Part shown: piece after piece, positions 1 through 64,000 of the stretch | Position numbering within the stretch: position 1 is the first letter of the stretch | How the letters are laid out: each line of letters begins with the position of its first letter | Assembly (NCBI RefSeq): GCF_003390915.1 | Contig: NZ_QMEM01000006.1 | Span: 1-64,000, forward strand | Reading direction: 5' to 3' | Length of the DNA stretch: 64,000 nucleotides | DNA from: Lewinella sp. IMCC34183 | GTDB taxonomy: Bacteria; Bacteroidota; Bacteroidia; Chitinophagales; Saprospiraceae | The notes under the pieces: generated by a model | Database searches by the model: none | The model's input: the letters and a program-made list of their open reading frames with translations, nothing else | Told to the model about the DNA's origin: nothing | Translations under genes and position numbers: made by a program

Positions 1-224
1 GTCGCTCCCATCCGAGCACGCCGTACAGACGTACAGCGTAGCTAACATGGGCTCGGTCGTATTCGTTAATCTACGGCGTTGAACCTCGCCTGCCATTGAT
101 GTCAAAGATCGTGTCGCCGGTGCAGGCTCTCCGCTGAGAACCCCAACTCCGCACCGCATCAGTCCCCATGGACCCGCGCCGCGAAACCGGCTTTTTATCG
201 TTTTTGTTCGCCCCGTTTCCGAAG
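1..224 (-). other. Leader of a leftward rRNA operon (16S lies off the left edge)
   Basis: No convincing protein is encoded here. On the minus strand the region starts just after a TACTTTTG promoter box and contains GATCTTTGACATC (98-110). That resembles the boxA/antitermination element that precedes 16S rRNA in Bacteroidota. The mature 16S start is not inside the window, so the rRNA itself is inferred. The tandem promoters and boxA-like site together are what support the call; a 72-codon minus ORF at 71-289 spans the promoter and is therefore unlikely to be a gene. Confidence 0.55.
98..110 (-). promoter_or_regulatory. boxA-like antitermination element of rrn leader
   Basis: The minus strand reads GATCTTTGACATC. 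The core CTTTGACA matches the boxA-like sequence commonly found 100-200 nt upstream of 16S rRNA genes in this phylum. It sits about 120 nt downstream of the inner promoter, as expected for a NusB/NusE antitermination site. The identity is inferred from motif and context only. Confidence 0.5.
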
Positions 225-230
225 CGGCTG

Positions 231-238
231 CAAAAGTA
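231..238 (-). promoter_or_regulatory. rrn promoter P2, -7 box TACTTTTG
   Basis: The minus strand reads TACTTTTG, an exact match to the Bacteroidota primary-sigma -7 consensus TAnnTTTG. A CTTG at 259-262 lies about 20 nt upstream, as expected for the -33 element. It is the inner of two tandem boxes, an arrangement typical of rRNA operons. Confidence 0.55.
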
Positions 239-333
239 CAGCAAGTTTTTGAACTGTGCAAGTTTGAAAGCAAAATTTCTCAAAATCACTTTCTAACCGC
301 TCAACTCAAATCCCCACTCGTTCGTGGGGGCCG

Positions 334-341
334 CAAAGGTA
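334..341 (-). promoter_or_regulatory. rrn promoter P1, -7 box TACCTTTG
   Basis: The minus strand reads TACCTTTG, an exact TAnnTTTG match, with a TTG at 363-365 about 21 nt upstream as a -33 candidate. It lies about 100 bp outside P2 and points the same way. Confidence 0.5.
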
Positions 342-608
342 CATCGATCGCTTTCACTCCTGCAACCGAATCAGAAGAAATATCTGAAAAGGCTTCGAAG
401 CAAAATCCTTCCGGCGACGCTTCCCTATCGCTGTGACCGTTGCCACAGGCGGTGTAAAGGAATCAGTAATCTGGAAGGTTGAACCGGCGCCTTGGAAAAG
501 GTCCGGTTTGGATCGCTCACTATTCGTTTGCGGGAAGGCAAAGATACGTCCCTCCGGCAGACCTACGCAAGCATTACGCCACATTTTTGCCCCGCGCTGC
601 CGATTTCG
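342..608. other. Intergenic region, no gene recognised
   Basis: This stretch separates the rrn promoters from the end of the membrane-protein gene at 609. The short ORFs here are unrelated to any family I recognise and overlap one another in several frames. An AACCGG...CCGGTT inverted repeat near 482-509 may contribute to a weak transcription end for the gene on its right, but it has no T-run. Confidence 0.4.
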
Positions 609-1313
609 TCAATCCTTCAGCACCTCCCCTACCCGCTTCGCTACGGCTTCCAGTTCACCCTCAGCGAGTTGCAGGTGGAAGAGCCGGTCACGGGCGGCCA
701 GGCTCAACAGCACGAGACTATCCAACCCGTGATCCGCCAACCCCGCCACGTCGCGAATACAGGGTGCCGCGGCCCTGAACTCGACTATACAGGCCGGGTC
801 GATGTAGGCGGCAAGGGCTGCGATCGTTTCGGCTACCAGCGCATCGTAGTCCGCGAGGTCGGTCCGCACGATATTCGTACGGTACGCGAACACCCCCGCC
901 AGTTCGGACCGCAATTCGATGTCCCTGATCAGGGAGATGTCTCCCGTATTGAGCATGACATCGTAGGTAGTAGGACTGAAGGTGCGGAACACCCCCTTGC
1001 GAAGCACCGCGTTGAGCGAGGTCAGGCCGGCCACCGCGCTGTCCGGATCCGCGTAGCCGAAGCGCCGGATGGCAGCATCCAGATTCGCTACGTCCTTTAT
1101 AGCGTCGCCCAGGTTATTCGCGGTAGCGTTTTGCTCTTCTTCCAGGTCCTTATATATAGCCTGGTAATAACCGGTGAGCCGGTGCCGGTCCTTGCGGGCC
1201 GTGTTGCAGCGGTCGACACTGGTGGCGATGATGAGTCCGATGATGATGAGGGACACCTGCAGTAGGTAATCCAGGAAGCGTTGCCCGAAGGCCGGCCGGT
1301 CCTTTGCTGCCAT
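609..1313 (-). CDS. Single-pass membrane protein, DUF6090-like architecture
   Basis: A protein of about 234 residues with one N-terminal transmembrane segment (LLQVSLIIIGLIIATSV, residues about 15-31). A charged stretch follows and then a mostly alpha-helical soluble part. This layout resembles the DUF6090 proteins common in Bacteroidota, whose function is unknown. I chose the ATG at 1311-1313 (MAAKDRPAFGQ). A longer reading back to 1367 would run through the intrinsic terminator of the upstream glutamine synthetase gene. The soluble part has several acidic and Ala-rich helices and no catalytic motif I can identify. Family assignment is tentative. Confidence 0.6.
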   Translation of the reverse strand: MAAKDRPAFGQRFLDYLLQVSLIIIGLIIATSVDRCNTARKDRHRLTGYYQAIYKDLEEEQNATANNLGDAIKDVANLDAAIRRFGYADPDSAVAGLTSLNAVLRKGVFRTFSPTTYDVMLNTGDISLIRDIELRSELAGVFAYRTNIVRTDLADYDALVAETIAALAAYIDPACIVEFRAAAPCIRDVAGLADHGLDSLVLLSLAARDRLFHLQLAEGELEAVAKRVGEVLKD

Positions 1314-1345
1314 TTCGAAAGATACCCTGCACCCGCGTTCCCCAC

Positions 1346-1381
1346 AAAAAAAAACCCGGCCCCCCAATCGGGGGGGCCGGG
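1346..1381 (-). terminator. Rho-independent terminator after glnII
   Basis: An 11-bp GC stem (CCCGGCCCCCC 1355-1365, loop AATC, then the G-rich arm 1370-1381) is followed on the minus strand by nine T residues (1354-1346). This is a textbook intrinsic terminator for leftward transcription from the glutamine synthetase gene, about 100 nt past its stop codon. Confidence 0.9.
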
Positions 1382-1414
1382 CAAACGGTACGGTTCCAAA
1401 AGAGGGAACCTGAG

Positions 1415-1464
1415 CTGATTTAACCTTCTTAAGTTTCTTGGTGAGGGTCGGACAGAAGGTTAAG
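1415..1464. repeat. Inverted copies of the nitrogen-cluster motif after glnII
   Basis: TTAACCTTCT (1420-1429) and AGAAGGTTAA (1454-1463) form a perfect 10-bp inverted repeat just past the glnII stop. The left half extends to a reverse-complement copy of GGTTAAATCAG (1415-1425). The right half is part of CAGAAGGTTAAG (1453-1464), which recurs exactly upstream of glnII at 2514-2525. Its role as a protein-binding site or RNA hairpin is unknown. Confidence 0.6.
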
Positions 1465-1477
1465 GGTCAGCGGGAGT

Positions 1478-2494
1478 TTAGTTGGAAACGGGCTTCACCG
1501 TCTTCACGATCCGGGCCGCCACCTTGTAGGGGTCGGCGGCGCTATTGGGGCGACGGTCCTCCAGCCATCCCTTCCAGCCGCGCTCGACGGTGGCGATGGG
1601 AATGCGGATCGAGGCACCGCGGTCGGAAACGCCGAAGCTGAACTGGTCGATGCTTTGCGTCTCGTGCTTACCGGTCAGGCGCAAGTGATTGTCGTGACCG
1701 TAAACGGCGATGTGCTCCTTGACGTAGGGGCGGAAAGCTTCGCAGACCTTCTCGTAGTCCGCCCGGTTGCCGCTGTCGCGGAGGAAGGAATTCGAGAAGT
1801 TGGCGTGCATACCGGAGCCGTTCCAGTCGCCCTTGAGGGGCTTGCAGTGGTACTCGACGTATACGCCGTAGGGCTCGGCGATGCGCTCCAGCAGGAAGCG
1901 GGCCATCCAGATCTGGTCGCCGGCCTCCTTGGCCCCCTTGGCGAAGGTCTGGAACTCCCACTGCCCGGGAGCCACTTCCGCGTTGATGCCTTCCACGTTC
2001 AGTCCGGCATCAAGGCAGGCATCGAGGTGCTCCTCGATGATTTCGCGGCCGAACGCGTTGCGGGCGCCCACGGAGCAGTAGTACTGTCCCTGGGGGGCGG
2101 GGTCGCTGCCGTCGGCGGGGAAGCCGAGGGGCTTACCGGTTTCGGTGTCCATCAGGAAGTACTCCTGCTCGAAGCCGAACCAGAAGTCCTGGTCCTCGTC
2201 GTCGATGGTGGCCCGTCCGTTGGTGGGGTGCGGGGTGCCGTCGGCGCTGAGTACCTCGGTGAGGACGATGAAGCCGTTCTTGCGCTGGGGGTCGGGTACG
2301 ATCATGACCGGCTTCAGCAGGCAGTCGGAGCTGCCGCCTTCGGCCTGCTGGGTGCTCGATCCGTCAAAGGACCACATCGGGCAATCCTCGAGATCGCCGC
2401 TGAAGTCCTCTTCGATGCGGGTTTTGCAGCGCAGGGTCTGCATGGGCTCGTTACCGTCGAGCCATACGTACTGTAGTTTGTGCTTGGTAGCCAT
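1478..2494 (-). CDS. glnII: Glutamine synthetase, type II (GSII)
   Basis: Catalyses ATP-dependent amidation of glutamate with ammonium to glutamine, the main cytoplasmic ammonium-assimilation step. At 338 residues it has the short length of the GSII (eukaryote-like) class rather than the roughly 470-aa GSI or 700-aa GSIII. Visible active-site blocks are WSFDGSSTQQA, FGFEQEYFLMD (metal-binding Glu), GINAEVAPGQWEFQ, NGSGMHANFS and the ATP/glutamate-binding DRGASIRIP near the C terminus. It is the last gene of a leftward glnK-amt-porin-glnII cluster and ends at a strong terminator. A motif shared with the other spacers lies 11 nt upstream of the ATG, suggesting common nitrogen control. Confidence 0.95.
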   Translation of the reverse strand: MATKHKLQYVWLDGNEPMQTLRCKTRIEEDFSGDLEDCPMWSFDGSSTQQAEGGSSDCLLKPVMIVPDPQRKNGFIVLTEVLSADGTPHPTNGRATIDDEDQDFWFGFEQEYFLMDTETGKPLGFPADGSDPAPQGQYYCSVGARNAFGREIIEEHLDACLDAGLNVEGINAEVAPGQWEFQTFAKGAKEAGDQIWMARFLLERIAEPYGVYVEYHCKPLKGDWNGSGMHANFSNSFLRDSGNRADYEKVCEAFRPYVKEHIAVYGHDNHLRLTGKHETQSIDQFSFGVSDRGASIRIPIATVERGWKGWLEDRRPNSAADPYKVAARIVKTVKPVSN

Positions 2495-2505
2495 AGGTGG
2501 TTGTG

Positions 2506-2525
2506 GGTTAAATCAGAAGGTTAAG
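2506..2525. repeat. Nitrogen-cluster motif upstream of glnII
   Basis: GGTTAAATCAGAAGGTTAAG contains two direct GGTTAA units 13 bp apart. It lies 11 nt upstream of the glnII start codon. Near copies occur at 5271-5290 (between glnK and amt), and parts recur at 1415-1464 (after glnII). In Bacteroidota a site this close to the start could act as an operator or as part of the 5' leader; that role is inference. Confidence 0.6.
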
Positions 2526-2570
2526 TGATAGTAGTTTCTCGTTGGGCGGGTCCGCGGGTGCAGGGCGGTT

Positions 2571-2616
2571 AACGGGAAAGCCGTGCAACGTGGTCGCCGC
2601 CGTGATGTTTCCCGTT
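2571..2616. repeat. 9-bp inverted repeat after the porin gene
   Basis: AACGGGAAA (2571-2579) and TTTCCCGTT (2608-2616) are perfect inverted arms with a 28-nt loop, starting at the porin stop codon. There is no T-run, so a partial terminator, processing site or 3'-end stabiliser between the porin and glnII is more likely than a full intrinsic terminator. Confidence 0.45.
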
Positions 2617-3763
2617 AGAAGGAGTAAACCGCGGCCAGGATGAAGGAGGCCACGCTGTCGTCCTCGTCGTCTCCGCCGAAGTCGATGATGCCTCCGCTAT
2701 AGGTGGTACCGAAGTCGCTGCCGCTGTCTAGACGGAACTCGGGCATGATGCGCAGGTCCCCTACCGTGAAGTTACCGGTAGCGGTGAGCGCGGTTACGCT
2801 GCGGCCGTCGGCGGTGATTCCCTCGGGTACGCTTTCCTGGAAGTACTCACCGCGCAGCGAAAGACCGAAGGTCTCGGAGATGCCGATGGTGGAGTACAGG
2901 GCCACGCCGGTGAAGCCGTCGCTGTCGCCGATGGACGAACCATCGCCCACCAGGTTTTGGGTGCTTTTCTGGGAAGCGTTGATCCCGAACATGAGGGCGT
3001 CGTTAACCTCGTAGGTAGCCGTCAGGTCGACCTGGAAGGTGGTAGCGTCGTCGTCGTTGACTATGTCCTTGGCGTCGGTGCCGTAGAGGAAGTTCAGGTA
3101 GGCGGCCAGTCCACCGCTCTCGGCACTCAGCTGCGCGCCGTAGTAGTAGCCGGGGGCGTTGAAGCGGGAGTCCGTGTTGTTGAAGATCCCGAGCATGGCA
3201 CCGAATCCTTCCGTGATGGCGAAGTCCGCCTTCAGGCCGGTGTGGAAGAAGGGACCGTAGCTGAACAGGTAGCTGGTGCTGTAGTTGGCGTTGGCCGGAG
3301 CGTCGATCACCTCGTAGCCAACAAAGGTGCCGAACTGACCGAGCGTAAAGGTCACGGCGTCGCTGGGGGCGTAGGTGACGTACAGCTGCTGCAGGTTGGG
3401 AATGTAGTAGCCGAAATCACCGTCGTTTCCCAGGTTGGCGTCGATGGCGCGCGGGCCGAAACCGATCTGGCCGACGAATCCGACCTTGCCCAGCGATTTC
3501 TCCGCCAGCAGGTTCACGTTACCGACATTGAAGCCACGGTTCTCCGGCGTGAAGCTGGTCGGGAAGCCCAGGGTCGTGCCGCTGGTTTCGTCGTTGGGGT
3601 CGCTGAATACGTTCTGGAAGTAAGCGTCAACGTAGCCGCTGAGCTGGAAGGAACGCTCTTCCTCTTCTTCTTCTTCGATGATGACCACGTCGACGTCCTG
3701 GGCGGAAACGACGGGACCGAGTAGGAGCAGGAAGGCAAAAAGGGTAAGTAGTTGATTGTTCAT
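2615..3763 (-). CDS. Outer-membrane beta-barrel porin (OmpL/BBP2-like)
   Basis: A 382-residue protein with an N-terminal signal peptide (MNNQLLTLFAFLLLLGPVVSA). An acidic segment with a run of glutamates (about residues 30-38) follows. The rest consists of alternating amphipathic beta strands, Gly/Asn-rich turns and a terminal aromatic residue (VYSF), as in outer-membrane barrels. The pattern YVDAYFQ...FNVGNVNLLAEKSLGKVGFVGQIGFG matches the putative porin family that Bacteroidota place next to ammonium transporters. By position it probably admits ammonium or small nitrogen compounds to the periplasm, feeding Amt. That substrate is inferred. Confidence 0.8.
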   Translation of the reverse strand: MNNQLLTLFAFLLLLGPVVSAQDVDVVIIEEEEEEERSFQLSGYVDAYFQNVFSDPNDETSGTTLGFPTSFTPENRGFNVGNVNLLAEKSLGKVGFVGQIGFGPRAIDANLGNDGDFGYYIPNLQQLYVTYAPSDAVTFTLGQFGTFVGYEVIDAPANANYSTSYLFSYGPFFHTGLKADFAITEGFGAMLGIFNNTDSRFNAPGYYYGAQLSAESGGLAAYLNFLYGTDAKDIVNDDDATTFQVDLTATYEVNDALMFGINASQKSTQNLVGDGSSIGDSDGFTGVALYSTIGISETFGLSLRGEYFQESVPEGITADGRSVTALTATGNFTVGDLRIMPEFRLDSGSDFGTTYSGGIIDFGGDDEDDSVASFILAAVYSF

Positions 3764-3814
3764 CGAAGTTGATTTGGGGTAATACCTGTGGGTGTAAAGT
3801 GAGAAGGGGGGGCT

Positions 3815-3890
3815 GGTACGGTAGTACCGTAGTCGGGTAGCACTGTCGTCGGTACTTGGGCAGTACCTTCCTGGTGTACTACCCGACTAC
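3815..3890. repeat. Nested hairpins between amt and the porin gene
   Basis: The outer arms GTAGTCGGGTAG (3829-3840) and CTACCCGACTAC (3879-3890) pair perfectly and enclose a second stem, GGTACT/AGTACC (3851-3867). A third stem, GGTAC/GTACC, lies at 3815-3828. The cluster fills most of the amt-porin spacer. The 9-mer GTCGGGTAG is shared with the long palindrome at 48792-48851. The cluster may tune the relative expression of amt and porin, or be a REP-like element. Confidence 0.6.
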
Positions 3891-3897
3891 CTTTTGG

Positions 3898-5178
3898 TTA
3901 GCGTACTACACTGCTGCCGGAATCGGTGAGTTGGAAGACGCCGTCCTCCTTGGCCAGGGTGTAGGCGTGCATATCGTGCTCGCCGAGGTCGAGGCCACGG
4001 ATCTCTTCTTCCTCGTCGACGCGGATACCCATGATGGCCTTGAGGGCGCTGAAGATGGCAAAGCTCGTAGCGAAGGAGAAGATGCCGACCGCCAGGGTGC
4101 CGATAAGCTGGGTGATCAGCTGATCGATGCCGGCGCTGGCGCCGAAGATGCCTACGGCCAGGGTGCCCCAGATGCCGCACATACCGTGTACGGAGGTAGC
4201 ACCTACCGGGTCGTCCAGGCGGAGGGTCTTGTCGAAGAAGACGATGCTGAGCGGGATGATGATACCGGCGATGAGGCCGATCAGGATGGATTCGCCACCG
4301 CTCATGAGGTCAGCGCCGGCGGTGATGCCGACCAGTCCGCCGAGGATACCGTTGAGTACCATCGACAGGTCGTAGGTCTTGAACATGATGTAACCCATGA
4401 AGAAGGCGGCTACCCCACCCGCGGCCGCGGCCAGCGAAGTGGTGACGAATACGAGGCTGACGCCGTTAGGGTCGGCGCTAAGTACCGATCCGCCGTTGAA
4501 GCCGAACCAGCCGAACCAGAGCAGAAATACGCCGATGGCAGCCAGTGGCATGCTGTGGCCGGGGATGGCCGATACGCTGCCGTCGGGGCGGTACTTACCG
4601 CGGCGGCTGCCGAGCAGGATGATGGCGGCCAGGGCGGCGAAGCCACCGGCGGCATGTACGAGGGTGGAGCCGGCAAAATCGTAGAAGCCCATGGCGTCCA
4701 GCCAGCCGCCGCCCCACTTCCACATGCCCGTGATCGGGTAGCTGATGGCTACGAAGAGCGTAGCGAAGATGAGGAAGGGTACCAGCTTGATGCGCTCGGC
4801 TACGGCACCGGAAACGATGGTGGCACAGGTAGCGGCAAACATGGCCTGAAAGATGAAGTCGGTGTAGCCGGTGTAGGTGGCGCCCGCCTCGGCGGCGGCG
4901 GCGTAGTCGGCCGTAGCGCCGGCGGCCCAGTCCATGGGTCCGAAGGCACCGATGAAGCCACCTTCGTAGCCTTCGCCGGGGTACATAAGGTTGTAACCGA
5001 TGAAGTAGTAGGTCAGCAGGCCGATGCTGATGATCATTGAGTTCTTGAAGAGAATATTGACAACGTTCTTACGCTGAACGAAGCCGGCCTCAAGGGTGGC
5101 AAAACCTAAGTGCATGATAAAGACCAGGGCGGTCGCAATCAGTACCCATAGGTTGTTTACGGTAAACATAGCTTCCAT
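3898..5178 (-). CDS. amt: Ammonium transporter, Amt/MEP family
   Basis: An inner-membrane channel of 426 residues with about 11 hydrophobic segments, the usual length of the family. The start FTVNNLWVLIATALVFIMHLG matches Amt TM1. The two pore histidines are visible in STLVHAAGGFAAL and TSVHGMCGIWGTL. The C-terminal tail ends in a charged region (DEEEEIRGLDLGEHDMHAY) that in other Amt proteins contacts PII. glnK lies directly upstream on the same strand, so the classic PII gating pair is present. The gene for the porin follows downstream. Confidence 0.95.
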   Translation of the reverse strand: MEAMFTVNNLWVLIATALVFIMHLGFATLEAGFVQRKNVVNILFKNSMIISIGLLTYYFIGYNLMYPGEGYEGGFIGAFGPMDWAAGATADYAAAAEAGATYTGYTDFIFQAMFAATCATIVSGAVAERIKLVPFLIFATLFVAISYPITGMWKWGGGWLDAMGFYDFAGSTLVHAAGGFAALAAIILLGSRRGKYRPDGSVSAIPGHSMPLAAIGVFLLWFGWFGFNGGSVLSADPNGVSLVFVTTSLAAAAGGVAAFFMGYIMFKTYDLSMVLNGILGGLVGITAGADLMSGGESILIGLIAGIIIPLSIVFFDKTLRLDDPVGATSVHGMCGIWGTLAVGIFGASAGIDQLITQLIGTLAVGIFSFATSFAIFSALKAIMGIRVDEEEEIRGLDLGEHDMHAYTLAKEDGVFQLTDSGSSVVR

Positions 5179-5270
5179 GGCAGTGGGTGATTAAGTAAGT
5201 GAATGTGGGGAGTTTCCCGGGCCGGGACATAGCACGGGCCGTCCGCAGGAGGTAGCGGAAACAGGAGTGG

Positions 5271-5290
5271 GGTTAAATCAGGAGGTTAAA
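5271..5290. repeat. Nitrogen-cluster motif between glnK and amt
   Basis: GGTTAAATCAGGAGGTTAAA differs from the copy upstream of glnII (2506-2525) at only two of 20 positions. It lies in the glnK-amt spacer, about 90 nt upstream of the amt start codon. Conservation in two separate spacers of one pathway suggests a shared regulatory function. Confidence 0.6.
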
Positions 5291-5311
5291 TCGCTCGGAG
5301 GGGAGCGGGGA

Positions 5312-5650
5312 TCAGATGGCGCTCTCGTTCTCCTCGCCGGTACGGATACGAACGATCCGGTCCAGATCGTAAACGATAATCTTGCCGTCGCCCACCTTCC
5401 CGGTACGACCGGAGGAAACGATGGCCTCTACGATGGCGTCCGCCTTCTCGGCGGGCGCGATAATGTCCAGCTGCAAGCGCGCGATGTAGTCGGCGTCGTA
5501 AACCGAACCGCGGTAGGTAAGCTGTTCACCGCGCTGCAGGCCGAAGCCTTTGACTTCGGTAAGGGTAAAGAAATTGACATCGATGGCGGCCAAGGCATCT
5601 CGGATGCTCTCAAAGCGCGACAGTCGGATGATAGCTTCGATCTTCTTCAT
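5312..5650 (-). CDS. glnK: PII nitrogen regulatory protein
   Basis: A 112-residue PII signal protein that senses ATP/ADP and 2-oxoglutarate and binds Amt. The fold landmarks are all present: an N-terminal MKKIEAIIR strand, TEVKGFGLQRG leading into the T-loop, a Tyr at position 51 (GSVYDADY), and the ATP-binding SSGRTGKVGDGKI followed by IRIRTGE. Tyr51 is the residue uridylylated in proteobacteria; whether it is modified here is unknown. It is the first gene of the leftward nitrogen cluster. Confidence 0.95.
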   Translation of the reverse strand: MKKIEAIIRLSRFESIRDALAAIDVNFFTLTEVKGFGLQRGEQLTYRGSVYDADYIARLQLDIIAPAEKADAIVEAIVSSGRTGKVGDGKIIVYDLDRIVRIRTGEENESAI

Positions 5651-5889
5651 AGAAGTAATTATCTTTGGGCCGCCGGGTGGTTAGCACGCGACCCCGAAAG
5701 GAGGTGAAGGAAGACTATCTGGTTAAAGGGCTCGGCGAAGGTTGGACGTCTCCTTGCTTCGTTGGCACAAATATGTACCTACGGCCTTCAGTTTGCGCAG
5801 CGAGATACTCCGAACTTCTGTGATGCCTACCCGGTCGGCTTAGTTTGCTTACCGCTGATTTTCAACCAGTTAACACATTCAGCTTACCT

Positions 5890-7476
5890 ATGCCAACGGC
5901 CGTCAAAGACCAATTGTGGCGACTCGTAAAGTCGCTCAACAAGGCCGAAAAACGGAACTTTAAGCTCTATGCCACCCGCGCCGGCGCTACCGGCGACAGC
6001 AAGTTCATCCAGCTTTTCGACGTGATCGACCGCCTGGACGCCCCCGACGACGGGGCCATCACCGGCCGCCTCCACCTCAGCGCCGGCCAGTATTCCAACC
6101 TCAAGCGGCACCTTTACCAGCAGGTCATGACCAGCCTGCGGCTCATTTACATTAACAAGGAGATCGACATCGAATTGCGCGAGCAGATCGATTTCAGCCA
6201 CATCCTGTACGGAAAGGGGCTCTACCTCGACGCCCTGCGCTCCCTCGAACGCGCCAAGGGGAAGGCCGTGGACCACCACCGGGACCTACTCCACCTGGAG
6301 ATCCTCGAGTTCCAGAAGCTCATCGAGTCGCGCCACATCACGCTGTCGCGGCAGATCGACAACAAGATGGACCTCCTGCTCAACGAGTCCGCCGAGCGCA
6401 GCTACAGCGTGCTCAACACCAGTGAGCTCTTCAACCTCAACATTCAGATCCACGGGCGCTACATCGAGACCGGCCACAGCCGTAGCGATGCCGACCGCCG
6501 CGCCAACGAGGAATTCTGGAAAAGCATCCAGACCTACCGCTTCGACCGGGAGACCGTCTCGACCACCTTCTACCAAAAAATCAACCGCTTCCAGGCTTCG
6601 ATGTGGTACCACTACATCCAGCTCGACTTCTCGGATGCGCTTGAGTCCGCCCTGAATGCGCTGACCCTCTTCCGCCTGAGTTCGCACATGACGGTAAAGG
6701 ACCCCGACCTCTTCGTTCGCTGCCTCTATTACGTGTCTATCCTTTCGTACCTGAGCGGCGAGCATACCCGCCTGGGCCGCTACCTCGAGAACATCAACCG
6801 TTTCCTTAACGACGAACAGGTACTGCTCAACGAAAACAGCCAGCTCGTGGGCCGCACCTACGCGGGGCTGATGACGCTGAACCTGCACTTCGTCCGCGGC
6901 GACTGGCCGGCCGCCTACGAAGCCCTGGGCGCCATCCGCGAAAGCTACGTGAGTGGAGACTTCCAGCCCACCGAGCACCGCTGGGGTCTGTTCCTGTTCA
7001 AGTTCGCGGCGGCCTGCTTCGTACTGCGGAAGTACGAGGAAGCCCTGGACTACCTCAACGATATTATCAATATGAAGTCGGGCGTACTGCGGGAGGACCT
7101 CCAACTCAACGCCCGCCTGTTGCACCTGCTGTGCCACTATGAACTGGGCAACCGCGCCCTGGTGGACTATCACCTGACGAACTTCGCCCGGCAGATGCGC
7201 AAAAGTACCGATACCGCCCGCATTCACCGCCTGGCCACCGCCAGCCTGCGCAAACTCATCAAGCTGGTGGAAAGCGAGCACCGCGAGGTCTTCGTCGACC
7301 TCGACGAGAAGTTACGCGCCACCGCGGCACGCGATCCCTACGAGCACAAAGCCCTGCTCTACCTCGATCTTACTCAATGGGTCCGCCACCATCTGCCGGT
7401 GGAAACGTCCGCCCCAGGGCAAAATTCCGGGCCAGACGTGCCTTACGGTGTTTTACCATCAGCTCCAACTGCTTGA
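5890..7476 (+). CDS. TPR-like helical protein of unknown function
   Basis: A protein of 528 residues when started at the ATG at 5890 (MPTAVKDQLWRLVKSLNKAEKRNFK). The upstream in-frame start at 5845 adds 15 unremarkable residues. The whole sequence is predicted to be paired helices, with TPR-like units such as KYEEALDYLNDIINMKSG. It resembles a family of cytoplasmic helical-repeat proteins common in Bacteroidota that begin with a conserved SLNKAEKRNFKLYA block. No catalytic motif is visible. Its 3' end overlaps the convergent tolC-like gene by 107 bp, an unusually long convergent overlap. The role is unknown. Confidence 0.75.
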   Translation: MPTAVKDQLWRLVKSLNKAEKRNFKLYATRAGATGDSKFIQLFDVIDRLDAPDDGAITGRLHLSAGQYSNLKRHLYQQVMTSLRLIYINKEIDIELREQIDFSHILYGKGLYLDALRSLERAKGKAVDHHRDLLHLEILEFQKLIESRHITLSRQIDNKMDLLLNESAERSYSVLNTSELFNLNIQIHGRYIETGHSRSDADRRANEEFWKSIQTYRFDRETVSTTFYQKINRFQASMWYHYIQLDFSDALESALNALTLFRLSSHMTVKDPDLFVRCLYYVSILSYLSGEHTRLGRYLENINRFLNDEQVLLNENSQLVGRTYAGLMTLNLHFVRGDWPAAYEALGAIRESYVSGDFQPTEHRWGLFLFKFAAACFVLRKYEEALDYLNDIINMKSGVLREDLQLNARLLHLLCHYELGNRALVDYHLTNFARQMRKSTDTARIHRLATASLRKLIKLVESEHREVFVDLDEKLRATAARDPYEHKALLYLDLTQWVRHHLPVETSAPGQNSGPDVPYGVLPSAPTA

Positions 7477-8785
7477 GGTTGGCCTCTATGAAGGAAACCT
7501 CGCGGTTGTTGACCAGGAAGAGAGAGCTCTCCCCCGCCTGAAATAATTCCCGTTCTCCGGCGAGCAGTACTTCGTAGTCCTCGGCGTTGCGGCGGGCCAG
7601 CGCGTACTGTGACACGGTAACGTTGACTTCGCTCTCGGCCTGCACGACCTGCGCGCCCAGGTCGGCGATCTGGTCGCTCAGTTTCAGGCGGGCCTCGCTC
7701 AGCTTGATCTGCGTCAGTTGCAGCTTGCCCCGCTCCTTGCGCAGCAGCAGCGACTGCTTAAAGGTCACCCCCCACTTGTAGTTACCCGCCGAATAGTCTT
7801 CGAGGGGGCGGTCGGCGTTACCGGCCATGAGCGCGTTGTAGGAAACGTCGATCCGGGGTTTTAGCTGCTCGCGTTGCAGCCGCTGGTCAATTTCATAGGT
7901 CTCCAGGTTCAGTCGCTGCTGGGCGATGAGCGGATGAGCCGGCGGCGTCGGCAGTACGGCTACGGGTGCAATTTCCACGGAGGCGGGCTCGGGGGGGCGG
8001 GCCGTTGGCTCCAGCTCCAGGGGCACCACGCCATCGATCCACAGGAAGGCGTTGAGGGCGGCCGTGGCGTTGGCCAAGTCGAGGCGGGCGGTCTGCAGAC
8101 CCAGTTCCCGGTTCTGCAGGAGGATGCCTGCCTCCAGGGTATCGATGGCCGGCAGGGCACCCAGGCGGGCGCTCTCGACCACGAACTCGTAGCGGGTGGT
8201 AGCCAGTTCGACCGCCTCTGCGTACACCTGCACCGCACCCTGCGCTCCCGCCCAGTCCCAGTACAGCTTGCCGGCGTCGAAGAGCAGTTTGTTGAGCTGA
8301 ATCTGCCGCTCCGCCTCGCTGGCGCGCTGGAATACCTCGGCCCGCCGCAACTCCGCGCGGCGCTCGTCGAAGAGCAGGCCCTGCCCGAGGGACACCGACA
8401 GGCCGGCCGCGAACAGCCCCCCCTCGGGCACGGTATGCTCGGGGTTCAGGTAGTAGCCCTCGTTACGCTCGTAGGCGGCCTTCAGCTGCACGCCGAACCA
8501 GGTAGGCACGGACAGCCCGCCCTCGGCCACGCTATAGTACCGCGTACCCTTGAAGTACTTCTGCGCCAAATCGCCGTAGAGATAGGGGTCAAAACCGCCA
8601 CGGGCCTGCCGGAGTACGGCCTCCGCGCGATCGCGCTGCAGGTCGGCACGTACGGCGAGCGGGTGGTGCTCCGCCACCAGCGAGAGGAACTCGTCCTCCC
8701 GCAGCACGGTAGGCAATTCCTGGGCCGCCAAGTACAGCGGCAGGCTGAGAAACAGGACTAGTAAATACTTCACGGCGTGCGTCAT
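7370..8785 (-). CDS. TolC-family outer-membrane efflux protein
   Basis: A 471-residue outer-membrane channel with a signal peptide (MTHAVKYLLVLFLSLPLYLAA). Long alpha-helical coiled-coil regions hold the two OEP repeats, rich in LRRAEVFQRASEAER- and LSEARLKLSDQIADL-type heptads. It should dock to the HlyD protein encoded immediately upstream (4-bp ATGA-type overlap, 8782-8785), completing a trans-envelope exporter with the ABC protein. It is the last gene of the TetR-ABC-HlyD-TolC operon. Confidence 0.88.
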   Translation of the reverse strand: MTHAVKYLLVLFLSLPLYLAAQELPTVLREDEFLSLVAEHHPLAVRADLQRDRAEAVLRQARGGFDPYLYGDLAQKYFKGTRYYSVAEGGLSVPTWFGVQLKAAYERNEGYYLNPEHTVPEGGLFAAGLSVSLGQGLLFDERRAELRRAEVFQRASEAERQIQLNKLLFDAGKLYWDWAGAQGAVQVYAEAVELATTRYEFVVESARLGALPAIDTLEAGILLQNRELGLQTARLDLANATAALNAFLWIDGVVPLELEPTARPPEPASVEIAPVAVLPTPPAHPLIAQQRLNLETYEIDQRLQREQLKPRIDVSYNALMAGNADRPLEDYSAGNYKWGVTFKQSLLLRKERGKLQLTQIKLSEARLKLSDQIADLGAQVVQAESEVNVTVSQYALARRNAEDYEVLLAGERELFQAGESSLFLVNNREVSFIEANLKQLELMVKHRKARLARNFALGRTFPPADGGGPIE

Positions 8786-10152
8786 TTAGGCACCTTGATC
8801 TTGGGCGGGGCCGCGGGTGCGGTGTCTGCATTGGATACGTAGCGGTCGGGTGGAAAGCCGTTGATCTTCCGCCAGAGCTCGTACCAGATCGGTACGTCCT
8901 TCAGCAGGACCAGGGCGGTGGCTCCGGCGCCGGCGCGCAGGGCGTCCGGCCAGTCTTCGTCGGTGGCATCCGGGGCCACCATTACGCGGTATTGCCCCGA
9001 GGCGTTGATGACGCGGTCGATGGCGACCACGGTGCCCCGGTAGGTACCGTAACTCGTCCCCGGCCAGCCGGAGAATACGATGGAGGGCCAGCCGTCAAAC
9101 TGGATGTTGACGGTCTGCCCGGAGTCGAGCAGGGGGAGGTCGATGGGCCGCACGTAAATTTCCACGGCGAGGTCGTAATTGGCCGGGACGATCGTCACTA
9201 CCTGCTGGCCCGGCGATACCGTTTCCCCGATGCCCGCGGCCATAATCTCCGTCACGTACCCCGCCTGGGGGGCACGGACGATGTAGAGGTCGGTACGCCG
9301 CTCGTAGTTGCTGAACTCGCTTTCGAGTTTTGCCACTCCGGCTTCCGCGTCGAATTGCCCCGACCGGGCCGTAAACATATCCGAGCTGGCCTTGGCCAGG
9401 TCATCGCGCAGCTTTGCCTGGATGGCGTTGAGTTCTACCTGTGCGTTGATCACGTCGTTGCGGGAGGCCAACAGCTGGTTTTCGGCGCTGATCAGTTTGG
9501 CCTGGGCCTCCTGATAGACGACCCGGCGGTTTTCGAGATCGGTGAGTGACTTCAGTCCCTGGTCGTACAGTTCCTCCATCCGGCGGTACTGCTGCTCGGC
9601 CACCTGGGTATTGAGGCGGGTGGCCTCGAGGTCCATGCTGTCGCTGGCCACGGTAAGTTCGGCCTGGCGAAGCTTGTTGCGAGCCTGCTCGGTGCGCAGC
9701 CGCCCCGATTCACGCAGGGCCGACATCTGATCCCCGAGAGCACCGATCTTGGACTGGTACGATTGCACGCTCATTTCCTTGGCCAGCACCTGGCTGCGGG
9801 TACGGTCCAGCAGGCTGGTATCGAAATACTGGTCTTTGGTTTCCGTGAGGCGCAGGATGGTGTCGCCGGCCTCCACGAAAGCGCCCTCGCGTACGTGCCA
9901 GTTGGCGATCTGTCCGCCAATGACGGTTTCCACCATCTGGGGGCGCTGGTTGGGCTGCAGGGTGGTCACCGTGCCCGTAGCGCGGATGTGCTGCGTCCAG
10001 GGCAGGAACAGGCACACCACGAACAGACCGGAAAAGATCAGGAGCAGGCGTAGCAGGACCCGCCCGGAGGCGCGGCTCTCCACGTGGTTGAGGGAGGTAT
10101 AGCGGGTACGATCGATGTAGCGACCTACCGAGTTCAGGCTGATGTTGAGCAT
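8782..10152 (-). CDS. HlyD-family periplasmic adaptor
   Basis: A membrane-fusion protein of 456 residues. One N-terminal transmembrane helix (VLLRLLLIFSGLFVVCLFLP) is followed by a lipoyl/barrel half (GTVTTLQPNQRPQMVETVIGG). A long coiled-coil hairpin spans residues about 100-280. The returning lipoyl half follows (IVRAPQAGYVTEIMAAGIGE) and then the beta-barrel domain. It links the inner-membrane ABC protein to the TolC protein. The very tight spacing (10 nt after the ABC gene, overlap with tolC) indicates one transcript. Confidence 0.88.
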   Translation of the reverse strand: MLNISLNSVGRYIDRTRYTSLNHVESRASGRVLLRLLLIFSGLFVVCLFLPWTQHIRATGTVTTLQPNQRPQMVETVIGGQIANWHVREGAFVEAGDTILRLTETKDQYFDTSLLDRTRSQVLAKEMSVQSYQSKIGALGDQMSALRESGRLRTEQARNKLRQAELTVASDSMDLEATRLNTQVAEQQYRRMEELYDQGLKSLTDLENRRVVYQEAQAKLISAENQLLASRNDVINAQVELNAIQAKLRDDLAKASSDMFTARSGQFDAEAGVAKLESEFSNYERRTDLYIVRAPQAGYVTEIMAAGIGETVSPGQQVVTIVPANYDLAVEIYVRPIDLPLLDSGQTVNIQFDGWPSIVFSGWPGTSYGTYRGTVVAIDRVINASGQYRVMVAPDATDEDWPDALRAGAGATALVLLKDVPIWYELWRKINGFPPDRYVSNADTAPAAPPKIKVPK

Positions 10153-10163
10153 AGTGGGGTGGG

Positions 10164-11858
10164 TCAGTTAGGTTTCGTGAGGGTTTCGTGCAGGGCGCCG
10201 TTAGCCATTTCTACGACGCGGTCACAGCGGGAAGCCAGGTAGCGGTTGCCGCTAACGGCAATCAGCGTCCAGGGATGGCTGCGGTCGGTCATGAAGTCAA
10301 TGATGGCGTGGCGTTCGTTGCGGTTGATTGCCTCGAAGGAGTTCTCGAGGAGCAGCAAGCGGGGCCGGTCGACGATGGCGCGCGCCAGCAACAGACGTTG
10401 GACGATACTGCGGGGCAGGCGGTCACCGGTGGGATTGAGCTTTGTCTCGTATCCTTCGGGCAGGTGACGGATGGTGTCGTCGAGGCCAAGCTCATGCACC
10501 GCCCATTTGACGTTGTCGAAGGTGGCCCGCTCGCGGCCCATCGTGATGTTCTCCAGCACCGTTCCCTCGAAGAGCTCTCCCTGCTTGAAGCAGGCCCCGA
10601 TCACGGAGTGCAGCGACTCCAGGCCGAGGTTATTGCGTGGCAAGCCGTTGTAGGAGAGCGCGCCACTTTCGGTATCGAAAAGGCCGGCGACCAGGTAGAG
10701 CAGCGTACTCTTTCCCGCCCCGTTGGGCCCGGCAACCATTACCCGCTCGCCGGGCGTGGCGCGGAAGGTGAGGTTATCGAGGGTCTTTTCCGAGCTGTCG
10801 GGGTAGCAGAAGGTCACCCCGTCGAGGCGCACCTCCAGCCCTTCCTCCGAGGTAGGCAGGAGTACGGCGCCGTCTTCTTTCACGGTATCCAGTCGCAGGT
10901 CGGTCACCTGTCCGATCTTCTCCAGGCCGGTGAGGACGTCGTAGATGGTTTCGAGCGACAGGATCAGTTTCTCAACCGACGACATGACGAACAGGATGAT
11001 GATTTCCGCGGCGATAAACTGTCCGATGTTCATCCGCTCCTCCATGACGAGGATGCCGCCGATGGCCAGCAGGCCCAGGGCCACGATTACCTTGAATATC
11101 ACCAGCAGGCCGTACTGCCGGATGAGTACGGCGAAGTGGCTCTCGCGCGCCTCGAGGTAGCTGTCGACGTGGCGGTCCACGCGGTTCATTGCCATATCGG
11201 TGCGACCGGCCAGTTTGAAGGTACTCGCGGTACGGGCCAGTTCCTCGAGCCAGTGTACGGCGGCGTACTTATGCTTGGATTCCGTGAGGCTGGTCGTGAG
11301 GCCGCGGCGGGCGGTGAACAGAAAGATGAGCCCCACCAGCCCCACCAATACGACCCCGAAAGCGATGAAGAAGGGGTGGTATACCGACAGGAGTAGCAAG
11401 CCGAAGACCACCTGAAAACTGGCAACCGAGAAGTCGATCAGAATCTTCGATAGTCCTTTCTGTACCGTGAGTACGTCGAAGAACCGGTTCATGAGCTCGG
11501 GGCCATAGTAATTATACATCACGTCGGTACGCACCCGGGGAATACGGTAAGCGAACTCGAAGGCGGCCCGGCTGAATATTTTTTGCTGCAGGTTCTCCAC
11601 GATGCGCATCTGCTGGATCTGGAGCACGCCGATCACGGCGATACCGAAGGCTACCAACCCTACGAGCACGAGCCAGGCCGTACTGGTACGCCCGCCCATG
11701 ATAAGGTTGACGATCGCCTGGATGCCCAGGGGCAGCGACAAATTGACCACCCCGGCAAAGAAGGCGTACACCCAGACGTTGCGTACTTCCTGTCGGTCGG
11801 GCTTGAGGAGTCCCCAGAAACGCTGCAGGGGAGAGAGTTCCGAATTAAGAGCGGCCAT
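10164..11858 (-). CDS. ABC exporter subunit with degenerate ATPase domain
   Basis: A 564-residue protein with six transmembrane helices (residues about 30-320) fused to a nucleotide-binding domain (about 340-560), the type-IV exporter layout. Walker A is intact (GPNGAGKST, about residue 374). Other ATPase elements are not. The Q-loop reads CFKQGELF. The LSGGQ signature is replaced by RLPRSIVQR (about 479). Walker B ends LLLLENSFE instead of LLLLDEPTS, so the catalytic Glu position is Asn. The H-loop reads AVSGNRY with no His. The reading frame is clean and the domain is full length, so this looks like a conserved divergent family rather than decay. It is co-transcribed with HlyD and TolC under TetR. 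Confidence 0.82.
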   Translation of the reverse strand: MAALNSELSPLQRFWGLLKPDRQEVRNVWVYAFFAGVVNLSLPLGIQAIVNLIMGGRTSTAWLVLVGLVAFGIAVIGVLQIQQMRIVENLQQKIFSRAAFEFAYRIPRVRTDVMYNYYGPELMNRFFDVLTVQKGLSKILIDFSVASFQVVFGLLLLSVYHPFFIAFGVVLVGLVGLIFLFTARRGLTTSLTESKHKYAAVHWLEELARTASTFKLAGRTDMAMNRVDRHVDSYLEARESHFAVLIRQYGLLVIFKVIVALGLLAIGGILVMEERMNIGQFIAAEIIILFVMSSVEKLILSLETIYDVLTGLEKIGQVTDLRLDTVKEDGAVLLPTSEEGLEVRLDGVTFCYPDSSEKTLDNLTFRATPGERVMVAGPNGAGKSTLLYLVAGLFDTESGALSYNGLPRNNLGLESLHSVIGACFKQGELFEGTVLENITMGRERATFDNVKWAVHELGLDDTIRHLPEGYETKLNPTGDRLPRSIVQRLLLARAIVDRPRLLLLENSFEAINRNERHAIIDFMTDRSHPWTLIAVSGNRYLASRCDRVVEMANGALHETLTKPN

Positions 11859-11867
11859 GGGGAGGAA

Positions 11868-12542
11868 TTAGCGTAAGGTTTTGAATGCCAGGTCGGTAAA
11901 GAAGCAAACCACCGAGTCCTCACCCTGCCGGGCATCGGTGATGCGGGGCAGGTGGGCGGCGAAGTAGCGTTGTAGGTGCCCGCCCTCGATGATGGTGCTG
12001 ACCAGCATGTGGGGGTAGGCGAAATCGGGTTGGAGCTCGAGCACGATGGCCCCCACGCGCTCCACCAGCTGCTTGTAGTAGTGGAAGGCGCCCTCCTTAT
12101 TGTCCTGCTCGACCTCCCGGGTAAGGAAAGACTTCAGGCTCTCGGCGACGACGATCCGGTTGAGCTTCACTTCGTTAATGTGGGAAAAGCTGCTGTCCTC
12201 CATTACCTCCTCGGTGAGCAGGCGTATGGATCGCTTCAGCCGTTCCTCGGCGGAGGGCACGTTGGCCAGCAGAAAAGCCAGCCGGTACTCCATCCAGCCC
12301 CAGTACCACATAACCAGGTACAGCAGTAACTTGTGCTTGTTCTCGAAGTACCGGTAGACCGAGGCCTCGGTGGTCCCCACGAGCTGGCTCAGCTTGCGGA
12401 AGGTGAAACTGTCCAACCCAATCTCGTCGATCAATTCGATGCTGCCCGTGACGATGCGCCGCCCAAGATCACTCGTCTCGGGATCCTTGAGAAACAACGT
12501 CTCGGAGATTCCGATCGTGATCTTACCATCGAAAGAGTGCAT
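11868..12542 (-). CDS. TetR/AcrR-family transcriptional regulator
   Basis: A 224-residue repressor-type protein. The N-terminal helix-turn-helix (residues about 28-75) shows the TetR pattern, SFTFRKLSQLVGTTEASVYRY followed by FENKHKLLLYLVMW. The C-terminal helical domain would bind an unknown ligand. It is the first gene of the leftward exporter operon, 9 nt from the ABC gene. It probably represses itself and the transporter from the palindrome 22 nt upstream of its start. Confidence 0.9.
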   Translation of the reverse strand: MHSFDGKITIGISETLFLKDPETSDLGRRIVTGSIELIDEIGLDSFTFRKLSQLVGTTEASVYRYFENKHKLLLYLVMWYWGWMEYRLAFLLANVPSAEERLKRSIRLLTEEVMEDSSFSHINEVKLNRIVVAESLKSFLTREVEQDNKEGAFHYYKQLVERVGAIVLELQPDFAYPHMLVSTIIEGGHLQRYFAAHLPRITDARQGEDSVVCFFTDLAFKTLR

Positions 12543-12564
12543 GGCCAGTTGGGGATTAGCTGGT

Positions 12565-12581
12565 TAATAGTAATACTATTA
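12565..12581. promoter_or_regulatory. Candidate TetR operator, perfect 17-bp palindrome
   Basis: TAATAGTA-A-TACTATTA is a perfect inverted repeat with 8-bp arms and one central base, 22 nt upstream of the tetR start codon. Its length and position fit a TetR-family operator, and its AT-richness stands out in a GC-rich genome. A related AGTATTATTAC lies at about 12623-12633. Confidence 0.65.
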
Positions 12582-12681
12582 TTTCCGAAACTACGCCGGA
12601 GAAATAAAAGTTGTCCGCTGACAGTATTATTACATTGAGTAGCCGCGTTGATCGAGTACCTCCTCACTTCACCTTTCCCTC

Positions 12682-13527
12682 ATGAAAATATCTCTACGCT
12701 CCATTCTCCCCTTCCTCGTTGGTGGGCTCAGCCTGGCTCTCCTGGCCTTTTCTGGCGGTCCTGCCGCCTCGGGCGCACGCGGCTATACCGGTGCTCCGTC
12801 CTCCGGCGGAGGTACCGAGGGTACCTGCAGCATTTGTCACGGGGGCGGCACCTTCGGCGAACCCCGGCTGGCCCTCCGGTTTGATGGCAGCACCCCGACC
12901 GCATACCGTCCGGGGCAAACCTACCGGGTCACGGTAGCCGTCCGGCCCGGCACGGGCACCGCCAACGGATACGGCTTTCAGGCGCAATTCCTGAACTCCG
13001 CCTCCACCACCGCCGGCACCCTGGGCGAGGCGGCCGATTTCACCCAGATATCTACCCTATCGGACGGGCGCGTTTACGCCGAGCACCAGGCCGTCAATCA
13101 GGACAGCTTATTCTCCTTCGACTGGACGGCCCCGGAAGCCGGCACCGGCGAGGTATCGGTTTATCTCGTCGGCAATACCGTAAACGACAACGGAGGCACC
13201 AGTGGGGATAACGGGTCTACGGCCCCCCTCCTGCTCACGCTTTCCGAGGATGCCACCACCGCTACCGCGGATGCCGGTCGCACGCCGGAGGCGGTACGCG
13301 CCTTCCCCAACCCGTTCTACGGCACTACCCGGATCCAGCTTCCCGCAGAGGTGACCGGGTGGGTGGACACGCAGCTGTACGGGGCCGATGGGCGCCTGCT
13401 CGAACGTGCCACCCGCGCCGCCGGGTCCCTGACCGCCGAACTAACCGGCCGGCCGGCGGGAACCTACCGCCTCGTGATTACGGACGATTCCGGACGTCGT
13501 TACGTGTCGTCGCTGGTGAAGCGGTAG
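12682..13527 (+). CDS. Secreted CxxCH-containing protein with T9SS sorting domain
   Basis: A 281-residue exported protein with a signal peptide (residues 1-30). A CSICH motif (Cys49, Cys52, His53) in an otherwise Gly-rich start could bind c-type haem. A beta-sandwich follows (choice-of-anchor V/Reelin-like, about 55-190). The end is a type IX secretion C-terminal domain beginning at AFPNPFYGTTRIQLP and finishing YVSSLVKR. It should cross the outer membrane by T9SS and be attached or released at the surface. Its function is unknown. The gene stands alone, converging with the MetZ-like gene. Confidence 0.8.
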   Translation: MKISLRSILPFLVGGLSLALLAFSGGPAASGARGYTGAPSSGGGTEGTCSICHGGGTFGEPRLALRFDGSTPTAYRPGQTYRVTVAVRPGTGTANGYGFQAQFLNSASTTAGTLGEAADFTQISTLSDGRVYAEHQAVNQDSLFSFDWTAPEAGTGEVSVYLVGNTVNDNGGTSGDNGSTAPLLLTLSEDATTATADAGRTPEAVRAFPNPFYGTTRIQLPAEVTGWVDTQLYGADGRLLERATRAAGSLTAELTGRPAGTYRLVITDDSGRRYVSSLVKR

Positions 13528-13528
13528 C

Positions 13529-14695
13529 TTAGAGCCCGCGCAGCAGGTCGGCCTGCAGATCCGCGACCGCCTCCAGGCCGACGCTCATCCGTACGAGGCC
13601 GTCGGAGATGCCTACGGCTTCCCGTTCCTCCGGCGTCAGCTTGCTGTGGGTCGTCGTGGCCGGGTGCGTGAGGATGGTGCGGGTATCTCCGAGGTTGCTG
13701 CTGCGGCTACACAGTTGCACGGCATTCAGCAATCCGCTGGCCGCCGCTACACCACCCTCCAGTTCAAAGGTCACGATGCCGCCACCGGCGCGCATTTGCC
13801 GTCGGGCGAGGGCGTACTGTGGGTGGCTTTTGAGAAAGGGATAGTGAACCCGGGCGACACCGCGCTGCTCACCCAGCCAGGTGGCCATCTCCAGGGCCGA
13901 GCGGCAGTGGGCATCCATCCGGATGTGCAGGGTTTCCAAGCTCTTCGAGATCACCCAGGCATTGAAGGGGGACATGGCCGGTCCGGTATGCCGGCAGAAG
14001 AAGATGACGCGTTCCATTACCTCCGACGTGCCGAGCAGCAGGCCGCCGAGCACACGGCCCTGCCCGTCCATCCACTTGGTGGCGGAGTGAGTAACCAGGT
14101 CGGCACCGTAGTCGCCGGGGCGTTGCAGATGGGGAGTGGCGAAGCAGTTATCGACGATATAGGTCAGCCCGTGCGTCCGGCAGAAGGTACCTGCCCGCTC
14201 CAGGTCGACGAGTCGCAGGCCGGGGTTGGACGGCGTCTCGGTCACGAACAGCTTCGTTTCCGGGCGTACCGCCGCGGCCCAGTCGTCGGGGGCATCGGGT
14301 TCGACGTAGGTGAAGGTGACCCCCCACTTGGGCAGGATCTGGGTAAGGATCTGATGGGTACTGCCGAAAACCGCACGCGTAGCCAGAATGTGGTCACCCT
14401 GTTCGACCAGGGCGGCGAGGCTGGCGAAAACCGCCCCCATGCCCGAAGCCGTGGCGAACCCCGCCTCCATGCCCTCCAGCGCGCAGGCCTTGGCGATCAG
14501 CTCATCGACGCTTGGGTTATTGTACCGGCTGTAAATGATCCCCTCCCCCTGGCCGGCGAAGGTATCGGCCATCGCCTCGGCGGTGGGGAAGGTAAAACTG
14601 CTCGTCAGGAAGAGCGGGGTACTGTGCTCGCGGTAGGCGGTCTGCTGCATCTGCCCGCGTATCGCGCGGGTCTGGGGTTGCTGCTCATCGTTCAT
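13529..14695 (-). CDS. metZ: O-succinylhomoserine sulfhydrylase-like PLP enzyme
   Basis: A cytoplasmic Cys/Met-metabolism PLP enzyme of 388 residues, probably making homocysteine from an O-acylhomoserine and sulfide. The family pattern is clear: YSRYNNPSVDELIAK, ATASGMGAVF, ETPSNPGLRLVDL, DNCFATPHLQRP and the PLP lysine in THSATKWMDGQGRVLGG. The DGQGRVLGG extension after the lysine is typical of MetZ rather than cystathionine gamma-synthase. I use the ATG at 14693-14695 (MNDEQQ); a TTG six nt upstream is less likely. A lipoprotein gene lies 11 nt upstream on the same strand. Confidence 0.85.
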   Translation of the reverse strand: MNDEQQPQTRAIRGQMQQTAYREHSTPLFLTSSFTFPTAEAMADTFAGQGEGIIYSRYNNPSVDELIAKACALEGMEAGFATASGMGAVFASLAALVEQGDHILATRAVFGSTHQILTQILPKWGVTFTYVEPDAPDDWAAAVRPETKLFVTETPSNPGLRLVDLERAGTFCRTHGLTYIVDNCFATPHLQRPGDYGADLVTHSATKWMDGQGRVLGGLLLGTSEVMERVIFFCRHTGPAMSPFNAWVISKSLETLHIRMDAHCRSALEMATWLGEQRGVARVHYPFLKSHPQYALARRQMRAGGGIVTFELEGGVAAASGLLNAVQLCSRSSNLGDTRTILTHPATTTHSKLTPEEREAVGISDGLVRMSVGLEAVADLQADLLRGL

Positions 14696-14706
14696 CCGCA
14701 ATGATA

Positions 14707-15111
14707 CTACATCTTGCGCACGGCGGTGGTGCGGAAGCTGCCGAGGGTGGTACCGATCAGGTTCTGTTCCGAGGGCGCCCCTTTAAGGTCCATGTTGACG
14801 TCCGTGTTGTACTGGCTGGAGTAGAACGAGAGCTTGAGCCCCGCGTCGGTCGCGCTTACGGAGCGGAGCTTGGTTTCCGCATCCTCGACGACGAATACTC
14901 CTTCCAGGCCGTCGTCTCCTTCCGAAAGGACCAGCGTTCCGCGCACCGTGCCGGCCGGCGTATCGCTTACGGTCACGTCCCACTCACCGGCGTAACTGGG
15001 CGCATCGGGCGTGGTGGTCGCGGGCGTGGTAGTAGCTGCCGCGGAAGCGTCGCGGGTGGGCGTGCAGGCCGACGCACAGGCCAGCGCAAGTAAGATGATC
15101 AGGTAGCGCAT
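14707..15111 (-). CDS. Small lipoprotein of unknown function
   Basis: A 134-residue protein with a lipoprotein signal (LLALACASAC, lipid Cys about residue 16) and a Thr/Ala-rich linker. A single small beta domain follows (YAGEWDVTVSDTPAGTVRGTLVLS). The GEWDV...GTLVL pattern resembles small beta-barrel lipoproteins in Bacteroidota whose role is unknown. A TACCTTAA box (15148-15155, minus strand) about 40 nt upstream is a weak promoter candidate. Its proximity to metZ suggests co-transcription but no functional link. Confidence 0.7.
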   Translation of the reverse strand: MRYLIILLALACASACTPTRDASAAATTTPATTTPDAPSYAGEWDVTVSDTPAGTVRGTLVLSEGDDGLEGVFVVEDAETKLRSVSATDAGLKLSFYSSQYNTDVNMDLKGAPSEQNLIGTTLGSFRTTAVRKM

Positions 15112-15159
15112 AGGAACAGGATTGACGCCGCGGGGGCCGATTTCCCGTTAAGGTACGGC

Positions 15160-16509
15160 TTACTGGTTTTCCTTGCTAAACGCCACGTCCATGGCCGCGC
15201 AAATCTTGGCCAGGGCCTCCTGCAGGTCGAGATCCGAGTGCGCACTGCTGACGAAGCCGACCTCGTACCCGCTGGGACCCAAATAGACGCCCGTCTGCAG
15301 CAACTCGTGATGGATCATCTTAAAGTACTCCATGTTGGCGGGGTCGATCTGGTCCGCCCGCTCGATGCGCTCGTTGCCGAACGCCAGCCAGAAAATGGAC
15401 CCGATGTGGGGCACGTGAACGGGGTACCCGCGCTCGCGTGCGTAGCCTTCAATGCCGGTGGCCAGGGTATGGGTACGCTCCGCGAGCCCCTCGTAGAAGC
15501 CGGGTTCCAGGCACTGCTCGAGCGCCGCCAGTCCGGCGGCCATCGCTACTGGATTGGCCGACAGCGTCCCGGCCTGGTAGACGGGCCCCACCGGGGCGAT
15601 GAAGTCCATCAGCTCCTTGCTGGCCCCGTAGGCGCCGACGGGAAAGCCTCCGCCGATCACCTTTCCGAACGTAATGATGTCGGGTTGGACGCCGTAGTGG
15701 CCGGCGGCACCTTCGAAGCCTACCCGGAAGCCGGAGATCACCTCGTCGAAGATGAGCAATACGTCGTGTTTCCACGCTTTAATGCGGAGGCACTCCAGCC
15801 ACGACTTGTCCTGTAACAACAGCCCGTTGTTGGCGGGTATCGGCTCCACGATGATGCAGGCTATCTGACCAGCCTGCTCGGTCAGGGTGCGTTCCAGCAG
15901 GTCGCGGTCGCCCAGGGGCAGTACCAGCGTATCCCGGGCCACCGCCTCGGTGACGCCGGCCGACGAGCTGGTGCCGAAGGTGACCAGGCCGGAGCCCGCC
16001 TTGACCAGCAGGTTGTCCACGTGGCCGTGGTAGCAGCCCTCGAACTTGATGATCTTGTTACGGCCGGTGGCCCCCCGCGCCAGGCGGAGCGCCGACATGA
16101 CGGCTTCCGTTCCCGAGCTTACGAAGCGCAGCCGTTCGACGTAGCGGTGATTGTCCAGGATGAGCTTCCCGAGCCGGTTGCCCATTTGCGTCGGGGTGCC
16201 GAAACTCGTACCCTTCAGCACCGTCTCGATCACCCGCTCCCGGATGTGCGGATTGTCGTGCCCGTGAATGAGCGGCCCCCACGAGCAGCAGAAATCAAGG
16301 AATCGGTTCCCGTCCACGTCCGTCATGTGGCTGCCGTGCCCCTCGGCGATGAAGAGCGGCGGGCCGCTCACGCTGCGAAAGGCACGGACGGGGCTGTTAA
16401 CGCCACCGGGGAAATACTGCTGGGCTTCTTCAAATAAGCGGGTGGAGGTGTCACGCGGGATGCGTTGCTGGTATCGGGTCACGGTCGTGGATTTCCGCAA
16501 TAATAGCAT
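15160..16509 (-). CDS. hemL: Glutamate-1-semialdehyde 2,1-aminomutase
   Basis: Converts glutamate-1-semialdehyde to 5-aminolevulinate in the C5 pathway to tetrapyrroles; PLP-dependent and cytoplasmic. At about 449 residues it is slightly longer than the usual 430. Family blocks include FPGGVNSPVRAFRSV, FVSSGTEAVMSALRLARG, FEGCYHGHVDNLLVKAGSG, LLIFDEVISGFRVG and the PLP lysine in DIITFGKVIGGGFPVGAYG. I use the ATG at 16507-16509 (MLLLRKSTTV). The family usually begins nearer RDTSTRLFEEA, so the true start could be still later. Confidence 0.92.
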   Translation of the reverse strand: MLLLRKSTTVTRYQQRIPRDTSTRLFEEAQQYFPGGVNSPVRAFRSVSGPPLFIAEGHGSHMTDVDGNRFLDFCCSWGPLIHGHDNPHIRERVIETVLKGTSFGTPTQMGNRLGKLILDNHRYVERLRFVSSGTEAVMSALRLARGATGRNKIIKFEGCYHGHVDNLLVKAGSGLVTFGTSSSAGVTEAVARDTLVLPLGDRDLLERTLTEQAGQIACIIVEPIPANNGLLLQDKSWLECLRIKAWKHDVLLIFDEVISGFRVGFEGAAGHYGVQPDIITFGKVIGGGFPVGAYGASKELMDFIAPVGPVYQAGTLSANPVAMAAGLAALEQCLEPGFYEGLAERTHTLATGIEGYARERGYPVHVPHIGSIFWLAFGNERIERADQIDPANMEYFKMIHHELLQTGVYLGPSGYEVGFVSSAHSDLDLQEALAKICAAMDVAFSKENQ

Positions 16510-16685
16510 TAGTCCTTCGGGCGGAGGTCGCGGGCGCGTCAAGATTCCCCGGGGCCACATTACAACTGATTAAATACATCTTCCAACCGAACCTCCCGCC
16601 GGGCGACGCGCTTCGTAAAGGCCTTATTGTAACGTATTTCAATATCCGGTTTTAGTGTTTTCCCGTTTCGCTTATTTCCCCACGC

Positions 16686-17096
16686 ATGTTACCCCAGCAA
16701 ATCCTCCTCGTCGAAGATGACCCCCTCGAATGTCAACTGGCGCGCCGTGCGCTGAGCAAGATCGATCCCGACATCGGCGTCACCCACCTTGCCGACGGCC
16801 AGGCCCTGCTCGATTACCTGTCGGAAAGCCCGGCGGAGTCCATCTCGCTGGCCATCATGGACCTGAACATGCCCCGCCGCAACGGACTCGCCACGTTGGA
16901 ATACCTGCGGGAGCAGGGTACGCAGCCGCCCTTCCCCATCGTCATGTTTTCCTCGTCCGACGATCCCGACGACGTCCGACGTGCCTACCAGCTCGGAGCC
17001 GCCGCCTACGTGGTCAAGCCCGTCGGGGGGCAGCAATACCGGCAGACCATGCAACGTATCGTGGATTTCTGGCTCTCCACGAACCGTATCCGGTAG
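16686..17096 (+). CDS. Single-domain response regulator (CheY-like)
   Basis: A stand-alone receiver domain of 136 residues. The acidic pocket is EDD (about residues 10-12), the phospho-acceptor Asp lies in AIMDLNMPRRNG (about 58), the conserved Thr/Ser in VMFSSSDDPDD, and the Lys in AYVVKPVGG. There is no output domain, so it must act on a partner protein or as a phosphate relay. It belongs to the receiver group often paired with phytochrome-like or PAS kinases, but no kinase gene is adjacent. It is divergent from hemL and upstream of cdsA. Confidence 0.88.
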   Translation: MLPQQILLVEDDPLECQLARRALSKIDPDIGVTHLADGQALLDYLSESPAESISLAIMDLNMPRRNGLATLEYLREQGTQPPFPIVMFSSSDDPDDVRRAYQLGAAAYVVKPVGGQQYRQTMQRIVDFWLSTNRIR

Positions 17097-17187
17097 CAAA
17101 ACCTCCAACTTTCTACCCCTGCCCCACGGTCCACGGCGGGTAAGCTATATTACGGCCACCGATCAGGCTACTTCATTATACAAGCAG

Positions 17188-18024
17188 ATGCAGGGACTTT
17201 GGAAACGACTTACGACGGCGGTTATCTTCGTCATCATCATGATAGCCGGGATGTACACCGGCCCCTACACCTTTAACCTGCTCTTCCTGGTCATTACCGG
17301 CGGTTGCCTGTACGAGTTCTTCGGAATGACGCTGGACCGCCACACCCGGCGCGACCGCGTCCGCAAGGCCTTCGGGGTGGCCGTGGGCCTGCTTCCTTTC
17401 TTCCTGGTAAGCTTTTATTCCCTGGGCTATGTCAAGGATCCGGCAAGTTTCATCCAGGTCTCAAGCCTCCTGTTCGCGCCGTTCATCTTTACCATCTTCA
17501 TCTACGAGCTGTACAGCAACAGCCGCGAGCCCTTCGTGAATATTGCCTACATTATCCTGGGCCTCTTCTACATCGGCATCCCGTTTGCGCTCCTGGACTT
17601 CATTGCCTTCGACGAGAAAATTTTCTATTACCGTGTCGTCTTCGGCCTGCTCCTGCTCACCTGGGTCAACGATACCGGGGCGTACCTCGTCGGCAGTCAG
17701 ATCGGCAAGACGCCCCTCTTCCCGCGCATATCGCCCAATAAGACCTGGGAGGGCAGCGCGGGCGGTGCCATTACCTGCATCGTGTTCGGCTACCTGCTGC
17801 ACCTGGTGTTTCACGAGATCGGACTGGTACAGTGGCTGGTCCTGGCGGTCATCGTCGCCGTCTTCGGCAGTATCGGCGACCTGATCGAAAGTATGCTGAA
17901 GCGCAGCGTCGGCGTCAAGGACAGCGGCGACCTGCTGCCCGGCCACGGGGGCCTGCTCGACCGCTTCGATGCCTTTATTTTCGTGATTCCTTTCGCTGCG
18001 GCCTACATTTTATACCTCCGTTGA
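17188..18024 (+). CDS. cdsA: Phosphatidate cytidylyltransferase
   Basis: An integral membrane enzyme making CDP-diacylglycerol from phosphatidate and CTP for phospholipid synthesis. It has 278 residues and about eight transmembrane segments. The CDS signature is complete near the C terminus: SMLKRSVGVKDSGDLLPGHG followed by GLLDRFDAF. I use the ATG at 17188 (MQGLWKRLTTAV). The longer in-frame reading from 16981 overlaps the response-regulator gene and has no family similarity. Confidence 0.93.
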   Translation: MQGLWKRLTTAVIFVIIMIAGMYTGPYTFNLLFLVITGGCLYEFFGMTLDRHTRRDRVRKAFGVAVGLLPFFLVSFYSLGYVKDPASFIQVSSLLFAPFIFTIFIYELYSNSREPFVNIAYIILGLFYIGIPFALLDFIAFDEKIFYYRVVFGLLLLTWVNDTGAYLVGSQIGKTPLFPRISPNKTWEGSAGGAITCIVFGYLLHLVFHEIGLVQWLVLAVIVAVFGSIGDLIESMLKRSVGVKDSGDLLPGHGGLLDRFDAFIFVIPFAAAYILYLR

Positions 18025-18104
18025 AAATCCGTTGATAGCGGTGAAAAATTGGTGTTAAAACGCAAATGGTGGGTATAAACCGCCAATATGGGTGACACAC
18101 TATT

Positions 18105-18125
18105 GCGAAAGGTCCGTCCTTTCGC
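18105..18125. repeat. 8-bp hairpin downstream of cdsA
   Basis: GCGAAAGG-TCCGT-CCTTTCGC is a perfect stem-loop 80 nt after cdsA and 20 nt before the decayed tail-collar gene. It lacks a T-run. It could be a weak terminator of cdsA or part of the lost leader of the next gene. Confidence 0.4.
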
Positions 18126-18145
18126 CTCACTCACCCATTCTGTTC

Positions 18146-18688
18146 ATGTAAACCTATATCGCTACTATCGTCGCGTTCGCTTACACCTTTGCCCCGCGCG
18201 GCTGGGCCTTTTGCCAAGGTCAGTTATTACCGATTGACTCCTACCAGGCCCTCTTTTCCATCCTCGGCACCACCTAAGGGGGCGACGGCCGCACCACCTT
18301 TGCGCTACCGGATCTGCGGGGGCGCTCCATCATTCACCCCGGGACCGGCCCGGGCCTCTCCTCCTTTAGGGCGGACGAGCATTCAAGCGTGGAATCGGTG
18401 ACGCTCACGCCGAACCAGCTTCCCGCCCACACCCACGCGGCGACGCTGAACCTTGGGGCGGGCGTGGGTTCGGGAGCCGGCGGGGACGGCAATTACCTGG
18501 CCTTCAATGCCGCCGGTGAGACCGTCTTTACGGCTACCCCACCGGCCGATGCCCACCTCGGACAAGCTACCATCACGGTGGGCCCCAGCGGTAACGGCGG
18601 GCCGTTGGCAACCCGCAGCCCGGTCGTAGCCATCAACTACATCATCCCGCTCAAGGGTGTCTATCCCCCTGCAGCTGATCCGCCATGA
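18146..18688 (+). pseudogene. Phage tail-collar-domain protein, broken by two TAA codons
   Basis: Reading from an ATG at 18146, the second codon is TAA (18149-18151) and another TAA falls at 18275-18277. The rest of the frame is an intact microcystin-dependent-protein/tail-collar domain: FAPRGWAFCQGQLLPI, then TT-stop-GGDGRTTFALPDLRGR, VTLTPNQLPAHTHAA and a final SPVVAINYIIPLKG. The usual codon at 18275 would be Tyr. Both lesions leave the frame unchanged, so the protein has been inactivated by point mutations. Its stop overlaps the ATG of the next broken gene (ATGA), so the two were an operon. Intact homologues in this group are often secreted. Confidence 0.85.
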
Positions 18689-20096
18689 AGGGCTTCTACA
18701 TCCTGCTCCTGCTGTGCACCCTGCCGGCAGGAGGACAGGCACAACAAATCCAGTGGTCCTCCCCCTGCGTGACCGCTACGTTCTCCTGGAAAGGACCGTG
18801 AACGGCCGGAAGCAGTACATTGACGACGACGGCATCTGTAACGATAAGGACCGCTACCCGGGCAGCGACGACACGGCTGACGCGGATGGCGACACCCTTC
18901 CCGGAGGGTGCGACGACCGTCCCAACGTCTTCGACGGCGTACAGGTATACGCTGCCTGCTTCGGTGACCTGTCGCCCCTGCGCCTCATCCGGGGCGGACG
19001 CGACGCTACCGGCAGGTTCACCTTCACCAACGCCGCAACCGGGCTGAAGATCGCCTTCAACACTGCGACCAGCACCTGGGACCTGACCGACATCGCCAGC
19101 ACCAGTCCCCAGGTGTATTTCGGTTACCCGCTGGCTACCACCCCCAACCCGCCGGCCAGCGAGCTGTCCGCCTAAGAAGCCATCGTCTGCAACCAGTTGC
19201 CCACCGTAAAAGGATCACGTACTCAGCGCGTAATCCCCACCCTGAGCTGCCCCGCCGAACGTGTGGCAGCCTACGCTACCGACGGTTGCTCCGCCGCACT
19301 CCCCGACCTGACCACCGGGCTGACGACCAACCTGGACAACCTCACCCTGACCCAGGAGCCACCGGCGGCGACCCGCTATACCGGCCCGGGAACCTATCCG
19401 TTTACGGTACGGGCCACCGACCGGAACTCCAACACCGTAGTCTGTGAACGTACCGTCGTGCTTGCCGACACCACCGCTCCCCGGTTGGTAGTTACCGGGA
19501 CCTCGGCTACCGTGATCCTGGGACCTTCCGGGCTGGCCGTCATCGCCCTGGAGGCCTTCGGAGCCACGGCCACCGACAACTGCACCGCCGTAGCCCCGCA
19601 ACTGCTTCTGCGCCGCGCGGATAGCCCGTCAGGCGCTAGTCCGGCCGTACGTCTCACCTGTGATGACGCTGCCGCGAACGTTCCGTTTATCTTTTCCGCG
19701 ACTGATGCCCCCGGCAACCGCGACTCACTGCCTGTGACGGTGACCGTCCTCGATACGACCCCGCCCCCGCTGACTTGTCTACGCGACACGCTGTACCTCG
19801 ACGCCTCCGGTACGGCCGACTACCCGATCGGCGATCTGGCCCTCCTGGTATCCGATAACTGCCCGTACACTTTCATCGCTGATGATATATCCCAAACGTA
19901 CGGCCACACCGATACCGGACTGATCAGCAGCGTCGAGACACGAACGGACGCCGCGGGCAACGTAGCCACCTGTACGGTTGAGCTCTTCGTGGTGGATACC
20001 TTCCTCACCTCGGCCCTTGGGTACTGGCAGACCGTGGCGGACGATGTCCTCGGCATCTATCCCAACCCCAATGGCGGATCGTTCACCGTTCACTAG
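18685..20096 (+). pseudogene. Secreted HYR/T9SS-type protein, frameshifted and truncated
   Basis: It begins with a good signal peptide (MKGFYILLLLCTLPAGGQA). It then loses frame near 18795 (net -1), giving a TGA at 18799. In the new frame it continues (TVNGRKQYIDDDGIC), meets a TAA at 19173-19175, and goes on through HYR-type beta repeats (YTGPGTYPFTVRATDRNSNTVVC, split by rich Asp/Thr linkers). It ends at a TAG just after YPNPNGGSFTVH, the first residues of a T9SS sorting domain that is otherwise absent. At least three independent lesions indicate decay of a once-secreted surface protein. Confidence 0.85.
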
Positions 20097-20149
20097 ACCG
20101 ACCACCGAACATTACTGAATCTGGCGGCGGGGCGCAGGTGCGGAGTGCA

Positions 20150-21568
20150 TCAGGCAGTGCGCCGGCCCCTGCGGCTCAGTAAGAGGTAGAGTACCCCACA
20201 GAGCAGCCAGGCCGGCAGCGTCACGAAGGAGAGGAAGACATCGAACTGCACGGAGATGAAGTAGAACAGCCCGAAGCTGATGGCCCAGGCCCAGAAGACG
20301 GCGGGATTGTAACCGGACCCGCCCCGCTCCGAGTAGTCTCCCCCCGCACCTGCGTCAGCGCCCCCGCCGAAGAAGTGCTGGAAGACGATCACCGCGCCCA
20401 CGGGTGCCAGGATAAATCCGTACAGCGCGACGAAGTCGAGCAGCTGCATGGCGAAGGCCGGAAAGAGGCCGGCCACCGTGGCCAGACCGCCGGCGATGAT
20501 GGTCACCCAGAAGGTCGAGAATTTGGGCAGCACCGCCTGGAAGGCCAGACCGGCGCGGTAGATGGTGGGGTTGGCCGTCGTCCAGCCCGCCAGCACTACG
20601 GCGATGATCCCGAACACCCCGATGGCGTTGTAGGCCAGGGGACCCGGCGCGACGGAGGGTGCCTGCCCCTGATCGAGGAAGGCCTGGGCCTCGGGCGACT
20701 GCAGGTACACGGCGTAGAGCAGCGCGGCGGCGATCCAGGCCATGTAGTGGCCCACGTACATACCGGCGGCCGTCGTCCAGCCGGCGCTGGCCTTTTTGGC
20801 GAAGCGGAACACGCTCAGGTCGGACATGCCGACGTGCATGGCCGCGTTGGCGAACCACGACCAGATAACGACGTGCCAGAAGGTGTACTTGATCTGGCCG
20901 GGGAAGGGCTCGCCGCCCTCGCCCCAGATGTTCCAGAATTCCTGGAAGCTGCCTACACCCAGCTGCCCCAGGGCCACGATACCGCAGGCCAGAAAGGCCA
21001 GGACGATGAACGGCGACATGAGGTTAGCGGCCTTGGCCACGGTGTCGTAGCCACGCGCCGCGATAAGCGAGATGATCACTCCGATGAGTACGACGACGAC
21101 GATGTAGGTGCCGCTGGTGGGCAGGGTGTCCGTCAGCTTCGGCATCTCCATATCGAAAGGAATGCCCACCGCGGTGGCGGAAACGGTGATCATGGAGCCG
21201 GCCAGGAAGCAGAAGAGCACCCCGTTGGCGACGTTGTAGAACTTGACGAGGTTCCTGCCGCAGATCTTCTCCAGTTGGTAGTAGAGGGTCAGGCGGTACT
21301 TCACCGCGATCTCCGCGGTTAGGAAACGCCAACTAAGGACGGCCAGAAAGTTGCCGAGGAGCAAACCGATGATGAGATCGAAAGCGCTGACACCGGCCGT
21401 AAGGAACAGGGGGCCGATGACGAACTCGGTACCCGCGGCGTGCTCGCCGGCGTACATGCCCAGGAAGCTCCCCCACCCTTTCAGTTTCGATTTGGGAACC
21501 GGCTCGCGTTCGTATTCGCCGCCGGCCAGCTCTTCGATGATTTCTTCCTGGGTTTCCTGTTGTAGCAT
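20150..21568 (-). CDS. Purine-cytosine-permease-like transporter, probable L-rhamnose permease
   Basis: An inner-membrane transporter of 472 residues with about 12 hydrophobic segments, resembling the NCS1/purine-cytosine permease superfamily (for example FLGMYAGEHAAGTEFVIGPL and GWTTANPTIYRAGLAFQAVL). It is the last gene of the leftward rhamnose operon, 34 nt after the kinase. It is therefore most likely the rhamnose importer, although NCS1 proteins classically carry nucleobases. No RhaT-type transporter is nearby. The substrate is inferred from context. Confidence 0.8.
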   Translation of the reverse strand: MLQQETQEEIIEELAGGEYEREPVPKSKLKGWGSFLGMYAGEHAAGTEFVIGPLFLTAGVSAFDLIIGLLLGNFLAVLSWRFLTAEIAVKYRLTLYYQLEKICGRNLVKFYNVANGVLFCFLAGSMITVSATAVGIPFDMEMPKLTDTLPTSGTYIVVVVLIGVIISLIAARGYDTVAKAANLMSPFIVLAFLACGIVALGQLGVGSFQEFWNIWGEGGEPFPGQIKYTFWHVVIWSWFANAAMHVGMSDLSVFRFAKKASAGWTTAAGMYVGHYMAWIAAALLYAVYLQSPEAQAFLDQGQAPSVAPGPLAYNAIGVFGIIAVVLAGWTTANPTIYRAGLAFQAVLPKFSTFWVTIIAGGLATVAGLFPAFAMQLLDFVALYGFILAPVGAVIVFQHFFGGGADAGAGGDYSERGGSGYNPAVFWAWAISFGLFYFISVQFDVFLSFVTLPAWLLCGVLYLLLSRRGRRTA

Positions 21569-21602
21569 TAGCGTGGTGTGTTAGAGAAGAGAGGGAGGGG
21601 GC

Positions 21603-22991
21603 TCAGGCGTCGGCCTCCTTGATGATGAAGGGCTGGTGCTTCTTGAGGCCGTAGTTCCGCTTGAGGAACTTGGAGTTGAGCCCCTTGTCCGAGATACTGA
21701 TGGCGGCGCCGAGGGCCGAGCCCAGACTGGAATCGGTGGTGTGTAGCTCCAGGTCGCGGAAGCGGTTGGAGATCAGCTCGAGGAAGACGGCGTTGTCGCT
21801 GAAGCCCCCGTCGATGAAGAGCGTCCGGATCGGGGTATTCCCGACCGCCGTTTCGATGCTGCGGGCCTGCAGGTCGACCAGTTCTACCATGAGATGGTGG
21901 TAGGCGTATTCGTAGGAGTCGGTGGGTAAGGTGGTTTCTGGAGGGTTGCCCGGATAGTCTAGTTCGGTAAGGTGGAACCACGGGCGGTAAACGCTCACGA
22001 TTTGCTGGTAGACGTCGCAGTCGAAGGCGACCGAGCGGTGCCGCTCCGCGTCCACGCCAAAGTGTTCGGCGAGGGCTGCGACCTGCTGCTTGTACTCTTG
22101 CCCCAGAAAGAGCCGGGCGGCCTTGACCGGCTTGCCGTCGATGCGCATGTAGTTGATGCAGTCGCGCTGCACGTCCTCCGGTTTAAGGATGCCCGAACCG
22201 AAGGGGTTGAGGGACACGCTCCACGTACCGGTCGACAGCAGGATGAAGGGGTTGCGTTCGCTGCGGATGTACGGCAGCAGGGCGGCGGAGCTGTCGTGGA
22301 TACCGACGCCGATCTTGATGCGGCGCCCGTTGTAGTTCATATTGATGCTTGTTTCCGTCGATACGATCGGCGGAAGGATGCGGTGCAGGTTCTCGGCGTA
22401 CACCCACTGGTGGTAGTCGCCGAGGGAGTAATCCCACAGCGCGGTGTGGCAGCCAATGCTGGTATACTCGCTGATGGGGATGCCCGTGAACACGTAGCTG
22501 AGAAACTGCGGCAGATGCAGGCTGTACTTGATGCGGGCAAACACCTCGGGCTTACGGTGCTTGAGCCAGTACAGCTGCATGCCCGAATTTAGCATCCCGG
22601 AATTGGGCGAGCCGGTAGCGGCGCTGAACGATTCCTCGGGGCCATACTTGGCGTAGAACTCCGCGGTGACCCCGGGCTCCAGGGGCTTGGTGTAGTTGTA
22701 TAGGGGGGTGACCACTTCACCGTCGGCATCGAGGTGGACGAAGCTGGCGCCGTAGGAGGAAAAATTGATCGAATGGACGTCAAACTCCCGCGCTTCGAGA
22801 ATGCGGTCGAACACCTCCCGCAACCAGGCCTGCAGGGCGGGTAGGTCTTCAGTGGGATAGCCGTCCTCGTCGGTGGTCTCCGGAAAGCGCACGTATTCGC
22901 GGTGCACCTCTTGGTACTCCTCGTCGAAGAGAAAGAACTTCTTGTTGGTCCGCCCGATATCGAATACGGCGGTGACTTTCCGTTTCTCCAT
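21603..22991 (-). CDS. rhaB: L-rhamnulokinase (FGGY family)
   Basis: Phosphorylates L-rhamnulose to rhamnulose 1-phosphate with ATP. A 462-residue FGGY-type sugar kinase: the N-terminal phosphate loop is AVFDIGRTNKKFFLFD, the substrate region contains GVGIHDSSAALLPY, the adenosine/phosphate loop is LLSTGTWSVSLNP, and TLFIDGGFSDNAVFLEL lies near the C terminus. FGGY kinases vary in substrate. The flanking isomerase and rhamnulose-phosphate aldolase make rhamnulose the best assignment. It starts one base after the rhaI stop codon. Confidence 0.85.
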   Translation of the reverse strand: MEKRKVTAVFDIGRTNKKFFLFDEEYQEVHREYVRFPETTDEDGYPTEDLPALQAWLREVFDRILEAREFDVHSINFSSYGASFVHLDADGEVVTPLYNYTKPLEPGVTAEFYAKYGPEESFSAATGSPNSGMLNSGMQLYWLKHRKPEVFARIKYSLHLPQFLSYVFTGIPISEYTSIGCHTALWDYSLGDYHQWVYAENLHRILPPIVSTETSINMNYNGRRIKIGVGIHDSSAALLPYIRSERNPFILLSTGTWSVSLNPFGSGILKPEDVQRDCINYMRIDGKPVKAARLFLGQEYKQQVAALAEHFGVDAERHRSVAFDCDVYQQIVSVYRPWFHLTELDYPGNPPETTLPTDSYEYAYHHLMVELVDLQARSIETAVGNTPIRTLFIDGGFSDNAVFLELISNRFRDLELHTTDSSLGSALGAAISISDKGLNSKFLKRNYGLKKHQPFIIKEADA

Positions 22992-22992
22992 C

Positions 22993-24273
22993 CTATAGTC
23001 CGGTCGCTACGGTGTGCTTGCCCCGCTCGCGGATGAGCAGGTTGCGCACGTCCAGTCCCCGGTAGGCACGCAGGGGGTCCAGCGCACCGCCCCGGCTGAG
23101 CCGGGCCCGCTGTACGAGGGGGCGCACGTCGGTACGGTAGGCGTCCTGCAGGATCTCCTGGCATGCCACCACGTCGTGGTCGCGCTGGGCGGCGGCGAGG
23201 CGGTTCTGGTCGACCAGCAAGGCCTTGGCGTAGGCTTCCTGGATGGCCTCCAGCGATTGGATGAGGTCCTCCAGCGGGTCCTTGATGTTGTGGCTGGCGT
23301 CGATCATCCAGGCGAGGTCGGGGTTCTGCGGGTTGTTTTGCATTCCGTAGACCAGCTCGTTGAAGATCAGGAAGAGCGCGTAGGGCTTGATACTGCCGAC
23401 GGTGAGGTCGTCGTCGCCGTACTTGCTGTCGTTGAAGTGGAAGCCGCCGAGCTTGCCCTTCAGCATCAGGGTGGAGACGATCTGCTCGATGTTGCTGTTC
23501 GGCAGGTGGTGGCCCAGGTCGACCAGGGTGTAGGCGCGCTCCCCGCAGGCGTTGGCCAGCATGAAGCTGGTGCCCCAGTCCTGGATGACGGTGCTGTAGA
23601 AGTTGGGTTCGTAGGGCTTGTACTCGATGAAGAGTTTCCAGTCGGCGGGCAGTCCGGCGTAGATCTGCTTGAGGCTGTCCTCGGTCTGCATCAGGTTCCG
23701 CTGGAAGTTGCGCTGGCCGGGGAAGTTGGTCCCGTCGGCCAGCCAGACGGTCAGACTCTTGCTGCCCAGCTTGCTGCCGATCTCAATGACCTCCAGGTTG
23801 TGCTCGATGGCCTGCCGGCGGGCACCTTCGTCGCCGGCGCTCAGGGAGCCGTGTTTGTAGCTGTGCTCCGCATCGGGCTGGTCCTGGAAGGTGTTGGAGT
23901 TGATGGCGTCGAAGACGAGCCCGTGGTTCTCCGCCCGCTGTTTCACGGCCGCGTAGTCGGTGGGCGTATCCCAGGGAATGTGGAGGGACACGGCCCCCGC
24001 CGTCTGGGTCAGAGCGTGCAGGATGCCTACGTCGTCGATTTTCTGTTCCAGGCTGCCGGGCTCCCCGTGAAAGGAGAACCGCCCAAAGCGCGTGCCTCCG
24101 GCCCCGAGGGCCCAGCTGGGCACGGCCACCTGAAAAGCAGCGAGGGCGTCGGTTACCCCCTCGACGTCGGTACCCGCTTCGCCGAGGCGGTCGGCGAGGT
24201 AGTCGTAATCTTTATTATGTCGGTCCAGGTGGTTTCCGTCTTGCGACCGGATCTGGTCTTTGGTCAGTTGCAT
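22993..24273 (-). CDS. rhaI: L-rhamnose isomerase
   Basis: A TIM-barrel sugar isomerase of 426 residues that interconverts L-rhamnose and L-rhamnulose, of the Pseudomonas/RhaI type rather than E. coli RhaA. Metal and substrate residues sit in FIEYKPYEPNFYSTVIQDWG, TLVDLGHHLPNSNIEQI, GGFHFNDSKYGDDDLTVG and the late MIDASHNIKDP. I use the ATG at 24271-24273 (MQLTKDQIRSQDG). The longer frame runs into the hairpin-rich spacer. It lies between the aldolase/dehydrogenase and kinase genes of the operon. Confidence 0.88.
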   Translation of the reverse strand: MQLTKDQIRSQDGNHLDRHNKDYDYLADRLGEAGTDVEGVTDALAAFQVAVPSWALGAGGTRFGRFSFHGEPGSLEQKIDDVGILHALTQTAGAVSLHIPWDTPTDYAAVKQRAENHGLVFDAINSNTFQDQPDAEHSYKHGSLSAGDEGARRQAIEHNLEVIEIGSKLGSKSLTVWLADGTNFPGQRNFQRNLMQTEDSLKQIYAGLPADWKLFIEYKPYEPNFYSTVIQDWGTSFMLANACGERAYTLVDLGHHLPNSNIEQIVSTLMLKGKLGGFHFNDSKYGDDDLTVGSIKPYALFLIFNELVYGMQNNPQNPDLAWMIDASHNIKDPLEDLIQSLEAIQEAYAKALLVDQNRLAAAQRDHDVVACQEILQDAYRTDVRPLVQRARLSRGGALDPLRAYRGLDVRNLLIRERGKHTVATGL

Positions 24274-24308
24274 GATCTTTTCTTTGTTTAGGGGTGCGGG
24301 GTGCGGGG

Positions 24309-24352
24309 TGCTGGGTGCTGGTGGCGGATCAGCCAATAACCAGCACCCAGCA
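24309..24352. repeat. GC-rich hairpin in the rha operon spacer
   Basis: TGCTGGGTGCTGGT (24309-24322) and its exact complement (24339-24352) form a 14-bp stem with a 16-nt loop. Adjacent GGTGC/CAGCACC direct repeats extend the array to about 24290-24362. It fills the spacer between the aldolase/dehydrogenase gene and rhaI. It may be an RNA-stability or partial-termination element that tunes enzyme ratios, or expanded simple repeats. Confidence 0.6.
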
Positions 24353-24366
24353 ACCAGCACCCAAAC

Positions 24367-26472
24367 CTACCGCACGAACGCATTGGCCATACCGCCGTCT
24401 ACGTTCAGGATGTTGCCCGTCGAGCGGTCGAGGATGGTGAAGGCAAAGACGCCGTCGGCGATGTCGTCCGGCCGGATGATCCGGTTCAGCAGGTTGCGCC
24501 TGGCGTAGTGTGCCGGTAGTTCCTCCACGGTGATGCCGTAGGCTTTTGCGCGGCCTTCGGCCCAGGCGCCCTCCCAGATCTTGCTGCCGATGATGACGCC
24601 GTCGGGGTTGACGGTATTCACGCGGATGCCGTGCTCGCCGAGTTCGGCGGCCAGCAGGCGGGCCATGTGCTGCTGGGCGGCCTTGGCGGTGCCGTAGGCG
24701 ACGTTGTTGGGTCCGGAGACCAGTCCGTTCTTGCTGGCGATGGGGATGATGTCACCGCCCAGCCCCTGCTGCTTCATGATGGCGGCACCGGCCTTGGCCA
24801 GTTCGAATTGTCCCTTGACCAGTACGTTCTGGAGGATGTCCCAGTCCTTGGCGGTCGTTTCGTGCAGCGGCTTGGAGATGGCCAGGCCGGCGCTGTGGAC
24901 GACGATGTCGACGCCGCCGAACTCCAGGCAGGCCTTGTCGAAGGCCCTTTCGATGGAGGCGCTGTCGGTCACGTCGCAGGTGGCGTAGGTTGAGGTGTCC
25001 GCCGGGTAGGTGGCATTGGCCTCTTTCAGCCGGTCCTCGGCTATGTCGGTGAGGACGACCACGGCACCTTCCTCGGCCAGCTTGTCGGCGATGGCCTTTC
25101 CGATACCGCCGCCGGCGCCGGTCACGAAGGCTACCTTGCGGCTGAGGGGCTTTTCCTTGGGTTGGCGCTGTAGTTTGGCTTCCTCGAGCAGCCAGTACTC
25201 GATATCGAAGGCTTCCTGCCGGGGCAGGGAGGTGTAGGAGCTGATGGCTTCCGCGCCGCGCATTACGTTGATGGCGTTGACGTAGAATTCGCTGGCTACG
25301 CGGGCGGTCTGCTTGTTCTTCGCGAAGGTGAACATACCTACACCGGGGTAAATAATGACGACCGGGTTGGGATCGCGCATTGCCGGGCTGTTGGCGCGCT
25401 TGTGCTTCTCGTAGTAGTCCTGGTACTCCTTCCGGTATTGGGCAAAAGCGGGCTCCAGTTTAGCGAGCAATTCCTGGGGGTCATCGACCTTCTGCTGGGT
25501 CTGCAGGTCCAGCACCAGGGGCTGGATCTTGGTCCGCAGGAAGTGATCGGGGCAGGAGGTGCCCATCGGCGCCAGCCGTTCGAGATCGTAGCTGTCGATG
25601 AACTGCAGCACGGTATCGCTGTCGGTGAAGTGCCCCACCATGCGGTTCTCCGAGGAGGCCAGCCCGCGCAGCAATGGCATCAGCTTGGCGGCCTTTAGCT
25701 TGCGCTCGTCGGCCGGAAGCGACTTGATCTTCTCGCCCCCGAAGACGCTGCCCTTCTCCTTTACTTTCCGCTCGATGTATTCCGAGGCCATCTCGATGAC
25801 CTCCAGGCTGTTCATGTAGCATTCGAAGGAGGTGTCGCCCCAGGTAAAGAGCCCGTGGCTGCCCAGTATGATACCGCGGATACCGGGGTTATCGGCCAAT
25901 TCTTTTTCTAGCTGCAGTCCGAGGTCGAAGCCCGGGCGCTGCCAGGGTACCCAGCCCATCGTGTCGCCCCAGATCTCCTTGGTAACGGCCCGGCTGTCCT
26001 TGGCGGCAGCCACGGCGATCACCGCGTCGGGGTGCAGGTGATCGATGTGCTTGAACGGCAGCAGGCCGTGCAGGGGGGTATCGATCGAGGGCGCGCGGCT
26101 GTCGAGGTCGTAGATGGCATGATTGAAGAGCCCGACCATGCGGTCCTCGTCGGCGAGGCCGCCGTATACCTTTTTCAGGTTGCGCAGCCGGTTGGTATAC
26201 AGGCCGGCGATGCCGGAACGGGTAAGCGTACCGATGTCACCGCCGGAACCCTTGATCCACATCACCTCTACTTCCTCGTTCGTGAGCGGGTCCTGTTCGA
26301 CGGTCTTGCAGCTCGTATTGCCGCCACCGTAGTTGGTAATGCGCAGGTCGGCACCGAGGATATTGGACCGGTACAGGAAGAGGGCTACCTGGTCGTCGCC
26401 GAGGCTTCCGGCCTTCTCTTCGTCCCAGAGGTAATCGACGTGCTTGAATTCGGTAGTTGTGCTGGTGCTCAT
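24367..26472 (-). CDS. Bifunctional rhamnulose-1-phosphate aldolase / alcohol (lactaldehyde) dehydrogenase
   Basis: A 701-residue two-domain enzyme. The N-terminal class II aldolase domain (about residues 20-420; ITNYGGGNTSCKT, MWIKGSGGDIGTL, DHLHPDAVIAVAAA, ILGSHGLFTWGD with metal-binding His) splits rhamnulose 1-phosphate into DHAP and L-lactaldehyde. The C-terminal short-chain dehydrogenase domain (about 440-700; FVTGAGGGIGKAIADKL and a YGTAKAA active site with upstream IPIASKNG) oxidises or reduces lactaldehyde. The ATG at 26470-26472 (MSTSTTTEFKHVDYLWD) was chosen; the upstream extension covers the promoter region. It is first in the operon, divergent from the GntR regulator. Confidence 0.9.
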   Translation of the reverse strand: MSTSTTTEFKHVDYLWDEEKAGSLGDDQVALFLYRSNILGADLRITNYGGGNTSCKTVEQDPLTNEEVEVMWIKGSGGDIGTLTRSGIAGLYTNRLRNLKKVYGGLADEDRMVGLFNHAIYDLDSRAPSIDTPLHGLLPFKHIDHLHPDAVIAVAAAKDSRAVTKEIWGDTMGWVPWQRPGFDLGLQLEKELADNPGIRGIILGSHGLFTWGDTSFECYMNSLEVIEMASEYIERKVKEKGSVFGGEKIKSLPADERKLKAAKLMPLLRGLASSENRMVGHFTDSDTVLQFIDSYDLERLAPMGTSCPDHFLRTKIQPLVLDLQTQQKVDDPQELLAKLEPAFAQYRKEYQDYYEKHKRANSPAMRDPNPVVIIYPGVGMFTFAKNKQTARVASEFYVNAINVMRGAEAISSYTSLPRQEAFDIEYWLLEEAKLQRQPKEKPLSRKVAFVTGAGGGIGKAIADKLAEEGAVVVLTDIAEDRLKEANATYPADTSTYATCDVTDSASIERAFDKACLEFGGVDIVVHSAGLAISKPLHETTAKDWDILQNVLVKGQFELAKAGAAIMKQQGLGGDIIPIASKNGLVSGPNNVAYGTAKAAQQHMARLLAAELGEHGIRVNTVNPDGVIIGSKIWEGAWAEGRAKAYGITVEELPAHYARRNLLNRIIRPDDIADGVFAFTILDRSTGNILNVDGGMANAFVR

Positions 26473-26539
26473 GCGGGAATTAGTGTTTTCTTTGTTGGCC
26501 TGTAATGTAAAAGGTTCGCACCCAGGCAGTATCCTGTAC

Positions 26540-26594
26540 TGTCCGGCAGGTCTTAAAATCGCTTTTCTTCGGACATCCGCAAACGAACCGGACA
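26540..26594. promoter_or_regulatory. Candidate regulator sites in the rha divergent promoter region
   Basis: TGTCCGG (26540-26546) and its inverted partner CCGGACA (26588-26594) flank a third half-site TCGGACA (about 26569-26575). All lie in the 172-bp space between the rhamnose operon and the gntR-type gene. The arrangement suits an operator that controls both directions, but it has not been matched to a known consensus. Confidence 0.45.
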
Positions 26595-26644
26595 AAATCG
26601 CTGCCGGGTGTCATAAATTAAGCGAGCACTAATCCCCCCTCCTC

Positions 26645-27691
26645 ATGGAAACTACCGAACGTATCCTTATTAACGAGGAATCGCGGGTCCCCAAGTACCA
26701 GCAGATCGTCAATGGGATCATCGACAACATAGCCAACGGTCAGTTCGAGATCGACGATAAGATACCGTCCATCAACGCCCTGAGCGAGGCCTACGACCTG
26801 TCGCGCGACACCGTCGAGAAGGCCTATAACATCCTGAAGGAGCGCAACATAATCACCTCCGTAAAGGGAAAGGGCTTCTACATCACCCGCACGCAGCTGA
26901 TCGCGAAGGTCAACGTACTCTTCCTGATCAATAAGCTGAGTTCGTACAAGATGCACATTTACAATGCATTCGTACGCAGCATCGGGGGCAATGCGCACGT
27001 GGACCTGCACGTGTACCACTGTGACGAAACGCTGTTCCTGAACCTGCTCTCGCGTAACCTCAACGCCTACGATTATTACGTGATCATGCCCCACTTCAAG
27101 TCGGATGCCCTGCGTCACGTCAGCGTTACCGCGGAGGTGATGGAGGCCATCCAGCAGATCCCGGACCACAAGCGCGTTATCATGGACAACCACCTGATGG
27201 AACTCGGCGGCGACTACGGGGAGGTATATCAGGAGTTCGAGACGGACATCTACGAGGCGCTCACCGAGGGCCTGGACAAGATCCGCAAGTACAAGAAGCT
27301 CATCCTTGTCTACCCCGAAACGTCGATCTACCCCTACCCGAAGCGCATCCTGCACGGCTTCCGTCGCTTCTGCACGGAGAATAAGCTACCCTTTGAGGTC
27401 ATCGACGAGATCTACGAGGACACCATCCTGCACGCCGGCGACCTCTTTATCACCATCGTCGAATCTGACCTAGTGAATCTGGTCAAGCAACTGCGCGACA
27501 AGGAGTACAAGCTGGGTGAGGACATCGGCATCATCTCCTACAACGAAACGCCGTTGAAGGATCTCCTGGGCATCACGGTGATTTCCACCGATTTTCAGGC
27601 GATGGGGCGGTCGGCCGCCGAGCTGATCCTGGAGAAGAAGCGGGATAAGATCAAAAATCCATTCCGGTTCATCGACCGGGAGTCACTTTAG
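26645..27691 (+). CDS. GntR-family regulator with sugar-binding-type effector domain
   Basis: A 348-residue regulator. The N-terminal winged helix (residues about 15-85; VPKYQQIVNGIIDNIANGQF, LSEAYDLSRDTVEKAYNILK, GKGFYI) is classical GntR. The remainder is a LacI/periplasmic-binding-like domain (ending IGIISYNETPLKDLLGITVI and a MGRSAAELIL block), as in AraR-type fused regulators. The effector is probably rhamnose or an intermediate. Transcribed divergently from the rhamnose operon, it is the likely local regulator. Confidence 0.88.
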   Translation: METTERILINEESRVPKYQQIVNGIIDNIANGQFEIDDKIPSINALSEAYDLSRDTVEKAYNILKERNIITSVKGKGFYITRTQLIAKVNVLFLINKLSSYKMHIYNAFVRSIGGNAHVDLHVYHCDETLFLNLLSRNLNAYDYYVIMPHFKSDALRHVSVTAEVMEAIQQIPDHKRVIMDNHLMELGGDYGEVYQEFETDIYEALTEGLDKIRKYKKLILVYPETSIYPYPKRILHGFRRFCTENKLPFEVIDEIYEDTILHAGDLFITIVESDLVNLVKQLRDKEYKLGEDIGIISYNETPLKDLLGITVISTDFQAMGRSAAELILEKKRDKIKNPFRFIDRESL

Positions 27692-27796
27692 CTGTCCGCC
27701 TGCCTTGGTGAGTTTCACGTACCCTAGACGGTGTGCACCCTCATTCACGGATCCTTTTCCAACGTCACTGCACCTGCGGCAACGCGGCTAATGGGT

Positions 27797-28050
27797 AAAC
27801 ACGGAGGCTACGCTCACAGAGGACGAAGCAGAGGTAAAGGAGGGCCAACGCAGAGGAAGAAAGGCGCGCAAAGGTGCGCGGGGGTGCGTAGCGCTTCTCT
27901 CATTCGTGTAATCCAGCTTGCTGCAGGAACAATTTGTGTTGATCCGTGGACTATCTGTGTACGTCTGTAAGAAACCTGGTACGCCGCGCAGCGGCCAGGT
28001 GGTGAACACAGAGGCTGCGCTCACGGAGGGCTGCACAGAGGTGCCACGGA
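27797..28050. repeat. Degenerate purine-rich intergenic repeats
   Basis: Two imperfect copies of ACACRGAGGCTNCGCTCACR-GAGG occur at about 27799-27822 and 28006-28028, on the same strand. They are embedded in related CACAGAGG/CACGGAGN fragments and a segment reading TTGTGTTGATCCGTGGACTA (27931-27950). No ORF in the 480-bp gap between the gntR-type gene and the TonB-C gene looks real. Similar degenerate CACAGAGG-type sequence is known from intergenic DNA of several phyla with no assigned function. Confidence 0.55.
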
Positions 28051-28112
28051 GACGCGTTCACGCAACCTTTTGAGACACCCAAATACACAGCGCAGCGGCA
28101 AGTTGTATATCT

Positions 28113-28147
28113 GCGCACATCCGATGTAGGTAACATCCGATGTGCGC
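28113..28147. repeat. Palindromic repeat, CACATCSGATGTG family (copy 1)
   Basis: Two 15-bp arms (28113-28127 and 28133-28147), each containing ACATCCGATGT, form a hairpin with one central mismatch and a 5-nt loop. It sits 25 nt past the stop of the leftward TonB-C gene. Related copies occur at 39132-39168 and 39322-39350. Confidence 0.75.
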
Positions 28148-28171
28148 GGATAACAAAGAAACACCGCGGAA

Positions 28172-28633
28172 CTACTTACCCAAATCAAACTTGACAGGTA
28201 GGTTGAAGCGGGCACGGACCGGTTTACCGTTCTGCAAACCGGGTTCCCAGCGAGTGGTGGTTTGCATCAACTGGACGACGCGCAGGGCCTCTTCGCCCAG
28301 ACCGGTGCCGGGGTCGCGCTGGAGGGTTGGCTCGGAAATGGTGCCGTCCGGCTCGACGATGAAGCTGACGACGGCCATGCCCTCGGCTTCAGCCTTCTGA
28401 GCGACGGCGGGATAGGTGACGTTTTCGTAAACAAACTCTAGCATAGCCTTGTCGGCGCAGGGTTTGCGGTCCCAGCGGCTACCCTCGGTCGGACAGTCGT
28501 CGGACAGGAACATCGGCATTTCCTCGACCACGTTGTATACGCCGTCTTCATCGGGACCTTTCCGGGCTTCGGTCTTTTCCTGGGCCGACAGTGTGAAAGC
28601 AAACAAGAGGAAAAACAGGGTAAGGTATTGCAT
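28172..28633 (-). CDS. TonB C-terminal-domain protein
   Basis: A 153-residue exported protein with a signal peptide (MQYLTLFFLLFAFTLSA). A short linker carries a VEEMPMF motif. A single TonB-C domain follows (YPAVAQKAEAEGMAVVSFIV, RDPGTGLGEEALRVVQLM, RWEPGLQNGKPVRARFNLPV). It lacks the N-terminal transmembrane anchor of true TonB, so it probably acts in the periplasm or as an envelope adaptor of unknown role. I use the ATG at 28631-28633; the longer reading would translate the upstream palindrome. A broken paralogue lies 450 bp upstream. Confidence 0.82.
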   Translation of the reverse strand: MQYLTLFFLLFAFTLSAQEKTEARKGPDEDGVYNVVEEMPMFLSDDCPTEGSRWDRKPCADKAMLEFVYENVTYPAVAQKAEAEGMAVVSFIVEPDGTISEPTLQRDPGTGLGEEALRVVQLMQTTTRWEPGLQNGKPVRARFNLPVKFDLGK

Positions 28634-28709
28634 AGTGCAGGGGGTTGGTTTACCCGATAGATGCGCGTATTGGCAGGGATGGTGGGTATACGGATAGCAT
28701 TTTGCCTGG

Positions 28710-28782
28710 AGTGGCCGGTCGACTAGTCGACCGGCCACTAACGATACGTACCAGTTGCGAATAATTAACCTACAGGTAACAT
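28710..28782 (-). promoter_or_regulatory. Composite element: 30-bp palindrome plus conserved 20-mer
   Basis: Positions 28710-28739 are a perfect 30-bp palindrome beginning AGTGGCCGGTCGACT. After 23 nt comes AATTAACCTACAGGTAACAT (28763-28782). The same arrangement, with identical 23-nt spacing and an 18/20 match in the 20-mer, occurs at 48792-48894. In both cases it lies about 130-140 nt upstream of a leftward gene (the TonB-C gene here, hmgA there). Read on the minus strand, the 20-mer would be promoter-proximal and the palindrome would fall in the 5' untranslated region. Confidence 0.6.
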
Positions 28783-29080
28783 TAGTCCAGCCAGGATAGA
28801 CCCACCGTATTACTTGCCGGGCAACCGATTAGGACAGAGGAAACCGCAGCCATCAGTAGGCAGGTCGAGAAATACACTGGGTGCACCTCCCACGCGATCC
28901 TGAGCTCAGCCGGGGGGTGACTATCATGGACGGACCAAAAGCTATCAATGCGCAGATCTAATGAAGTACCTCGTAGGCGCCGCGATAGCAATTGTCGTAC
29001 TTCAATAACTTGCCTAGCGAAAACCTCACCAGTAGCTTGAATGCTAGGCAGCCGGATGTTTCATCTCCCACGCCGGGATT
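28783..29080. other. Intergenic, nothing recognised
   Basis: A 298-bp stretch between the composite element and a broken TonB-C gene. The 69-codon minus ORF at 28782-28991 shows no family features and uses atypical codons. The base composition is lower in GC than in neighbouring genes, which fits decayed DNA. Confidence 0.4.
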
Positions 29081-29395
29081 TCAGCAGCGACCTGACTTAC
29101 GCACCAGCCGGGCGATGGGCAGGACGTCCCTTCCTATACCGTAGCCGGGGTCGCGGTAACTGGCGTCTTTAAACAGGGAACCGTCTCGTTCTGCCATGAC
29201 CGATAACCCAGCCATGCCTTCCTTCGCTTCCTCAGGGTAATAGACGTTCTGGTATACGAATTCAAGCATCTTGCCGTCGGTGCGGGGCTTGTAGTCTCTC
29301 CCCCCAGATGATCCGCGACAAAGGAAAGGTACTTGGTCGGCCTTTCCGTGGACGCCATCGGCATTGGGCTGAATGTGGTTTGGGGCATGAGCGGG
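29081..29395 (-). pseudogene. TonB-C-domain paralogue, truncated at both ends
   Basis: A frame from about 29395 to 29081 reads ADGVHGKADQVPFLC, YKPRTDGKMLEFVYQNVYYP, EEAKEGMAGLSVMAERDGSL and RDPGYGIGRDVLPIARLVRK. This is clearly homologous to the central part of the protein at 28172-28633. It has no signal peptide or start in frame, and it stops after LVRKSGRC, before the RWEPGLQNGKPV part of the domain. It is probably the remnant of a tandem duplication. Confidence 0.75.
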
Positions 29396-29634
29396 CCGGT
29401 AATTGAGAAGGGGGGGTTAAGATATTAAATTCGCATAGTGCTGTCGTGTGGGTTCTCCGGCAATACGGATGAGGACGACAGGCTGGCGATCGGGCTATAG
29501 CGGACAAGATGATTTTGACGGTCAGGCGGGATAATTCAGGTGATCAGGTTTTATCCTTCGCGGTGTAACATCTTGACCGGAGCGGTAACTAAAGTAAGAG
29601 AAAGCGGCAAAGCGCCGCTCCAAATGAAGTATCC
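29396..29634. other. Intergenic region upstream of lipoprotein gene
   Basis: No coding signal is visible. A GCGGC-AAA-GCGCCGC hairpin-like sequence lies at about 29604-29618, close to the start of the next gene, and could affect its translation. Confidence 0.35.
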
Positions 29635-30609
29635 ATGAAGCTCCTCACCTACTGGTTCGTCACCCTCCTTCTTATGACCGTCGTTGCCTGTGATACCGTA
29701 CGGGTAGGCGGTGGTGGCAACACCCCGATCGATCCACCGGGGGGTACTTTTCAACTTACCGACGGCGTGGTGGTCGGGCCTGACGGCGGCACGCTTTACG
29801 TCCTTACCGTCGAACGTGCGCTGGCGGCAATCGATGGTCAGCGGGGCAACGCCCGCTGGACCCGCGATCTGCCGCTCAGACCAATCACCCTCGTGGCGGA
29901 TGGCCTTATAACCCAGTCGCTGGAACCCGGTACCGATGAACCCCTCACTCTGGTGACCGTCGCCGCCAGCGACGGCCGGGAGGTAAACCGGGCGTCCGTC
30001 ACCCTACCGCCCGACCTCACCGTCGACTACCTGCGCGACCATCCCGGCACCTTTACCCTCAGCCCGTTCGGCGGTACCGCGACACCATCGGTAGCGTGGC
30101 TTTACCGACCCCTCCCCCGGAAGGGTGCCTACGACCCGGGCGAAGAGGAGGAAATCTTCAACGGTACGTTCCGCATTACGGACGGCGGGGCCGGTTTTTT
30201 ACCCGTCTCCGCGGACGCCCCCGGCGAGCGGGCGGGTCGCTCGGTGGTTCCCCCGGCCGCCCAACGCATTGCGGGGCGGGAGGGCCAGCAATACCTGAGT
30301 CGCGACGGCCGCCACCTGCTTGTCAGCCAAAAGCGGTCCGCGGACGATCCGGCTACAGCCTACCGCTGGGAAATTTACCGCAGTGGCGAAGCGGAGCCCC
30401 TGGGTCAGCTGTCGAGCCGCATGGCCTACCTCCCCTTCTACGTACGTGACGGAATCCTCTATTTCGTAGAAGGCCCTTACCAAGACTTCCGCGAGGGCAA
30501 CACAACCACTACGCCGTACCAGCTGGTCGCGTACGACCTGCCGTCCGGGCGCCGACGCTGGACGCGCGCCCTGCAGGACCCTATCTACCGCGGTCCGCGC
30601 CCTTCGTGA
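29635..30609 (+). CDS. Lipoprotein with PQQ/WD-like propeller repeats
   Basis: A 324-residue lipoprotein: MKLLTYWFVTLLLMTVVAC with lipid Cys about 19, then a Gly-rich linker. Beta-propeller-like repeats follow (GGTLYVLTVERALAAIDGQR followed by GNARWTRDLPL, later YQLVAYDLPSGRRRWTRAL), typical of PQQ-binding-like proteins. Two blades are clear and the rest is diverged. It is followed after 32 nt by the 1320-aa VWA protein on the same strand, so the two may be co-expressed at the cell envelope. Function unknown. Confidence 0.7.
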   Translation: MKLLTYWFVTLLLMTVVACDTVRVGGGGNTPIDPPGGTFQLTDGVVVGPDGGTLYVLTVERALAAIDGQRGNARWTRDLPLRPITLVADGLITQSLEPGTDEPLTLVTVAASDGREVNRASVTLPPDLTVDYLRDHPGTFTLSPFGGTATPSVAWLYRPLPRKGAYDPGEEEEIFNGTFRITDGGAGFLPVSADAPGERAGRSVVPPAAQRIAGREGQQYLSRDGRHLLVSQKRSADDPATAYRWEIYRSGEAEPLGQLSSRMAYLPFYVRDGILYFVEGPYQDFREGNTTTTPYQLVAYDLPSGRRRWTRALQDPIYRGPRPS

Positions 30610-30641
30610 GACCCCATACCCTATCCTAAAATCTGAACGCT

Positions 30642-33600
30642 ATGCAACACGTACAAACGCGCGCCCCCGGGGCGCGGACGGCCATTCTCATGCTTACACT
30701 CACCTGCTTGCTCAGCCTTCCGCTGGCCGGTCAGTGGGTACAGCAGGGCCCTGGCCCGAGCACCAACGGTCAATCCGAAATCCCGACCGACAACCTGGTG
30801 AGTGGGGCCGTCAACTGTGTCACCCCCCACCCCACCACCGCCGCCACCGTATATATCGGCGGCGCCAACGGAGGGGTGTGGCGCTCCACCAACGCCACCG
30901 CTGCCAACCCGAGCTGGGAGTTTATCTCTTCCGACCTGCCCAGTCAGGCGATCGGAGCCCTGGAATTCGACCCCACGGACGGCAGCAATCAAACGCTCGT
31001 CGTCGGCAATGCCTTTACCAGTTCGCTGGGATCCCGCGGTGCCGGACGCCGGGGCCTGTTCCGTACCACCAGCGGCACCGGCCCCTGGACCGACATCGAT
31101 CCTTCCGGTACGCTGGGGGACGTCAACATTCTGGGGGTGGCTCCGCGCGGTAATACGATCGTCGTCGCCACCCCCAACGGGCTCTGGCGGACCACCAATG
31201 GCGGGAGCACCTGGAATCAACTCTCGGGTGCGGCGGGCAGTGGCTTACCGCCCGGTGCCACCTTCGACCTGGTGGGAGACCCCACCAGCTCAGCCGTTCT
31301 CTTTACTCACGTAGGAAGTACCGGTATTTACCGGAGTACCGACACCGGAGCCACCTGGACCAAGGTCAGCGACACGACCGTCGATGGTGCACTGTCGGGA
31401 GCAAACAATGTAGAACTCGCGGTCGGTAGCAGCAATAACCTGTTCGTAGCGGTAGTTACTGGTGGTCAGTTGGCAGGTCTGTATCGCCAGGGAAGCGTCG
31501 GCGGCAGCTGGCAAAGCCTGGACCTGCCCGCCACCACAGAAGGATGCCGTAGCCTGGGTATTCACCCCGGCGGCCAGGGCGGTCGGCACCTCTCCCTGGC
31601 CGCCGACCCCGCCGATGCGAACGTAGTGTACATCGGGGGTGATAGGCAGCCAGTCGCCAGCGTCGACGGCGGCTGCGTTCCGGCCTCGACCGTCGGCTGG
31701 CCCAATTCGATCGGCGCGAACGACTTCTCGGGCCGCCTCTTTCGGGTAGATGCCGCCCAACCCGCGGGTAGCCAAGCCGCCCCCATCACCCACAACGGTA
31801 CGGCCGGCAACACCTCTCCCCACGCCGACAGCCGCGACATGGACTTCGATGCCGCCGGAAACCTGCTCGAGGGCGATGACGGGGGCATCTATCGGCAAAA
31901 TTCCCCGGCCGACGCCACCGGCGATTGGACTGCAGCTATTGGCAACCTGAACGTATCGGAAGCGCACAGCATGGATTGGGACGCCAACGCAAACATCCTG
32001 ATCAACGGCCTGCAAGACAACGGTACTCCGCAACAAGTCACTCCCACCGACCCCCAATGGAGGAACGTATCGGGTGGCGACGGGGGCGACGTGGCAGTGG
32101 ATGATATAACAGCGGCCAGTCAGTCCACCCGCTTCTCCAGTTCTCAACGTTTGGGTGGCTTTCGCTCCCGCACCTACTCGTCCGGAAACTCCTTTCAATC
32201 GGGTTCACAAAGCTTTCCGGCCCTCGTCAATACGGCTACCGGAAACTCGATCTTTTCCGATCCACTGGTACCGGTCGGGTTCCCCTTCGTGACCCCGATC
32301 CGCATAAACGATCAAAACGGCAACCGGCTGCTCATCTCCACCGGAAACGGACTTTTCGAGTCGAACGACCAGGGCGCTACCGTCACGCGTATCCTCACCT
32401 CAGCGCTAAATACTGCTTCGGGAGATGACGTGATCGCCTACGGGGCTGCGGACAATGTGAACGTAATTTATGCGGGGCAGGGGGCCAACGTCCTGATCCG
32501 CACCACGGCCACGGGTAGTCTGAATGCAACCATGGGCTACACGGGTGGTGTAGTACAGGGTATTGTCGTAGATCCCTCGACCGCGGCGAACGCCTACGTG
32601 ATCGACCGAAACAACGTGTATGCCACCAACAACAGTGGCAGTACCTTCCCCGCCGTGACCGGCAACCTGGCTACCCTGAATCCCGGCACCCTGCATACGA
32701 TAACCTTCATCCCGAATTCCACGGGCAACCAGCTTGCCGTCGGTAGCGATAACGGGGTGTATCTCGCGGCCGGTCCTGCCTTCAATACCTGGACGCGACT
32801 GGGCACCGACCTTCCCGGCGTAATGGTCTACGACCTGGATTACAGCGCACCCGATCAGGTACTGTTGGCAGGCACGCTGGGCCGGGGTAGCTGGAGCTAC
32901 GCACTCACGGAGCGCGACCCCGTTGACGTGGCGCTCGTGATGGACCTTTCGGGAAGCATGCTGAATCCCGCCTGCAGTGGCTGCGCGACCAAACTGGACG
33001 TGCTCAAGGACGCCGCCGAGATCTTTATCCAGCTATGGAAGGGACTCGCCGTAGGGGACGACCGACTCGGGAACATCTACTTCCGTACCGACGTAGATGC
33101 CTTCACGAGCGGACCGGACGTACTCCTGCCGGTCATCGCGAACGGCGACGCACTCATCGCGGACCTGCGGGGACAGACAACCACATCGTCCAGCCTCACG
33201 GCCATGGGCGGGGGAATACAGCTCGGCGTAAATCAACTCACCGATACCGATCGGCCCCGGCACCTCATCGTGTTTACCGACGGCATCCAGAACGTCGACC
33301 CCGGAGTGTCCGACCCCGCGCTGGAGATCCGCAACGGGGAATACGGTACGGCCTCCAACATCAATCCCAGCTCGCCGGTCACGGTACTGAATTCCGGCCT
33401 TGGCATCAAGGTCCATACCGTAGGCGTAGGTGCCTCCCCCGCCTTCGCGGGCCCGCTCGCCGATATCGCCGGGGGTACCGGTGCCCTCACCAAGGTAACC
33501 ACGGCCCCCGACGAGGACCTGATCCGTTTCTACGTGGAGGAGCTGGTGGAAGTATTGCGGGACTTCAGCCCCCAGCTGATTACCTACCGCAACCTGCGGT

Positions 33601-34604
33601 ACAACGGGAAGACCGCGGAAACGGTCGACGTCAATCCCTCCACCAATAGACTGGTCTTCAAGGTGAGCTACCCGCGGGGCACCGGCCACGACATCCGGAT
33701 CTTCAAGGGTCAAACGGAGGTTACCCGGCGCGCCGTGCGGACAACCGGGGACTTCTATCAGATCTTCAGTTTTCCTTTCACTTTCCTGCGGGAACTGGAG
33801 CAGACGGAACCCGGTACGACCTGGCGTGTCCAATTAACCGGACCAGGAACTCCAACAGACGTGCAACTTGCCGTACTGGCGGATGAGAAAGACCTGGACT
33901 ACCGTCTGTTCACCAACGGACCGCACCTGCTGGCGGGAGAGCCCCTGCGGCTATTCGCCGAGCTCAGCGCGGGTGGGGAACGTTTCACCTCCGGTGTGAC
34001 GGTCCGCGCGACCGTGCTGGCACCCGCCTTCTCGCTGGGGGATTTCTTATCCGATTTCCAGGCGGGAGACGATCAGAAACTGACCTTCGAGCCAGGTACA
34101 CCGGTCGGGCAGCGCACCTTCGAGGAACTGCTGCAGGAACCAGGCTTCGATCGGCGCCTCAGACCCCGGCCCTCCGAACTGGAGCTACGTCCCCGGGACC
34201 GGGGACTGTTCACCGCGGATTTCCCGGACACGCGAACACCAGGAACGTACCGAATCGAGTACCGAATCACCGGACGCCATCCCCTGACCGGTCCCTTCGA
34301 GCGCGTAGAAACCCGTACCGTTGTCGTACGTCCCGCGCAAATCGACCCGGGGGCTTCCGATATCAGTGCGGTACGCACCCGCGCGGGCTGGACGTGGCGG
34401 ATACGTCCCGTCGACCGGCTGGGTAACCGCTACGGACCGGATTACCTGGAGCGTTTGACGGTGGAAGTATCCGGGGGTGAAATAACGGACCGCCGTGAAT
34501 TCCTCAACGGAACCTACGAGATCGACGTACGGGGCGATAATCCGAAACTCAAAGTGACCCTCGGAGAAGACGAATGGTTTAGCGGGCCGCTAGAAGAGGG
34601 ATGA
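30642..34604 (+). CDS. Large secreted protein: BNR-type propeller plus von Willebrand A domain
   Basis: A protein of 1320 residues with a signal peptide (about 1-30). Residues about 35-750 hold BNR/sortilin-like repeats (VYIGGANGGVWRSTNA, GLWRTTNGGSTWNQL, GIYRSTDTGATWTKV, LFESNDQGATVTRIL). Residues about 760-960 hold a VWA domain with an intact MIDAS start (DVALVMDLSGSM) and TDRPRHLIVFTDGIQN. Residues about 960-1320 are Ig-like or DUF-type beta domains (LLAGEPLRLFAEL, GTYRIEYRITGRHPLTGPFE). There is no T9SS sorting domain at the end, so the export route after Sec is unclear. It probably mediates adhesion or binding, by family. Confidence 0.82.
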   Translation: MQHVQTRAPGARTAILMLTLTCLLSLPLAGQWVQQGPGPSTNGQSEIPTDNLVSGAVNCVTPHPTTAATVYIGGANGGVWRSTNATAANPSWEFISSDLPSQAIGALEFDPTDGSNQTLVVGNAFTSSLGSRGAGRRGLFRTTSGTGPWTDIDPSGTLGDVNILGVAPRGNTIVVATPNGLWRTTNGGSTWNQLSGAAGSGLPPGATFDLVGDPTSSAVLFTHVGSTGIYRSTDTGATWTKVSDTTVDGALSGANNVELAVGSSNNLFVAVVTGGQLAGLYRQGSVGGSWQSLDLPATTEGCRSLGIHPGGQGGRHLSLAADPADANVVYIGGDRQPVASVDGGCVPASTVGWPNSIGANDFSGRLFRVDAAQPAGSQAAPITHNGTAGNTSPHADSRDMDFDAAGNLLEGDDGGIYRQNSPADATGDWTAAIGNLNVSEAHSMDWDANANILINGLQDNGTPQQVTPTDPQWRNVSGGDGGDVAVDDITAASQSTRFSSSQRLGGFRSRTYSSGNSFQSGSQSFPALVNTATGNSIFSDPLVPVGFPFVTPIRINDQNGNRLLISTGNGLFESNDQGATVTRILTSALNTASGDDVIAYGAADNVNVIYAGQGANVLIRTTATGSLNATMGYTGGVVQGIVVDPSTAANAYVIDRNNVYATNNSGSTFPAVTGNLATLNPGTLHTITFIPNSTGNQLAVGSDNGVYLAAGPAFNTWTRLGTDLPGVMVYDLDYSAPDQVLLAGTLGRGSWSYALTERDPVDVALVMDLSGSMLNPACSGCATKLDVLKDAAEIFIQLWKGLAVGDDRLGNIYFRTDVDAFTSGPDVLLPVIANGDALIADLRGQTTTSSSLTAMGGGIQLGVNQLTDTDRPRHLIVFTDGIQNVDPGVSDPALEIRNGEYGTASNINPSSPVTVLNSGLGIKVHTVGVGASPAFAGPLADIAGGTGALTKVTTAPDEDLIRFYVEELVEVLRDFSPQLITYRNLRYNGKTAETVDVNPSTNRLVFKVSYPRGTGHDIRIFKGQTEVTRRAVRTTGDFYQIFSFPFTFLRELEQTEPGTTWRVQLTGPGTPTDVQLAVLADEKDLDYRLFTNGPHLLAGEPLRLFAELSAGGERFTSGVTVRATVLAPAFSLGDFLSDFQAGDDQKLTFEPGTPVGQRTFEELLQEPGFDRRLRPRPSELELRPRDRGLFTADFPDTRTPGTYRIEYRITGRHPLTGPFERVETRTVVVRPAQIDPGASDISAVRTRAGWTWRIRPVDRLGNRYGPDYLERLTVEVSGGEITDRREFLNGTYEIDVRGDNPKLKVTLGEDEWFSGPLEEG

Positions 34605-34635
34605 GCGTGCCGTAAGCGGGGAACGGACCGTCGCG

Positions 34636-34643
34636 TATCTTGC
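34636..34643 (+). promoter_or_regulatory. Near-consensus -7 box TATCTTGC of the beta-lactamase gene
   Basis: TATCTTGC is one of several TAYCTT-type boxes in this window. It ends only 3 nt before the start codon at 34647, so the mRNA would be leaderless or nearly so. The match to TAnnTTTG is imperfect at the last two positions. Confidence 0.4.
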
Positions 34644-34646
34644 GTC

Positions 34647-35408
34647 ATGACTTTCCGTTCCCTTCTTCTCAGTCTGCTCGGCCTGGCCGCCGGAGTGCTT
34701 ACGGCCCAGGATTCCCTGCTCTACCATTCGCCCATTCTGGAAGTAGAGCAACTGGCCCCCGGCACCTATTTGCACCGCAGCTTCTTGTCGACCGATGACT
34801 ACGGTAAGGTCGCGTGTAATGGTGTGGTCTTCACGGACGGACGCGAGGCCGTGGTGCTGGATACACCGGTGGACACCCTCGGCAGCGTAGAACTGATCGA
34901 GTTTCTGCAACGACAGCTCGGCCTCCGGGTGATCGCCGTGGTACCGACGCACTTCCACGACGATTGCCTTGGCGGGCTGGCCGCCTTCCACGTACGGGGG
35001 ATCTCCTCTTACGGAAACGAAAAAACGGCCGAACTCGCCACAGCGCACGGGGCCATACCCCCGCGGCGCACCTTCGCTGGCGAGAAGATGCTGCGCGTCG
35101 GCGATCGGGAAGTGCTCATCTCCCACCCCGGAGCGGGGCATACCCGCGATAACGTAGTGGCCTACTTCGCGGCCGACCAGACCCTGTTCGGAGGCTGCCT
35201 CGTGAAGTCCCTCGGCGCCGGGAAAGGCAACCTAGCCGACGCCGACACCGCAGCCTGGTCAGCCTCCGTGGTGGAGGCCATGGCCCGCTACCCCCGGGCG
35301 GTGCGCATTGTTCCCGGGCACGGCACCCCGGGCGACCGCCACCTGCTGGAATTCACCCGCGACCTGTTTGCCGAAGATCCGACGGACACCCACCCCACTC
35401 ACAAATAA
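34647..35408 (+). CDS. Subclass B1 metallo-beta-lactamase
   Basis: A periplasmic zinc hydrolase of 253 residues with a signal peptide (MTFRSLLLSLLGLAAGVLTA). Every B1 zinc ligand is visible: HFHDD (His116/His118/Asp120 standard numbering), GAGHTRDNVV (His196), FGGCLVKS (Cys221 and Lys224) and VPGHGTPG (His263). The spacing and CLVKS motif separate it from subclasses B2 and B3. It should hydrolyse carbapenems and other beta-lactams if expressed. It lies among housekeeping and surface genes with no mobile element, so it appears to be an intrinsic chromosomal gene. Confidence 0.92.
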   Translation: MTFRSLLLSLLGLAAGVLTAQDSLLYHSPILEVEQLAPGTYLHRSFLSTDDYGKVACNGVVFTDGREAVVLDTPVDTLGSVELIEFLQRQLGLRVIAVVPTHFHDDCLGGLAAFHVRGISSYGNEKTAELATAHGAIPPRRTFAGEKMLRVGDREVLISHPGAGHTRDNVVAYFAADQTLFGGCLVKSLGAGKGNLADADTAAWSASVVEAMARYPRAVRIVPGHGTPGDRHLLEFTRDLFAEDPTDTHPTHK

Positions 35409-35524
35409 TTATATTGAGATATTACTTAAAATGACTACCTTATCCCTAATGACCGGGAGGTGGGCGTCGTGCGATGCCCTTTACCGGTCAGGGATTACAC
35501 CTTTCTACAGAGATTAAGTTTGTC

Positions 35525-35561
35525 GTCCCCGCCCGGTTAGTCCGTGCGGGGACAGCTTTTT
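35525..35561 (+). terminator. Intrinsic terminator downstream of the beta-lactamase gene
   Basis: GTCCCCGCCCGG (35525-35536) pairs with CCGTGCGGGGAC (35542-35553), with one mismatch. The stem is followed by AGCTTTTT, giving the hairpin plus T-run of a rho-independent terminator for rightward transcription. It lies 117 nt past the beta-lactamase stop. Confidence 0.7.
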
Positions 35562-35744
35562 GGGGTAGCACCCTTACAGTGCCGGATGGGGGTACCCGCT
35601 GCTTCGCTTACTTTCGGCTCCATATGCCCGGTACCGGAAGCCAGGCCCCACCGGTGGGCCAGTTGCCGCACCGCACCCGCGGCAGCGCCCCGGTTATGCT
35701 GCGGACCCCAAGGAACCTATCCTCTCACTTTTACCTACCGACCG
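35562..35744. other. Leader region of rhaM, no gene recognised
   Basis: Contains a perfect 12-bp palindrome CCCACCGGTGGG (about 35649-35660). No real ORF is visible, and no copy of the TGTCCGG half-sites seen at the rhamnose operon. Confidence 0.35.
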
Positions 35745-36059
35745 ATGATCCGCAAAGCCTTTAAAATGAAGGTATTTCCCGCCCACGTTGCCGCATACAC
35801 CGACCGTCACAATCCTATATGGCCGGAACTCGCCGAGGTCCTCCAGGCGCATGGGGCACACAATTATTCCATTTTCCTGGACGAGGAAACCCATACGCTG
35901 TTCGGGTACGTCGAGATTGAATCCGAGGAACGCTGGAACGCGGTGGCCAAGACGAAGGTGTGCCGCAAGTGGTGGGAGTACATGCGACAACTCATGGAAA
36001 CCAACCCTGACGGCAGCCCAGTGAGTACCGATTTGCAGGAGGTCTTTCACCTACCCTGA
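35745..36059 (+). CDS. rhaM: L-rhamnose mutarotase
   Basis: A small cytoplasmic enzyme of 104 residues interconverting alpha and beta anomers of L-rhamnose. The family pattern is complete: [57 protein letters not shown] and a final FHLP. The ATG at 35745 ([10 protein letters not shown]) fits the family length. It lies 9 kb from the rhamnose operon and is followed by the GH92 gene. That suggests release of rhamnose and mannose from glycans may be coupled, though this is inference. Confidence 0.92.
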
Positions 36060-36156
36060 CCGTCAGTGGCTGGTAGGCCAAACCGAATGTACCGCCCGCC
36101 CGGGACGGGAGGGGCGGCGCGGCGCAGGTGCCGTACCTTCTCCCAAAAGTCGACAC

Positions 36157-39123
36157 ATGCGGGCATTACTTCTCGTCCTCCTTCTCGGATCGTTCACGAT
36201 CACCTTCGGCCAGGTCACCTCCGGTGGTACCGACTATACCGCCCTGGTCGACCCGCGGATCGACACCCACAAATCGCGCTGGTTCTACTTCAGTTCGGCC
36301 AGCCGGCCGTTCGGGATGGTCAACCTCAGTCCGGACACCAACCTGAAGGGCAGCTGGGAAAGCGGTTATCTTTATGACAGTACCGTCGTGCGCGGCTTCA
36401 GCCACATCCACGGCTGGCAGATCTCCGGCCTTCTCGTGATGCCCGCTACCGGAGAGATGATCGGCCACCGCGGCCCGGACGCCTACCGGTCGCCCTTTCG
36501 TCACGCTACCGAGGTGGTCCGGCCCGGCTACCACCGCCTGGAACTCGACCGCTACGGCATCACGGCCGAACTGACCAGCACCACCCGCGTGGGCCTGCAC
36601 CGCTACGCCTTCCCAGACGATGACCGCGCCCGCTACCTGTACTTCGACACGGGGGCCTTCCTTGCCCACGACTCCACGCTCTACTCGGAAGCGCGACGGA
36701 TATCGGACCGGGAGATCGCTGGCCTTGCCGTGATGGGCCCGACGAACCGGCGGCCCAAGCCCTTCACGGTCTACTTCGTGGCCCGGGTCGACCGCGACAT
36801 CGCGGCCTTCGGGGGCTGGGAGGCGGCCCGCCTGGTGGAAGAGCCCCGCGATTCGGTCGGCGGCCGCGACGCGGGAGCCTATCTGCAGTTTGCGGACGGT
36901 ACCGATACCGTGCAGCTGAAGGTAGCCCTGTCGTACACCTCGGTCGAGGGAGCCCGGCGTAACCTGGAGGCCGAGCTTCCGGGCTGGGACTTCGACCAGG
37001 TGGTCGAGGACTCCCGCGCGGAGTGGAACCAGGAACTGGCCAAGATCCACGTGACGGGGGGCACTAAGGCTCACCAGGTGAAGTTCTATACCGACCTGTG
37101 TCACAGCCTGCTGGGGCGCCGCATTGTGAGCGATCACGATGGGTACTACGCCGACAACACCGGTCCGGAAACCCGCGTGCGGCGGGTGGGGCTCGACGAG
37201 GACGGACGACCGCGCTTCCCCCACTACAATTTCGATGCCTGGTGGGGCAGCCACTGGTCGCTGGATATCCTCTGGTCCCTGGCCTACCCGGAGCGGCTGG
37301 ACGGCTTCGGCAGCACGATGCAGGACATGTACCTGAACGGCGGCATGATCCCCCGCGGCCCCTCCGGCGGCAACTACACCTACGTGATGATCGGCGACCC
37401 GGCGACGCCTTTCTTCGCCGCAGCCATCAACCGGGGCATCCACCGGGGCTTTGACGTCGACACCGTCTACGCGGGCCTGCGCAAGAACGCCTTCCCGGGG
37501 GGCATCCGCGACAAAGCGGGCTACGAGCACGGTACCCGGCTCGGCGGCGGTATGGGCTATTACGTGGACCGGGGCTACGTACCCGAGGGCCTGCCGGGGA
37601 CTGGCTACCACAAGGACGGGGCCTCGATGACCCTGGAGTACGCCTACCAGGACTGGTGCCTGGCCCAGATCGCCCGCACCCTGGGCAAGGAAGACGACTA
37701 CGGGCTGTTCATGGAGCGCTCGCAGAACTACCGGAACCTCTGGAACCCCGCCAGTGGGTGGATGCACCCCCGGGAGATCGACGGCAGCTTGATCGCCGAC
37801 TTCGCGCCCGTGGCCGCCGCCGACCAGTTCAGCGCGCGGGGGTTCTGCGAAGGCAACTCGGCCATCTATTCCCACTTCGTGCCCCACGATATTCCCGGAC
37901 TGGTGGAGCTGTTTGGCGGACGCGAAGCCTACCTCGCCAGCCTCACCGCAAGTTTTGAGCGGCAGAGCCAACACTGGCTGCAGGCCAACGACAAGAACCA
38001 CGCCGTCAACTGGGTGGACTACGCCAACCAGCCCAGCACTCACATGGCGCACCTCTTCAACGTGGCGGGAGCGCCGTGGCTCAGCCAGAAGTGGGTGCGG
38101 ACCGTGAAGGAGCGCTACGCCGACATCACCCCCTACGGCGGCTACCACGGCGACGAGGACCAGGGACAAATGGGTGCCCTGGGGGTGCTGATGGCCATCG
38201 GCCTCTTTAGCGTCGACGGCAGCACCGCGACCGAGCCGGGCTATGAGATCACGACCCCGCTGTTCGACGAGGTCCGTATCGCGTTGAACCCCACTTACTA
38301 CCCCGGCGACAGCTTCACCATCCGTACCGAAGGTGACCCTACCAACAACCTCTACATCCAGCAGGCGCGCTGGCGGTCACGGGAATGGAACAGCGTGACC
38401 TTTCCCCACCGTGAATTTGCCCGCGGGGGCGTACTGGAGCTGACCGTCGGACCGCGGCCGGATACGACCTGGGGCGTGGCATCCCCCGAACTTCCCCCTT
38501 CCCCGCGCAGGGATGGGCCCGGCCGGGGAGCCGGTGAACGAACAATTCGGGCGGGCGAGCGGATTGTAGATAACCGATCCGCAACCGCGGACGGTGCCGG
38601 TCATCCAACCACAATTCCTGCTTCTATGAAAGACATGTCCCTTCTCTACCGCTTTACCCTCAATTCCCGCGACGACTGGGAGGTGGAGGACGATACCGTG
38701 ATGGGGGGAAAATCCAAGGGCAAGTTCCGGCTCACCGAAGAAGGGCACGGGCAGTTCTACGGTCACGTCTCGCTGGCCAACGACGGCGGCTTCTCCTCCA
38801 TCGTGCACGAGCTCAAGAAGGTGATCGACGTGAGCGGCTACCGCGCCTTCACCGTTCGCCTCAAGGGCGACGGCAGCGACTACACCTTTCGCATCCGCAG
38901 CAGCGAAGACCAGGAGTACTTCCACGAAGCCACCTTCCCCACCACCGGTGAGTGGGAGACGGTCGAAATCCCCTTCGAAACCATGCACGCCGTACACCAC
39001 GGAGAACCGGTCGATGTCCCGAACTTCGCGGGCGGCCCCGTGCATGACTTGCAGTTCCTCATCGGCAACAAGGAGGAACAGGACTTCGAAGTGGAACTGA
39101 ACAACTTCGGCTACACGGAGTAG
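36157..39123 (+). CDS. GH92 alpha-mannosidase fused to a CIA30 domain
   Basis: A secreted 988-residue protein with a signal peptide (MRALLLVLLLGSFTITFG). The GH92 part (about residues 25-775) has the family landmarks: DPRIDTHKSRWFYFSSASRP, FSHIHGWQISGLLVMPATG, GFCEGNSAIYSHFVPHD (catalytic acid Glu) and YGGYHGDEDQGQMGALGV (catalytic base region). It should trim exo-alpha-mannose. A CIA30/NDUFAF1-like beta domain (824-988; WEVEDDTVMGGKSKGKFRLT) follows a low-complexity linker of about 45 residues (PELPPSPRRDGPGRGAGER). A Met begins the CIA30 part (38626), as if a separate gene had been joined. Confidence 0.88.
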   Translation: MRALLLVLLLGSFTITFGQVTSGGTDYTALVDPRIDTHKSRWFYFSSASRPFGMVNLSPDTNLKGSWESGYLYDSTVVRGFSHIHGWQISGLLVMPATGEMIGHRGPDAYRSPFRHATEVVRPGYHRLELDRYGITAELTSTTRVGLHRYAFPDDDRARYLYFDTGAFLAHDSTLYSEARRISDREIAGLAVMGPTNRRPKPFTVYFVARVDRDIAAFGGWEAARLVEEPRDSVGGRDAGAYLQFADGTDTVQLKVALSYTSVEGARRNLEAELPGWDFDQVVEDSRAEWNQELAKIHVTGGTKAHQVKFYTDLCHSLLGRRIVSDHDGYYADNTGPETRVRRVGLDEDGRPRFPHYNFDAWWGSHWSLDILWSLAYPERLDGFGSTMQDMYLNGGMIPRGPSGGNYTYVMIGDPATPFFAAAINRGIHRGFDVDTVYAGLRKNAFPGGIRDKAGYEHGTRLGGGMGYYVDRGYVPEGLPGTGYHKDGASMTLEYAYQDWCLAQIARTLGKEDDYGLFMERSQNYRNLWNPASGWMHPREIDGSLIADFAPVAAADQFSARGFCEGNSAIYSHFVPHDIPGLVELFGGREAYLASLTASFERQSQHWLQANDKNHAVNWVDYANQPSTHMAHLFNVAGAPWLSQKWVRTVKERYADITPYGGYHGDEDQGQMGALGVLMAIGLFSVDGSTATEPGYEITTPLFDEVRIALNPTYYPGDSFTIRTEGDPTNNLYIQQARWRSREWNSVTFPHREFARGGVLELTVGPRPDTTWGVASPELPPSPRRDGPGRGAGERTIRAGERIVDNRSATADGAGHPTTIPASMKDMSLLYRFTLNSRDDWEVEDDTVMGGKSKGKFRLTEEGHGQFYGHVSLANDGGFSSIVHELKKVIDVSGYRAFTVRLKGDGSDYTFRIRSSEDQEYFHEATFPTTGEWETVEIPFETMHAVHHGEPVDVPNFAGGPVHDLQFLIGNKEEQDFEVELNNFGYTE

Positions 39124-39131
39124 CCCTCGCG

Positions 39132-39168
39132 GCCGCACATCGGATGTCGAGCACATCCGATGTGCGGC
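39132..39168. repeat. Palindromic repeat, CACATCSGATGTG family (copy 2)
   Basis: GCCGCACATCGGATGT (39132-39147) and its exact complement (39153-39168) make a 16-bp perfect stem with a 5-nt loop, 8 nt after the GH92 gene's stop. It could act as the transcript's 3' end, though no T-run follows. Confidence 0.8.
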
Positions 39169-39321
39169 TGCCCAAATTGCTTAATAAGGTTTGGTAGATC
39201 ATTACCCGGATGTGATTGCCGGTCAGGTATTTAGGTTGTTTTACCCGAATACTGTTGAAAACCTTTACCCGGGCAACAAGCCTCTGAATCCCGTCTGGAA
39301 TTGACCGTTTTGCCCCTTACG

Positions 39322-39350
39322 CACATCGGATGTGCACCACATCCGATGTG
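39322..39350. repeat. Palindromic repeat, CACATCSGATGTG family (copy 3)
   Basis: CACATCGGATGTG (39322-39334), a 3-nt loop and CACATCCGATGTG (39338-39350) form a perfect 13-bp stem. It lies in the 334-bp spacer between the GH92 gene and the permease gene, 150 nt from copy 2. The rest of the spacer (39169-39321 and 39351-39457) holds no recognised gene. Confidence 0.8.
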
Positions 39351-39457
39351 GGTAGCGGGCACCCCGTCCGGGCACTAAAATAATCTCCGGCCCGACCCGC
39401 AAAATGCGGTTTTCAGTCACCTACTTTTATGAGTAGAACCTGACTCGCTTACCCCAA

Positions 39458-40966
39458 ATGACCAACTCCTTCCTTCGGAAAAAATCGCTGGAACTGCTCC
39501 AGCGGGAGTCCGAAGAATCCTCCCTCAAGCGTTCGCTCGGTGTCTTTGACCTGACCATGCTGGGAATCGGCGCCATCATCGGCACCGGTATTTTCGTCCT
39601 CACCGGGGAGGCCGCCGCCGGAACGGAACACGCCCTGGGGGCGGGGCCTGCCCTGACCGTCTCGTTCGTCATCACGGGCCTGGCCTGCCTCTTCGCCGCC
39701 CTCTGCTACGCTGAGTTTGCCTCCATGATCCCGATTTCGGGTAGTGCCTATACCTATTCGTACAGTTCCTTCGGCGAAATATTCGCCTGGATCATCGGCT
39801 GGGACCTCATTCTGGAGTACGCCGTAGGCAACGTGGCCGTGGCCATCGGCTGGTCGGGGTACTTCAAGAACTTACTGGACGGCTTCGGGCTCCACCTGCC
39901 CGGGTACCTGTCGGCCGCAACGGGGACCGATATGGTGCAGTTGCCCTCCGGCATGTGGACGGCCATCACCCCGGCCGTACAGGAGACCTACGCCGACACC
40001 TTCGCCACCCTGCCCACCGAGACGGCCCTGATCAACCTGCCCGCCTTCCTCATCACCGTAGTCATCTCCGCCCTGCTCTACATCGGGATCCAGGAGTCCG
40101 CGCGGGTTAACGCCGTCCTGGTACTGATCAAGCTGGCCCTCGTATCGCTGTTTCTGTTTTACGGCATCCCGCATTTTGCTCCCGAGACGTACTGGGAGCC
40201 CTTCGCTCCGAACGGCTGGCAGGGTATCATGACCGGCGCGGCCCTGGTCTTCTTTGCCTACGTCGGCTTCGATGCGGTGAGTACCACCTCCGAAGAAGCC
40301 AAAAATCCCCAGCGCGACCTGCCGCTGGCCATGATCGGGGCCCTCATCATCTGTACGCTGCTGTACATCGCGGTGGCGGCCGTCCTGACCGGCATGGTGC
40401 CCCTCGGCATCCTGGCGAACGAGAAACCCGTGGCCGAGGCCCTTATCGCGGTCGGGGAAGACCGCGTGGCCCTGCTCATCGCCATGGGCGTCACCCTCAC
40501 CATGCCTACGGTACTGCTGGTAATGCAACTCGGCCAGATCCGCATCCTCTACGCCATGAGCCGCGACGGCCTCCTGAGCCCGCGACTCTCCGAGGTGCAC
40601 CACCGCTTCCTCACGCCCTCCTTCGCCACCGTGATCGTGGGGCTGTTCGTAGCCATCCTGGCCGGCACCATCGACATCAGCGTAGCCGCGGAACTGACCA
40701 ACATCGGTACGCTCTTCGCCTTCGTCCTGGTGGCCATCGGCATCTGGATCCTCCGCGTCCGGCGACCCGATGCGACCCGCAAATTCCGGGCACCGGCCTA
40801 CCGAGTGGTCTGCTCGCTGTGTATCCTCATCTGCCTGGGGCTGATGGTGGCCCTGCCCCTGGTCACCTGGATCCGTTTTCTGATGTGGATGGGCCTGGGC
40901 CTGCTGGTGTACTTCATGTACGGCATACGCAAAAGCAAGCTGAACCGTCCGGAGGACCTGGTCTGA
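39458..40966 (+). CDS. APC-family (cationic) amino acid permease
   Basis: An inner-membrane transporter of 502 residues with 12-14 hydrophobic segments. The APC family signature is clear: VFDLTMLGIGAIIGTGIFVL in TM1, YAEFASMIPISGSAYTYSY in TM3 and FFAYVGFDAVSTTSEEAKNP in TM8, followed by RDLPLAMIG. This TM8 form is characteristic of the CAT/YfnA-like subgroup. Substrate specificity cannot be read from sequence. A TACTTTTA box at about 39421-39428 is a possible promoter. It ends six bases before the convergent deformylase gene. Confidence 0.9.
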   Translation: MTNSFLRKKSLELLQRESEESSLKRSLGVFDLTMLGIGAIIGTGIFVLTGEAAAGTEHALGAGPALTVSFVITGLACLFAALCYAEFASMIPISGSAYTYSYSSFGEIFAWIIGWDLILEYAVGNVAVAIGWSGYFKNLLDGFGLHLPGYLSAATGTDMVQLPSGMWTAITPAVQETYADTFATLPTETALINLPAFLITVVISALLYIGIQESARVNAVLVLIKLALVSLFLFYGIPHFAPETYWEPFAPNGWQGIMTGAALVFFAYVGFDAVSTTSEEAKNPQRDLPLAMIGALIICTLLYIAVAAVLTGMVPLGILANEKPVAEALIAVGEDRVALLIAMGVTLTMPTVLLVMQLGQIRILYAMSRDGLLSPRLSEVHHRFLTPSFATVIVGLFVAILAGTIDISVAAELTNIGTLFAFVLVAIGIWILRVRRPDATRKFRAPAYRVVCSLCILICLGLMVALPLVTWIRFLMWMGLGLLVYFMYGIRKSKLNRPEDLV

Positions 40967-40971
40967 TCCGC

Positions 40972-41637
40972 CTACTCCCGGCCGACCGGGACGTGGGCGG
41001 CATTCTGCCGCTGCTCCTCGGCCAGGTGGTCGAGGAAGAGGATTCCGTTGAGGTGGTCCACCTCGTGCTGGAAGATGACGGAAGTGAAGTCCTCCACCAT
41101 CTCGATGCCGTGGCTGCCGTCCGGCCGGTCGTACTCCATGAGCACGGCGTAGGCACGCGAGCAGGTATCCCGGCGGTTGGGGATGCTGAGGCAGCCCTCG
41201 CGGTTCAGCTGCTTCTTCTCGGAGTACTGCCGGATCACCGGATTGAGGAACACCTCCCACGGCAGGTCTTCCTTGTCGAGGCGCTGTACCCAGATGATGT
41301 TCTTCAGGATGCCGACCTGCGGCGCGGCGATGCCCAGCCCCAGGGAGGCGCTGTCGGTCACCGTAGCGTGGAGGCGCGCCAGGAAGCGTGTCAGCACGGG
41401 GTCCGAGGGATCCACGCGCACGTCCTCGCTCTCGGTGCGCAGCAGCAGGCTGTCCGAGCGGTCGGTGATCTTCCATACCCGCATCGGCTCGTCGGGGCCG
41501 GCCGCCATAATCATGGCACGCTGCTCGGGGGTGAAGCGGGTGCCCGTCGGGACCGTACCCGCGGCCGGACGGGTGGTGGAGCAGCCGACGATGAGGAGGA
41601 AGGCCAGGGCGGACAGGTAGGAATGCAAGCGCATCAC
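40972..41637 (-). CDS. Peptide-deformylase homologue with lipoprotein signal
   Basis: A protein of 221 residues. The C-terminal part is a peptide deformylase with all three catalytic motifs: GLGIAAPQ, EGCLSIP (metal Cys) and QHEVDHLNGILF (two metal His and the catalytic Glu). Unlike ordinary cytoplasmic PDF it starts with a lipoprotein signal (LSALAFLLIVGC, lipid Cys about 19) and a 50-residue linker. It therefore should sit in the envelope, away from the ribosome. The role is unknown; it may act on exported formyl-peptides or a different substrate. Confidence 0.85.
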   Translation of the reverse strand: MMRLHSYLSALAFLLIVGCSTTRPAAGTVPTGTRFTPEQRAMIMAAGPDEPMRVWKITDRSDSLLLRTESEDVRVDPSDPVLTRFLARLHATVTDSASLGLGIAAPQVGILKNIIWVQRLDKEDLPWEVFLNPVIRQYSEKKQLNREGCLSIPNRRDTCSRAYAVLMEYDRPDGSHGIEMVEDFTSVIFQHEVDHLNGILFLDHLAEEQRQNAAHVPVGRE

Positions 41638-41728
41638 AGGAAATTTTGGGGGCGGGAACGCAGGTGCGGGGGGAGCCCGCCGTACGTCGGGTGGGCGGGT
41701 AGCCCCGGCACCCGCGTCCGCGCCGGGA

Positions 41729-42208
41729 TCAGTTGAAATCGATCAGGTCGATATCGAAGACAAGGTCGGTGTTCGGACAGATGCTGTACTCCCCCGTGGA
41801 GCGGTCGATGCTGCCCCGGGCGCCGTACGCCAGCTCCGAAGGTATGACCAGCCGGATGCTGCCGCCGCGGCCGATGAGGGGAACGCCGAGTTGCCAGCCC
41901 GCAATGACGTTTTGCAGGGCGAAGGTTGCGGGACCACGGGCGGCCGTAGTCTGGTCAAAGATTTCCCCGTCGGGAAAGTAGCCGGTATAATCGGCGGTCA
42001 CGGTATCCTGCCGGGTGGGTTTGGCTACCGAGCCGGTATCGGAGATGTAGTAGAGCATGCCCGTATTGCCCAGTTCGGTGTAGGTATTTTGGGTATCCGC
42101 GTCGGCAAACTCCCGGGCCGAGGCATAGCCTTCGTCGCAGTTGTCTTTCTTACAGCCGGCAAGGAGCAGCAGCAGGACGGGGAGGAGGTAGGCAAAGCGA
42201 AGGAGCAT
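41729..42208 (-). CDS. FKBP-type peptidyl-prolyl isomerase lipoprotein
   Basis: A 159-residue lipoprotein (LLPVLLLLLAGC, Cys about 19) with one FKBP domain: DTVTADYTGYFPDGEIFDQT, LQNVIAGWQLGVPLIGRGG, SIRLVIPSELAYGARG and a final LVFDIDLIDFN. It probably assists folding of periplasmic or outer-membrane proteins. A TACCTTCG promoter box (42233-42240, minus strand) lies 25 nt before the start codon. Confidence 0.9.
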   Translation of the reverse strand: MLLRFAYLLPVLLLLLAGCKKDNCDEGYASAREFADADTQNTYTELGNTGMLYYISDTGSVAKPTRQDTVTADYTGYFPDGEIFDQTTAARGPATFALQNVIAGWQLGVPLIGRGGSIRLVIPSELAYGARGSIDRSTGEYSICPNTDLVFDIDLIDFN

Positions 42209-42307
42209 AGCGGAAAAGTTGGGTTTGAGCCGCGAAGGTACGCTGGGGAACGATCCGGGGGGTGGGCAACGCTGCCCGGTGGCCGACGTACGGCAGACCG
42301 GCCATGA

Positions 42308-44206
42308 TCAGCTCATGTATTCCCAGGCCGTCTGGTAAGTGCCCTGCCGGTCGACGTAGGCCAGGAAGCCGGCGAAGAAGAGGTCATTGCCGATGGTGGC
42401 GCTGTCCCCGATCACCACCAATTGGAGCTTGGCCCGGGTGAGGGCAACGTTCATGCGGCGATAATCGGACAGAAAGCCGATCTCCGAGCGGTTGTTGCTG
42501 CGCACCAGCGACAGGTACACCACGGCCCGCTCGCGGCCCTGGAAGCCGTCGACAGTATTGACGGTGACGTCGAGGTCCGCCAGCGCGGCCACGGACTCCA
42601 GGCGCTCCTCGGCCAGTACCGTCTGTTCGCGGTACGGGCTGATGACGGCCACCCGGGGGAGCGGGTACTCGGGCGGGATGCCGCCCTTCAACTGGAGGAG
42701 GTGCTCGATGAGAATGTCCAGTTCTCCCTCATTGTACCGGCTCTTGAAGCGGGGGTGCAACTTCTCCTCGAAGCCGGTGCCCGCCGTGTCGATAAAAACG
42801 ACGCTTTCGGCCAGCGATACGCCGGGCAGGGTCCGGTCGGCAATGCCGGGGCCGGCCCGCAGCTTACCATCGTAAAAGTATTCGTTGCTGAAGCCCATGA
42901 TCCGCTCGTTCATGCGGTACTGCACCTCGAGCAGGGCGTTGCGGCCGTGACGCTCAAGTGCCTTTTCCAGCAGGGTGATGCCAAACCCGCCACGGTCGGC
43001 TTCCTTGCTCTTCACGGTAGGGGGCAGTTGGTACGGGTCGCCGGCGAGCACGACGCGGTAGGAGCGGCTGATGGGGATCCAGGTAGCCGGCTCCAGGGCC
43101 TGGGCCGCCTCGTCGATGATACAGGTGCGGAACTCCCGGTCGGCCAGCACGGCGCTGGCCGCGCCGACGAGGGTACAGACGATCACGTCGGCGGCGTCGA
43201 GGACATATCCGAGCAGGTGATCCTCCAGCTGCCGGGCCCAGCCGCTGAGGCGGCCGGCCTCGGCGAAGGTCATGCCCTTGTCGCGCCCGCCGCGCATCTT
43301 CTTGGCCTTCCGGCGCAGCTCGGCGGCCTCCTGCCGGAGCTTCTTGACCTGCTTCGTATCGGGGTGGTTAGCGATCTGTACGTCAAGAGTATGCGCCATC
43401 ACGTCTTCCTCTACCCGGCTGATGTTGCCGGTACGTACGACGTTGATGCCGCGGGCGGCCATACGCAGGGTGACGAGGTCGGCCGCGCTGTTGCTGGGCG
43501 CGCAAAAGAGGATCGACTTCTCCGTTTTGATGAGCTCCCCCACCGCGGCCACCAGGGTGGTGGTCTTGCCGGTACCGGGCGGACCGTGAATGAGGCTGAG
43601 GTGGCTGGCCCCCAGGATCTCGCGGACCGCCGCGCGCTGGCTGTCGTTAAGGTCGGTCAGGTGGGCTACGGCCACTTCATCTACGGGACGGTACTCCGCG
43701 GGCCGTACGGCCATAATGACGTCGCGCAGCTCCGCCAGCCGGTTGCCGCGGGCGCTGGCCAGTCCCTCGAGGGCCTTGTCCATCTCCACGTACGTGCGCT
43801 CGTCGAACATCAGGTCCACGCCGATGCCGCCGCGGTGCAGCCAGCCGGGATGGTCTTCACCGCCGAGGATGATCTTCATGCGGTCCTTCTTCACGTACTG
43901 GATGACCCCGGTACGCTGGGGGGAGCGCGCCTCGGCCTGGACGGTGAAGAGATTAATGGAGGTACCGGCGCGAAACTGGTGGGCCTCGTCGCCCTCGCGC
44001 GTCACGATCACGTAGGGGCGCTCCCCGATGCCGTAGTCCGCCTCGCTCACCTGCAGGGGGTACCAGCTGTAGCCCTTCTCCACCCGCTGGACCAGCGGCA
44101 TGGCCTGGATCACTTCCAGGTGCAGGCGGCGCTCCTCCTGCCGTTCCAGGTCCGTCAATTCCCGCAGGCGGGTAATCTCTGCTTGCTGCGCGTCCGTCAT
44201 ACCCAT
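42308..44206 (-). CDS. Superfamily 1 helicase, UPF1/IGHMBP2-like
   Basis: About 632 residues when started at 44206 (MGMTDAQQAE); the ATG at 44200 is equally possible. The motor motifs are complete: LNDSQRAAVREIL (Q motif), SLIHGPPGTGKTTTL (Walker A), CIIDEAAQALEP (Walker B), LAGDPYQLPPT, LLEVQYRMNERIM, VNTVDGFQGRE and MNVALTRAKLQLVV. An N-terminal beta domain and an insertion (about residues 290-340, lysine-rich coiled coil LRQEAAELRRKAKKMRGG) match IGHMBP2-type helicases. The substrate (RNA or DNA) is not evident. Confidence 0.9.
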   Translation of the reverse strand: MGMTDAQQAEITRLRELTDLERQEERRLHLEVIQAMPLVQRVEKGYSWYPLQVSEADYGIGERPYVIVTREGDEAHQFRAGTSINLFTVQAEARSPQRTGVIQYVKKDRMKIILGGEDHPGWLHRGGIGVDLMFDERTYVEMDKALEGLASARGNRLAELRDVIMAVRPAEYRPVDEVAVAHLTDLNDSQRAAVREILGASHLSLIHGPPGTGKTTTLVAAVGELIKTEKSILFCAPSNSAADLVTLRMAARGINVVRTGNISRVEEDVMAHTLDVQIANHPDTKQVKKLRQEAAELRRKAKKMRGGRDKGMTFAEAGRLSGWARQLEDHLLGYVLDAADVIVCTLVGAASAVLADREFRTCIIDEAAQALEPATWIPISRSYRVVLAGDPYQLPPTVKSKEADRGGFGITLLEKALERHGRNALLEVQYRMNERIMGFSNEYFYDGKLRAGPGIADRTLPGVSLAESVVFIDTAGTGFEEKLHPRFKSRYNEGELDILIEHLLQLKGGIPPEYPLPRVAVISPYREQTVLAEERLESVAALADLDVTVNTVDGFQGRERAVVYLSLVRSNNRSEIGFLSDYRRMNVALTRAKLQLVVIGDSATIGNDLFFAGFLAYVDRQGTYQTAWEYMS

Positions 44207-44372
44207 CAGGAAGGGACGGGGGCCGGGAAAGTTCTGTGCACCGGCGGTAGCGCAGTTCTTACGCCTCCAACACCCGACGATGTGCAGGAAAGCAACAAGT
44301 TTTAAAACATCCCCCTCACGGACTGTGTTAAATAAGCACAACTACTTGATTTACAACCCAAAAAACGTAACA

Positions 44373-44975
44373 ATGAAATTTCTTACCCCCCTACTTCTCC
44401 TTGCCGTATCGCTGTTTCTCGTGAGCTGTGGCCCGCAGGTCACCACCGCGCAGCCGACCGACGCCGACCTCAGCAAGTACAAGACCTTCGCCTACCTGCC
44501 CAATGCCGACATTGAAATGACGGATGCAAATATGGACCAGGAAGCAATAAACAGTCGCATCATCGAAACCGTCAACACTCAGATGCAGCAGGAAGGGTAC
44601 CGCCTTAACCGCGACAATCCCGACCTCCTCGTACTCATCAGCGTCAAGAAGGACCAGGAAACCGCTACGGACACCGATCCCGTTTACGCTACCTACCCTT
44701 ATGGTACCTACGGTGTCAACACCGTGAGCCCCTACTACAATAACTACTACTACAACGACTTCTATAACTATGGTGGGGTCGTTGGTTACGACACCGACAC
44801 CTACAATTACACGGAGGGCACCCTGATCATCAGCCTGGTGGATCGCAATTCCAAGAACACCGTCTGGAAAGGTATGACCTCCGAAGCCATCTACAGTGGA
44901 TCCACCACCGAAGAGATCATCGGCCTGGTAGACGATATCTTCGACGAGTACCCCATCAACAATCGGGCTAAGTAA
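44373..44975 (+). CDS. DUF4136 lipoprotein
   Basis: A 200-residue lipoprotein (LLAVSLFLVSC, Cys about 18) with a DUF4136 domain: DLSKYKTFAYLPNADIEM, INSRIIETVNTQMQQEGYRL, NPDLLVLISVKKD and LIISLVDRNSKNTVWKGMTS. A Tyr/Asn-rich segment (about residues 110-150) gives it a prion-like insert. I chose the ATG at 44373; the longer upstream reading is not conserved. It ends 30 nt before a clear terminator. Function unknown, envelope-located. Confidence 0.85.
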   Translation: MKFLTPLLLLAVSLFLVSCGPQVTTAQPTDADLSKYKTFAYLPNADIEMTDANMDQEAINSRIIETVNTQMQQEGYRLNRDNPDLLVLISVKKDQETATDTDPVYATYPYGTYGVNTVSPYYNNYYYNDFYNYGGVVGYDTDTYNYTEGTLIISLVDRNSKNTVWKGMTSEAIYSGSTTEEIIGLVDDIFDEYPINNRAK

Positions 44976-45004
44976 CCGGCCCACTGCCTGAAATAAACCT
45001 ATGC

Positions 45005-45038
45005 GGGGTCGTTGCCAACTGGCAGCGACCCCATTTTT
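45005..45038 (+). terminator. Intrinsic terminator after the DUF4136 gene
   Basis: GGGGTCGTTGCC (45005-45016) pairs with GGCAGCGACCCC (45021-45032, one G-U pair) around a 4-nt loop and is followed by ATTTTT. It overlaps the 3' end of the convergent thioesterase gene by two bases. Confidence 0.9.
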
Positions 45039-45462
45039 ATGCCCCCAGCTTTTGGATTGCCTCCCGCCACTGCTCCGGCAGGGGCGCTTTGACGAGCGTC
45101 CCGTAATCGTACGGGACGATAAGCTGTTTCGTTACCGCGGCCAGCCGGTCGTGGCGTTCGGAGAAGATGGCCGTCTCCATGGTGAATCTATCCTCCTCCA
45201 GCTGTACCGTGCGGGTGCCGACCAGCGCCGTGTCCGGGTAGGTCATCGGGAAAGTGTACTTGCAGTCCTGCCACGCTAATATGGCACCCGTGGCGCCGGG
45301 TCCGAAGCTGGTGTTCACCCCGATGGCCTCGAAGTAGATCACCCGGGCGGTTTCCGCCCAGCGCAGGTATACGAGATTGTTGACATGCTGGGCACTGTCC
45401 ATGTCCCCCCAGTGGACGGGAAAACGGTGCAGGGTAGAGAAGTCGTCGCGGGTAATTTTCAT
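45037..45462 (-). CDS. Acyl-CoA thioesterase, hotdog fold (4HBT family)
   Basis: A 141-residue thioesterase with the 4HBT active-site pattern, VHWGDMDSAQHVNNLVYLRW (catalytic Asp within GDMD), and a WAETARVIYFEAIG helix. It is the last gene of the leftward homogentisate operon, 31 nt after the flavin reductase, and may recycle CoA from acyl-CoA side products. I used the ATG at 45460-45462; the long upstream reading shadows the previous gene. Confidence 0.82.
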   Translation of the reverse strand: MKITRDDFSTLHRFPVHWGDMDSAQHVNNLVYLRWAETARVIYFEAIGVNTSFGPGATGAILAWQDCKYTFPMTYPDTALVGTRTVQLEEDRFTMETAIFSERHDRLAAVTKQLIVPYDYGTLVKAPLPEQWREAIQKLGA

Positions 45463-45493
45463 GGGTCGCAAGATAGGCGGACGTATAGATCCC

Positions 45494-46378
45494 CTACGCC
45501 GGTTCCGAACCCACCCGCTGCAGCAGCACCGCGAGCGCCAGTTCGGCCTCGCCCCGTTCGAGGTAGCGTTTGGCCAGGCGATGCAGGGCGATGGCCCCCT
45601 GCGCCCGGGCGTCGCGTACTTCCTGGCTGGCCTCGGCGCGTTGGAGTAGGGCTTCGTCGGGCAGGGCCTCCAGGTTCCCCAGGCGGCCGAGGTTGTTGCC
45701 GGTAAGTACATCGCTGTTGCGAATGTGGGCGGGCAGGCTGTCTACTCCCATTCCGAGATTGCGGAGCGGTTTGGGGATCTCGAACAGGTTATCATCGGTC
45801 GCGCGGCAGTAGTCGTTGCCGCCCATACGGGCCACCAGGTCGAGCTTGCGGGTATCGAGTTTGCCCTCGGCGTCTAGTACTTGCTCATCGATGTGGATAC
45901 GGACCACCCGGGCAATCACCAGGTTGCCGGCACCCCCGGACTCTCCGAGGGCGATGATATCATCCACCTTGCACTCGAAGGACACGGGGGACTCCTGTAC
46001 GCGCGGCGGGCGAACCACCTCTCCGGCCACTTCCGTAAAGCCGGCCTTGGCAAACTCGTTGGTGCCGGTGGGGTATTCGGTGCTGGCGAGGGAGGTCTGC
46101 TCTACCATGGCGTAGTTGACCACGCTGATCGTGACCTCGGGGACGGCCCGCAGGTTCTCCAGCGTATCCTTGGCACTGCCGTCGCGACCCCGTAGGATCG
46201 GGGAAAATACCAGGATCGGCGGCCGGGTACTGAAGACATTGAAGTAGCTGAAGGGGCTGAGGTTGACGCGTCCTTCGCTATCTACCGTGGAGGCAAATGC
46301 AATGGGACGTGGTGCTACGGCAGTGGATAAGTAACCGTAGAGGTCGCGGGTATCCATATCATTAGGGTCCAGGGTCAT
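45494..46378 (-). CDS. Flavin reductase-family protein (FMN-binding split barrel)
   Basis: A 294-residue protein whose first 200 residues match the flavin reductase/DIM6-NTAB family: APRPIAFASTVDSEGRVNLS, PFSYFNVFSTRPPILVF, NYAMVEQTSLAS and ARVVRIHIDEQVLD. A helical tail (about 230-294) follows. It lies 12 nt downstream of fahA in the homogentisate operon; in Bacteroidota such a gene is often found beside hmgA/fahA, possibly as an electron donor to an oxygenase. Its exact partner is unknown. Confidence 0.8.
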   Translation of the reverse strand: MTLDPNDMDTRDLYGYLSTAVAPRPIAFASTVDSEGRVNLSPFSYFNVFSTRPPILVFSPILRGRDGSAKDTLENLRAVPEVTISVVNYAMVEQTSLASTEYPTGTNEFAKAGFTEVAGEVVRPPRVQESPVSFECKVDDIIALGESGGAGNLVIARVVRIHIDEQVLDAEGKLDTRKLDLVARMGGNDYCRATDDNLFEIPKPLRNLGMGVDSLPAHIRNSDVLTGNNLGRLGNLEALPDEALLQRAEASQEVRDARAQGAIALHRLAKRYLERGEAELALAVLLQRVGSEPA

Positions 46379-46390
46379 AGCGTTTTCTGA

Positions 46391-47581
46391 TTAAGGCTGA
46401 TTGTTAAGTGCGGCTTGCACGGTTCCGGTGGCACTGCCGAAGCCTACGCGGGAAGATCCGGCACCGGCGTGCCCGTGCAGGGTCACGGTGTCTCCGTCGG
46501 CAAGAAACTCACCCCGCTTGCCGTTTTCGGTGATCTCCAGCAGGGAACCGTAGGCGTCCACACCGGGACCGGAGATCGTACCGGAGGCCAGCAGATCCCC
46601 CACGCGGACGTTGCAGCCGTTGCTGGTGTGGTGGGCCAGTTGCTGTCGCATGCTCCAGTAGAGGTGGCGGAAATTGGAGCGGCAGACGGTGCGGTCATTG
46701 ATCGTCACGCGCAGGTCGATGTCGTAGTGAGCGGGGGTGGTAGTCCGGAGATAGGGAAGTACCTCGGGGTCCTGCTCGGGACCGGCGACGCGAAAGGGCT
46801 CCAGGGCCTCCAGGGGCACGATCCAGGGGGAGACGGAGGAAGCGAAGCTCTTGCCGAGGAAGGGCCCCAGGGGCACGTATTCCCAGCGCTGGATATCGCG
46901 GGCGGACCAGTCGTTGAACAGAAAGAGGCCGAAGATGTAGTCTTCCGTTTCCGCGATCGGAACGGGCTCTCCCAGCCGGGACTCCTTACCGATCACGAAG
47001 GCCACTTCGAGCTCGAAGTCTAGGCGTTGGCTTGGTCCAAATACGGGGCGGTCAGCGTCAGGCAGCATCGTTTGCCCCAGTGGGCGCCGAACGTCAGTCC
47101 CGCTGACCACGATCGAGGAGGCCCGCCCGTGGTACCCGACCGGCAGGTGGCGCCAGTTGGGCAGCAGGGCGTTCTCCGGATCGCGGAACATGCGGCCGAC
47201 ATTGGTAGCGTGCTCGATGCTGGAGTAGAAGTCGGTGTAGTCGCCTATCCGCACGGGGAGGTGGAGGGTCGCTTCGGACATCGGTACCAGGTGTTCCGGC
47301 CGAACCACGCCCGCCCCGCCTTCGCGAAGCCACCCTTGCACCTGCGTCCGCGCCCTGGAAGTCACGCATTTACTCAGCGCGATGAAGTCGTTCAGTACCG
47401 GCTGATTAAACACCTCGGGGTCGAAGTCAAAGGCCCCCGTACGGGCCAGGGCGTACAGGTCGAGGATGTCCTTCCCCACCGCCATGCCCGCGCGGGGACT
47501 ACGGTCGGCGGTGGAGAAGATGCCATAGGGCAGGTTGGCTAGGGTAAAGTCGGAGCCGTCCGGAATGCGCAACTCAATCAT
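46391..47581 (-). CDS. fahA: Fumarylacetoacetase
   Basis: Hydrolyses fumarylacetoacetate to fumarate and acetoacetate, the last step of tyrosine/homogentisate breakdown. At 396 residues it is near the family length of about 420. The N-terminal domain (about 1-110) is followed by the catalytic FAH fold: DYTDFYSSIEHATNVG (metal Asp), LDFELEVAFVIGK, FNDWSARDIQRWEY and LGPFLGKSFASSVSPW, with a SGTISGP motif. It overlaps the 3' end of hmgA by 8 bp. Confidence 0.92.
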   Translation of the reverse strand: MIELRIPDGSDFTLANLPYGIFSTADRSPRAGMAVGKDILDLYALARTGAFDFDPEVFNQPVLNDFIALSKCVTSRARTQVQGWLREGGAGVVRPEHLVPMSEATLHLPVRIGDYTDFYSSIEHATNVGRMFRDPENALLPNWRHLPVGYHGRASSIVVSGTDVRRPLGQTMLPDADRPVFGPSQRLDFELEVAFVIGKESRLGEPVPIAETEDYIFGLFLFNDWSARDIQRWEYVPLGPFLGKSFASSVSPWIVPLEALEPFRVAGPEQDPEVLPYLRTTTPAHYDIDLRVTINDRTVCRSNFRHLYWSMRQQLAHHTSNGCNVRVGDLLASGTISGPGVDAYGSLLEITENGKRGEFLADGDTVTLHGHAGAGSSRVGFGSATGTVQAALNNQP

Positions 47582-48737
47582 GGGCGAACCAGGATTGGTA
47601 GTACTTGCCGTCGTCGATCTTGGCGGCCTCGGCGGTCACCTGCAGGGGCCGAAAGGTGTCTACCATGACGGCCAGTTCCTCGGTACCTTTCTTGCCGATG
47701 CTGCCCTCGTAGGTGCCCGGGTGCGGTCCGTGGGGAATGCCGCCGGGGTGTAGCGTCAGGTAGCCGGGACCGATGCCGGTGCGGCTCATGAAGTCGCCGT
47801 CGACGTAGTAGAGCACCTCGTCGGAATCGATGTTGCTGTGGTTGTACGGCGCCGGAATCGCCTGCGGGTGGTAGTCGTAGAGCCGCGGGCAGAAAGAGCA
47901 GACGACGAACGACTTCGTCTCAAAAGTCTGGTGGACGGGGGGCGGCTGGTGGACGCGGCCGGTGATCGGCTCGAAATTGTGGATGCTGAAGCCGTATGGG
48001 AAGTTGTAGCCGTCCCAGCCGACGACATCGAAGGGGTGGGTGGCGTAGACGAGCTCGTGAAGCATGCCTTGCTTCTTGATCTTGACGACGAAGTCGCCCT
48101 CCTCGATGTGGGTTTCGAGGTCCTGGGGCAGCTTGTAGTCGCGCTCGGTAAAGGGCGAATGCTCAAGGAGTTGTCCGAAGTGGTTACGGTACCGCTTTGG
48201 GGTATAGATCGGGTCGGCGGATTCGGTGTAGAAGATGCGGTTGTCCTCGGTATCGAAGTCGATCTGGTAGATCACGCCTCGCGGGATGACGAGGTAGTCG
48301 CCGTACTCGAAGGGGATATTGCCGAGGAAGGTACGGAGGGTGCCGGTGCCGCGGTGGACGAAGAGGAGCTCGTCGGCGTCGGCGTTCTTGTAGAAATAGT
48401 CGCGCAGGCTCTTGCGGGGGGCGGCCACGCCGATGGTGACGTCGCTGTTGGTGAGCAGCGGCTTGCGGGAGGCGAGGTAATCATCTTCGGGAGCCACGTC
48501 GAAGCCGAGCAACTTGCGGGCGGTGATGGTCTTTTCCTCGGCAATTCGGGGGCTGAGGTCGGTCTTGCCGCGGATCTCCTTCACCTGGGTGGGCCGGCCG
48601 GCGTGGTACATCAGCGAGGACATGCCGTCGAAGCCGACGGTGCCGAACAGCTGCTCGTTATAGAGCGAGCCGTCGGACTGGCGAAACTGGGTGTGCCGTT
48701 TGGGGGGTAGCTTCCCGAGGCGATGGTAAATGGGCAT
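47574..48737 (-). CDS. hmgA: Homogentisate 1,2-dioxygenase
   Basis: Opens the ring of homogentisate to maleylacetoacetate, using non-haem iron. 387 residues. Family features include GFDGMSSLMYHAGRPTQVKE, LLFVHRGTGTLRTFLGNIPF, YGDYLVIPRGVIYQID and the iron-ligand region YNHSNIDSDEVLYYVDGDF with a late HPGGIPHGPHPGTYEGS. It is first in the operon. The palindrome/20-mer element at 48792-48894 lies in its upstream region. A hydroxyphenylpyruvate dioxygenase gene and a maleylacetoacetate isomerase gene are not in the window. Confidence 0.93.
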   Translation of the reverse strand: MPIYHRLGKLPPKRHTQFRQSDGSLYNEQLFGTVGFDGMSSLMYHAGRPTQVKEIRGKTDLSPRIAEEKTITARKLLGFDVAPEDDYLASRKPLLTNSDVTIGVAAPRKSLRDYFYKNADADELLFVHRGTGTLRTFLGNIPFEYGDYLVIPRGVIYQIDFDTEDNRIFYTESADPIYTPKRYRNHFGQLLEHSPFTERDYKLPQDLETHIEEGDFVVKIKKQGMLHELVYATHPFDVVGWDGYNFPYGFSIHNFEPITGRVHQPPPVHQTFETKSFVVCSFCPRLYDYHPQAIPAPYNHSNIDSDEVLYYVDGDFMSRTGIGPGYLTLHPGGIPHGPHPGTYEGSIGKKGTEELAVMVDTFRPLQVTAEAAKIDDGKYYQSWFAHD

Positions 48738-48791
48738 GATCGAAAGACTTTGTTGTTAGGACAACTGTTTATGGGGGAAGGTTCAGTTGCT

Positions 48792-48894
48792 AGTGGCCGG
48801 TCGGGTAGTGGACCGGCCACTACTCGCCGGTCCACTACCCGACCGGCCACTCACGCGTCGGACCAATCCGCCAAAATTAACCCACAGTTAACAT
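48792..48894 (-). promoter_or_regulatory. Composite element: 26-bp-arm hairpin plus conserved 20-mer
   Basis: Arms at 48792-48817 and 48826-48851 are exact complements (26 bp; starts AGTGGCCGGTCGGGTAGTGG) with an 8-nt loop. After 23 nt comes AATTAACCCACAGTTAACAT (48875-48894), matching the copy at 28763-28782 in 18 of 20 bases at the same spacing. An exact -7 box TAATTTTG occurs on the minus strand at 48872-48879, so hmgA transcription would start inside the module and carry the hairpin in its leader. The enoyl-CoA hydratase gene diverges on the other side. Confidence 0.6.
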
Positions 48895-48934
48895 ACGGCG
48901 CGACCCTCCGCCGCCGCGCGCTTATCTTCCCCCC

Positions 48935-49711
48935 ATGCCCGACTACACCTCCCTCCGCGTCACCGTCGAAGAACGCCTCGCCACCGTCACCCTCGACCAC
49001 GGCAAGGTCAATGCCATCGACGCGACCCTCTCCCGCGACCTGAAGGCCGCCTTTCTCGACCTGGCCCAGGACCGCACCGTCGACGGCGTCGTCCTCGCCG
49101 GCCGGCCCCACTGCTTCTGCGCAGGGCTCAACGTCATGGCCTTGGCGACTTCGGACCGCGAGGGATTGCGCGAGTTCTTCTTCACCTACCTGGCGGCCCT
49201 GCAGACGCTGGTACGCTTCGAGAAACCGCTGGTAGCGGCCGTCACCGGCTTCGCGCCCGCGGGCGGTACCATCCTGGCGCTGACCGCCGACTACCGCGTC
49301 ATGGGCCGGGGGGAGAAGCATACCGTCGGCATGAACGAGTTCAACATGAGCCTACAGATCCCCCGGATGATGGCGGATATCTACGCCCACTACCGCGGCA
49401 GCACGGCCGCCTGGGCCGACGTGCAGCTGGCCCGCATGTACGACAGCGAGGCCGCACTCGCCGCCGGCCTCGCCGACGAATCGGTGGCCGTGGAGGATGT
49501 CCTCGCCCGCGCCCGCGCCCACTGCCGTCGCCTGGCCCGGATCCACCCGCCGGTATACCGCCGCACCAAGCGCTACCTGCGCGGCGGTCTACTGGCCGCC
49601 GTGGACCACGACCTGGACGCACTGGTCGACGTCATCGCGGAAGATTTCGACGACCCCGTTTTCAAGAAAATGATGGAACTCTTCGTCCGCCAGCTCAACC
49701 AGGCCGGCTAG
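48935..49711 (+). CDS. Enoyl-CoA hydratase/isomerase family protein
   Basis: A crotonase-fold protein of 258 residues. The oxyanion-hole segments are VVLAGRPHCFCAGLNVMAL and AAVTGFAPAGGTILALTADY. The usual catalytic Glu positions are less clear, so hydratase versus isomerase or another crotonase activity cannot be settled. It is divergent from hmgA and may act on fatty or aromatic acyl-CoA. A TATCTTCC box (48923-48930) ends just 4 nt before the ATG. Its 3' end overlaps the convergent DoxX gene by 4 bp. Confidence 0.85.
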   Translation: MPDYTSLRVTVEERLATVTLDHGKVNAIDATLSRDLKAAFLDLAQDRTVDGVVLAGRPHCFCAGLNVMALATSDREGLREFFFTYLAALQTLVRFEKPLVAAVTGFAPAGGTILALTADYRVMGRGEKHTVGMNEFNMSLQIPRMMADIYAHYRGSTAAWADVQLARMYDSEAALAAGLADESVAVEDVLARARAHCRRLARIHPPVYRRTKRYLRGGLLAAVDHDLDALVDVIAEDFDDPVFKKMMELFVRQLNQAG

Positions 49712-50130
49712 CCCCGCACACGGGTGGTGGCGAACAGGCGGCGCAGGCGGAAGCGGCCGCTTACGTGAGTAGCCGCCAGCAGCAGCCCGCCCATGATCGC
49801 CAGGTTCTTCATGAAGAAGAGGCTCTGCAAGCGGTACGCCTCCGTACCGGCCGTCTCGTCCCAGAAATCGTGCACGATGAAGGTGAGCGGCACCCAGTAG
49901 ATCAGCAGCAGCACGGCCCCCAGGCGCATCCGGTACCCGAGCAGGATCATCAGCCCCCCCAGCAGCAGGAGCAGGATGGCCCCGTACAGCAGGAAGTCCT
50001 GGTTCCACGTCAGGCCGTAAATCGTCATGGCCTCCCGGTTGAGCCGCTCAAACGCGAAGTAGTCGTACGCCTCGAAGAAGAAGATGAACGACAGCAGTAT
50101 CCGCCCGATAAGATCGAAGATGTCTTGCAT
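49708..50130 (-). CDS. DoxX-family membrane protein
   Basis: A small inner-membrane protein of 140 residues with four hydrophobic segments (for example LIGRILLSFIFFFEAYDYF and LYGAILLLLLGGLMILLGYR) and the pattern YWVPLTFIVHDFWD typical of DoxX/SURF4-like proteins. Function is unknown; some members associate with redox enzymes. The exact TACCTTTG box six bases before its start implies a leaderless mRNA. Confidence 0.85.
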   Translation of the reverse strand: MQDIFDLIGRILLSFIFFFEAYDYFAFERLNREAMTIYGLTWNQDFLLYGAILLLLLGGLMILLGYRMRLGAVLLLIYWVPLTFIVHDFWDETAGTEAYRLQSLFFMKNLAIMGGLLLAATHVSGRFRLRRLFATTRVRG

Positions 50131-50135
50131 TGCGA

Positions 50136-50143
50136 CAAAGGTA
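50136..50143 (-). promoter_or_regulatory. -7 box TACCTTTG of the doxX-like gene
   Basis: The minus strand reads TACCTTTG, an exact TAnnTTTG match, ending 5 nt before the start codon at 50130. Transcription would begin at or within a few bases of the ATG. Confidence 0.65.
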
Positions 50144-50307
50144 CGTTTGGCGCGCGCTTCCCGGGGCGGGGCCGCGGGTGCGGGGTCCGTTCCGCAACCG
50201 GTGTCGTGCGGGCTTCACGCCGGTGGTTTGGCGGATACCCCGACAACTTTTCCACCCCCCGCAGCCTTTTTAGCTGCGGTGGCGGGTTGCCACCCAAGCC
50301 CCCCTTT

Positions 50308-51297
50308 ATGCGCGTATTACGAACCCTATTCGCCCTTTTCGTGCTGACCCTCCTGCCCGGGATGGTCCTACGGGCCCAGGTGGCCGATCCGGAAACCGAC
50401 GCGGCCCTGGCCGACGCCCCCTTCCAGGTGCCCACCGTCAACGATACCAGCCTGCTGTGGCGAATCACGGGAGCGGACGTTGCCGAGCCCAGCTATCTCT
50501 ACGGTACCATTCACATTATTCCCGAGGAAGACTACTTCCTGGACAATCACGTGGTGCGCGCCGCCAACGACGTCGAGGCCTTGTTCTTCGAGATCGACCC
50601 CCGGGAAATGCAGAACCCCGCCGCGATCATGGGCCTCATGGGCAAGATCACGATGCGCAACGATACCAGCCTGCAGGACCTGCTCAGCCCGGCGCGCTAC
50701 GACAGCGTCGCTACCTACTTCAACGACCGCGGAATGCCCTTCTTCATCTTCCAGAAGATGAAGCCGATGTTTCTCTCCGCCATGGTCGGCCAGGACATGG
50801 GGGCCGGCAACCCCTTCGGCGGTGGCGACCCCGGTGCCGGAATGGGAGGGATGCGCAGCTACGAACTCGAACTCAGCAAGATCGCCGAGGCCGCCGGTAA
50901 GGACATCGCGGGCCTCGAGACCATGGACTTCCAGCTGGGCCTGTTCGACAGCATCCCCTACTCCATCCAGGCCGAAATGCTCTACCGCTCCATCTCCGAC
51001 GATATGGCCCAGACAATGACCGACGGCGACAGCCAGATGGACCAGATGGTGGCCATGTACAAGCGCAGGGCGGTTGCGGAGATGTCGCAACTCATCTCGT
51101 CCGAAAGCGAAGGCTTCGGCAACTTCGAGGAACTGCTCGTCGTTCGCCGCAACGAAAAGTGGGTGCCGGAGATCGCCGCGCGCCTGACCGCCTCCCCTAC
51201 CCTGTACGCGGTGGGCGCGGGCCACCTGGGCGGCGAGCGCGGGGTCATTGCCCTGCTCCGGGCCGAAGGACTCACGGTAGAACCCGTTTACGAATAG
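50308..51297 (+). CDS. TraB/GumN-family protein
   Basis: A 329-residue exported protein with a signal peptide (MRVLRTLFALFVLTLLPGMVLRA cleaved around residue 23). The two GxxH motifs of the TraB/GumN (Tiki-like) superfamily are present: YLYGTIHIIPEEDYFLDN near residue 65 and YAVGAGHLGGERGVIALLR near the C terminus, with an acidic EIDPREM between. Tiki homologues are metalloproteases, so hydrolytic activity is possible but unproven here. It ends 4 nt before argB, suggesting co-transcription without an obvious link. Confidence 0.82.
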   Translation: MRVLRTLFALFVLTLLPGMVLRAQVADPETDAALADAPFQVPTVNDTSLLWRITGADVAEPSYLYGTIHIIPEEDYFLDNHVVRAANDVEALFFEIDPREMQNPAAIMGLMGKITMRNDTSLQDLLSPARYDSVATYFNDRGMPFFIFQKMKPMFLSAMVGQDMGAGNPFGGGDPGAGMGGMRSYELELSKIAEAAGKDIAGLETMDFQLGLFDSIPYSIQAEMLYRSISDDMAQTMTDGDSQMDQMVAMYKRRAVAEMSQLISSESEGFGNFEELLVVRRNEKWVPEIAARLTASPTLYAVGAGHLGGERGVIALLRAEGLTVEPVYE

Positions 51298-51301
51298 TAC
51301 T

Positions 51302-52078
51302 ATGATTGTTTGCAAGATCGGCGGGAACGTCATCAATAACCCCGCTACCCTGCACGAAGCCCTCGACTACGTGGCCGGACAGGCCGCCCCGACCATCCTC
51401 GTCCACGGCGGCGGCCGCCGGGCCAGTGAGGTGCTTACCGAAATGGGACGCACGCCCCGCATGGTGGATGGGCGCCGCATTACGGATCAGCCCACGCTGG
51501 AGATCGTAACCATGGTCTACGCCGGCCTGATCAACAAGGACATCGTAGCCCAGCTGCAGGCGCGCGGCAGCAACGCCATCGGGCTCAGTGGCGCGGACGG
51601 CAATGCCGTAGTGGCCACCAAGCGGCCGGTCCGGACGGTAGACTACGGCTTTGCCGGCGACGTCACGGCGGTCAACGCTCCCCTCCTCGATGGATTGCTG
51701 CGCCTGGGCCTGCGGCCGGTTCTCTGCCCCATCACCCACGACCTGCACGCACAACTGCTGAACACCAATGCCGACACCATCGCCAACGAAACGGCACGGG
51801 CGCTGGCCGCTATCGGCCATGAGGTTACGTTGCAGTACTGCTTCGAGCTGCCCGGGGTGCTGCGTGACATCGACGACCCCGATTCCGTGATCCCCTCCCT
51901 CACGCCCGAAACCTACGCGGCGTTACGGGCCGACGGCAAGATTTCCGCGGGGATGATCCCGAAGCTCGACAACGCATTCGGTGCGGTGGCCGCGGGCGTA
52001 CGGGAAGTCGTTATCGGAAACATCGAGGCCCTCTCCACGGGCGGTGGCACGCGCGTCCACGCCGGCCCGACCTCCTAG
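51302..52078 (+). CDS. argB: Acetylglutamate kinase (or N-succinylglutamate kinase)
   Basis: Phosphorylates an N-acylglutamate in arginine biosynthesis. 258 residues, the usual length for ArgB. Motifs visible: MIVCKIGGNVI, TILVHGGGRRAS, RRITDQPTLEIV, IGLSGADGNAVVA, LNTNADTIANETA and GKISAGMIPKLDNAF. Several Bacteroidota use succinylated instead of acetylated intermediates, so the acyl group cannot be decided from sequence. No other arg gene is in the window. Confidence 0.9.
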   Translation: MIVCKIGGNVINNPATLHEALDYVAGQAAPTILVHGGGRRASEVLTEMGRTPRMVDGRRITDQPTLEIVTMVYAGLINKDIVAQLQARGSNAIGLSGADGNAVVATKRPVRTVDYGFAGDVTAVNAPLLDGLLRLGLRPVLCPITHDLHAQLLNTNADTIANETARALAAIGHEVTLQYCFELPGVLRDIDDPDSVIPSLTPETYAALRADGKISAGMIPKLDNAFGAVAAGVREVVIGNIEALSTGGGTRVHAGPTS

Positions 52079-52084
52079 ACAATT

Positions 52085-52945
52085 CTATTGCCGGGTACGC
52101 AGCTTGTCCAGGCACTCCACCAGGGCTTCCCGCCAGTGCCGTGGGGTCCCCACTACGGACGCAATCTTCTGGGTATCGAGTACGCTGTAGGCAGGCCGCC
52201 GGGCGGGCGTCGGATAGTGGCTCGTGGGAATGGGCTTCACGTTGCAGTCGATGTAGCAAAGCTCGTGTACCGCCTTCGCCAGATCGTACCAGGAGCACAC
52301 CCCGCTGTTGGCATAGTTGTACACGCCGGCGGGCTGGCCCGACGTTGCCAGGCGCATGGCGGCGGCGGCCAGGTCAGCGGCGTAGGTGGGCGACCCGATC
52401 TGGTCGGCCACGATGCCCAGTTCGGCACGCTCGCGACCGAGGCGCAACATCGTGCGGACGAAGTTCTCCCCGTATTCCGCGAATACCCAGCTGGTCCGCA
52501 TGACGTACGCTTCGGGGTGACACCGCAGCACTTCCTGCTCTCCCTGCAGCTTGGTCCGGGCGTATACGCTGCTGCCCTCGGTGCGGTCGCTCTCCTGCAG
52601 GGGACGGTTGTAGCCGTCGGCATACACGTAATCCGAACTGAAGTGCACGAACGCGCTGCCGGCTTGCTTGCAGGCGGTCGCCAGCAGGCCGGCGCCGTCT
52701 ACGTTTATGGTGTGCGCCCGGTCGGGCTCGCTTTCCGCCCGGTCGACGGCGGTGTAGGCCGCAGCGTTGAAGCAGATATCGGGCTGGGCCTCGGCGAAGG
52801 CGGCGCGGATATCCTCCGGCTTAGTGATATCCAGGCTGGAACGGTTGTAGGCAAAGATTCGCCAGTCCTGGGGAGCCGCCTTGGCTGCCCCGATAAGCTT
52901 CTGGCCCAGCTGTCCGCCGGCACCGGTGATCATAATTCGCTGCAT
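52085..52945 (-). CDS. rfbD: dTDP-4-dehydrorhamnose reductase-like protein
   Basis: An NAD(P)-dependent extended SDR reductase of about 286 residues. The Rossmann motif is ITGAGGQLGQKLIGAA, the active site YARTKLQGEQEVL, and the substrate region FSSDYVYADGYNRPLQESD. The last step of dTDP-L-rhamnose synthesis is the expected role; related SDRs also act on other sugars. I use the ATG at 52943-52945, since the TTG nine nt upstream lies inside the promoter box. Other rml genes are absent nearby. Confidence 0.85.
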   Translation of the reverse strand: MQRIMITGAGGQLGQKLIGAAKAAPQDWRIFAYNRSSLDITKPEDIRAAFAEAQPDICFNAAAYTAVDRAESEPDRAHTINVDGAGLLATACKQAGSAFVHFSSDYVYADGYNRPLQESDRTEGSSVYARTKLQGEQEVLRCHPEAYVMRTSWVFAEYGENFVRTMLRLGRERAELGIVADQIGSPTYAADLAAAAMRLATSGQPAGVYNYANSGVCSWYDLAKAVHELCYIDCNVKPIPTSHYPTPARRPAYSVLDTQKIASVVGTPRHWREALVECLDKLRTRQ

Positions 52946-52951
52946 CGGCGG

Positions 52952-52959
52952 CAAAAGTA
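52952..52959 (-). promoter_or_regulatory. -7 box TACTTTTG of the rfbD-like gene
   Basis: An exact TAnnTTTG match whose 3' end is 6 nt before the ATG at 52945, indicating a leaderless transcript. It decides the start: an upstream TTG would be inside the promoter. Confidence 0.65.
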
Positions 52960-53010
52960 ACGGATGGCGGGCGTATGGAGGACCCGCCGCACGATTGGCC
53001 CGGCATTACC

Positions 53011-53018
53011 TACTTTTG
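53011..53018 (+). promoter_or_regulatory. -7 box TACTTTTG for the gene pair 53035/lpxD
   Basis: An exact TAnnTTTG match, 16 nt before the ATG at 53035 and pointing right. With the box at 52952-52959 it forms a compact divergent promoter. Confidence 0.6.
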
Positions 53019-53034
53019 CCAAAAGCCCTCCCCC

Positions 53035-53325
53035 ATGCGAATCATCGGCCGCTTGCCCGACGCCCGGATGCAGATTACCGTTTTCGACAACGACGGCCGC
53101 TTTCCCGTACAGTTCGAGCGGGGGGGGCTGACGCAGACCTACCGGTTCCGGAAGGGTGACCGACTCAGTAACCTGGGCCACCTGCGGACGTACGTCGACG
53201 AGGAGTTCCGCCAATCCGTGCTGCAACAATTTGAGGAAATGCAACGTATCCACTCCGCGGTTCGCGACCGGATTGCCCCTCCTTCCGCGGCCGACGACGG
53301 CGGCGACCTGCCCACCATAGTTTAA
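53035..53325 (+). CDS. Small conserved-looking hypothetical protein
   Basis: A 96-residue cytoplasmic protein: a short beta part (MQITVFDNDGRFPVQFERGG, TYRFRKGDRLSN) followed by a helix (YVDEEFRQSVLQQFEEMQRI). It has no signal peptide or catalytic motif. It shares a promoter with lpxD (22 nt downstream), so it may take part in envelope biogenesis, but I do not recognise the family. The ATG at 53035 is set by the promoter box. Confidence 0.65.
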   Translation: MRIIGRLPDARMQITVFDNDGRFPVQFERGGLTQTYRFRKGDRLSNLGHLRTYVDEEFRQSVLQQFEEMQRIHSAVRDRIAPPSAADDGGDLPTIV

Positions 53326-53347
53326 CCCTCACCTAGTTCTTACGCTC

Positions 53348-54379
53348 ATGCAAATTTCCGCCGCGGCCCTGGCCAAGATGATCGGGGCCACCGTCGAGGG
53401 CGACCCGGAGGTGGTCATCACCGGTCCGGCCCGTATCGAAGAAGCCAAAGCAGGCCAGATCACTTTCCTGGCCAACCCCGCCTACGAACACCACCTCTAC
53501 GGATCGGAGGCCGCAGCGGTACTCGTCAGCCGGGCGTTTCAGCCTAAGGACCCCGTGTCCGCAACCCTGCTGCGCGTCGATAATGTCTACGAGACCGTAC
53601 GCGGCCTGCTCGAAGTGTACCAGACCTCCGAAAGCAGTGCCACCGTACGACAGGTGAGCCAGCACGCCTGCGTGGAGGATTCCGCCGAGCTGGGGCCGGA
53701 TGTACGCATCGGCAAATTCACCGTCGTCAGCGCCGGGGCCACCATTGGCGCCGGAACGGTCATCCTCGATCAGGTCTTTATCGGACCCAATGTGCGCATC
53801 GGGGCCAACTGCACCCTCTACCCCGGCGCCCGAGTCCTGCGCGACTGCGTGATCGGTAACGATTGCACCCTGCACGCCAACGTAGTGATCGGAGCGGACG
53901 GCTTCGGCTTCCTGCCCGACGGCGACAACAATTACCGGAAGATCCCGCAGGTAGGCAACGTGGTCATCGAGGACAACGTAGAGATCGGCTCGAGCACCAC
54001 CATCGACCGCGCTACCATGGGCTCTACCCTGATCCGCCGGGGCGTAAAGCTGGACAACCTCATCCAGATCGGCCACAACGTGGAGATCGGAGCCAACACC
54101 GTCATCGCCGCCCAGGCCGGTGTCGCCGGCTCCACCAAGATCGGAGCGAACTGCCGCATCGGCGGCCAGGTAGGGTTCGCCGGCCACCTGACGATCGCCG
54201 ACGGCACCAACATCCAGGCGCAATCGGGTATCGCGCGCCACATCCGCGAGCCCAACCAGGCACTGGCGGGTTCGCCGGCCTTCGGCTACCGCGACTGGAT
54301 CAAGAGCTCCCTGCTCTACGCCCGCCTTCCGGAACTGTACAAACGCCTGGCCCGCCTGGAAAAAAAGCTCGAACCGTGA
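53348..54379 (+). CDS. lpxD: UDP-3-O-acylglucosamine N-acyltransferase
   Basis: Adds the second acyl chain to UDP-3-O-acyl-GlcN in lipid A biosynthesis. 343 residues. An N-terminal uridine-binding domain (about 1-100; GPARIEEAKAGQITFLANPA) precedes a left-handed beta helix of hexapeptide repeats (about 105-310). The substrate part is GADGFGFLPDGDNNYRK and the catalytic-His region IQIGHNVEIGANTVIAAQAG. A C-terminal helical segment (LYKRLARLEKKLE) ends it. It overlaps the next gene by 4 bp (GTGA). Confidence 0.93.
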   Translation: MQISAAALAKMIGATVEGDPEVVITGPARIEEAKAGQITFLANPAYEHHLYGSEAAAVLVSRAFQPKDPVSATLLRVDNVYETVRGLLEVYQTSESSATVRQVSQHACVEDSAELGPDVRIGKFTVVSAGATIGAGTVILDQVFIGPNVRIGANCTLYPGARVLRDCVIGNDCTLHANVVIGADGFGFLPDGDNNYRKIPQVGNVVIEDNVEIGSSTTIDRATMGSTLIRRGVKLDNLIQIGHNVEIGANTVIAAQAGVAGSTKIGANCRIGGQVGFAGHLTIADGTNIQAQSGIARHIREPNQALAGSPAFGYRDWIKSSLLYARLPELYKRLARLEKKLEP

Positions 54380-54921
54380 AGATCTATACCCGTACCGGAG
54401 ACACCGGCGAAACCGGCCTGTTCAGCGGGCGCCGCGTACCGAAGTCCGATCCCCGGGTGGAAGCTTACGGTACCATCGATGAACTGAACGCCTGCCTGGG
54501 TGTCCTGCGCGACCACCTCGCGCCCGGTACCGACGCCCCCCGCACCCGCGTCCGCGCCCAACTCCTGGAGCAACAGAAGGTGCTCTTCGCCCTGGGTGCC
54601 GCACTGGCCGATGACCGCCCGGGTGAGGCCTACCAGGTTCCGGCCGACGCCGCCGGTCGACTGGAAACGTACATGGACGCGATGGACGAAAGCTTGCCGC
54701 GCATGACGCACTTCATCCTGCCCGGCGGTAGCCCGGCGGTGAGTTTTGCCCACCTTGCCCGCACGGTCTGCCGCCGCGCCGAACGCAGAACGGTAGAAAT
54801 GGGTACCGCGCCGGAGGGCGTAGTCATCTACCTCAACCGGCTGAGCGACTACCTCTTCGTCCTGGCCCGCCACCTCGGACAAGCCGAAGGAGTGGAAGAA
54901 ATCAAGTGGGAGGCCGAGTAG
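54376..54921 (+). CDS. PduO-type cob(I)alamin adenosyltransferase
   Basis: Transfers adenosyl from ATP to corrinoid cobalt, making adenosylcobalamin. It has 181 residues with the family N-terminus KIYTRTGDTGETGLFSGRRV (ATP-binding), VEAYGTIDELNACLGVLRD and a C-terminal ARTVCRRAERR helix with LNRLSDYLFVLAR. The start is GTG at 54376, overlapping the lpxD stop (GTGA), so the two genes are translationally coupled. The pairing with lpxD may be incidental. Confidence 0.92.
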   Translation: MKIYTRTGDTGETGLFSGRRVPKSDPRVEAYGTIDELNACLGVLRDHLAPGTDAPRTRVRAQLLEQQKVLFALGAALADDRPGEAYQVPADAAGRLETYMDAMDESLPRMTHFILPGGSPAVSFAHLARTVCRRAERRTVEMGTAPEGVVIYLNRLSDYLFVLARHLGQAEGVEEIKWEAE

Positions 54922-54945
54922 CCCCAAGCCAACGGATATAAATGC

Positions 54946-54976
54946 CTCCGCCCGAACCTCACTGGCCCGGGCGGAG
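54946..54976 (+). terminator. Hairpin after the adenosyltransferase gene
   Basis: CTCCGCCCG (54946-54954) and CGGGCGGAG (54968-54976) form a perfect 9-bp stem, 24 nt after the stop. No T-run follows, so rho-dependent or weak termination is more likely than a full intrinsic terminator. Confidence 0.55.
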
Positions 54977-55067
54977 TAAACGCGGGGCGCGCCGACCGTA
55001 GCCGGACGCATCCCCGTAGTACATAGGATATGAATAGAAAAGTAGATTTGCTTCGATAGCGATAGGT

Positions 55068-55178
55068 TTAGTGGGCAGGCGTGGAGGCGTCGGTGATGAT
55101 GCGGTACACGCTGTAGAGGATGAGGGCGACCATGGCAAGTACCAGGAGGCAAATGAGGGTTAAGGCAAAGTAGTCCAT
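55068..55178 (-). CDS. 36-residue membrane microprotein
   Basis: A short ORF with a good start and stop: MDYFALTLICLLVLAMVALI, then LYSVYRIITDASTPAH. It has one transmembrane helix of about 20 residues (DYFALTLICLLVLAMVALILY) with a short polar tail, the usual layout of small bacterial membrane regulators. It is isolated in a 500-bp gap, and its sequence is clearly protein-like compared with the surrounding AT-rich DNA. Function and translation are unproven. Confidence 0.55.
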   Translation of the reverse strand: MDYFALTLICLLVLAMVALILYSVYRIITDASTPAH

Positions 55179-55418
55179 GCGGTTGCTTTTTAGTGTTTAT
55201 GTAAAAGTCAGTATAATGTACGATTTTTTTCGCTACTCGGTGCAATAATTTTTTTTGCCCTACGTAGGGCTCTCTTTTATTCCGATTTGCGGGGTCCGTG
55301 ACGTGAACTCCCATCCCAATTGGTCAACCGGCTTCCCGGTGGCCATCCGTGGCGGGGTGCGTACAACCAAACGTGTACGAGGCCGTTTAACAACTTTCCC
55401 CACTACAACCATCTATCC

Positions 55419-56900
55419 ATGGCCCAGGCCAAAACTCTCGGTGAGCTCAAAGCGTCCGGCTACACCCCCCGCAGCGTAAAGCAAGAACTTCGCGAAAACC
55501 TCATTCAACGTCTACGCGATAAAGAGGAGGTCTTTCCCGGCATTATAGGTTTTGACGATACCGTCCTGCCGGATATCCAGCGCGCCATCCTCAGCCGCCA
55601 CAGCGTACTGCTTCTCGGACTCCGCGGCCAGGCTAAAACCCGGATCGCGCGCCTGCTGGTTAATCTGCTCGACGAGTACATCCCCGTCGTTGCCGGCAGC
55701 GAGCTCAACGATGACCCGCTGGCACCCATCAGCCGCTACAGCGTCGATACGATCGAAAAAATGGGTGACGATACCCCCATCGACTGGTGGCACCGCTCCG
55801 ATCGCTACGTGGAAAAACTAGCCACCCCCGACGTGTCCGTAGCCGACCTCATTGGCGACGTGGACCCCATCAAGGCCGCCACCCTGCGCCTTACCTACGC
55901 CGACGAGCGGGTTATTCACTACGGCCTCGTTCCCCGGGCGCACCGGGGCATCTTCGTGATCAATGAGCTGCCCGACCTGCAGGCCCGCATCCAGGTCTCG
56001 CTCTTCAACATCCTGCAGGAGGGAGATATCCAGATCCGCGGCTTCAAATTGCGGCTCCCCCTCGACATTCAGTTCCTGTTTACTGCCAACCCGGAAGACT
56101 ACACCAACCGGGGCAGCATTATTACGCCGCTGAAGGACCGGATCGAGAGCCAGATCCTTACCCACTACCCCAAGACAGTGGAGATCGCCCGCAGCATTAC
56201 CGCCCAAGAGGCCAAGCTGTCCGACGAGCAGACCGCCCGGGTAGCGGTCCCCGAGCTGCTCACCGTTATGCTGGAGCAACTGTCCTTTTCGGCGCGGGAA
56301 AGCGAATACATCGACGAGAAGTCCGGTGTGTCCGCCCGCCTCAGCATCACCGCCCTGGAGAACCTGGTGTCAACCGCCGAACGCCGGGCACTCATCAAGG
56401 GCGACGACCGTACCGTGGCCCGCATCACCGACTTCTGGGGCGTCGTACCCGCCATCACCGGTAAGGTCGAGCTCGTCTACGAAGGCGAGCAGGAAGGGGC
56501 CTACGGCGTGGCGATGAAGCTTCTGGGCAAGTCGATTCGCACCTCTTTCCTGGAATACTTCCCGGACCCCTCCGATACCCCGGCCGACGGCCGCAGCGGC
56601 AGCGACCCCTACGGGATCATACGTGCCTACTTCAGCGGCGGTAACGTCGTGGAATTGCTCAACGACGGCAGCAACAAGGAGTACCAGCAGGCGCTGGACA
56701 GCGTCGCCGGCCTGCGAAAATTTGTCACCGGCCAGATCGACCGCGAACTGACCGACGAAGAAACCTACCTCTACATGGAGCTGGTACTGCAGGGCCTGGC
56801 CGAAATGGAAGTGCTTAATAAGGAGGCCCTCCACAATAGCCTGAACTTCCGGGACATCCTGGCCGATATGTTTGGTAACGAGGATATCGATTTCCGGTAG
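55419..56900 (+). CDS. MoxR/ChlI-like AAA+ ATPase
   Basis: A 493-residue AAA+ protein. The Walker A reads LLLGLRGQAKTRIARLL (the GxxGxAKT form usual in MoxR-type proteins). Walker B is GIFVINELPDLQ and sensor 1 LFTANPEDYTNRGSI. An unusually long stretch follows before the C-terminal alpha-helical lid. It resembles the cytoplasmic ATPases annotated as magnesium-chelatase/sigma-54-interacting types in Bacteroidota, which commonly pair with VWA-domain proteins. No VWA partner is adjacent; the nearest VWA protein is the secreted one at 30642. I used the ATG at 55419. Confidence 0.85.
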   Translation: MAQAKTLGELKASGYTPRSVKQELRENLIQRLRDKEEVFPGIIGFDDTVLPDIQRAILSRHSVLLLGLRGQAKTRIARLLVNLLDEYIPVVAGSELNDDPLAPISRYSVDTIEKMGDDTPIDWWHRSDRYVEKLATPDVSVADLIGDVDPIKAATLRLTYADERVIHYGLVPRAHRGIFVINELPDLQARIQVSLFNILQEGDIQIRGFKLRLPLDIQFLFTANPEDYTNRGSIITPLKDRIESQILTHYPKTVEIARSITAQEAKLSDEQTARVAVPELLTVMLEQLSFSARESEYIDEKSGVSARLSITALENLVSTAERRALIKGDDRTVARITDFWGVVPAITGKVELVYEGEQEGAYGVAMKLLGKSIRTSFLEYFPDPSDTPADGRSGSDPYGIIRAYFSGGNVVELLNDGSNKEYQQALDSVAGLRKFVTGQIDRELTDEETYLYMELVLQGLAEMEVLNKEALHNSLNFRDILADMFGNEDIDFR

Positions 56901-56920
56901 CCTTCACCCAAACTCATGGT

Positions 56921-57973
56921 ATGCTCCTACTCGTCGGCGGTTACACGATTAAAATGGAAGAAAATGTCCCGGGCAAGGCCCGCGGCATCTCTGCCTACGA
57001 TTTCTCGCCGAAGGACGGGCACCTGGAATACCGCGGCTTCGGCAATGCGGTGAACCCGAGCTACGTGATCGCCGATCCGGAGCGAAAGATCGCCTACGCC
57101 GTGCGCGAGTGTCCCGACCCCGATGATCCCGGGGTTTCGGCCTTCCGGATCAGCCGCCCCGCGGGGGGGAAGATCGCCTTCACCCCCTGGGGGGATGGTC
57201 ACCTCACGGGCGACCACCCCTGCCACGTGGCCTTCGCCGGCCGTACCCTCGTCGTCAGCTGCTACACCAGCGGCTCGGTTACCACCTTCCCCCTCGAAGA
57301 CGACGGCACCATCGGGCCTGCCTTGCAGCGCATCGAACTCACCCAGCACGAACGCACCCCGCACGCCCACTGCGCCGTTTTCGACGCGCCCCGCAGCCGA
57401 GTGTACATCTGCGACCTCGGATCGGACTGCCTGCGCACCTTCGATCGCTCCGCAGCCGGCCTGCTTACCGAACGGCCGGAGATGTCCCTCGACTTTTCCT
57501 ACGGCGACGGGCCGCGGCATGCGGTCCTCCACCCCGACGGCGACCACCTCATTGTGAACTGCGAACACCGGGGCCGGGTGGCCCTGGTAGACCTGCGCGG
57601 CGACCGGCCCCGCGAGGTGGCCAACGTGCCCTCCCTGCCCGAACGCGCCGTGGAAAACGCCAGCGGCGCGGCCGTGCGAATTGGCGGCGGGGGGCGCCAC
57701 GTCTACGTCAGCGAACGCAACTATAGCGTGATCACCGACCTGCGCGTCGAGACCGACCGGCAGGAACTTCGCCTGCGCGACACCGTCCCCTCCGGCGGCG
57801 AGCGGCCGCGCGATATCCTGCTTTCTCCCGACGGACAGTGGCTGCTGGCGGGCAACCTGACGAACCACAGCATCGGTGTATTCCGGGTAGGGCCCGGCGG
57901 CGGCCTGCGACTCAACCACGTCGTACGCAAGGTGCCCAGCCCCACCAGCCTATGCTGGATGCCGGGGGTATAA
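56921..57973 (+). CDS. Lactonase-family seven-bladed propeller protein
   Basis: A 350-residue protein similar to 6-phosphogluconolactonase of the Pgl (YbhE) family: LLLVGGYTIKM at the start, a propeller of repeated strand motifs (GHLEYRGFGNAVNPSYVIAD, HPCHVAFAGRTLVVSCYTSG, DGPRHAVLHPDGDHLIVNCE) and an end of PRDILLSPDGQWLLAGNLTN. There is no signal peptide. It may hydrolyse 6-phosphogluconolactone or another sugar lactone. It lies 20 nt after the AAA+ gene on the same strand and converges with the kinase gene. Confidence 0.85.
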   Translation: MLLLVGGYTIKMEENVPGKARGISAYDFSPKDGHLEYRGFGNAVNPSYVIADPERKIAYAVRECPDPDDPGVSAFRISRPAGGKIAFTPWGDGHLTGDHPCHVAFAGRTLVVSCYTSGSVTTFPLEDDGTIGPALQRIELTQHERTPHAHCAVFDAPRSRVYICDLGSDCLRTFDRSAAGLLTERPEMSLDFSYGDGPRHAVLHPDGDHLIVNCEHRGRVALVDLRGDRPREVANVPSLPERAVENASGAAVRIGGGGRHVYVSERNYSVITDLRVETDRQELRLRDTVPSGGERPRDILLSPDGQWLLAGNLTNHSIGVFRVGPGGGLRLNHVVRKVPSPTSLCWMPGV

Positions 57974-57982
57974 CGTGGTTGC

Positions 57983-60900
57983 CTAGGCGATCCGGCGCAT
58001 ACGCAGCGTAAGGGTATAGCCCGAGCGGTCGTCGATCGTCAGCTCCGCGCGCAGCCGCTGGGCGCGCATCCGCATATTATCCTTTCCCTGCCCCTTTTTC
58101 GGCGTGAACCGCGTACTCGAGTAGACCGGGTACTCGTCGCTCTCCTTGCCCTTGCCGTTGTCACGGATAAACATCTCGAACGTCTGGGCATACTGCTCGA
58201 GCTCGATCTCCACGTAGGTAGCATTGCTGTGGCGGGCGACGTTGTTGATCGCTTCCTTGTAGATGAAGTACAGGTCTTGGCGGACGTTACCCGCCAGCTC
58301 CCGCTCGTTGATGAATCCCTTGGCGGTAAAGTCGTAGCGGATGTCGAGGGGCAGCAGCACCTCGTCCGCGTGTTCCTGCATGCGCTGCAGCAGGTTGCCG
58401 ATGTTGTCGCGCCGGCTGTCGATGCTCCAGATCACGTCGCTCATTTTGGACATCGCGTTGCGGCCGGCCTCGCCCACCGTCTGTAGGCGGGTGCGTAATT
58501 TCTCGTCGTCGGTCCGGTGCTGCAGAAGCTCCGCCTGGAGCGTGATGCCGGCAAGCAGGCCGCTCACCTCGTCGTGAATGTCGCTGCTCAGCTGGGTACG
58601 CAGTTGCTCGTTCCGGAGGCGCTCGCGCAGCTTAGCCTGAAGGATCAGGAAAAACAGGCCCACGATCACCGTGGCGATCAGGAACTGAAACCACGTACGT
58701 TCAATAAGGTACTGCCGCACCCGGATGTTGAGGGTACGCATCTGTTGCCCGTAGTTGCCGTTGGCACCGGCGGCCTGTACGAGGAGGCGGTAGTTGCCGG
58801 AGGGAAGGTTATTGTAGCGTACCGTACGCTCGTTGCGCAATTCGCGCCACTCCTCGTTAAATCCTTCCAGCTTGACGCGTAATTGCGTGCGGCTCGGCCG
58901 TTGGCCTACGGGCAGCGCAAAGGATATAGCGATGCTTTTTTCATTGGCGTACACCTCGATGTGCGTCATCGTGTCCAGGTTCCGCGTATAGGGCCTGCTG
59001 TTGTTCCGGCCGTAGATGACCACCTGGGTAAGCATGACGTCGGAGCCAGCCTTTTCAGCGCTCAGGTCGCTGTCGCGGAATACCGACAGGCCCGACTCAC
59101 CCCCGAAATAGTACCGCCCGCTATGGTCGCGGTGAAAGGCGTAGCGGTTGAAGGCATCGCTGGCCAGCCCGTCCTCGGTGTAGTACCGCCGCAGGGTGCC
59201 CTTGCGGATCTCGGCGGGCAGGTGGACCAGCCCGTTTTTAGTGGACAACCAGAAGCCACCCGTAGAGTCAGGTACGATCCCCACGACGTAGTTATTGCTT
59301 AGGCCGTCCTGTCGGGTATAGCTGACCGTGGTGCTGTCGGCGGGGTTGATCTGCCAAAGCCCGGCCTCGGTGCCGATCCACCAGTTATCGGCCACATCCT
59401 CGTAGATCACCTTCACTTTTAGGGCATTCAGCTCCACCGGGCTGTCGCCCATGGGGTCGGTCCGGCTGTGCATCTTCACCTCCCGCGTACGCGGATCGAA
59501 GCTGAGGAGGCCGAGGCGCTCGGTACCGATCAGCAGGGTGCCCGTTCGGGAGTAGTACAGGTAGTTCACGAGCACGCTGCGGCCGAAGGGGCGGTTGAGC
59601 GGCGCGTCGAAGAGCTCGGTAAAGGAGCCGGTCTCGGCGTTGAAGGAGAGGATCCCCATCCGGTCGGGGATCGCCGCACCCACGTAAATGTCGCCCTGCG
59701 GGTCCATCGTCAGGCAGTTGAGCGAGTAGGCCGAGCGGTACGCCTCCGTGGTGCCCGTGGCCACGTTGTACCGCAGCAGCAGCCCGCCGCGGTTGCGGCC
59801 GCCCGGGTGCCCGACGGCCCACACGGCGTTGCGGATCGGATCGAACATCAGCTGCTCGGGCCGGCGGATCGTTACCCTGGTGCTGTCGATGTCGCGCAGC
59901 ACCATTTTCTCCGGTTCCAAGGCCGTCCGGGGCATGCGGTAGAAGCTACCGTCCTGGGTGGCCACGTACACCGTTCCGGCCGTGTCCTCGGCGATCCCCT
60001 TCACCGAGGAGCCGTCGCCGGTGATATCCGCTTCGGTCAGGTAAGTAGCGATGGGCTTGACGTTCCGTTCGATCACACCCAGACCCTCCCGCAGCGCGAG
60101 GTAGCAGGTTTCGTTGAAGTTGACCGCGGCTACCTCCGACACCAGCCGGTTCGTAGGCAATTCGCGGTCGAAGAGTTTCAGGGTACCGGAGGTGTCGATC
60201 AGGTAGTATTCATCGGGATAGCGCTTGCCCAGGAAATCCTCGGTGCCGAGCAGCAGCAGCTGGCCCAGCTTGTCCTTGAAGATCTGCGTGTACCGCAGCC
60301 CGTCGTCGGGGTTGGGCACGGGACTCGGATCGCTGCCGGATCCCACCCTCCAGCGGTAAAGCGGGTATCCGCCGCGAAAGCTCAGGTAAACGTAATTGTC
60401 GGGCCCCTCGATCATCTTGTACAGGTACCGCCCCTTGCGGGCGATGCTGTTGAAACTGCCCAGCAGTTCGCCGTTGGCCGACAGCCGCCGGAAGCCGTGC
60501 TGTTCGTCGTAGAGGAGAAACTGTCCGTTGCTGAGCGGCAACAGGTCGATGCGGGGGGCAATGGTCGTCCACCCCTCGTCCGCTGCCTGGAAGATCCGCT
60601 TGAACCCCTCCGGGGTGTATTCGTACAGGTTGGTGGTGTCCTTCCAGACGGTCACCACGAAAGTGCGGCCCACCGTATCGGTCTCGATCGCGCGGGGATA
60701 CCCGTTCACGCCGTTGCTGGGCACCATGGCTACTTGCTCGCTGCGAAAGCTCCGCGGATTGAACCGATCAAAGTAGCCGGAAAAATCGACGAAGGTGAGC
60801 ACCAGGTTACCCTCGATGTCAGCGTTGATGGTTTCGATGCCCCCCCGGCTCAGCCCCGGGCCGTCGGTAGGGTCGTTGTACCCGAAAGTCAGAAAGGAAT

Positions 60901-61084
60901 GGCCGTCGAAGCGGTTGAGCCCGTCCAGCGTCCCGACCCACAGGTAACCGTCGTCGCCGATGTGCAGATCCGTGATCTCGCGGGTGCTCAGTCCGTCGTT
61001 GACCGTAAAGTACTCGATGCGCATGGCCTGCCCGCCCAGGGACAGGGAGCACAGAAAAAGGGATAAGATAGAATAGAACTTCAC
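57983..61084 (-). CDS. Sensor histidine kinase with Reg_prop/Y_Y_Y periplasmic sensor
   Basis: A membrane kinase of 1033 residues. A signal sequence leads into a two-bladed-propeller-type sensor of about 700 residues (Reg_prop repeats such as DLHIGDDGYLWVGTLDGLNR). A Y_Y_Y domain follows (about 728-788; LEGFNEEWRELRNERTVRYN). One transmembrane helix lies at about 795-815 and a HisKA_3 dimerisation domain with phospho-His in SSDIHDEVSGLLAGITLQ at about 833. The HATPase part has YKEAINNVARHSNATYVEI. There is no fused receiver, so it needs a separate response regulator. It presumably senses a periplasmic ligand; no polysaccharide-utilisation genes flank it. Confidence 0.88.
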   Translation of the reverse strand: MKFYSILSLFLCSLSLGGQAMRIEYFTVNDGLSTREITDLHIGDDGYLWVGTLDGLNRFDGHSFLTFGYNDPTDGPGLSRGGIETINADIEGNLVLTFVDFSGYFDRFNPRSFRSEQVAMVPSNGVNGYPRAIETDTVGRTFVVTVWKDTTNLYEYTPEGFKRIFQAADEGWTTIAPRIDLLPLSNGQFLLYDEQHGFRRLSANGELLGSFNSIARKGRYLYKMIEGPDNYVYLSFRGGYPLYRWRVGSGSDPSPVPNPDDGLRYTQIFKDKLGQLLLLGTEDFLGKRYPDEYYLIDTSGTLKLFDRELPTNRLVSEVAAVNFNETCYLALREGLGVIERNVKPIATYLTEADITGDGSSVKGIAEDTAGTVYVATQDGSFYRMPRTALEPEKMVLRDIDSTRVTIRRPEQLMFDPIRNAVWAVGHPGGRNRGGLLLRYNVATGTTEAYRSAYSLNCLTMDPQGDIYVGAAIPDRMGILSFNAETGSFTELFDAPLNRPFGRSVLVNYLYYSRTGTLLIGTERLGLLSFDPRTREVKMHSRTDPMGDSPVELNALKVKVIYEDVADNWWIGTEAGLWQINPADSTTVSYTRQDGLSNNYVVGIVPDSTGGFWLSTKNGLVHLPAEIRKGTLRRYYTEDGLASDAFNRYAFHRDHSGRYYFGGESGLSVFRDSDLSAEKAGSDVMLTQVVIYGRNNSRPYTRNLDTMTHIEVYANEKSIAISFALPVGQRPSRTQLRVKLEGFNEEWRELRNERTVRYNNLPSGNYRLLVQAAGANGNYGQQMRTLNIRVRQYLIERTWFQFLIATVIVGLFFLILQAKLRERLRNEQLRTQLSSDIHDEVSGLLAGITLQAELLQHRTDDEKLRTRLQTVGEAGRNAMSKMSDVIWSIDSRRDNIGNLLQRMQEHADEVLLPLDIRYDFTAKGFINERELAGNVRQDLYFIYKEAINNVARHSNATYVEIELEQYAQTFEMFIRDNGKGKESDEYPVYSSTRFTPKKGQGKDNMRMRAQRLRAELTIDDRSGYTLTLRMRRIA

Positions 61085-61106
61085 GGGAGGGCCGCAGGTG
61101 GTTTAC

Positions 61107-61147
61107 CTAAGGTAAGGTGTTTCAAGAGAGACGGTTACGCTAAGGTA
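61107..61147 (-). promoter_or_regulatory. Two TACCTTAG boxes upstream of the kinase gene
   Basis: The minus strand reads TACCTTAG at 61107-61114 and again at 61140-61147. Each is one mismatch from the TAnnTTTG core. They lie 23 and 56 nt before the kinase start codon and could be tandem promoters. Confidence 0.4.
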
Positions 61148-61183
61148 CGCCTCCCGCCGCTTCCCGACCAAGCGGGTGCGCGG

Positions 61184-61777
61184 CTAGAACGTCAGCGTCA
61201 ACCCCAGCCCGTCAGCCGTGACGCCGAGCAGGGGGGCGTAAGCCTCCGTCCGCCCCGCCGCAATGAAGTAGTTGACCAGGTCGAAGGCCAGCAGAAAACC
61301 ACCCTGCAGCGCCACGCTTCTGCCGTAGCCGCGCAGGCGGTCGTTGTCGGCCTCGGGGCGTCGGGCGCGTTCCAGCAGGTAAAGGCCCCCGGCGATGTAG
61401 CCCACGTCAAGGCCGGCATTGAACAGCAGGACCTTTTGTAACCCGAAGTTTTCCTGCAGGCTTTCGAAGGCCCCCAGCGCGCCGGGTTCCTGCCGCAGCA
61501 CCGACACCAGCCCGATACCGGCGATGCCGAGGTTTACCGTGTTCCAGATCGCGTTCATCTCGTGGAATCGCCGCAGAGCACCGGTAGTCCGCGACCGCAG
61601 CGTCAGCCCCAGTCCGATATTCGCCACCGCCCAGCCGCCAAGAAGGTACATGGCCGTCCGCTGGTGGTGCAGGCGGGCGGTTTCCAGCTCCAGCGGTGCT
61701 TGTGGGGTGGCCGTTGTTTGCGCCGGCGCGCAGGTGCAGCAGAACAGGACAAGGAGTAGAGCAAGCGGGTTCTTCAT
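61184..61777 (-). CDS. Exported/membrane protein of unknown function
   Basis: A 197-residue protein with a signal peptide or lipoprotein-like N-terminus (MKNPLALLLVLFCCTCAPAQ). Four hydrophobic segments follow (YLLGGWAVANIGLGLTL, MNAIWNTVNLGIAGIGLVSV, LLFNAGLDVGYIAGGLYLLE, LQGGFLLAFDLVNYFIAA). This arrangement resembles a family of small Bacteroidota inner-membrane proteins without a known role. I started it at 61777; a further 21 residues are possible. It is divergent from the YheT-type hydrolase. Confidence 0.65.
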   Translation of the reverse strand: MKNPLALLLVLFCCTCAPAQTTATPQAPLELETARLHHQRTAMYLLGGWAVANIGLGLTLRSRTTGALRRFHEMNAIWNTVNLGIAGIGLVSVLRQEPGALGAFESLQENFGLQKVLLFNAGLDVGYIAGGLYLLERARRPEADNDRLRGYGRSVALQGGFLLAFDLVNYFIAAGRTEAYAPLLGVTADGLGLTLTF

Positions 61778-61803
61778 CTCCTGCAAAACTCCGTCGCCGG
61801 CAG

Positions 61804-62772
61804 ATGGTTCTCCCGGTACCCCACGCCAGCTATTTGCCAATGTTTACCCGACTTACCGGTCACTACGAAACCATTGTCCCCCATCTCCTCGACCGCCCGA
61901 CGATTAATTACCGCCGCGAGCGGGTCGATACGCCCGACGGTGATTTTCTGGACCTGGACTGGTACGACCACCCCACCGATGCCCGTCGCCTTGTCATCCT
62001 CAGCCACGGGCTCGAGGGCAGCAGCCAGGGAGCGTACATCGTCAGCGCGGCCCGCTACTTCGCACGCCACGGCTGGCACGCGCTGGCCTGGAACTGCCGC
62101 AGCTGCTCCGGGGAGATCAACCGAACCCGTAAGCTCTACAGCCACGGACAGAGCGAGGACCTGGAACACGTCGTTAACCACGCGCTGGCCACGGGGCGCT
62201 ACGACCGGATCGTCCTTGTCGGCTACAGCATGGGTGGCAACCTGACGCTGAAGTACCTCGGCACCGCCGGGCGCGACGTACCCGCCGAGGTGACCCACGG
62301 GGTAGCCTTTTCGGCGCCCTGCTTCATCGAGCACAGCGTCGACAGCCTCGAGCGCCCCGACAACTGGATCTACAAGCGGAAGTTCTACCGGGCCCTAGCG
62401 GCCAAAGTGCGGGCCAAGGAGGCCCAGTTCCCCGGCCTGGTCGACCTCACCGCCCTGGACCGCATCGGGGTGTGGCGCGACTTCGACCGGGCCTTCTCCA
62501 GCGTCATCGGAGGCTACGATGACCTGGAGGAATACTACGCCTATCTCTCTTCGGGAAATTACGTCGGAGATACCGCCGTGCCGGTGCTCATCGTCAACGC
62601 CCTGAACGATCCCATCGTTCCGGAAGCCTGTACGCCCTGTGCTCTCGGAAAGACCCACCCCCTCATCACCGTCGAGCAGCCGCGGCGGGGCGGTCACGTG
62701 GGCTTTCCGCTGCGGGGCCGGCCGCACAACGGAATGGACGAGCGCGCGCTGGCTTTTGTTTCCCGACGCTAA
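61804..62772 (+). CDS. YheT-family alpha/beta hydrolase
   Basis: A cytoplasmic esterase-type hydrolase of 322 residues. The nucleophile elbow is VLVGYSMGGNLTLKYLG, the acid is in VNALNDPIVPEA and the catalytic His in RRGGHVGFPL. The upstream oxyanion segment is LVILSHGLEGSSQGAYI, and the NCRSCSGEINRTRKLYSHGQ stretch is typical of the YheT/embigin-like subgroup. Substrate unknown. The ATG at 61804 starts just after the opposite-strand gene. Confidence 0.88.
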   Translation: MVLPVPHASYLPMFTRLTGHYETIVPHLLDRPTINYRRERVDTPDGDFLDLDWYDHPTDARRLVILSHGLEGSSQGAYIVSAARYFARHGWHALAWNCRSCSGEINRTRKLYSHGQSEDLEHVVNHALATGRYDRIVLVGYSMGGNLTLKYLGTAGRDVPAEVTHGVAFSAPCFIEHSVDSLERPDNWIYKRKFYRALAAKVRAKEAQFPGLVDLTALDRIGVWRDFDRAFSSVIGGYDDLEEYYAYLSSGNYVGDTAVPVLIVNALNDPIVPEACTPCALGKTHPLITVEQPRRGGHVGFPLRGRPHNGMDERALAFVSRR

Positions 62773-62784
62773 CTATTTTGGGGG

Positions 62785-64000
62785 GTGTTACGCTTCTCCC
62801 TTCTCCTGCTCTTCCTGCATCCGCTGCCCCTCCGGGCCCAGTTCGTTGCCCCACCGGCCAGTCAGGCCGCCGTCGCCGCGGTGACCGTGGGCTACACCGA
62901 TCTGGGGATCGACTACCACCGCCCCTCGGTACACGGACGTATCGTTTTTGGCGAACTACAACCCTTCGGAACGGTCTGGCGCGCGGGGGCCAACGAGAAC
63001 ACCCTGCTGCGCACGTCCCGGGACGTTTGGGTAGACAATCATCGCGTTCCGGCGGGGACGTATTCCGTCTACCTTATGCCGCGGGAGAATGCACCCTGGA
63101 CCTGGATACTCAACTCCGACACGACCCACTGGGGGGCCACCGCTTACGATCCCCGGTACGATGTTCTCCGCTACGATGCCCCCACCGCACGCCTGATGGA
63201 GCGTACCGAGACGCTGGAGTACCGCTGGATGGACCTCCGCCACGACCGGGCCACCCTGGCACTGGAGTGGGAATGGTACCGGGTTCGACTTCCGTTCACG
63301 CTGGCCACCCACGCCCAGCTGGCGGAAGCAGCCGAACGGCTATTGTCTCCCGCCACCCATTCCGATGATTACTATGAGGTCGCGCGCTACTACCTGGAAA
63401 GCGACAGCGTCGCCCGGGCCAAGGAATGGATAGACCGGTGGGCGGCCGCGGCACCCCCGCAGTTTGGTCGCACGCGGCGTCGCGCACTCATCGAGTGGGA
63501 ACTTGGAAACGAGTCCCTGGCCCGTTCCCTGCTTGATACCAGCCTGCAACTGGCCCGCTCGGCCGGTAACGATCATTACGTTCGCCTCAATGAGCAGACA
63601 CTCCGCGACTGGACCCGCACCCCCCTACCCCTGCCGGCCGACAGTTTATTGGCGGCCAGCATTGCCTACCACGACCCCGAGAGTCGCTGGTTGACGGAGC
63701 CGCACGCATTGCGGATCTCCGAGAGCCGCCCCGGCGGCGGTGACCGCTACACCCGGCTACTGCTGAACCCGGGTGGCGGTCCCTTCACCGTGGAACGCAC
63801 CGGCGGGGGCGGGCAGGTGACGCTGGAGATCCGGCAGGACGGCTATGCCTTCACCGCCGATGGGCAATCCGTAACCGACGACTCCCTGCAAATGGCACTC
63901 AACCTGACCCCCGACCGGGTAAAGGTCCTCCGCGACTATTATGGCTACCTGTGGGGCCTACCCATGAAGTTGCGCGATCCAGGCACCCTGATCAGCCCCA
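62785..64000 (+). CDS. DUF2911 protein, truncated by the right window edge
   Basis: A GTG-started ORF (62785; no ATG or TTG precedes it after the in-frame TAA at 62770) that runs off the right end. It has a signal peptide (VLRFSLLLLFLHPLPLRA). A DUF2911 domain follows: DLGIDYHRPSVHGRIVFGEL, WRAGANENTLLRTSRDVWV and VPAGTYSVYLMPRENAPWTW. After about residue 220 there is helical-repeat-like sequence, then a second beta domain ending DYYGYLWGLPMKLRDPGTL, which recalls the DUF6503 family. Function unknown. A TA-rich box (about 62774-62780) is a poor promoter candidate. Confidence 0.75.
   Translation, partial: MLRFSLLLLFLHPLPLRAQFVAPPASQAAVAAVTVGYTDLGIDYHRPSVHGRIVFGELQPFGTVWRAGANENTLLRTSRDVWVDNHRVPAGTYSVYLMPRENAPWTWILNSDTTHWGATAYDPRYDVLRYDAPTARLMERTETLEYRWMDLRHDRATLALEWEWYRVRLPFTLATHAQLAEAAERLLSPATHSDDYYEVARYYLESDSVARAKEWIDRWAAAAPPQFGRTRRRALIEWELGNESLARSLLDTSLQLARSAGNDHYVRLNEQTLRDWTRTPLPLPADSLLAASIAYHDPESRWLTEPHALRISESRPGGGDRYTRLLLNPGGGPFTVERTGGGGQVTLEIRQDGYAFTADGQSVTDDSLQMALNLTPDRVKVLRDYYGYLWGLPMKLRDPGTLISP

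Follow-up and report, generated by a model that had tools for sequence, protein, structure and literature searches.

The question raised by this locus is whether a perfect 30-bp palindrome and a conserved 20-mer, found a constant distance apart at two places in one 64,000-nucleotide stretch of Lewinella sp. IMCC34183 DNA (the window), form a defined element and, if so, of what kind. The initial annotation had proposed a REP/MITE-like module rather than chance hairpins, with the 20-mer as a promoter-like sequence. We find that copy A (28710-28782) is built as it described, from palindrome, 23-nt spacer and 20-mer, and that copy B, 20 kb away, has a like layout, again with a 23-nt spacer and with a 20-mer that agrees at 18 of 20 positions (Table 1). 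The inverted repeat of copy B has perfect arms of 26 nt with 8 nt in between. At up to three mismatches the 20-mer occurs twice in the window and not once in 100 dinucleotide shuffles of it. The copies had also been placed upstream of a TonB_C-domain gene and of a gene that we, following the label given there, presume to be hmgA; the arrays do lie towards these genes, with the 20-mers separated from both genes by the palindrome. A degenerate TonB_C paralogue with an internal stop (29009-29368, minus strand) lies past the box of copy A.

Table 1. Features of the two copies in the window and of the genes on their array sides
Feature	Position	Strand	Remarks
Copy A array, two units	28710..28739	+	perfect 30-bp palindrome; forward unit 28710-28724, reverse unit 28725-28739
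Copy A spacer, 23 nt	28740..28762	+	contains TACGTACCAGTT, motif of the 18-copy consensus
Copy A 20-mer box	28763..28782	+	AATTAACCTACAGGTAACAT
Copy A (L002) remnant of the RAYT-promoter dyad	28784..28802	+	AGTCCAG-n5-ATAGACC, 11 of 14 positions
Copy A (L002) -7-like sequence	28808..28817	+	TATTACTTGC; weak, offset by -2 nt from the expected spacing
Copy B array, four units	48792..48851	+	60-bp near-perfect inverted repeat
Copy B units	48792-48806, 48807-48821, 48822-48836, 48837-48851	+	
Copy B spacer, 23 nt	48852..48874	+	
Copy B 20-mer box	48875..48894	+	AATTAACCCACAGTTAACAT; two mismatches to copy A
TonB_C-domain protein gene (PF03544)	28172..28633	-	start of gene faces the copy A array
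Homogentisate 1,2-dioxygenase-like gene	47574..48737	-	array side of copy B

The element is neither confined to these two copies nor placed at random distances. Across the 5.1-Mb genome that carries the window (G000, from the same genus group as Neolewinella marina), the 20-mer at up to three mismatches gives 16 matches and its reversed control none, and an array accompanies 15 of the 16. A shorter pattern used in the genus search added one copy and a sequence model built on spacer and box added two, so that we count 18 copies of a single unit, in which an array of 15-bp half-palindromes is followed by a 23-nt spacer and by the box WWTTAACCYACAGTTAACAY, of the form TTAAC-N6-TTAAC. The arrays hold 2 to 6 units, forward AGTGGCCGGTCGACT, reverse AGTCGACCGGCCACT or variants of these, and in 18 of 18 copies exactly 23 nt separate the end of a unit from the box. 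What is fixed is this 15-bp register, where the initial annotation had named the palindrome itself; the 30-bp palindrome adjoins the spacer in only 11 of the 18 copies, lies one unit out in five and two units out in one, and was not found in L016, which is also the only copy whose inverted repeat does not exceed those of all 100 shuffles. The outer units of copy B, L004 and L005 vary between copies but, by eye, remain complementary, and the spacer has a consensus of its own (the motif given for copy A in Table 1). Rough gene calls, in a check that left out C50:307378, place 17 of the 18 copies between genes. As a query, the half-palindrome alone returned 33 matches against 12 in the control; the spacer motif alone, used as a loose query (838 against 487), was too unspecific. 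Two further sites enter no count: L012 (C34:517476), a 20-mer with three mismatches and no array upstream of a gene that by eye we take to be pyrG-like, and L029 (C44:539817), a lone partial match that was dropped.

We present evidence that the likely source of these repeats is encoded in the same genome. The copy at C34:870929-871001 is followed, 41 bp past its end, by an open reading frame of 231 aa that has the motifs HFH and YIHDNP and resembles RAYT proteins (REP-associated Y1 transposases). It and its aligned relatives, ten proteins in all, match the NCBIfam family NF047646 'REP-associated tyrosine transposase' at E<=0.1 (best 1.3e-12), two of them with scores of 40 and 35 bits against a cut-off of 80; HFH and YIHxNP are invariant among the ten. 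Pfam Y1_Tnp stays below threshold (15 against 23 bits, with E<=0.1 in 5 of 10), the top match of a PDB profile search was TnpArep 4er8 at E=0.16, and a structure model of the N. marina protein from a three-row alignment (mean pLDDT 42.6) was too poor for use. The gene adjoins what we have named a VWA-domain gene, which is present in 20 of 21 genomes of the genus and has a RAYT beside it in seven: G000, G007, G017 (Neolewinella marina), G018 (N. aquimaris), G004 (Lewinella sp. JB7), G013 and G012. The other 13 gave no RAYT match at this locus, two of them with less than 400 nt of flank. Upstream of the RAYT, a script detected palindromes in G000, G018, G004 and G013; inspection by eye showed repeat units in G007 and in G017, and nothing clear of either sort in G012; downstream, palindromes were seen by eye in G017, G018, G004 and G013, so that these four have them on both sides, and none in G000 or G007, where they are upstream only.

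Because one copy adjoins a RAYT-like gene, and palindromes or repeat units stand beside most of its orthologues, we link the element to this enzyme. Copy A is probably one of 18 dispersed, non-autonomous REP-like copies served by a vertically inherited RAYT of the Y1/HUH type as their cognate enzyme. The RAYT would bind the arrays as single-stranded hairpins and would copy or renew them, and so keep the units of each genome alike. Several findings speak against this explanation, among them that the copies number about 20, far fewer than is typical of REPs, that the RAYT of G000 has arrays on its upstream side only, that the NCBIfam scores given and the Pfam score lie below their cut-offs and the best PDB match reached only E=0.16, and that in G007 no more than 6 of 13 palindromes beat all shuffles. 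We note that the window holds a second palindrome family, CACATC[CG]GATGTG (39129-39171, 39311-39361 and 28108-28152), which matches hairpins (L269:900-1130) upstream of a second RAYT-like gene at C55:80691; these palindromes and that gene are probably a second REP/RAYT pair in G000.

The element is restricted to few relatives. The strict form of the box occurs in three of the 21 genus genomes (G000, G007 and G001), and the spacer-plus-box model, scoring 150 first-look candidates per genome, gives 18, 14 and 12 matches in these at E<=0.1. Nothing convincing was found in the 18 other congeners, seven of which have one to three weak matches (best E 0.003) and 11 none. We examined 13 of the 14 matches in G007 and 10 of the 12 in G001, leaving out C1:1082577 in the former and C44:337128, in which the box is incomplete, and C1:193090 in the latter. 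G007 has another 15-bp unit, AGTGGTCGGACGACT, and another spacer consensus, together with an almost identical box. When the proteins flanking the G000 sites were compared with those at 20 G007 and G001 loci, two sites proved to be shared by G000 and G007, one of them also by G001, and five by G007 and G001. That each genome has its own unit type at the two G000/G007 sites implies either concerted change or independent insertion in one place. At hmgA the element is absent from all 11 relatives inspected, of 17 found, so that copy B looks lineage-specific; no exact insertion boundary could be read from this comparison of G000 with the 11. Upstream of hmgA in G009, a genome without a RAYT orthologue, there is a short repeated pair, CCGTCGGACGG...GGTCGGACGG (L279). 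The proposal of a defined REP/MITE-like module has turned out to be largely right, since 18 copies keep one register, one of them adjoins a RAYT-like gene and the occurrence is lineage-specific.

In G001 the VWA locus gave no RAYT match and carries only array-like scar sequence, and no close homologue was found elsewhere in the genome (best 34% identity); G001 seems to have lost the RAYT gene, as the preferred explanation would have it. Its inverted repeats are also the shortest. The median arm of the inverted repeat is 16.5 nt in G000 (n=18), 11 in G007 (n=13) and 5 in G001 (n=10; p=2.4e-5 against G000 and p=0.003 against G007). Eight of the ten G001 arrays have no inverted repeat above chance and two do, with the box kept; in G007 the palindromes beat all shuffles in 6 of 13 copies, and in 10 of 13 were reached by at most three of 100. 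Calculated without small-sample correction, the box holds 1.56, 1.50 and 1.47 bits per column in G000, G007 and G001, and the spacer 1.30, 1.04 and 0.75. The pattern of a kept box and a lost array in G001 is partly a matter of ascertainment, because the search model contains the box. A separate search for palindromes in G001 returned seven matches at five sites, two of them at known copies, against five in the reversed control.

What, then, is the box? The sequence TTAAC-n3-ASTCCAC-n5-GTRGAST (TTAAC plus a dyad) precedes the VWA-locus RAYT in G000, G017, G018, G004, G013 and G012 and, in degenerate form, in G007, with TTAAC before all seven orthologues. At up to two mismatches this pattern occurs 52 times in 7 of the 21 genomes (control, 1) and in none of the remaining 14 genomes, among which several carry other RAYTs. 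A CTTTTGC-like -7 element (at least five of seven letters) lies exactly 38 nt away in 21 of 37 instances, five of the 21 being tandem duplicates in G000. In the copy beside the G000 RAYT, the TTAAC of this promoter is the second TTAAC of the 20-mer, and remnants of the dyad in the dispersed copies exceed background (5.64 of 14 positions against 4.35, sd 0.25), with 11 or 12 of 14 kept in four copies, copy A among them. From this overlap and these remnants, the box looks like a part of the RAYT promoter region that has travelled with the array; it would be the upstream part, and may still bind a host protein. The dispersed boxes are not intact promoters, since, among 39 of them, the predicted place comes only eighth of 71 offsets by -7 score. 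With this result, the -7 position-weight test built from the TTAAC-plus-dyad promoters failed, and the earlier suggestion that the 20-mer serves as a promoter for its neighbours is not supported; a scan for the consensus TAnnTTTG was unconvincing as well.

The TTAAC-plus-dyad promoters have a distribution of their own. In G000, six tandem copies with the -7 element lie at C34:1095550-1096130 (L267:1050-1630) with a period of about 111 bp, five of them followed by a short hairpin (GGACAGAACGCTGTCC or nearly so), and could be tandem small-RNA genes; clusters of three occur in G004 and in G012, and one of two in G018. The same sequence precedes two RAYT lineages and a secreted-protein-like gene, and G000 sites include C55:80606, C50:342306, C5:58557 and C34:870995, with further loci in G009, G012, G013, G017, G018 and G004. 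The start codon often comes shortly after the -7 element. Some of the genes presumably encode GxxExxY-like nucleases, and the genes behind this promoter look like an undescribed regulon.

A position between genes and a conserved box might also be expected of a module for transcriptional control, in which the box would be an operator or promoter for the flanking genes and the array a protein-binding or insulating structure. The locked 23-nt register fits this, as do the overlap of the box with the promoter-like region ahead of the G000 RAYT and the nearly equal conservation of the box in the RAYT-less G001 and in G000. So does the orientation of the neighbours: of 20 element sites 12 lie between divergent, five between convergent and three between co-directional genes, compared with 17, 5 and 27 of 49 other gaps of at least 120 bp (p=0.003, by rough gene calls). 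This set leaves out C50:307378 and includes three sites beyond the 18 copies, namely C50:508004, where a palindrome is present, and C54:188956 and C54:221910 (L045 and L046), where array and TTAAC-plus-dyad motif stand in inverted order and the motif points into the hairpin; copy A is scored as divergent, and counting the degenerate TonB_C paralogue as its neighbour would make it co-directional, giving 11 divergent, 5 convergent and 4 co-directional sites. But the five convergent sites are as awkward for a control module as for a promoter of the neighbouring genes, the -7 element is not kept, the flanking genes, as far as their sequences were read, have no common pathway, and the 11 relatives inspected lack copy B at hmgA. 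We therefore regard a control module as unlikely.

Within the RAYT explanation, the arrays may have a direction. In G000, 21 of 36 units at positions 1 and 2, next to the box, are perfect, compared with 1 of 30 further out, and in G007 7 of 25 compared with 0 of 36, by a unit consensus that was itself derived from box-proximal palindromes. A measure independent of the consensus gives 13.4, 13.6, 9.6 and 7.0 of 15 outward from the box in G000, where arrays that have ended dilute the later values, and 9.0, 8.3, 8.5 and 8.0 in G007, where a drop is hardly visible. It is conceivable, if rather doubtful, that the RAYT, with the box as its fixed starting point, rewrites the 15-bp units of a polar, leader-anchored array again and again, so that each species has its own units at fixed sites, freshest beside the box, and that a host DNA-binding protein holds the box and lets it outlast loss of the enzyme. 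A promoter and transcription-factor role is put forward as speculation in the excerpted text of PMC8049555, and a polar array, if true, would be a REP-plus-regulator pairing of that sort.

The remaining alternatives fare worse. The copies could be remnants of some other mobile element, either a DDE-type MITE or an attachment site for a recombinase; they are dispersed and partly lineage-specific, and TTAAC-N6-TTAAC is nearly a dyad. Yet 17 box-aligned copies, compared by eye, share no left boundary and show neither terminal inverted repeats nor a target duplication, and the gene beside one copy is RAYT-like, which leaves this reading quite improbable. Bidirectional transcription terminators would likewise be GC-rich hairpins between genes, but inspection by eye showed no run of T after the stems towards the box, and 12 of the 20 sites lie between divergent genes; we give this very little credence. 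Least credible is a PHO-box-like direct repeat (TTAACC-N5-TTAACA, 11-bp period) for a PhoB/PhoP-type regulator with incidental palindromes, which we dropped in spite of what we take to be a likeness to Pho boxes in spacing and sequence, since none of the flanking proteins read was recognised as phosphate-related, 18 congeners yielded nothing convincing and the box is locked to arrays.

Lastly, we compare the element with known systems, drawing on excerpts of the cited papers. RAYTs are regarded as domesticated transposases, and what the cell gains from them is unknown (PMC8049555). The present system is small and countable, with about 20 copies, seven genomes that have the gene at one locus, one seeming loss and box-locked arrays; it allows the effect of a RAYT on its repeats, and any regulation by the repeats, to be asked about directly, and it provides a concrete example of RAYT-linked repeats in Bacteroidota. 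In REPtrons, rayt genes are flanked by inverted REPs, which usually number more than 100 copies (Nunvar et al. 2010, PMC2817692). As there, the palindromes described here are extragenic, the repeats are species-specific, a rayt gene evolves faster than its neighbour (between G000 and G007, 66% identity for the RAYT against 99% for the VWA protein) and four congeners have palindromes on both sides of the gene; a Y1 transposase gene, judged by sequence, adjoins a copy. Unlike there, G000 has only some 20 copies, a difference in a trait that is typical of REPs rather than strictly defining, and has arrays of 15-bp half-units at a fixed 23 nt from a conserved box, with palindromes upstream only. 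Of the GT[AG]G head expected at the palindrome foot, the G000 unit has GTGG, but paired with CCAC, and other species differ.

Closest in phylum is TnpA-REP subclass 2.6 (RAYT group 5) of Bacteroidetes, whose reported 'atypical secondary structures' recur at other places in the genome (PMC6006769). The flanking structures with genomic copies and an SS motif after YIHxNP agree; the proteins here have DHFH and YIHDNP where that subclass has NH[LIV]H and YIH[QN]NP, the G000 unit has GTGG, and the subclass description, as excerpted, mentions no box. Because the motifs of subclass 2.6 are not those found here, we file the element only as RAYT-like. The 'double foot' REPs of subclass 2.4 (PMC6006769) likewise have GTGG and its complement CCAC at opposite palindrome ends, as in G000, but not a unit repeated in a fixed 15-bp register. 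REPINs, too, are inverted pairs; they persist alongside the single-copy, vertically inherited RAYT that disperses them, and are fewer in RAYT-less E. coli genomes (PMC8049555, PMC3116915); the halves of the G000 palindrome, by contrast, abut in copy A and most copies with no variable spacer, and have a fixed external box. TIRYTs (TIR-associated tyrosine transposases, PMC3733652) are RAYT-like genes with long terminal inverted repeats and moderately abundant genomic copies; by description they resemble the present case in that inverted repeats distinct from plain GTAG REPs flank a Y1 gene, and they differ in that repeats stand on just one side of the G000 gene. Going by titles and abstract openings, we found no box at a fixed distance from RAYT repeats in the literature. 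The element looks like an unusual, array-forming relative of REP elements, of the RAYT/REP kind, and is set apart within that kind by its low copy number, its arrays in 15-bp register and its fixed box.
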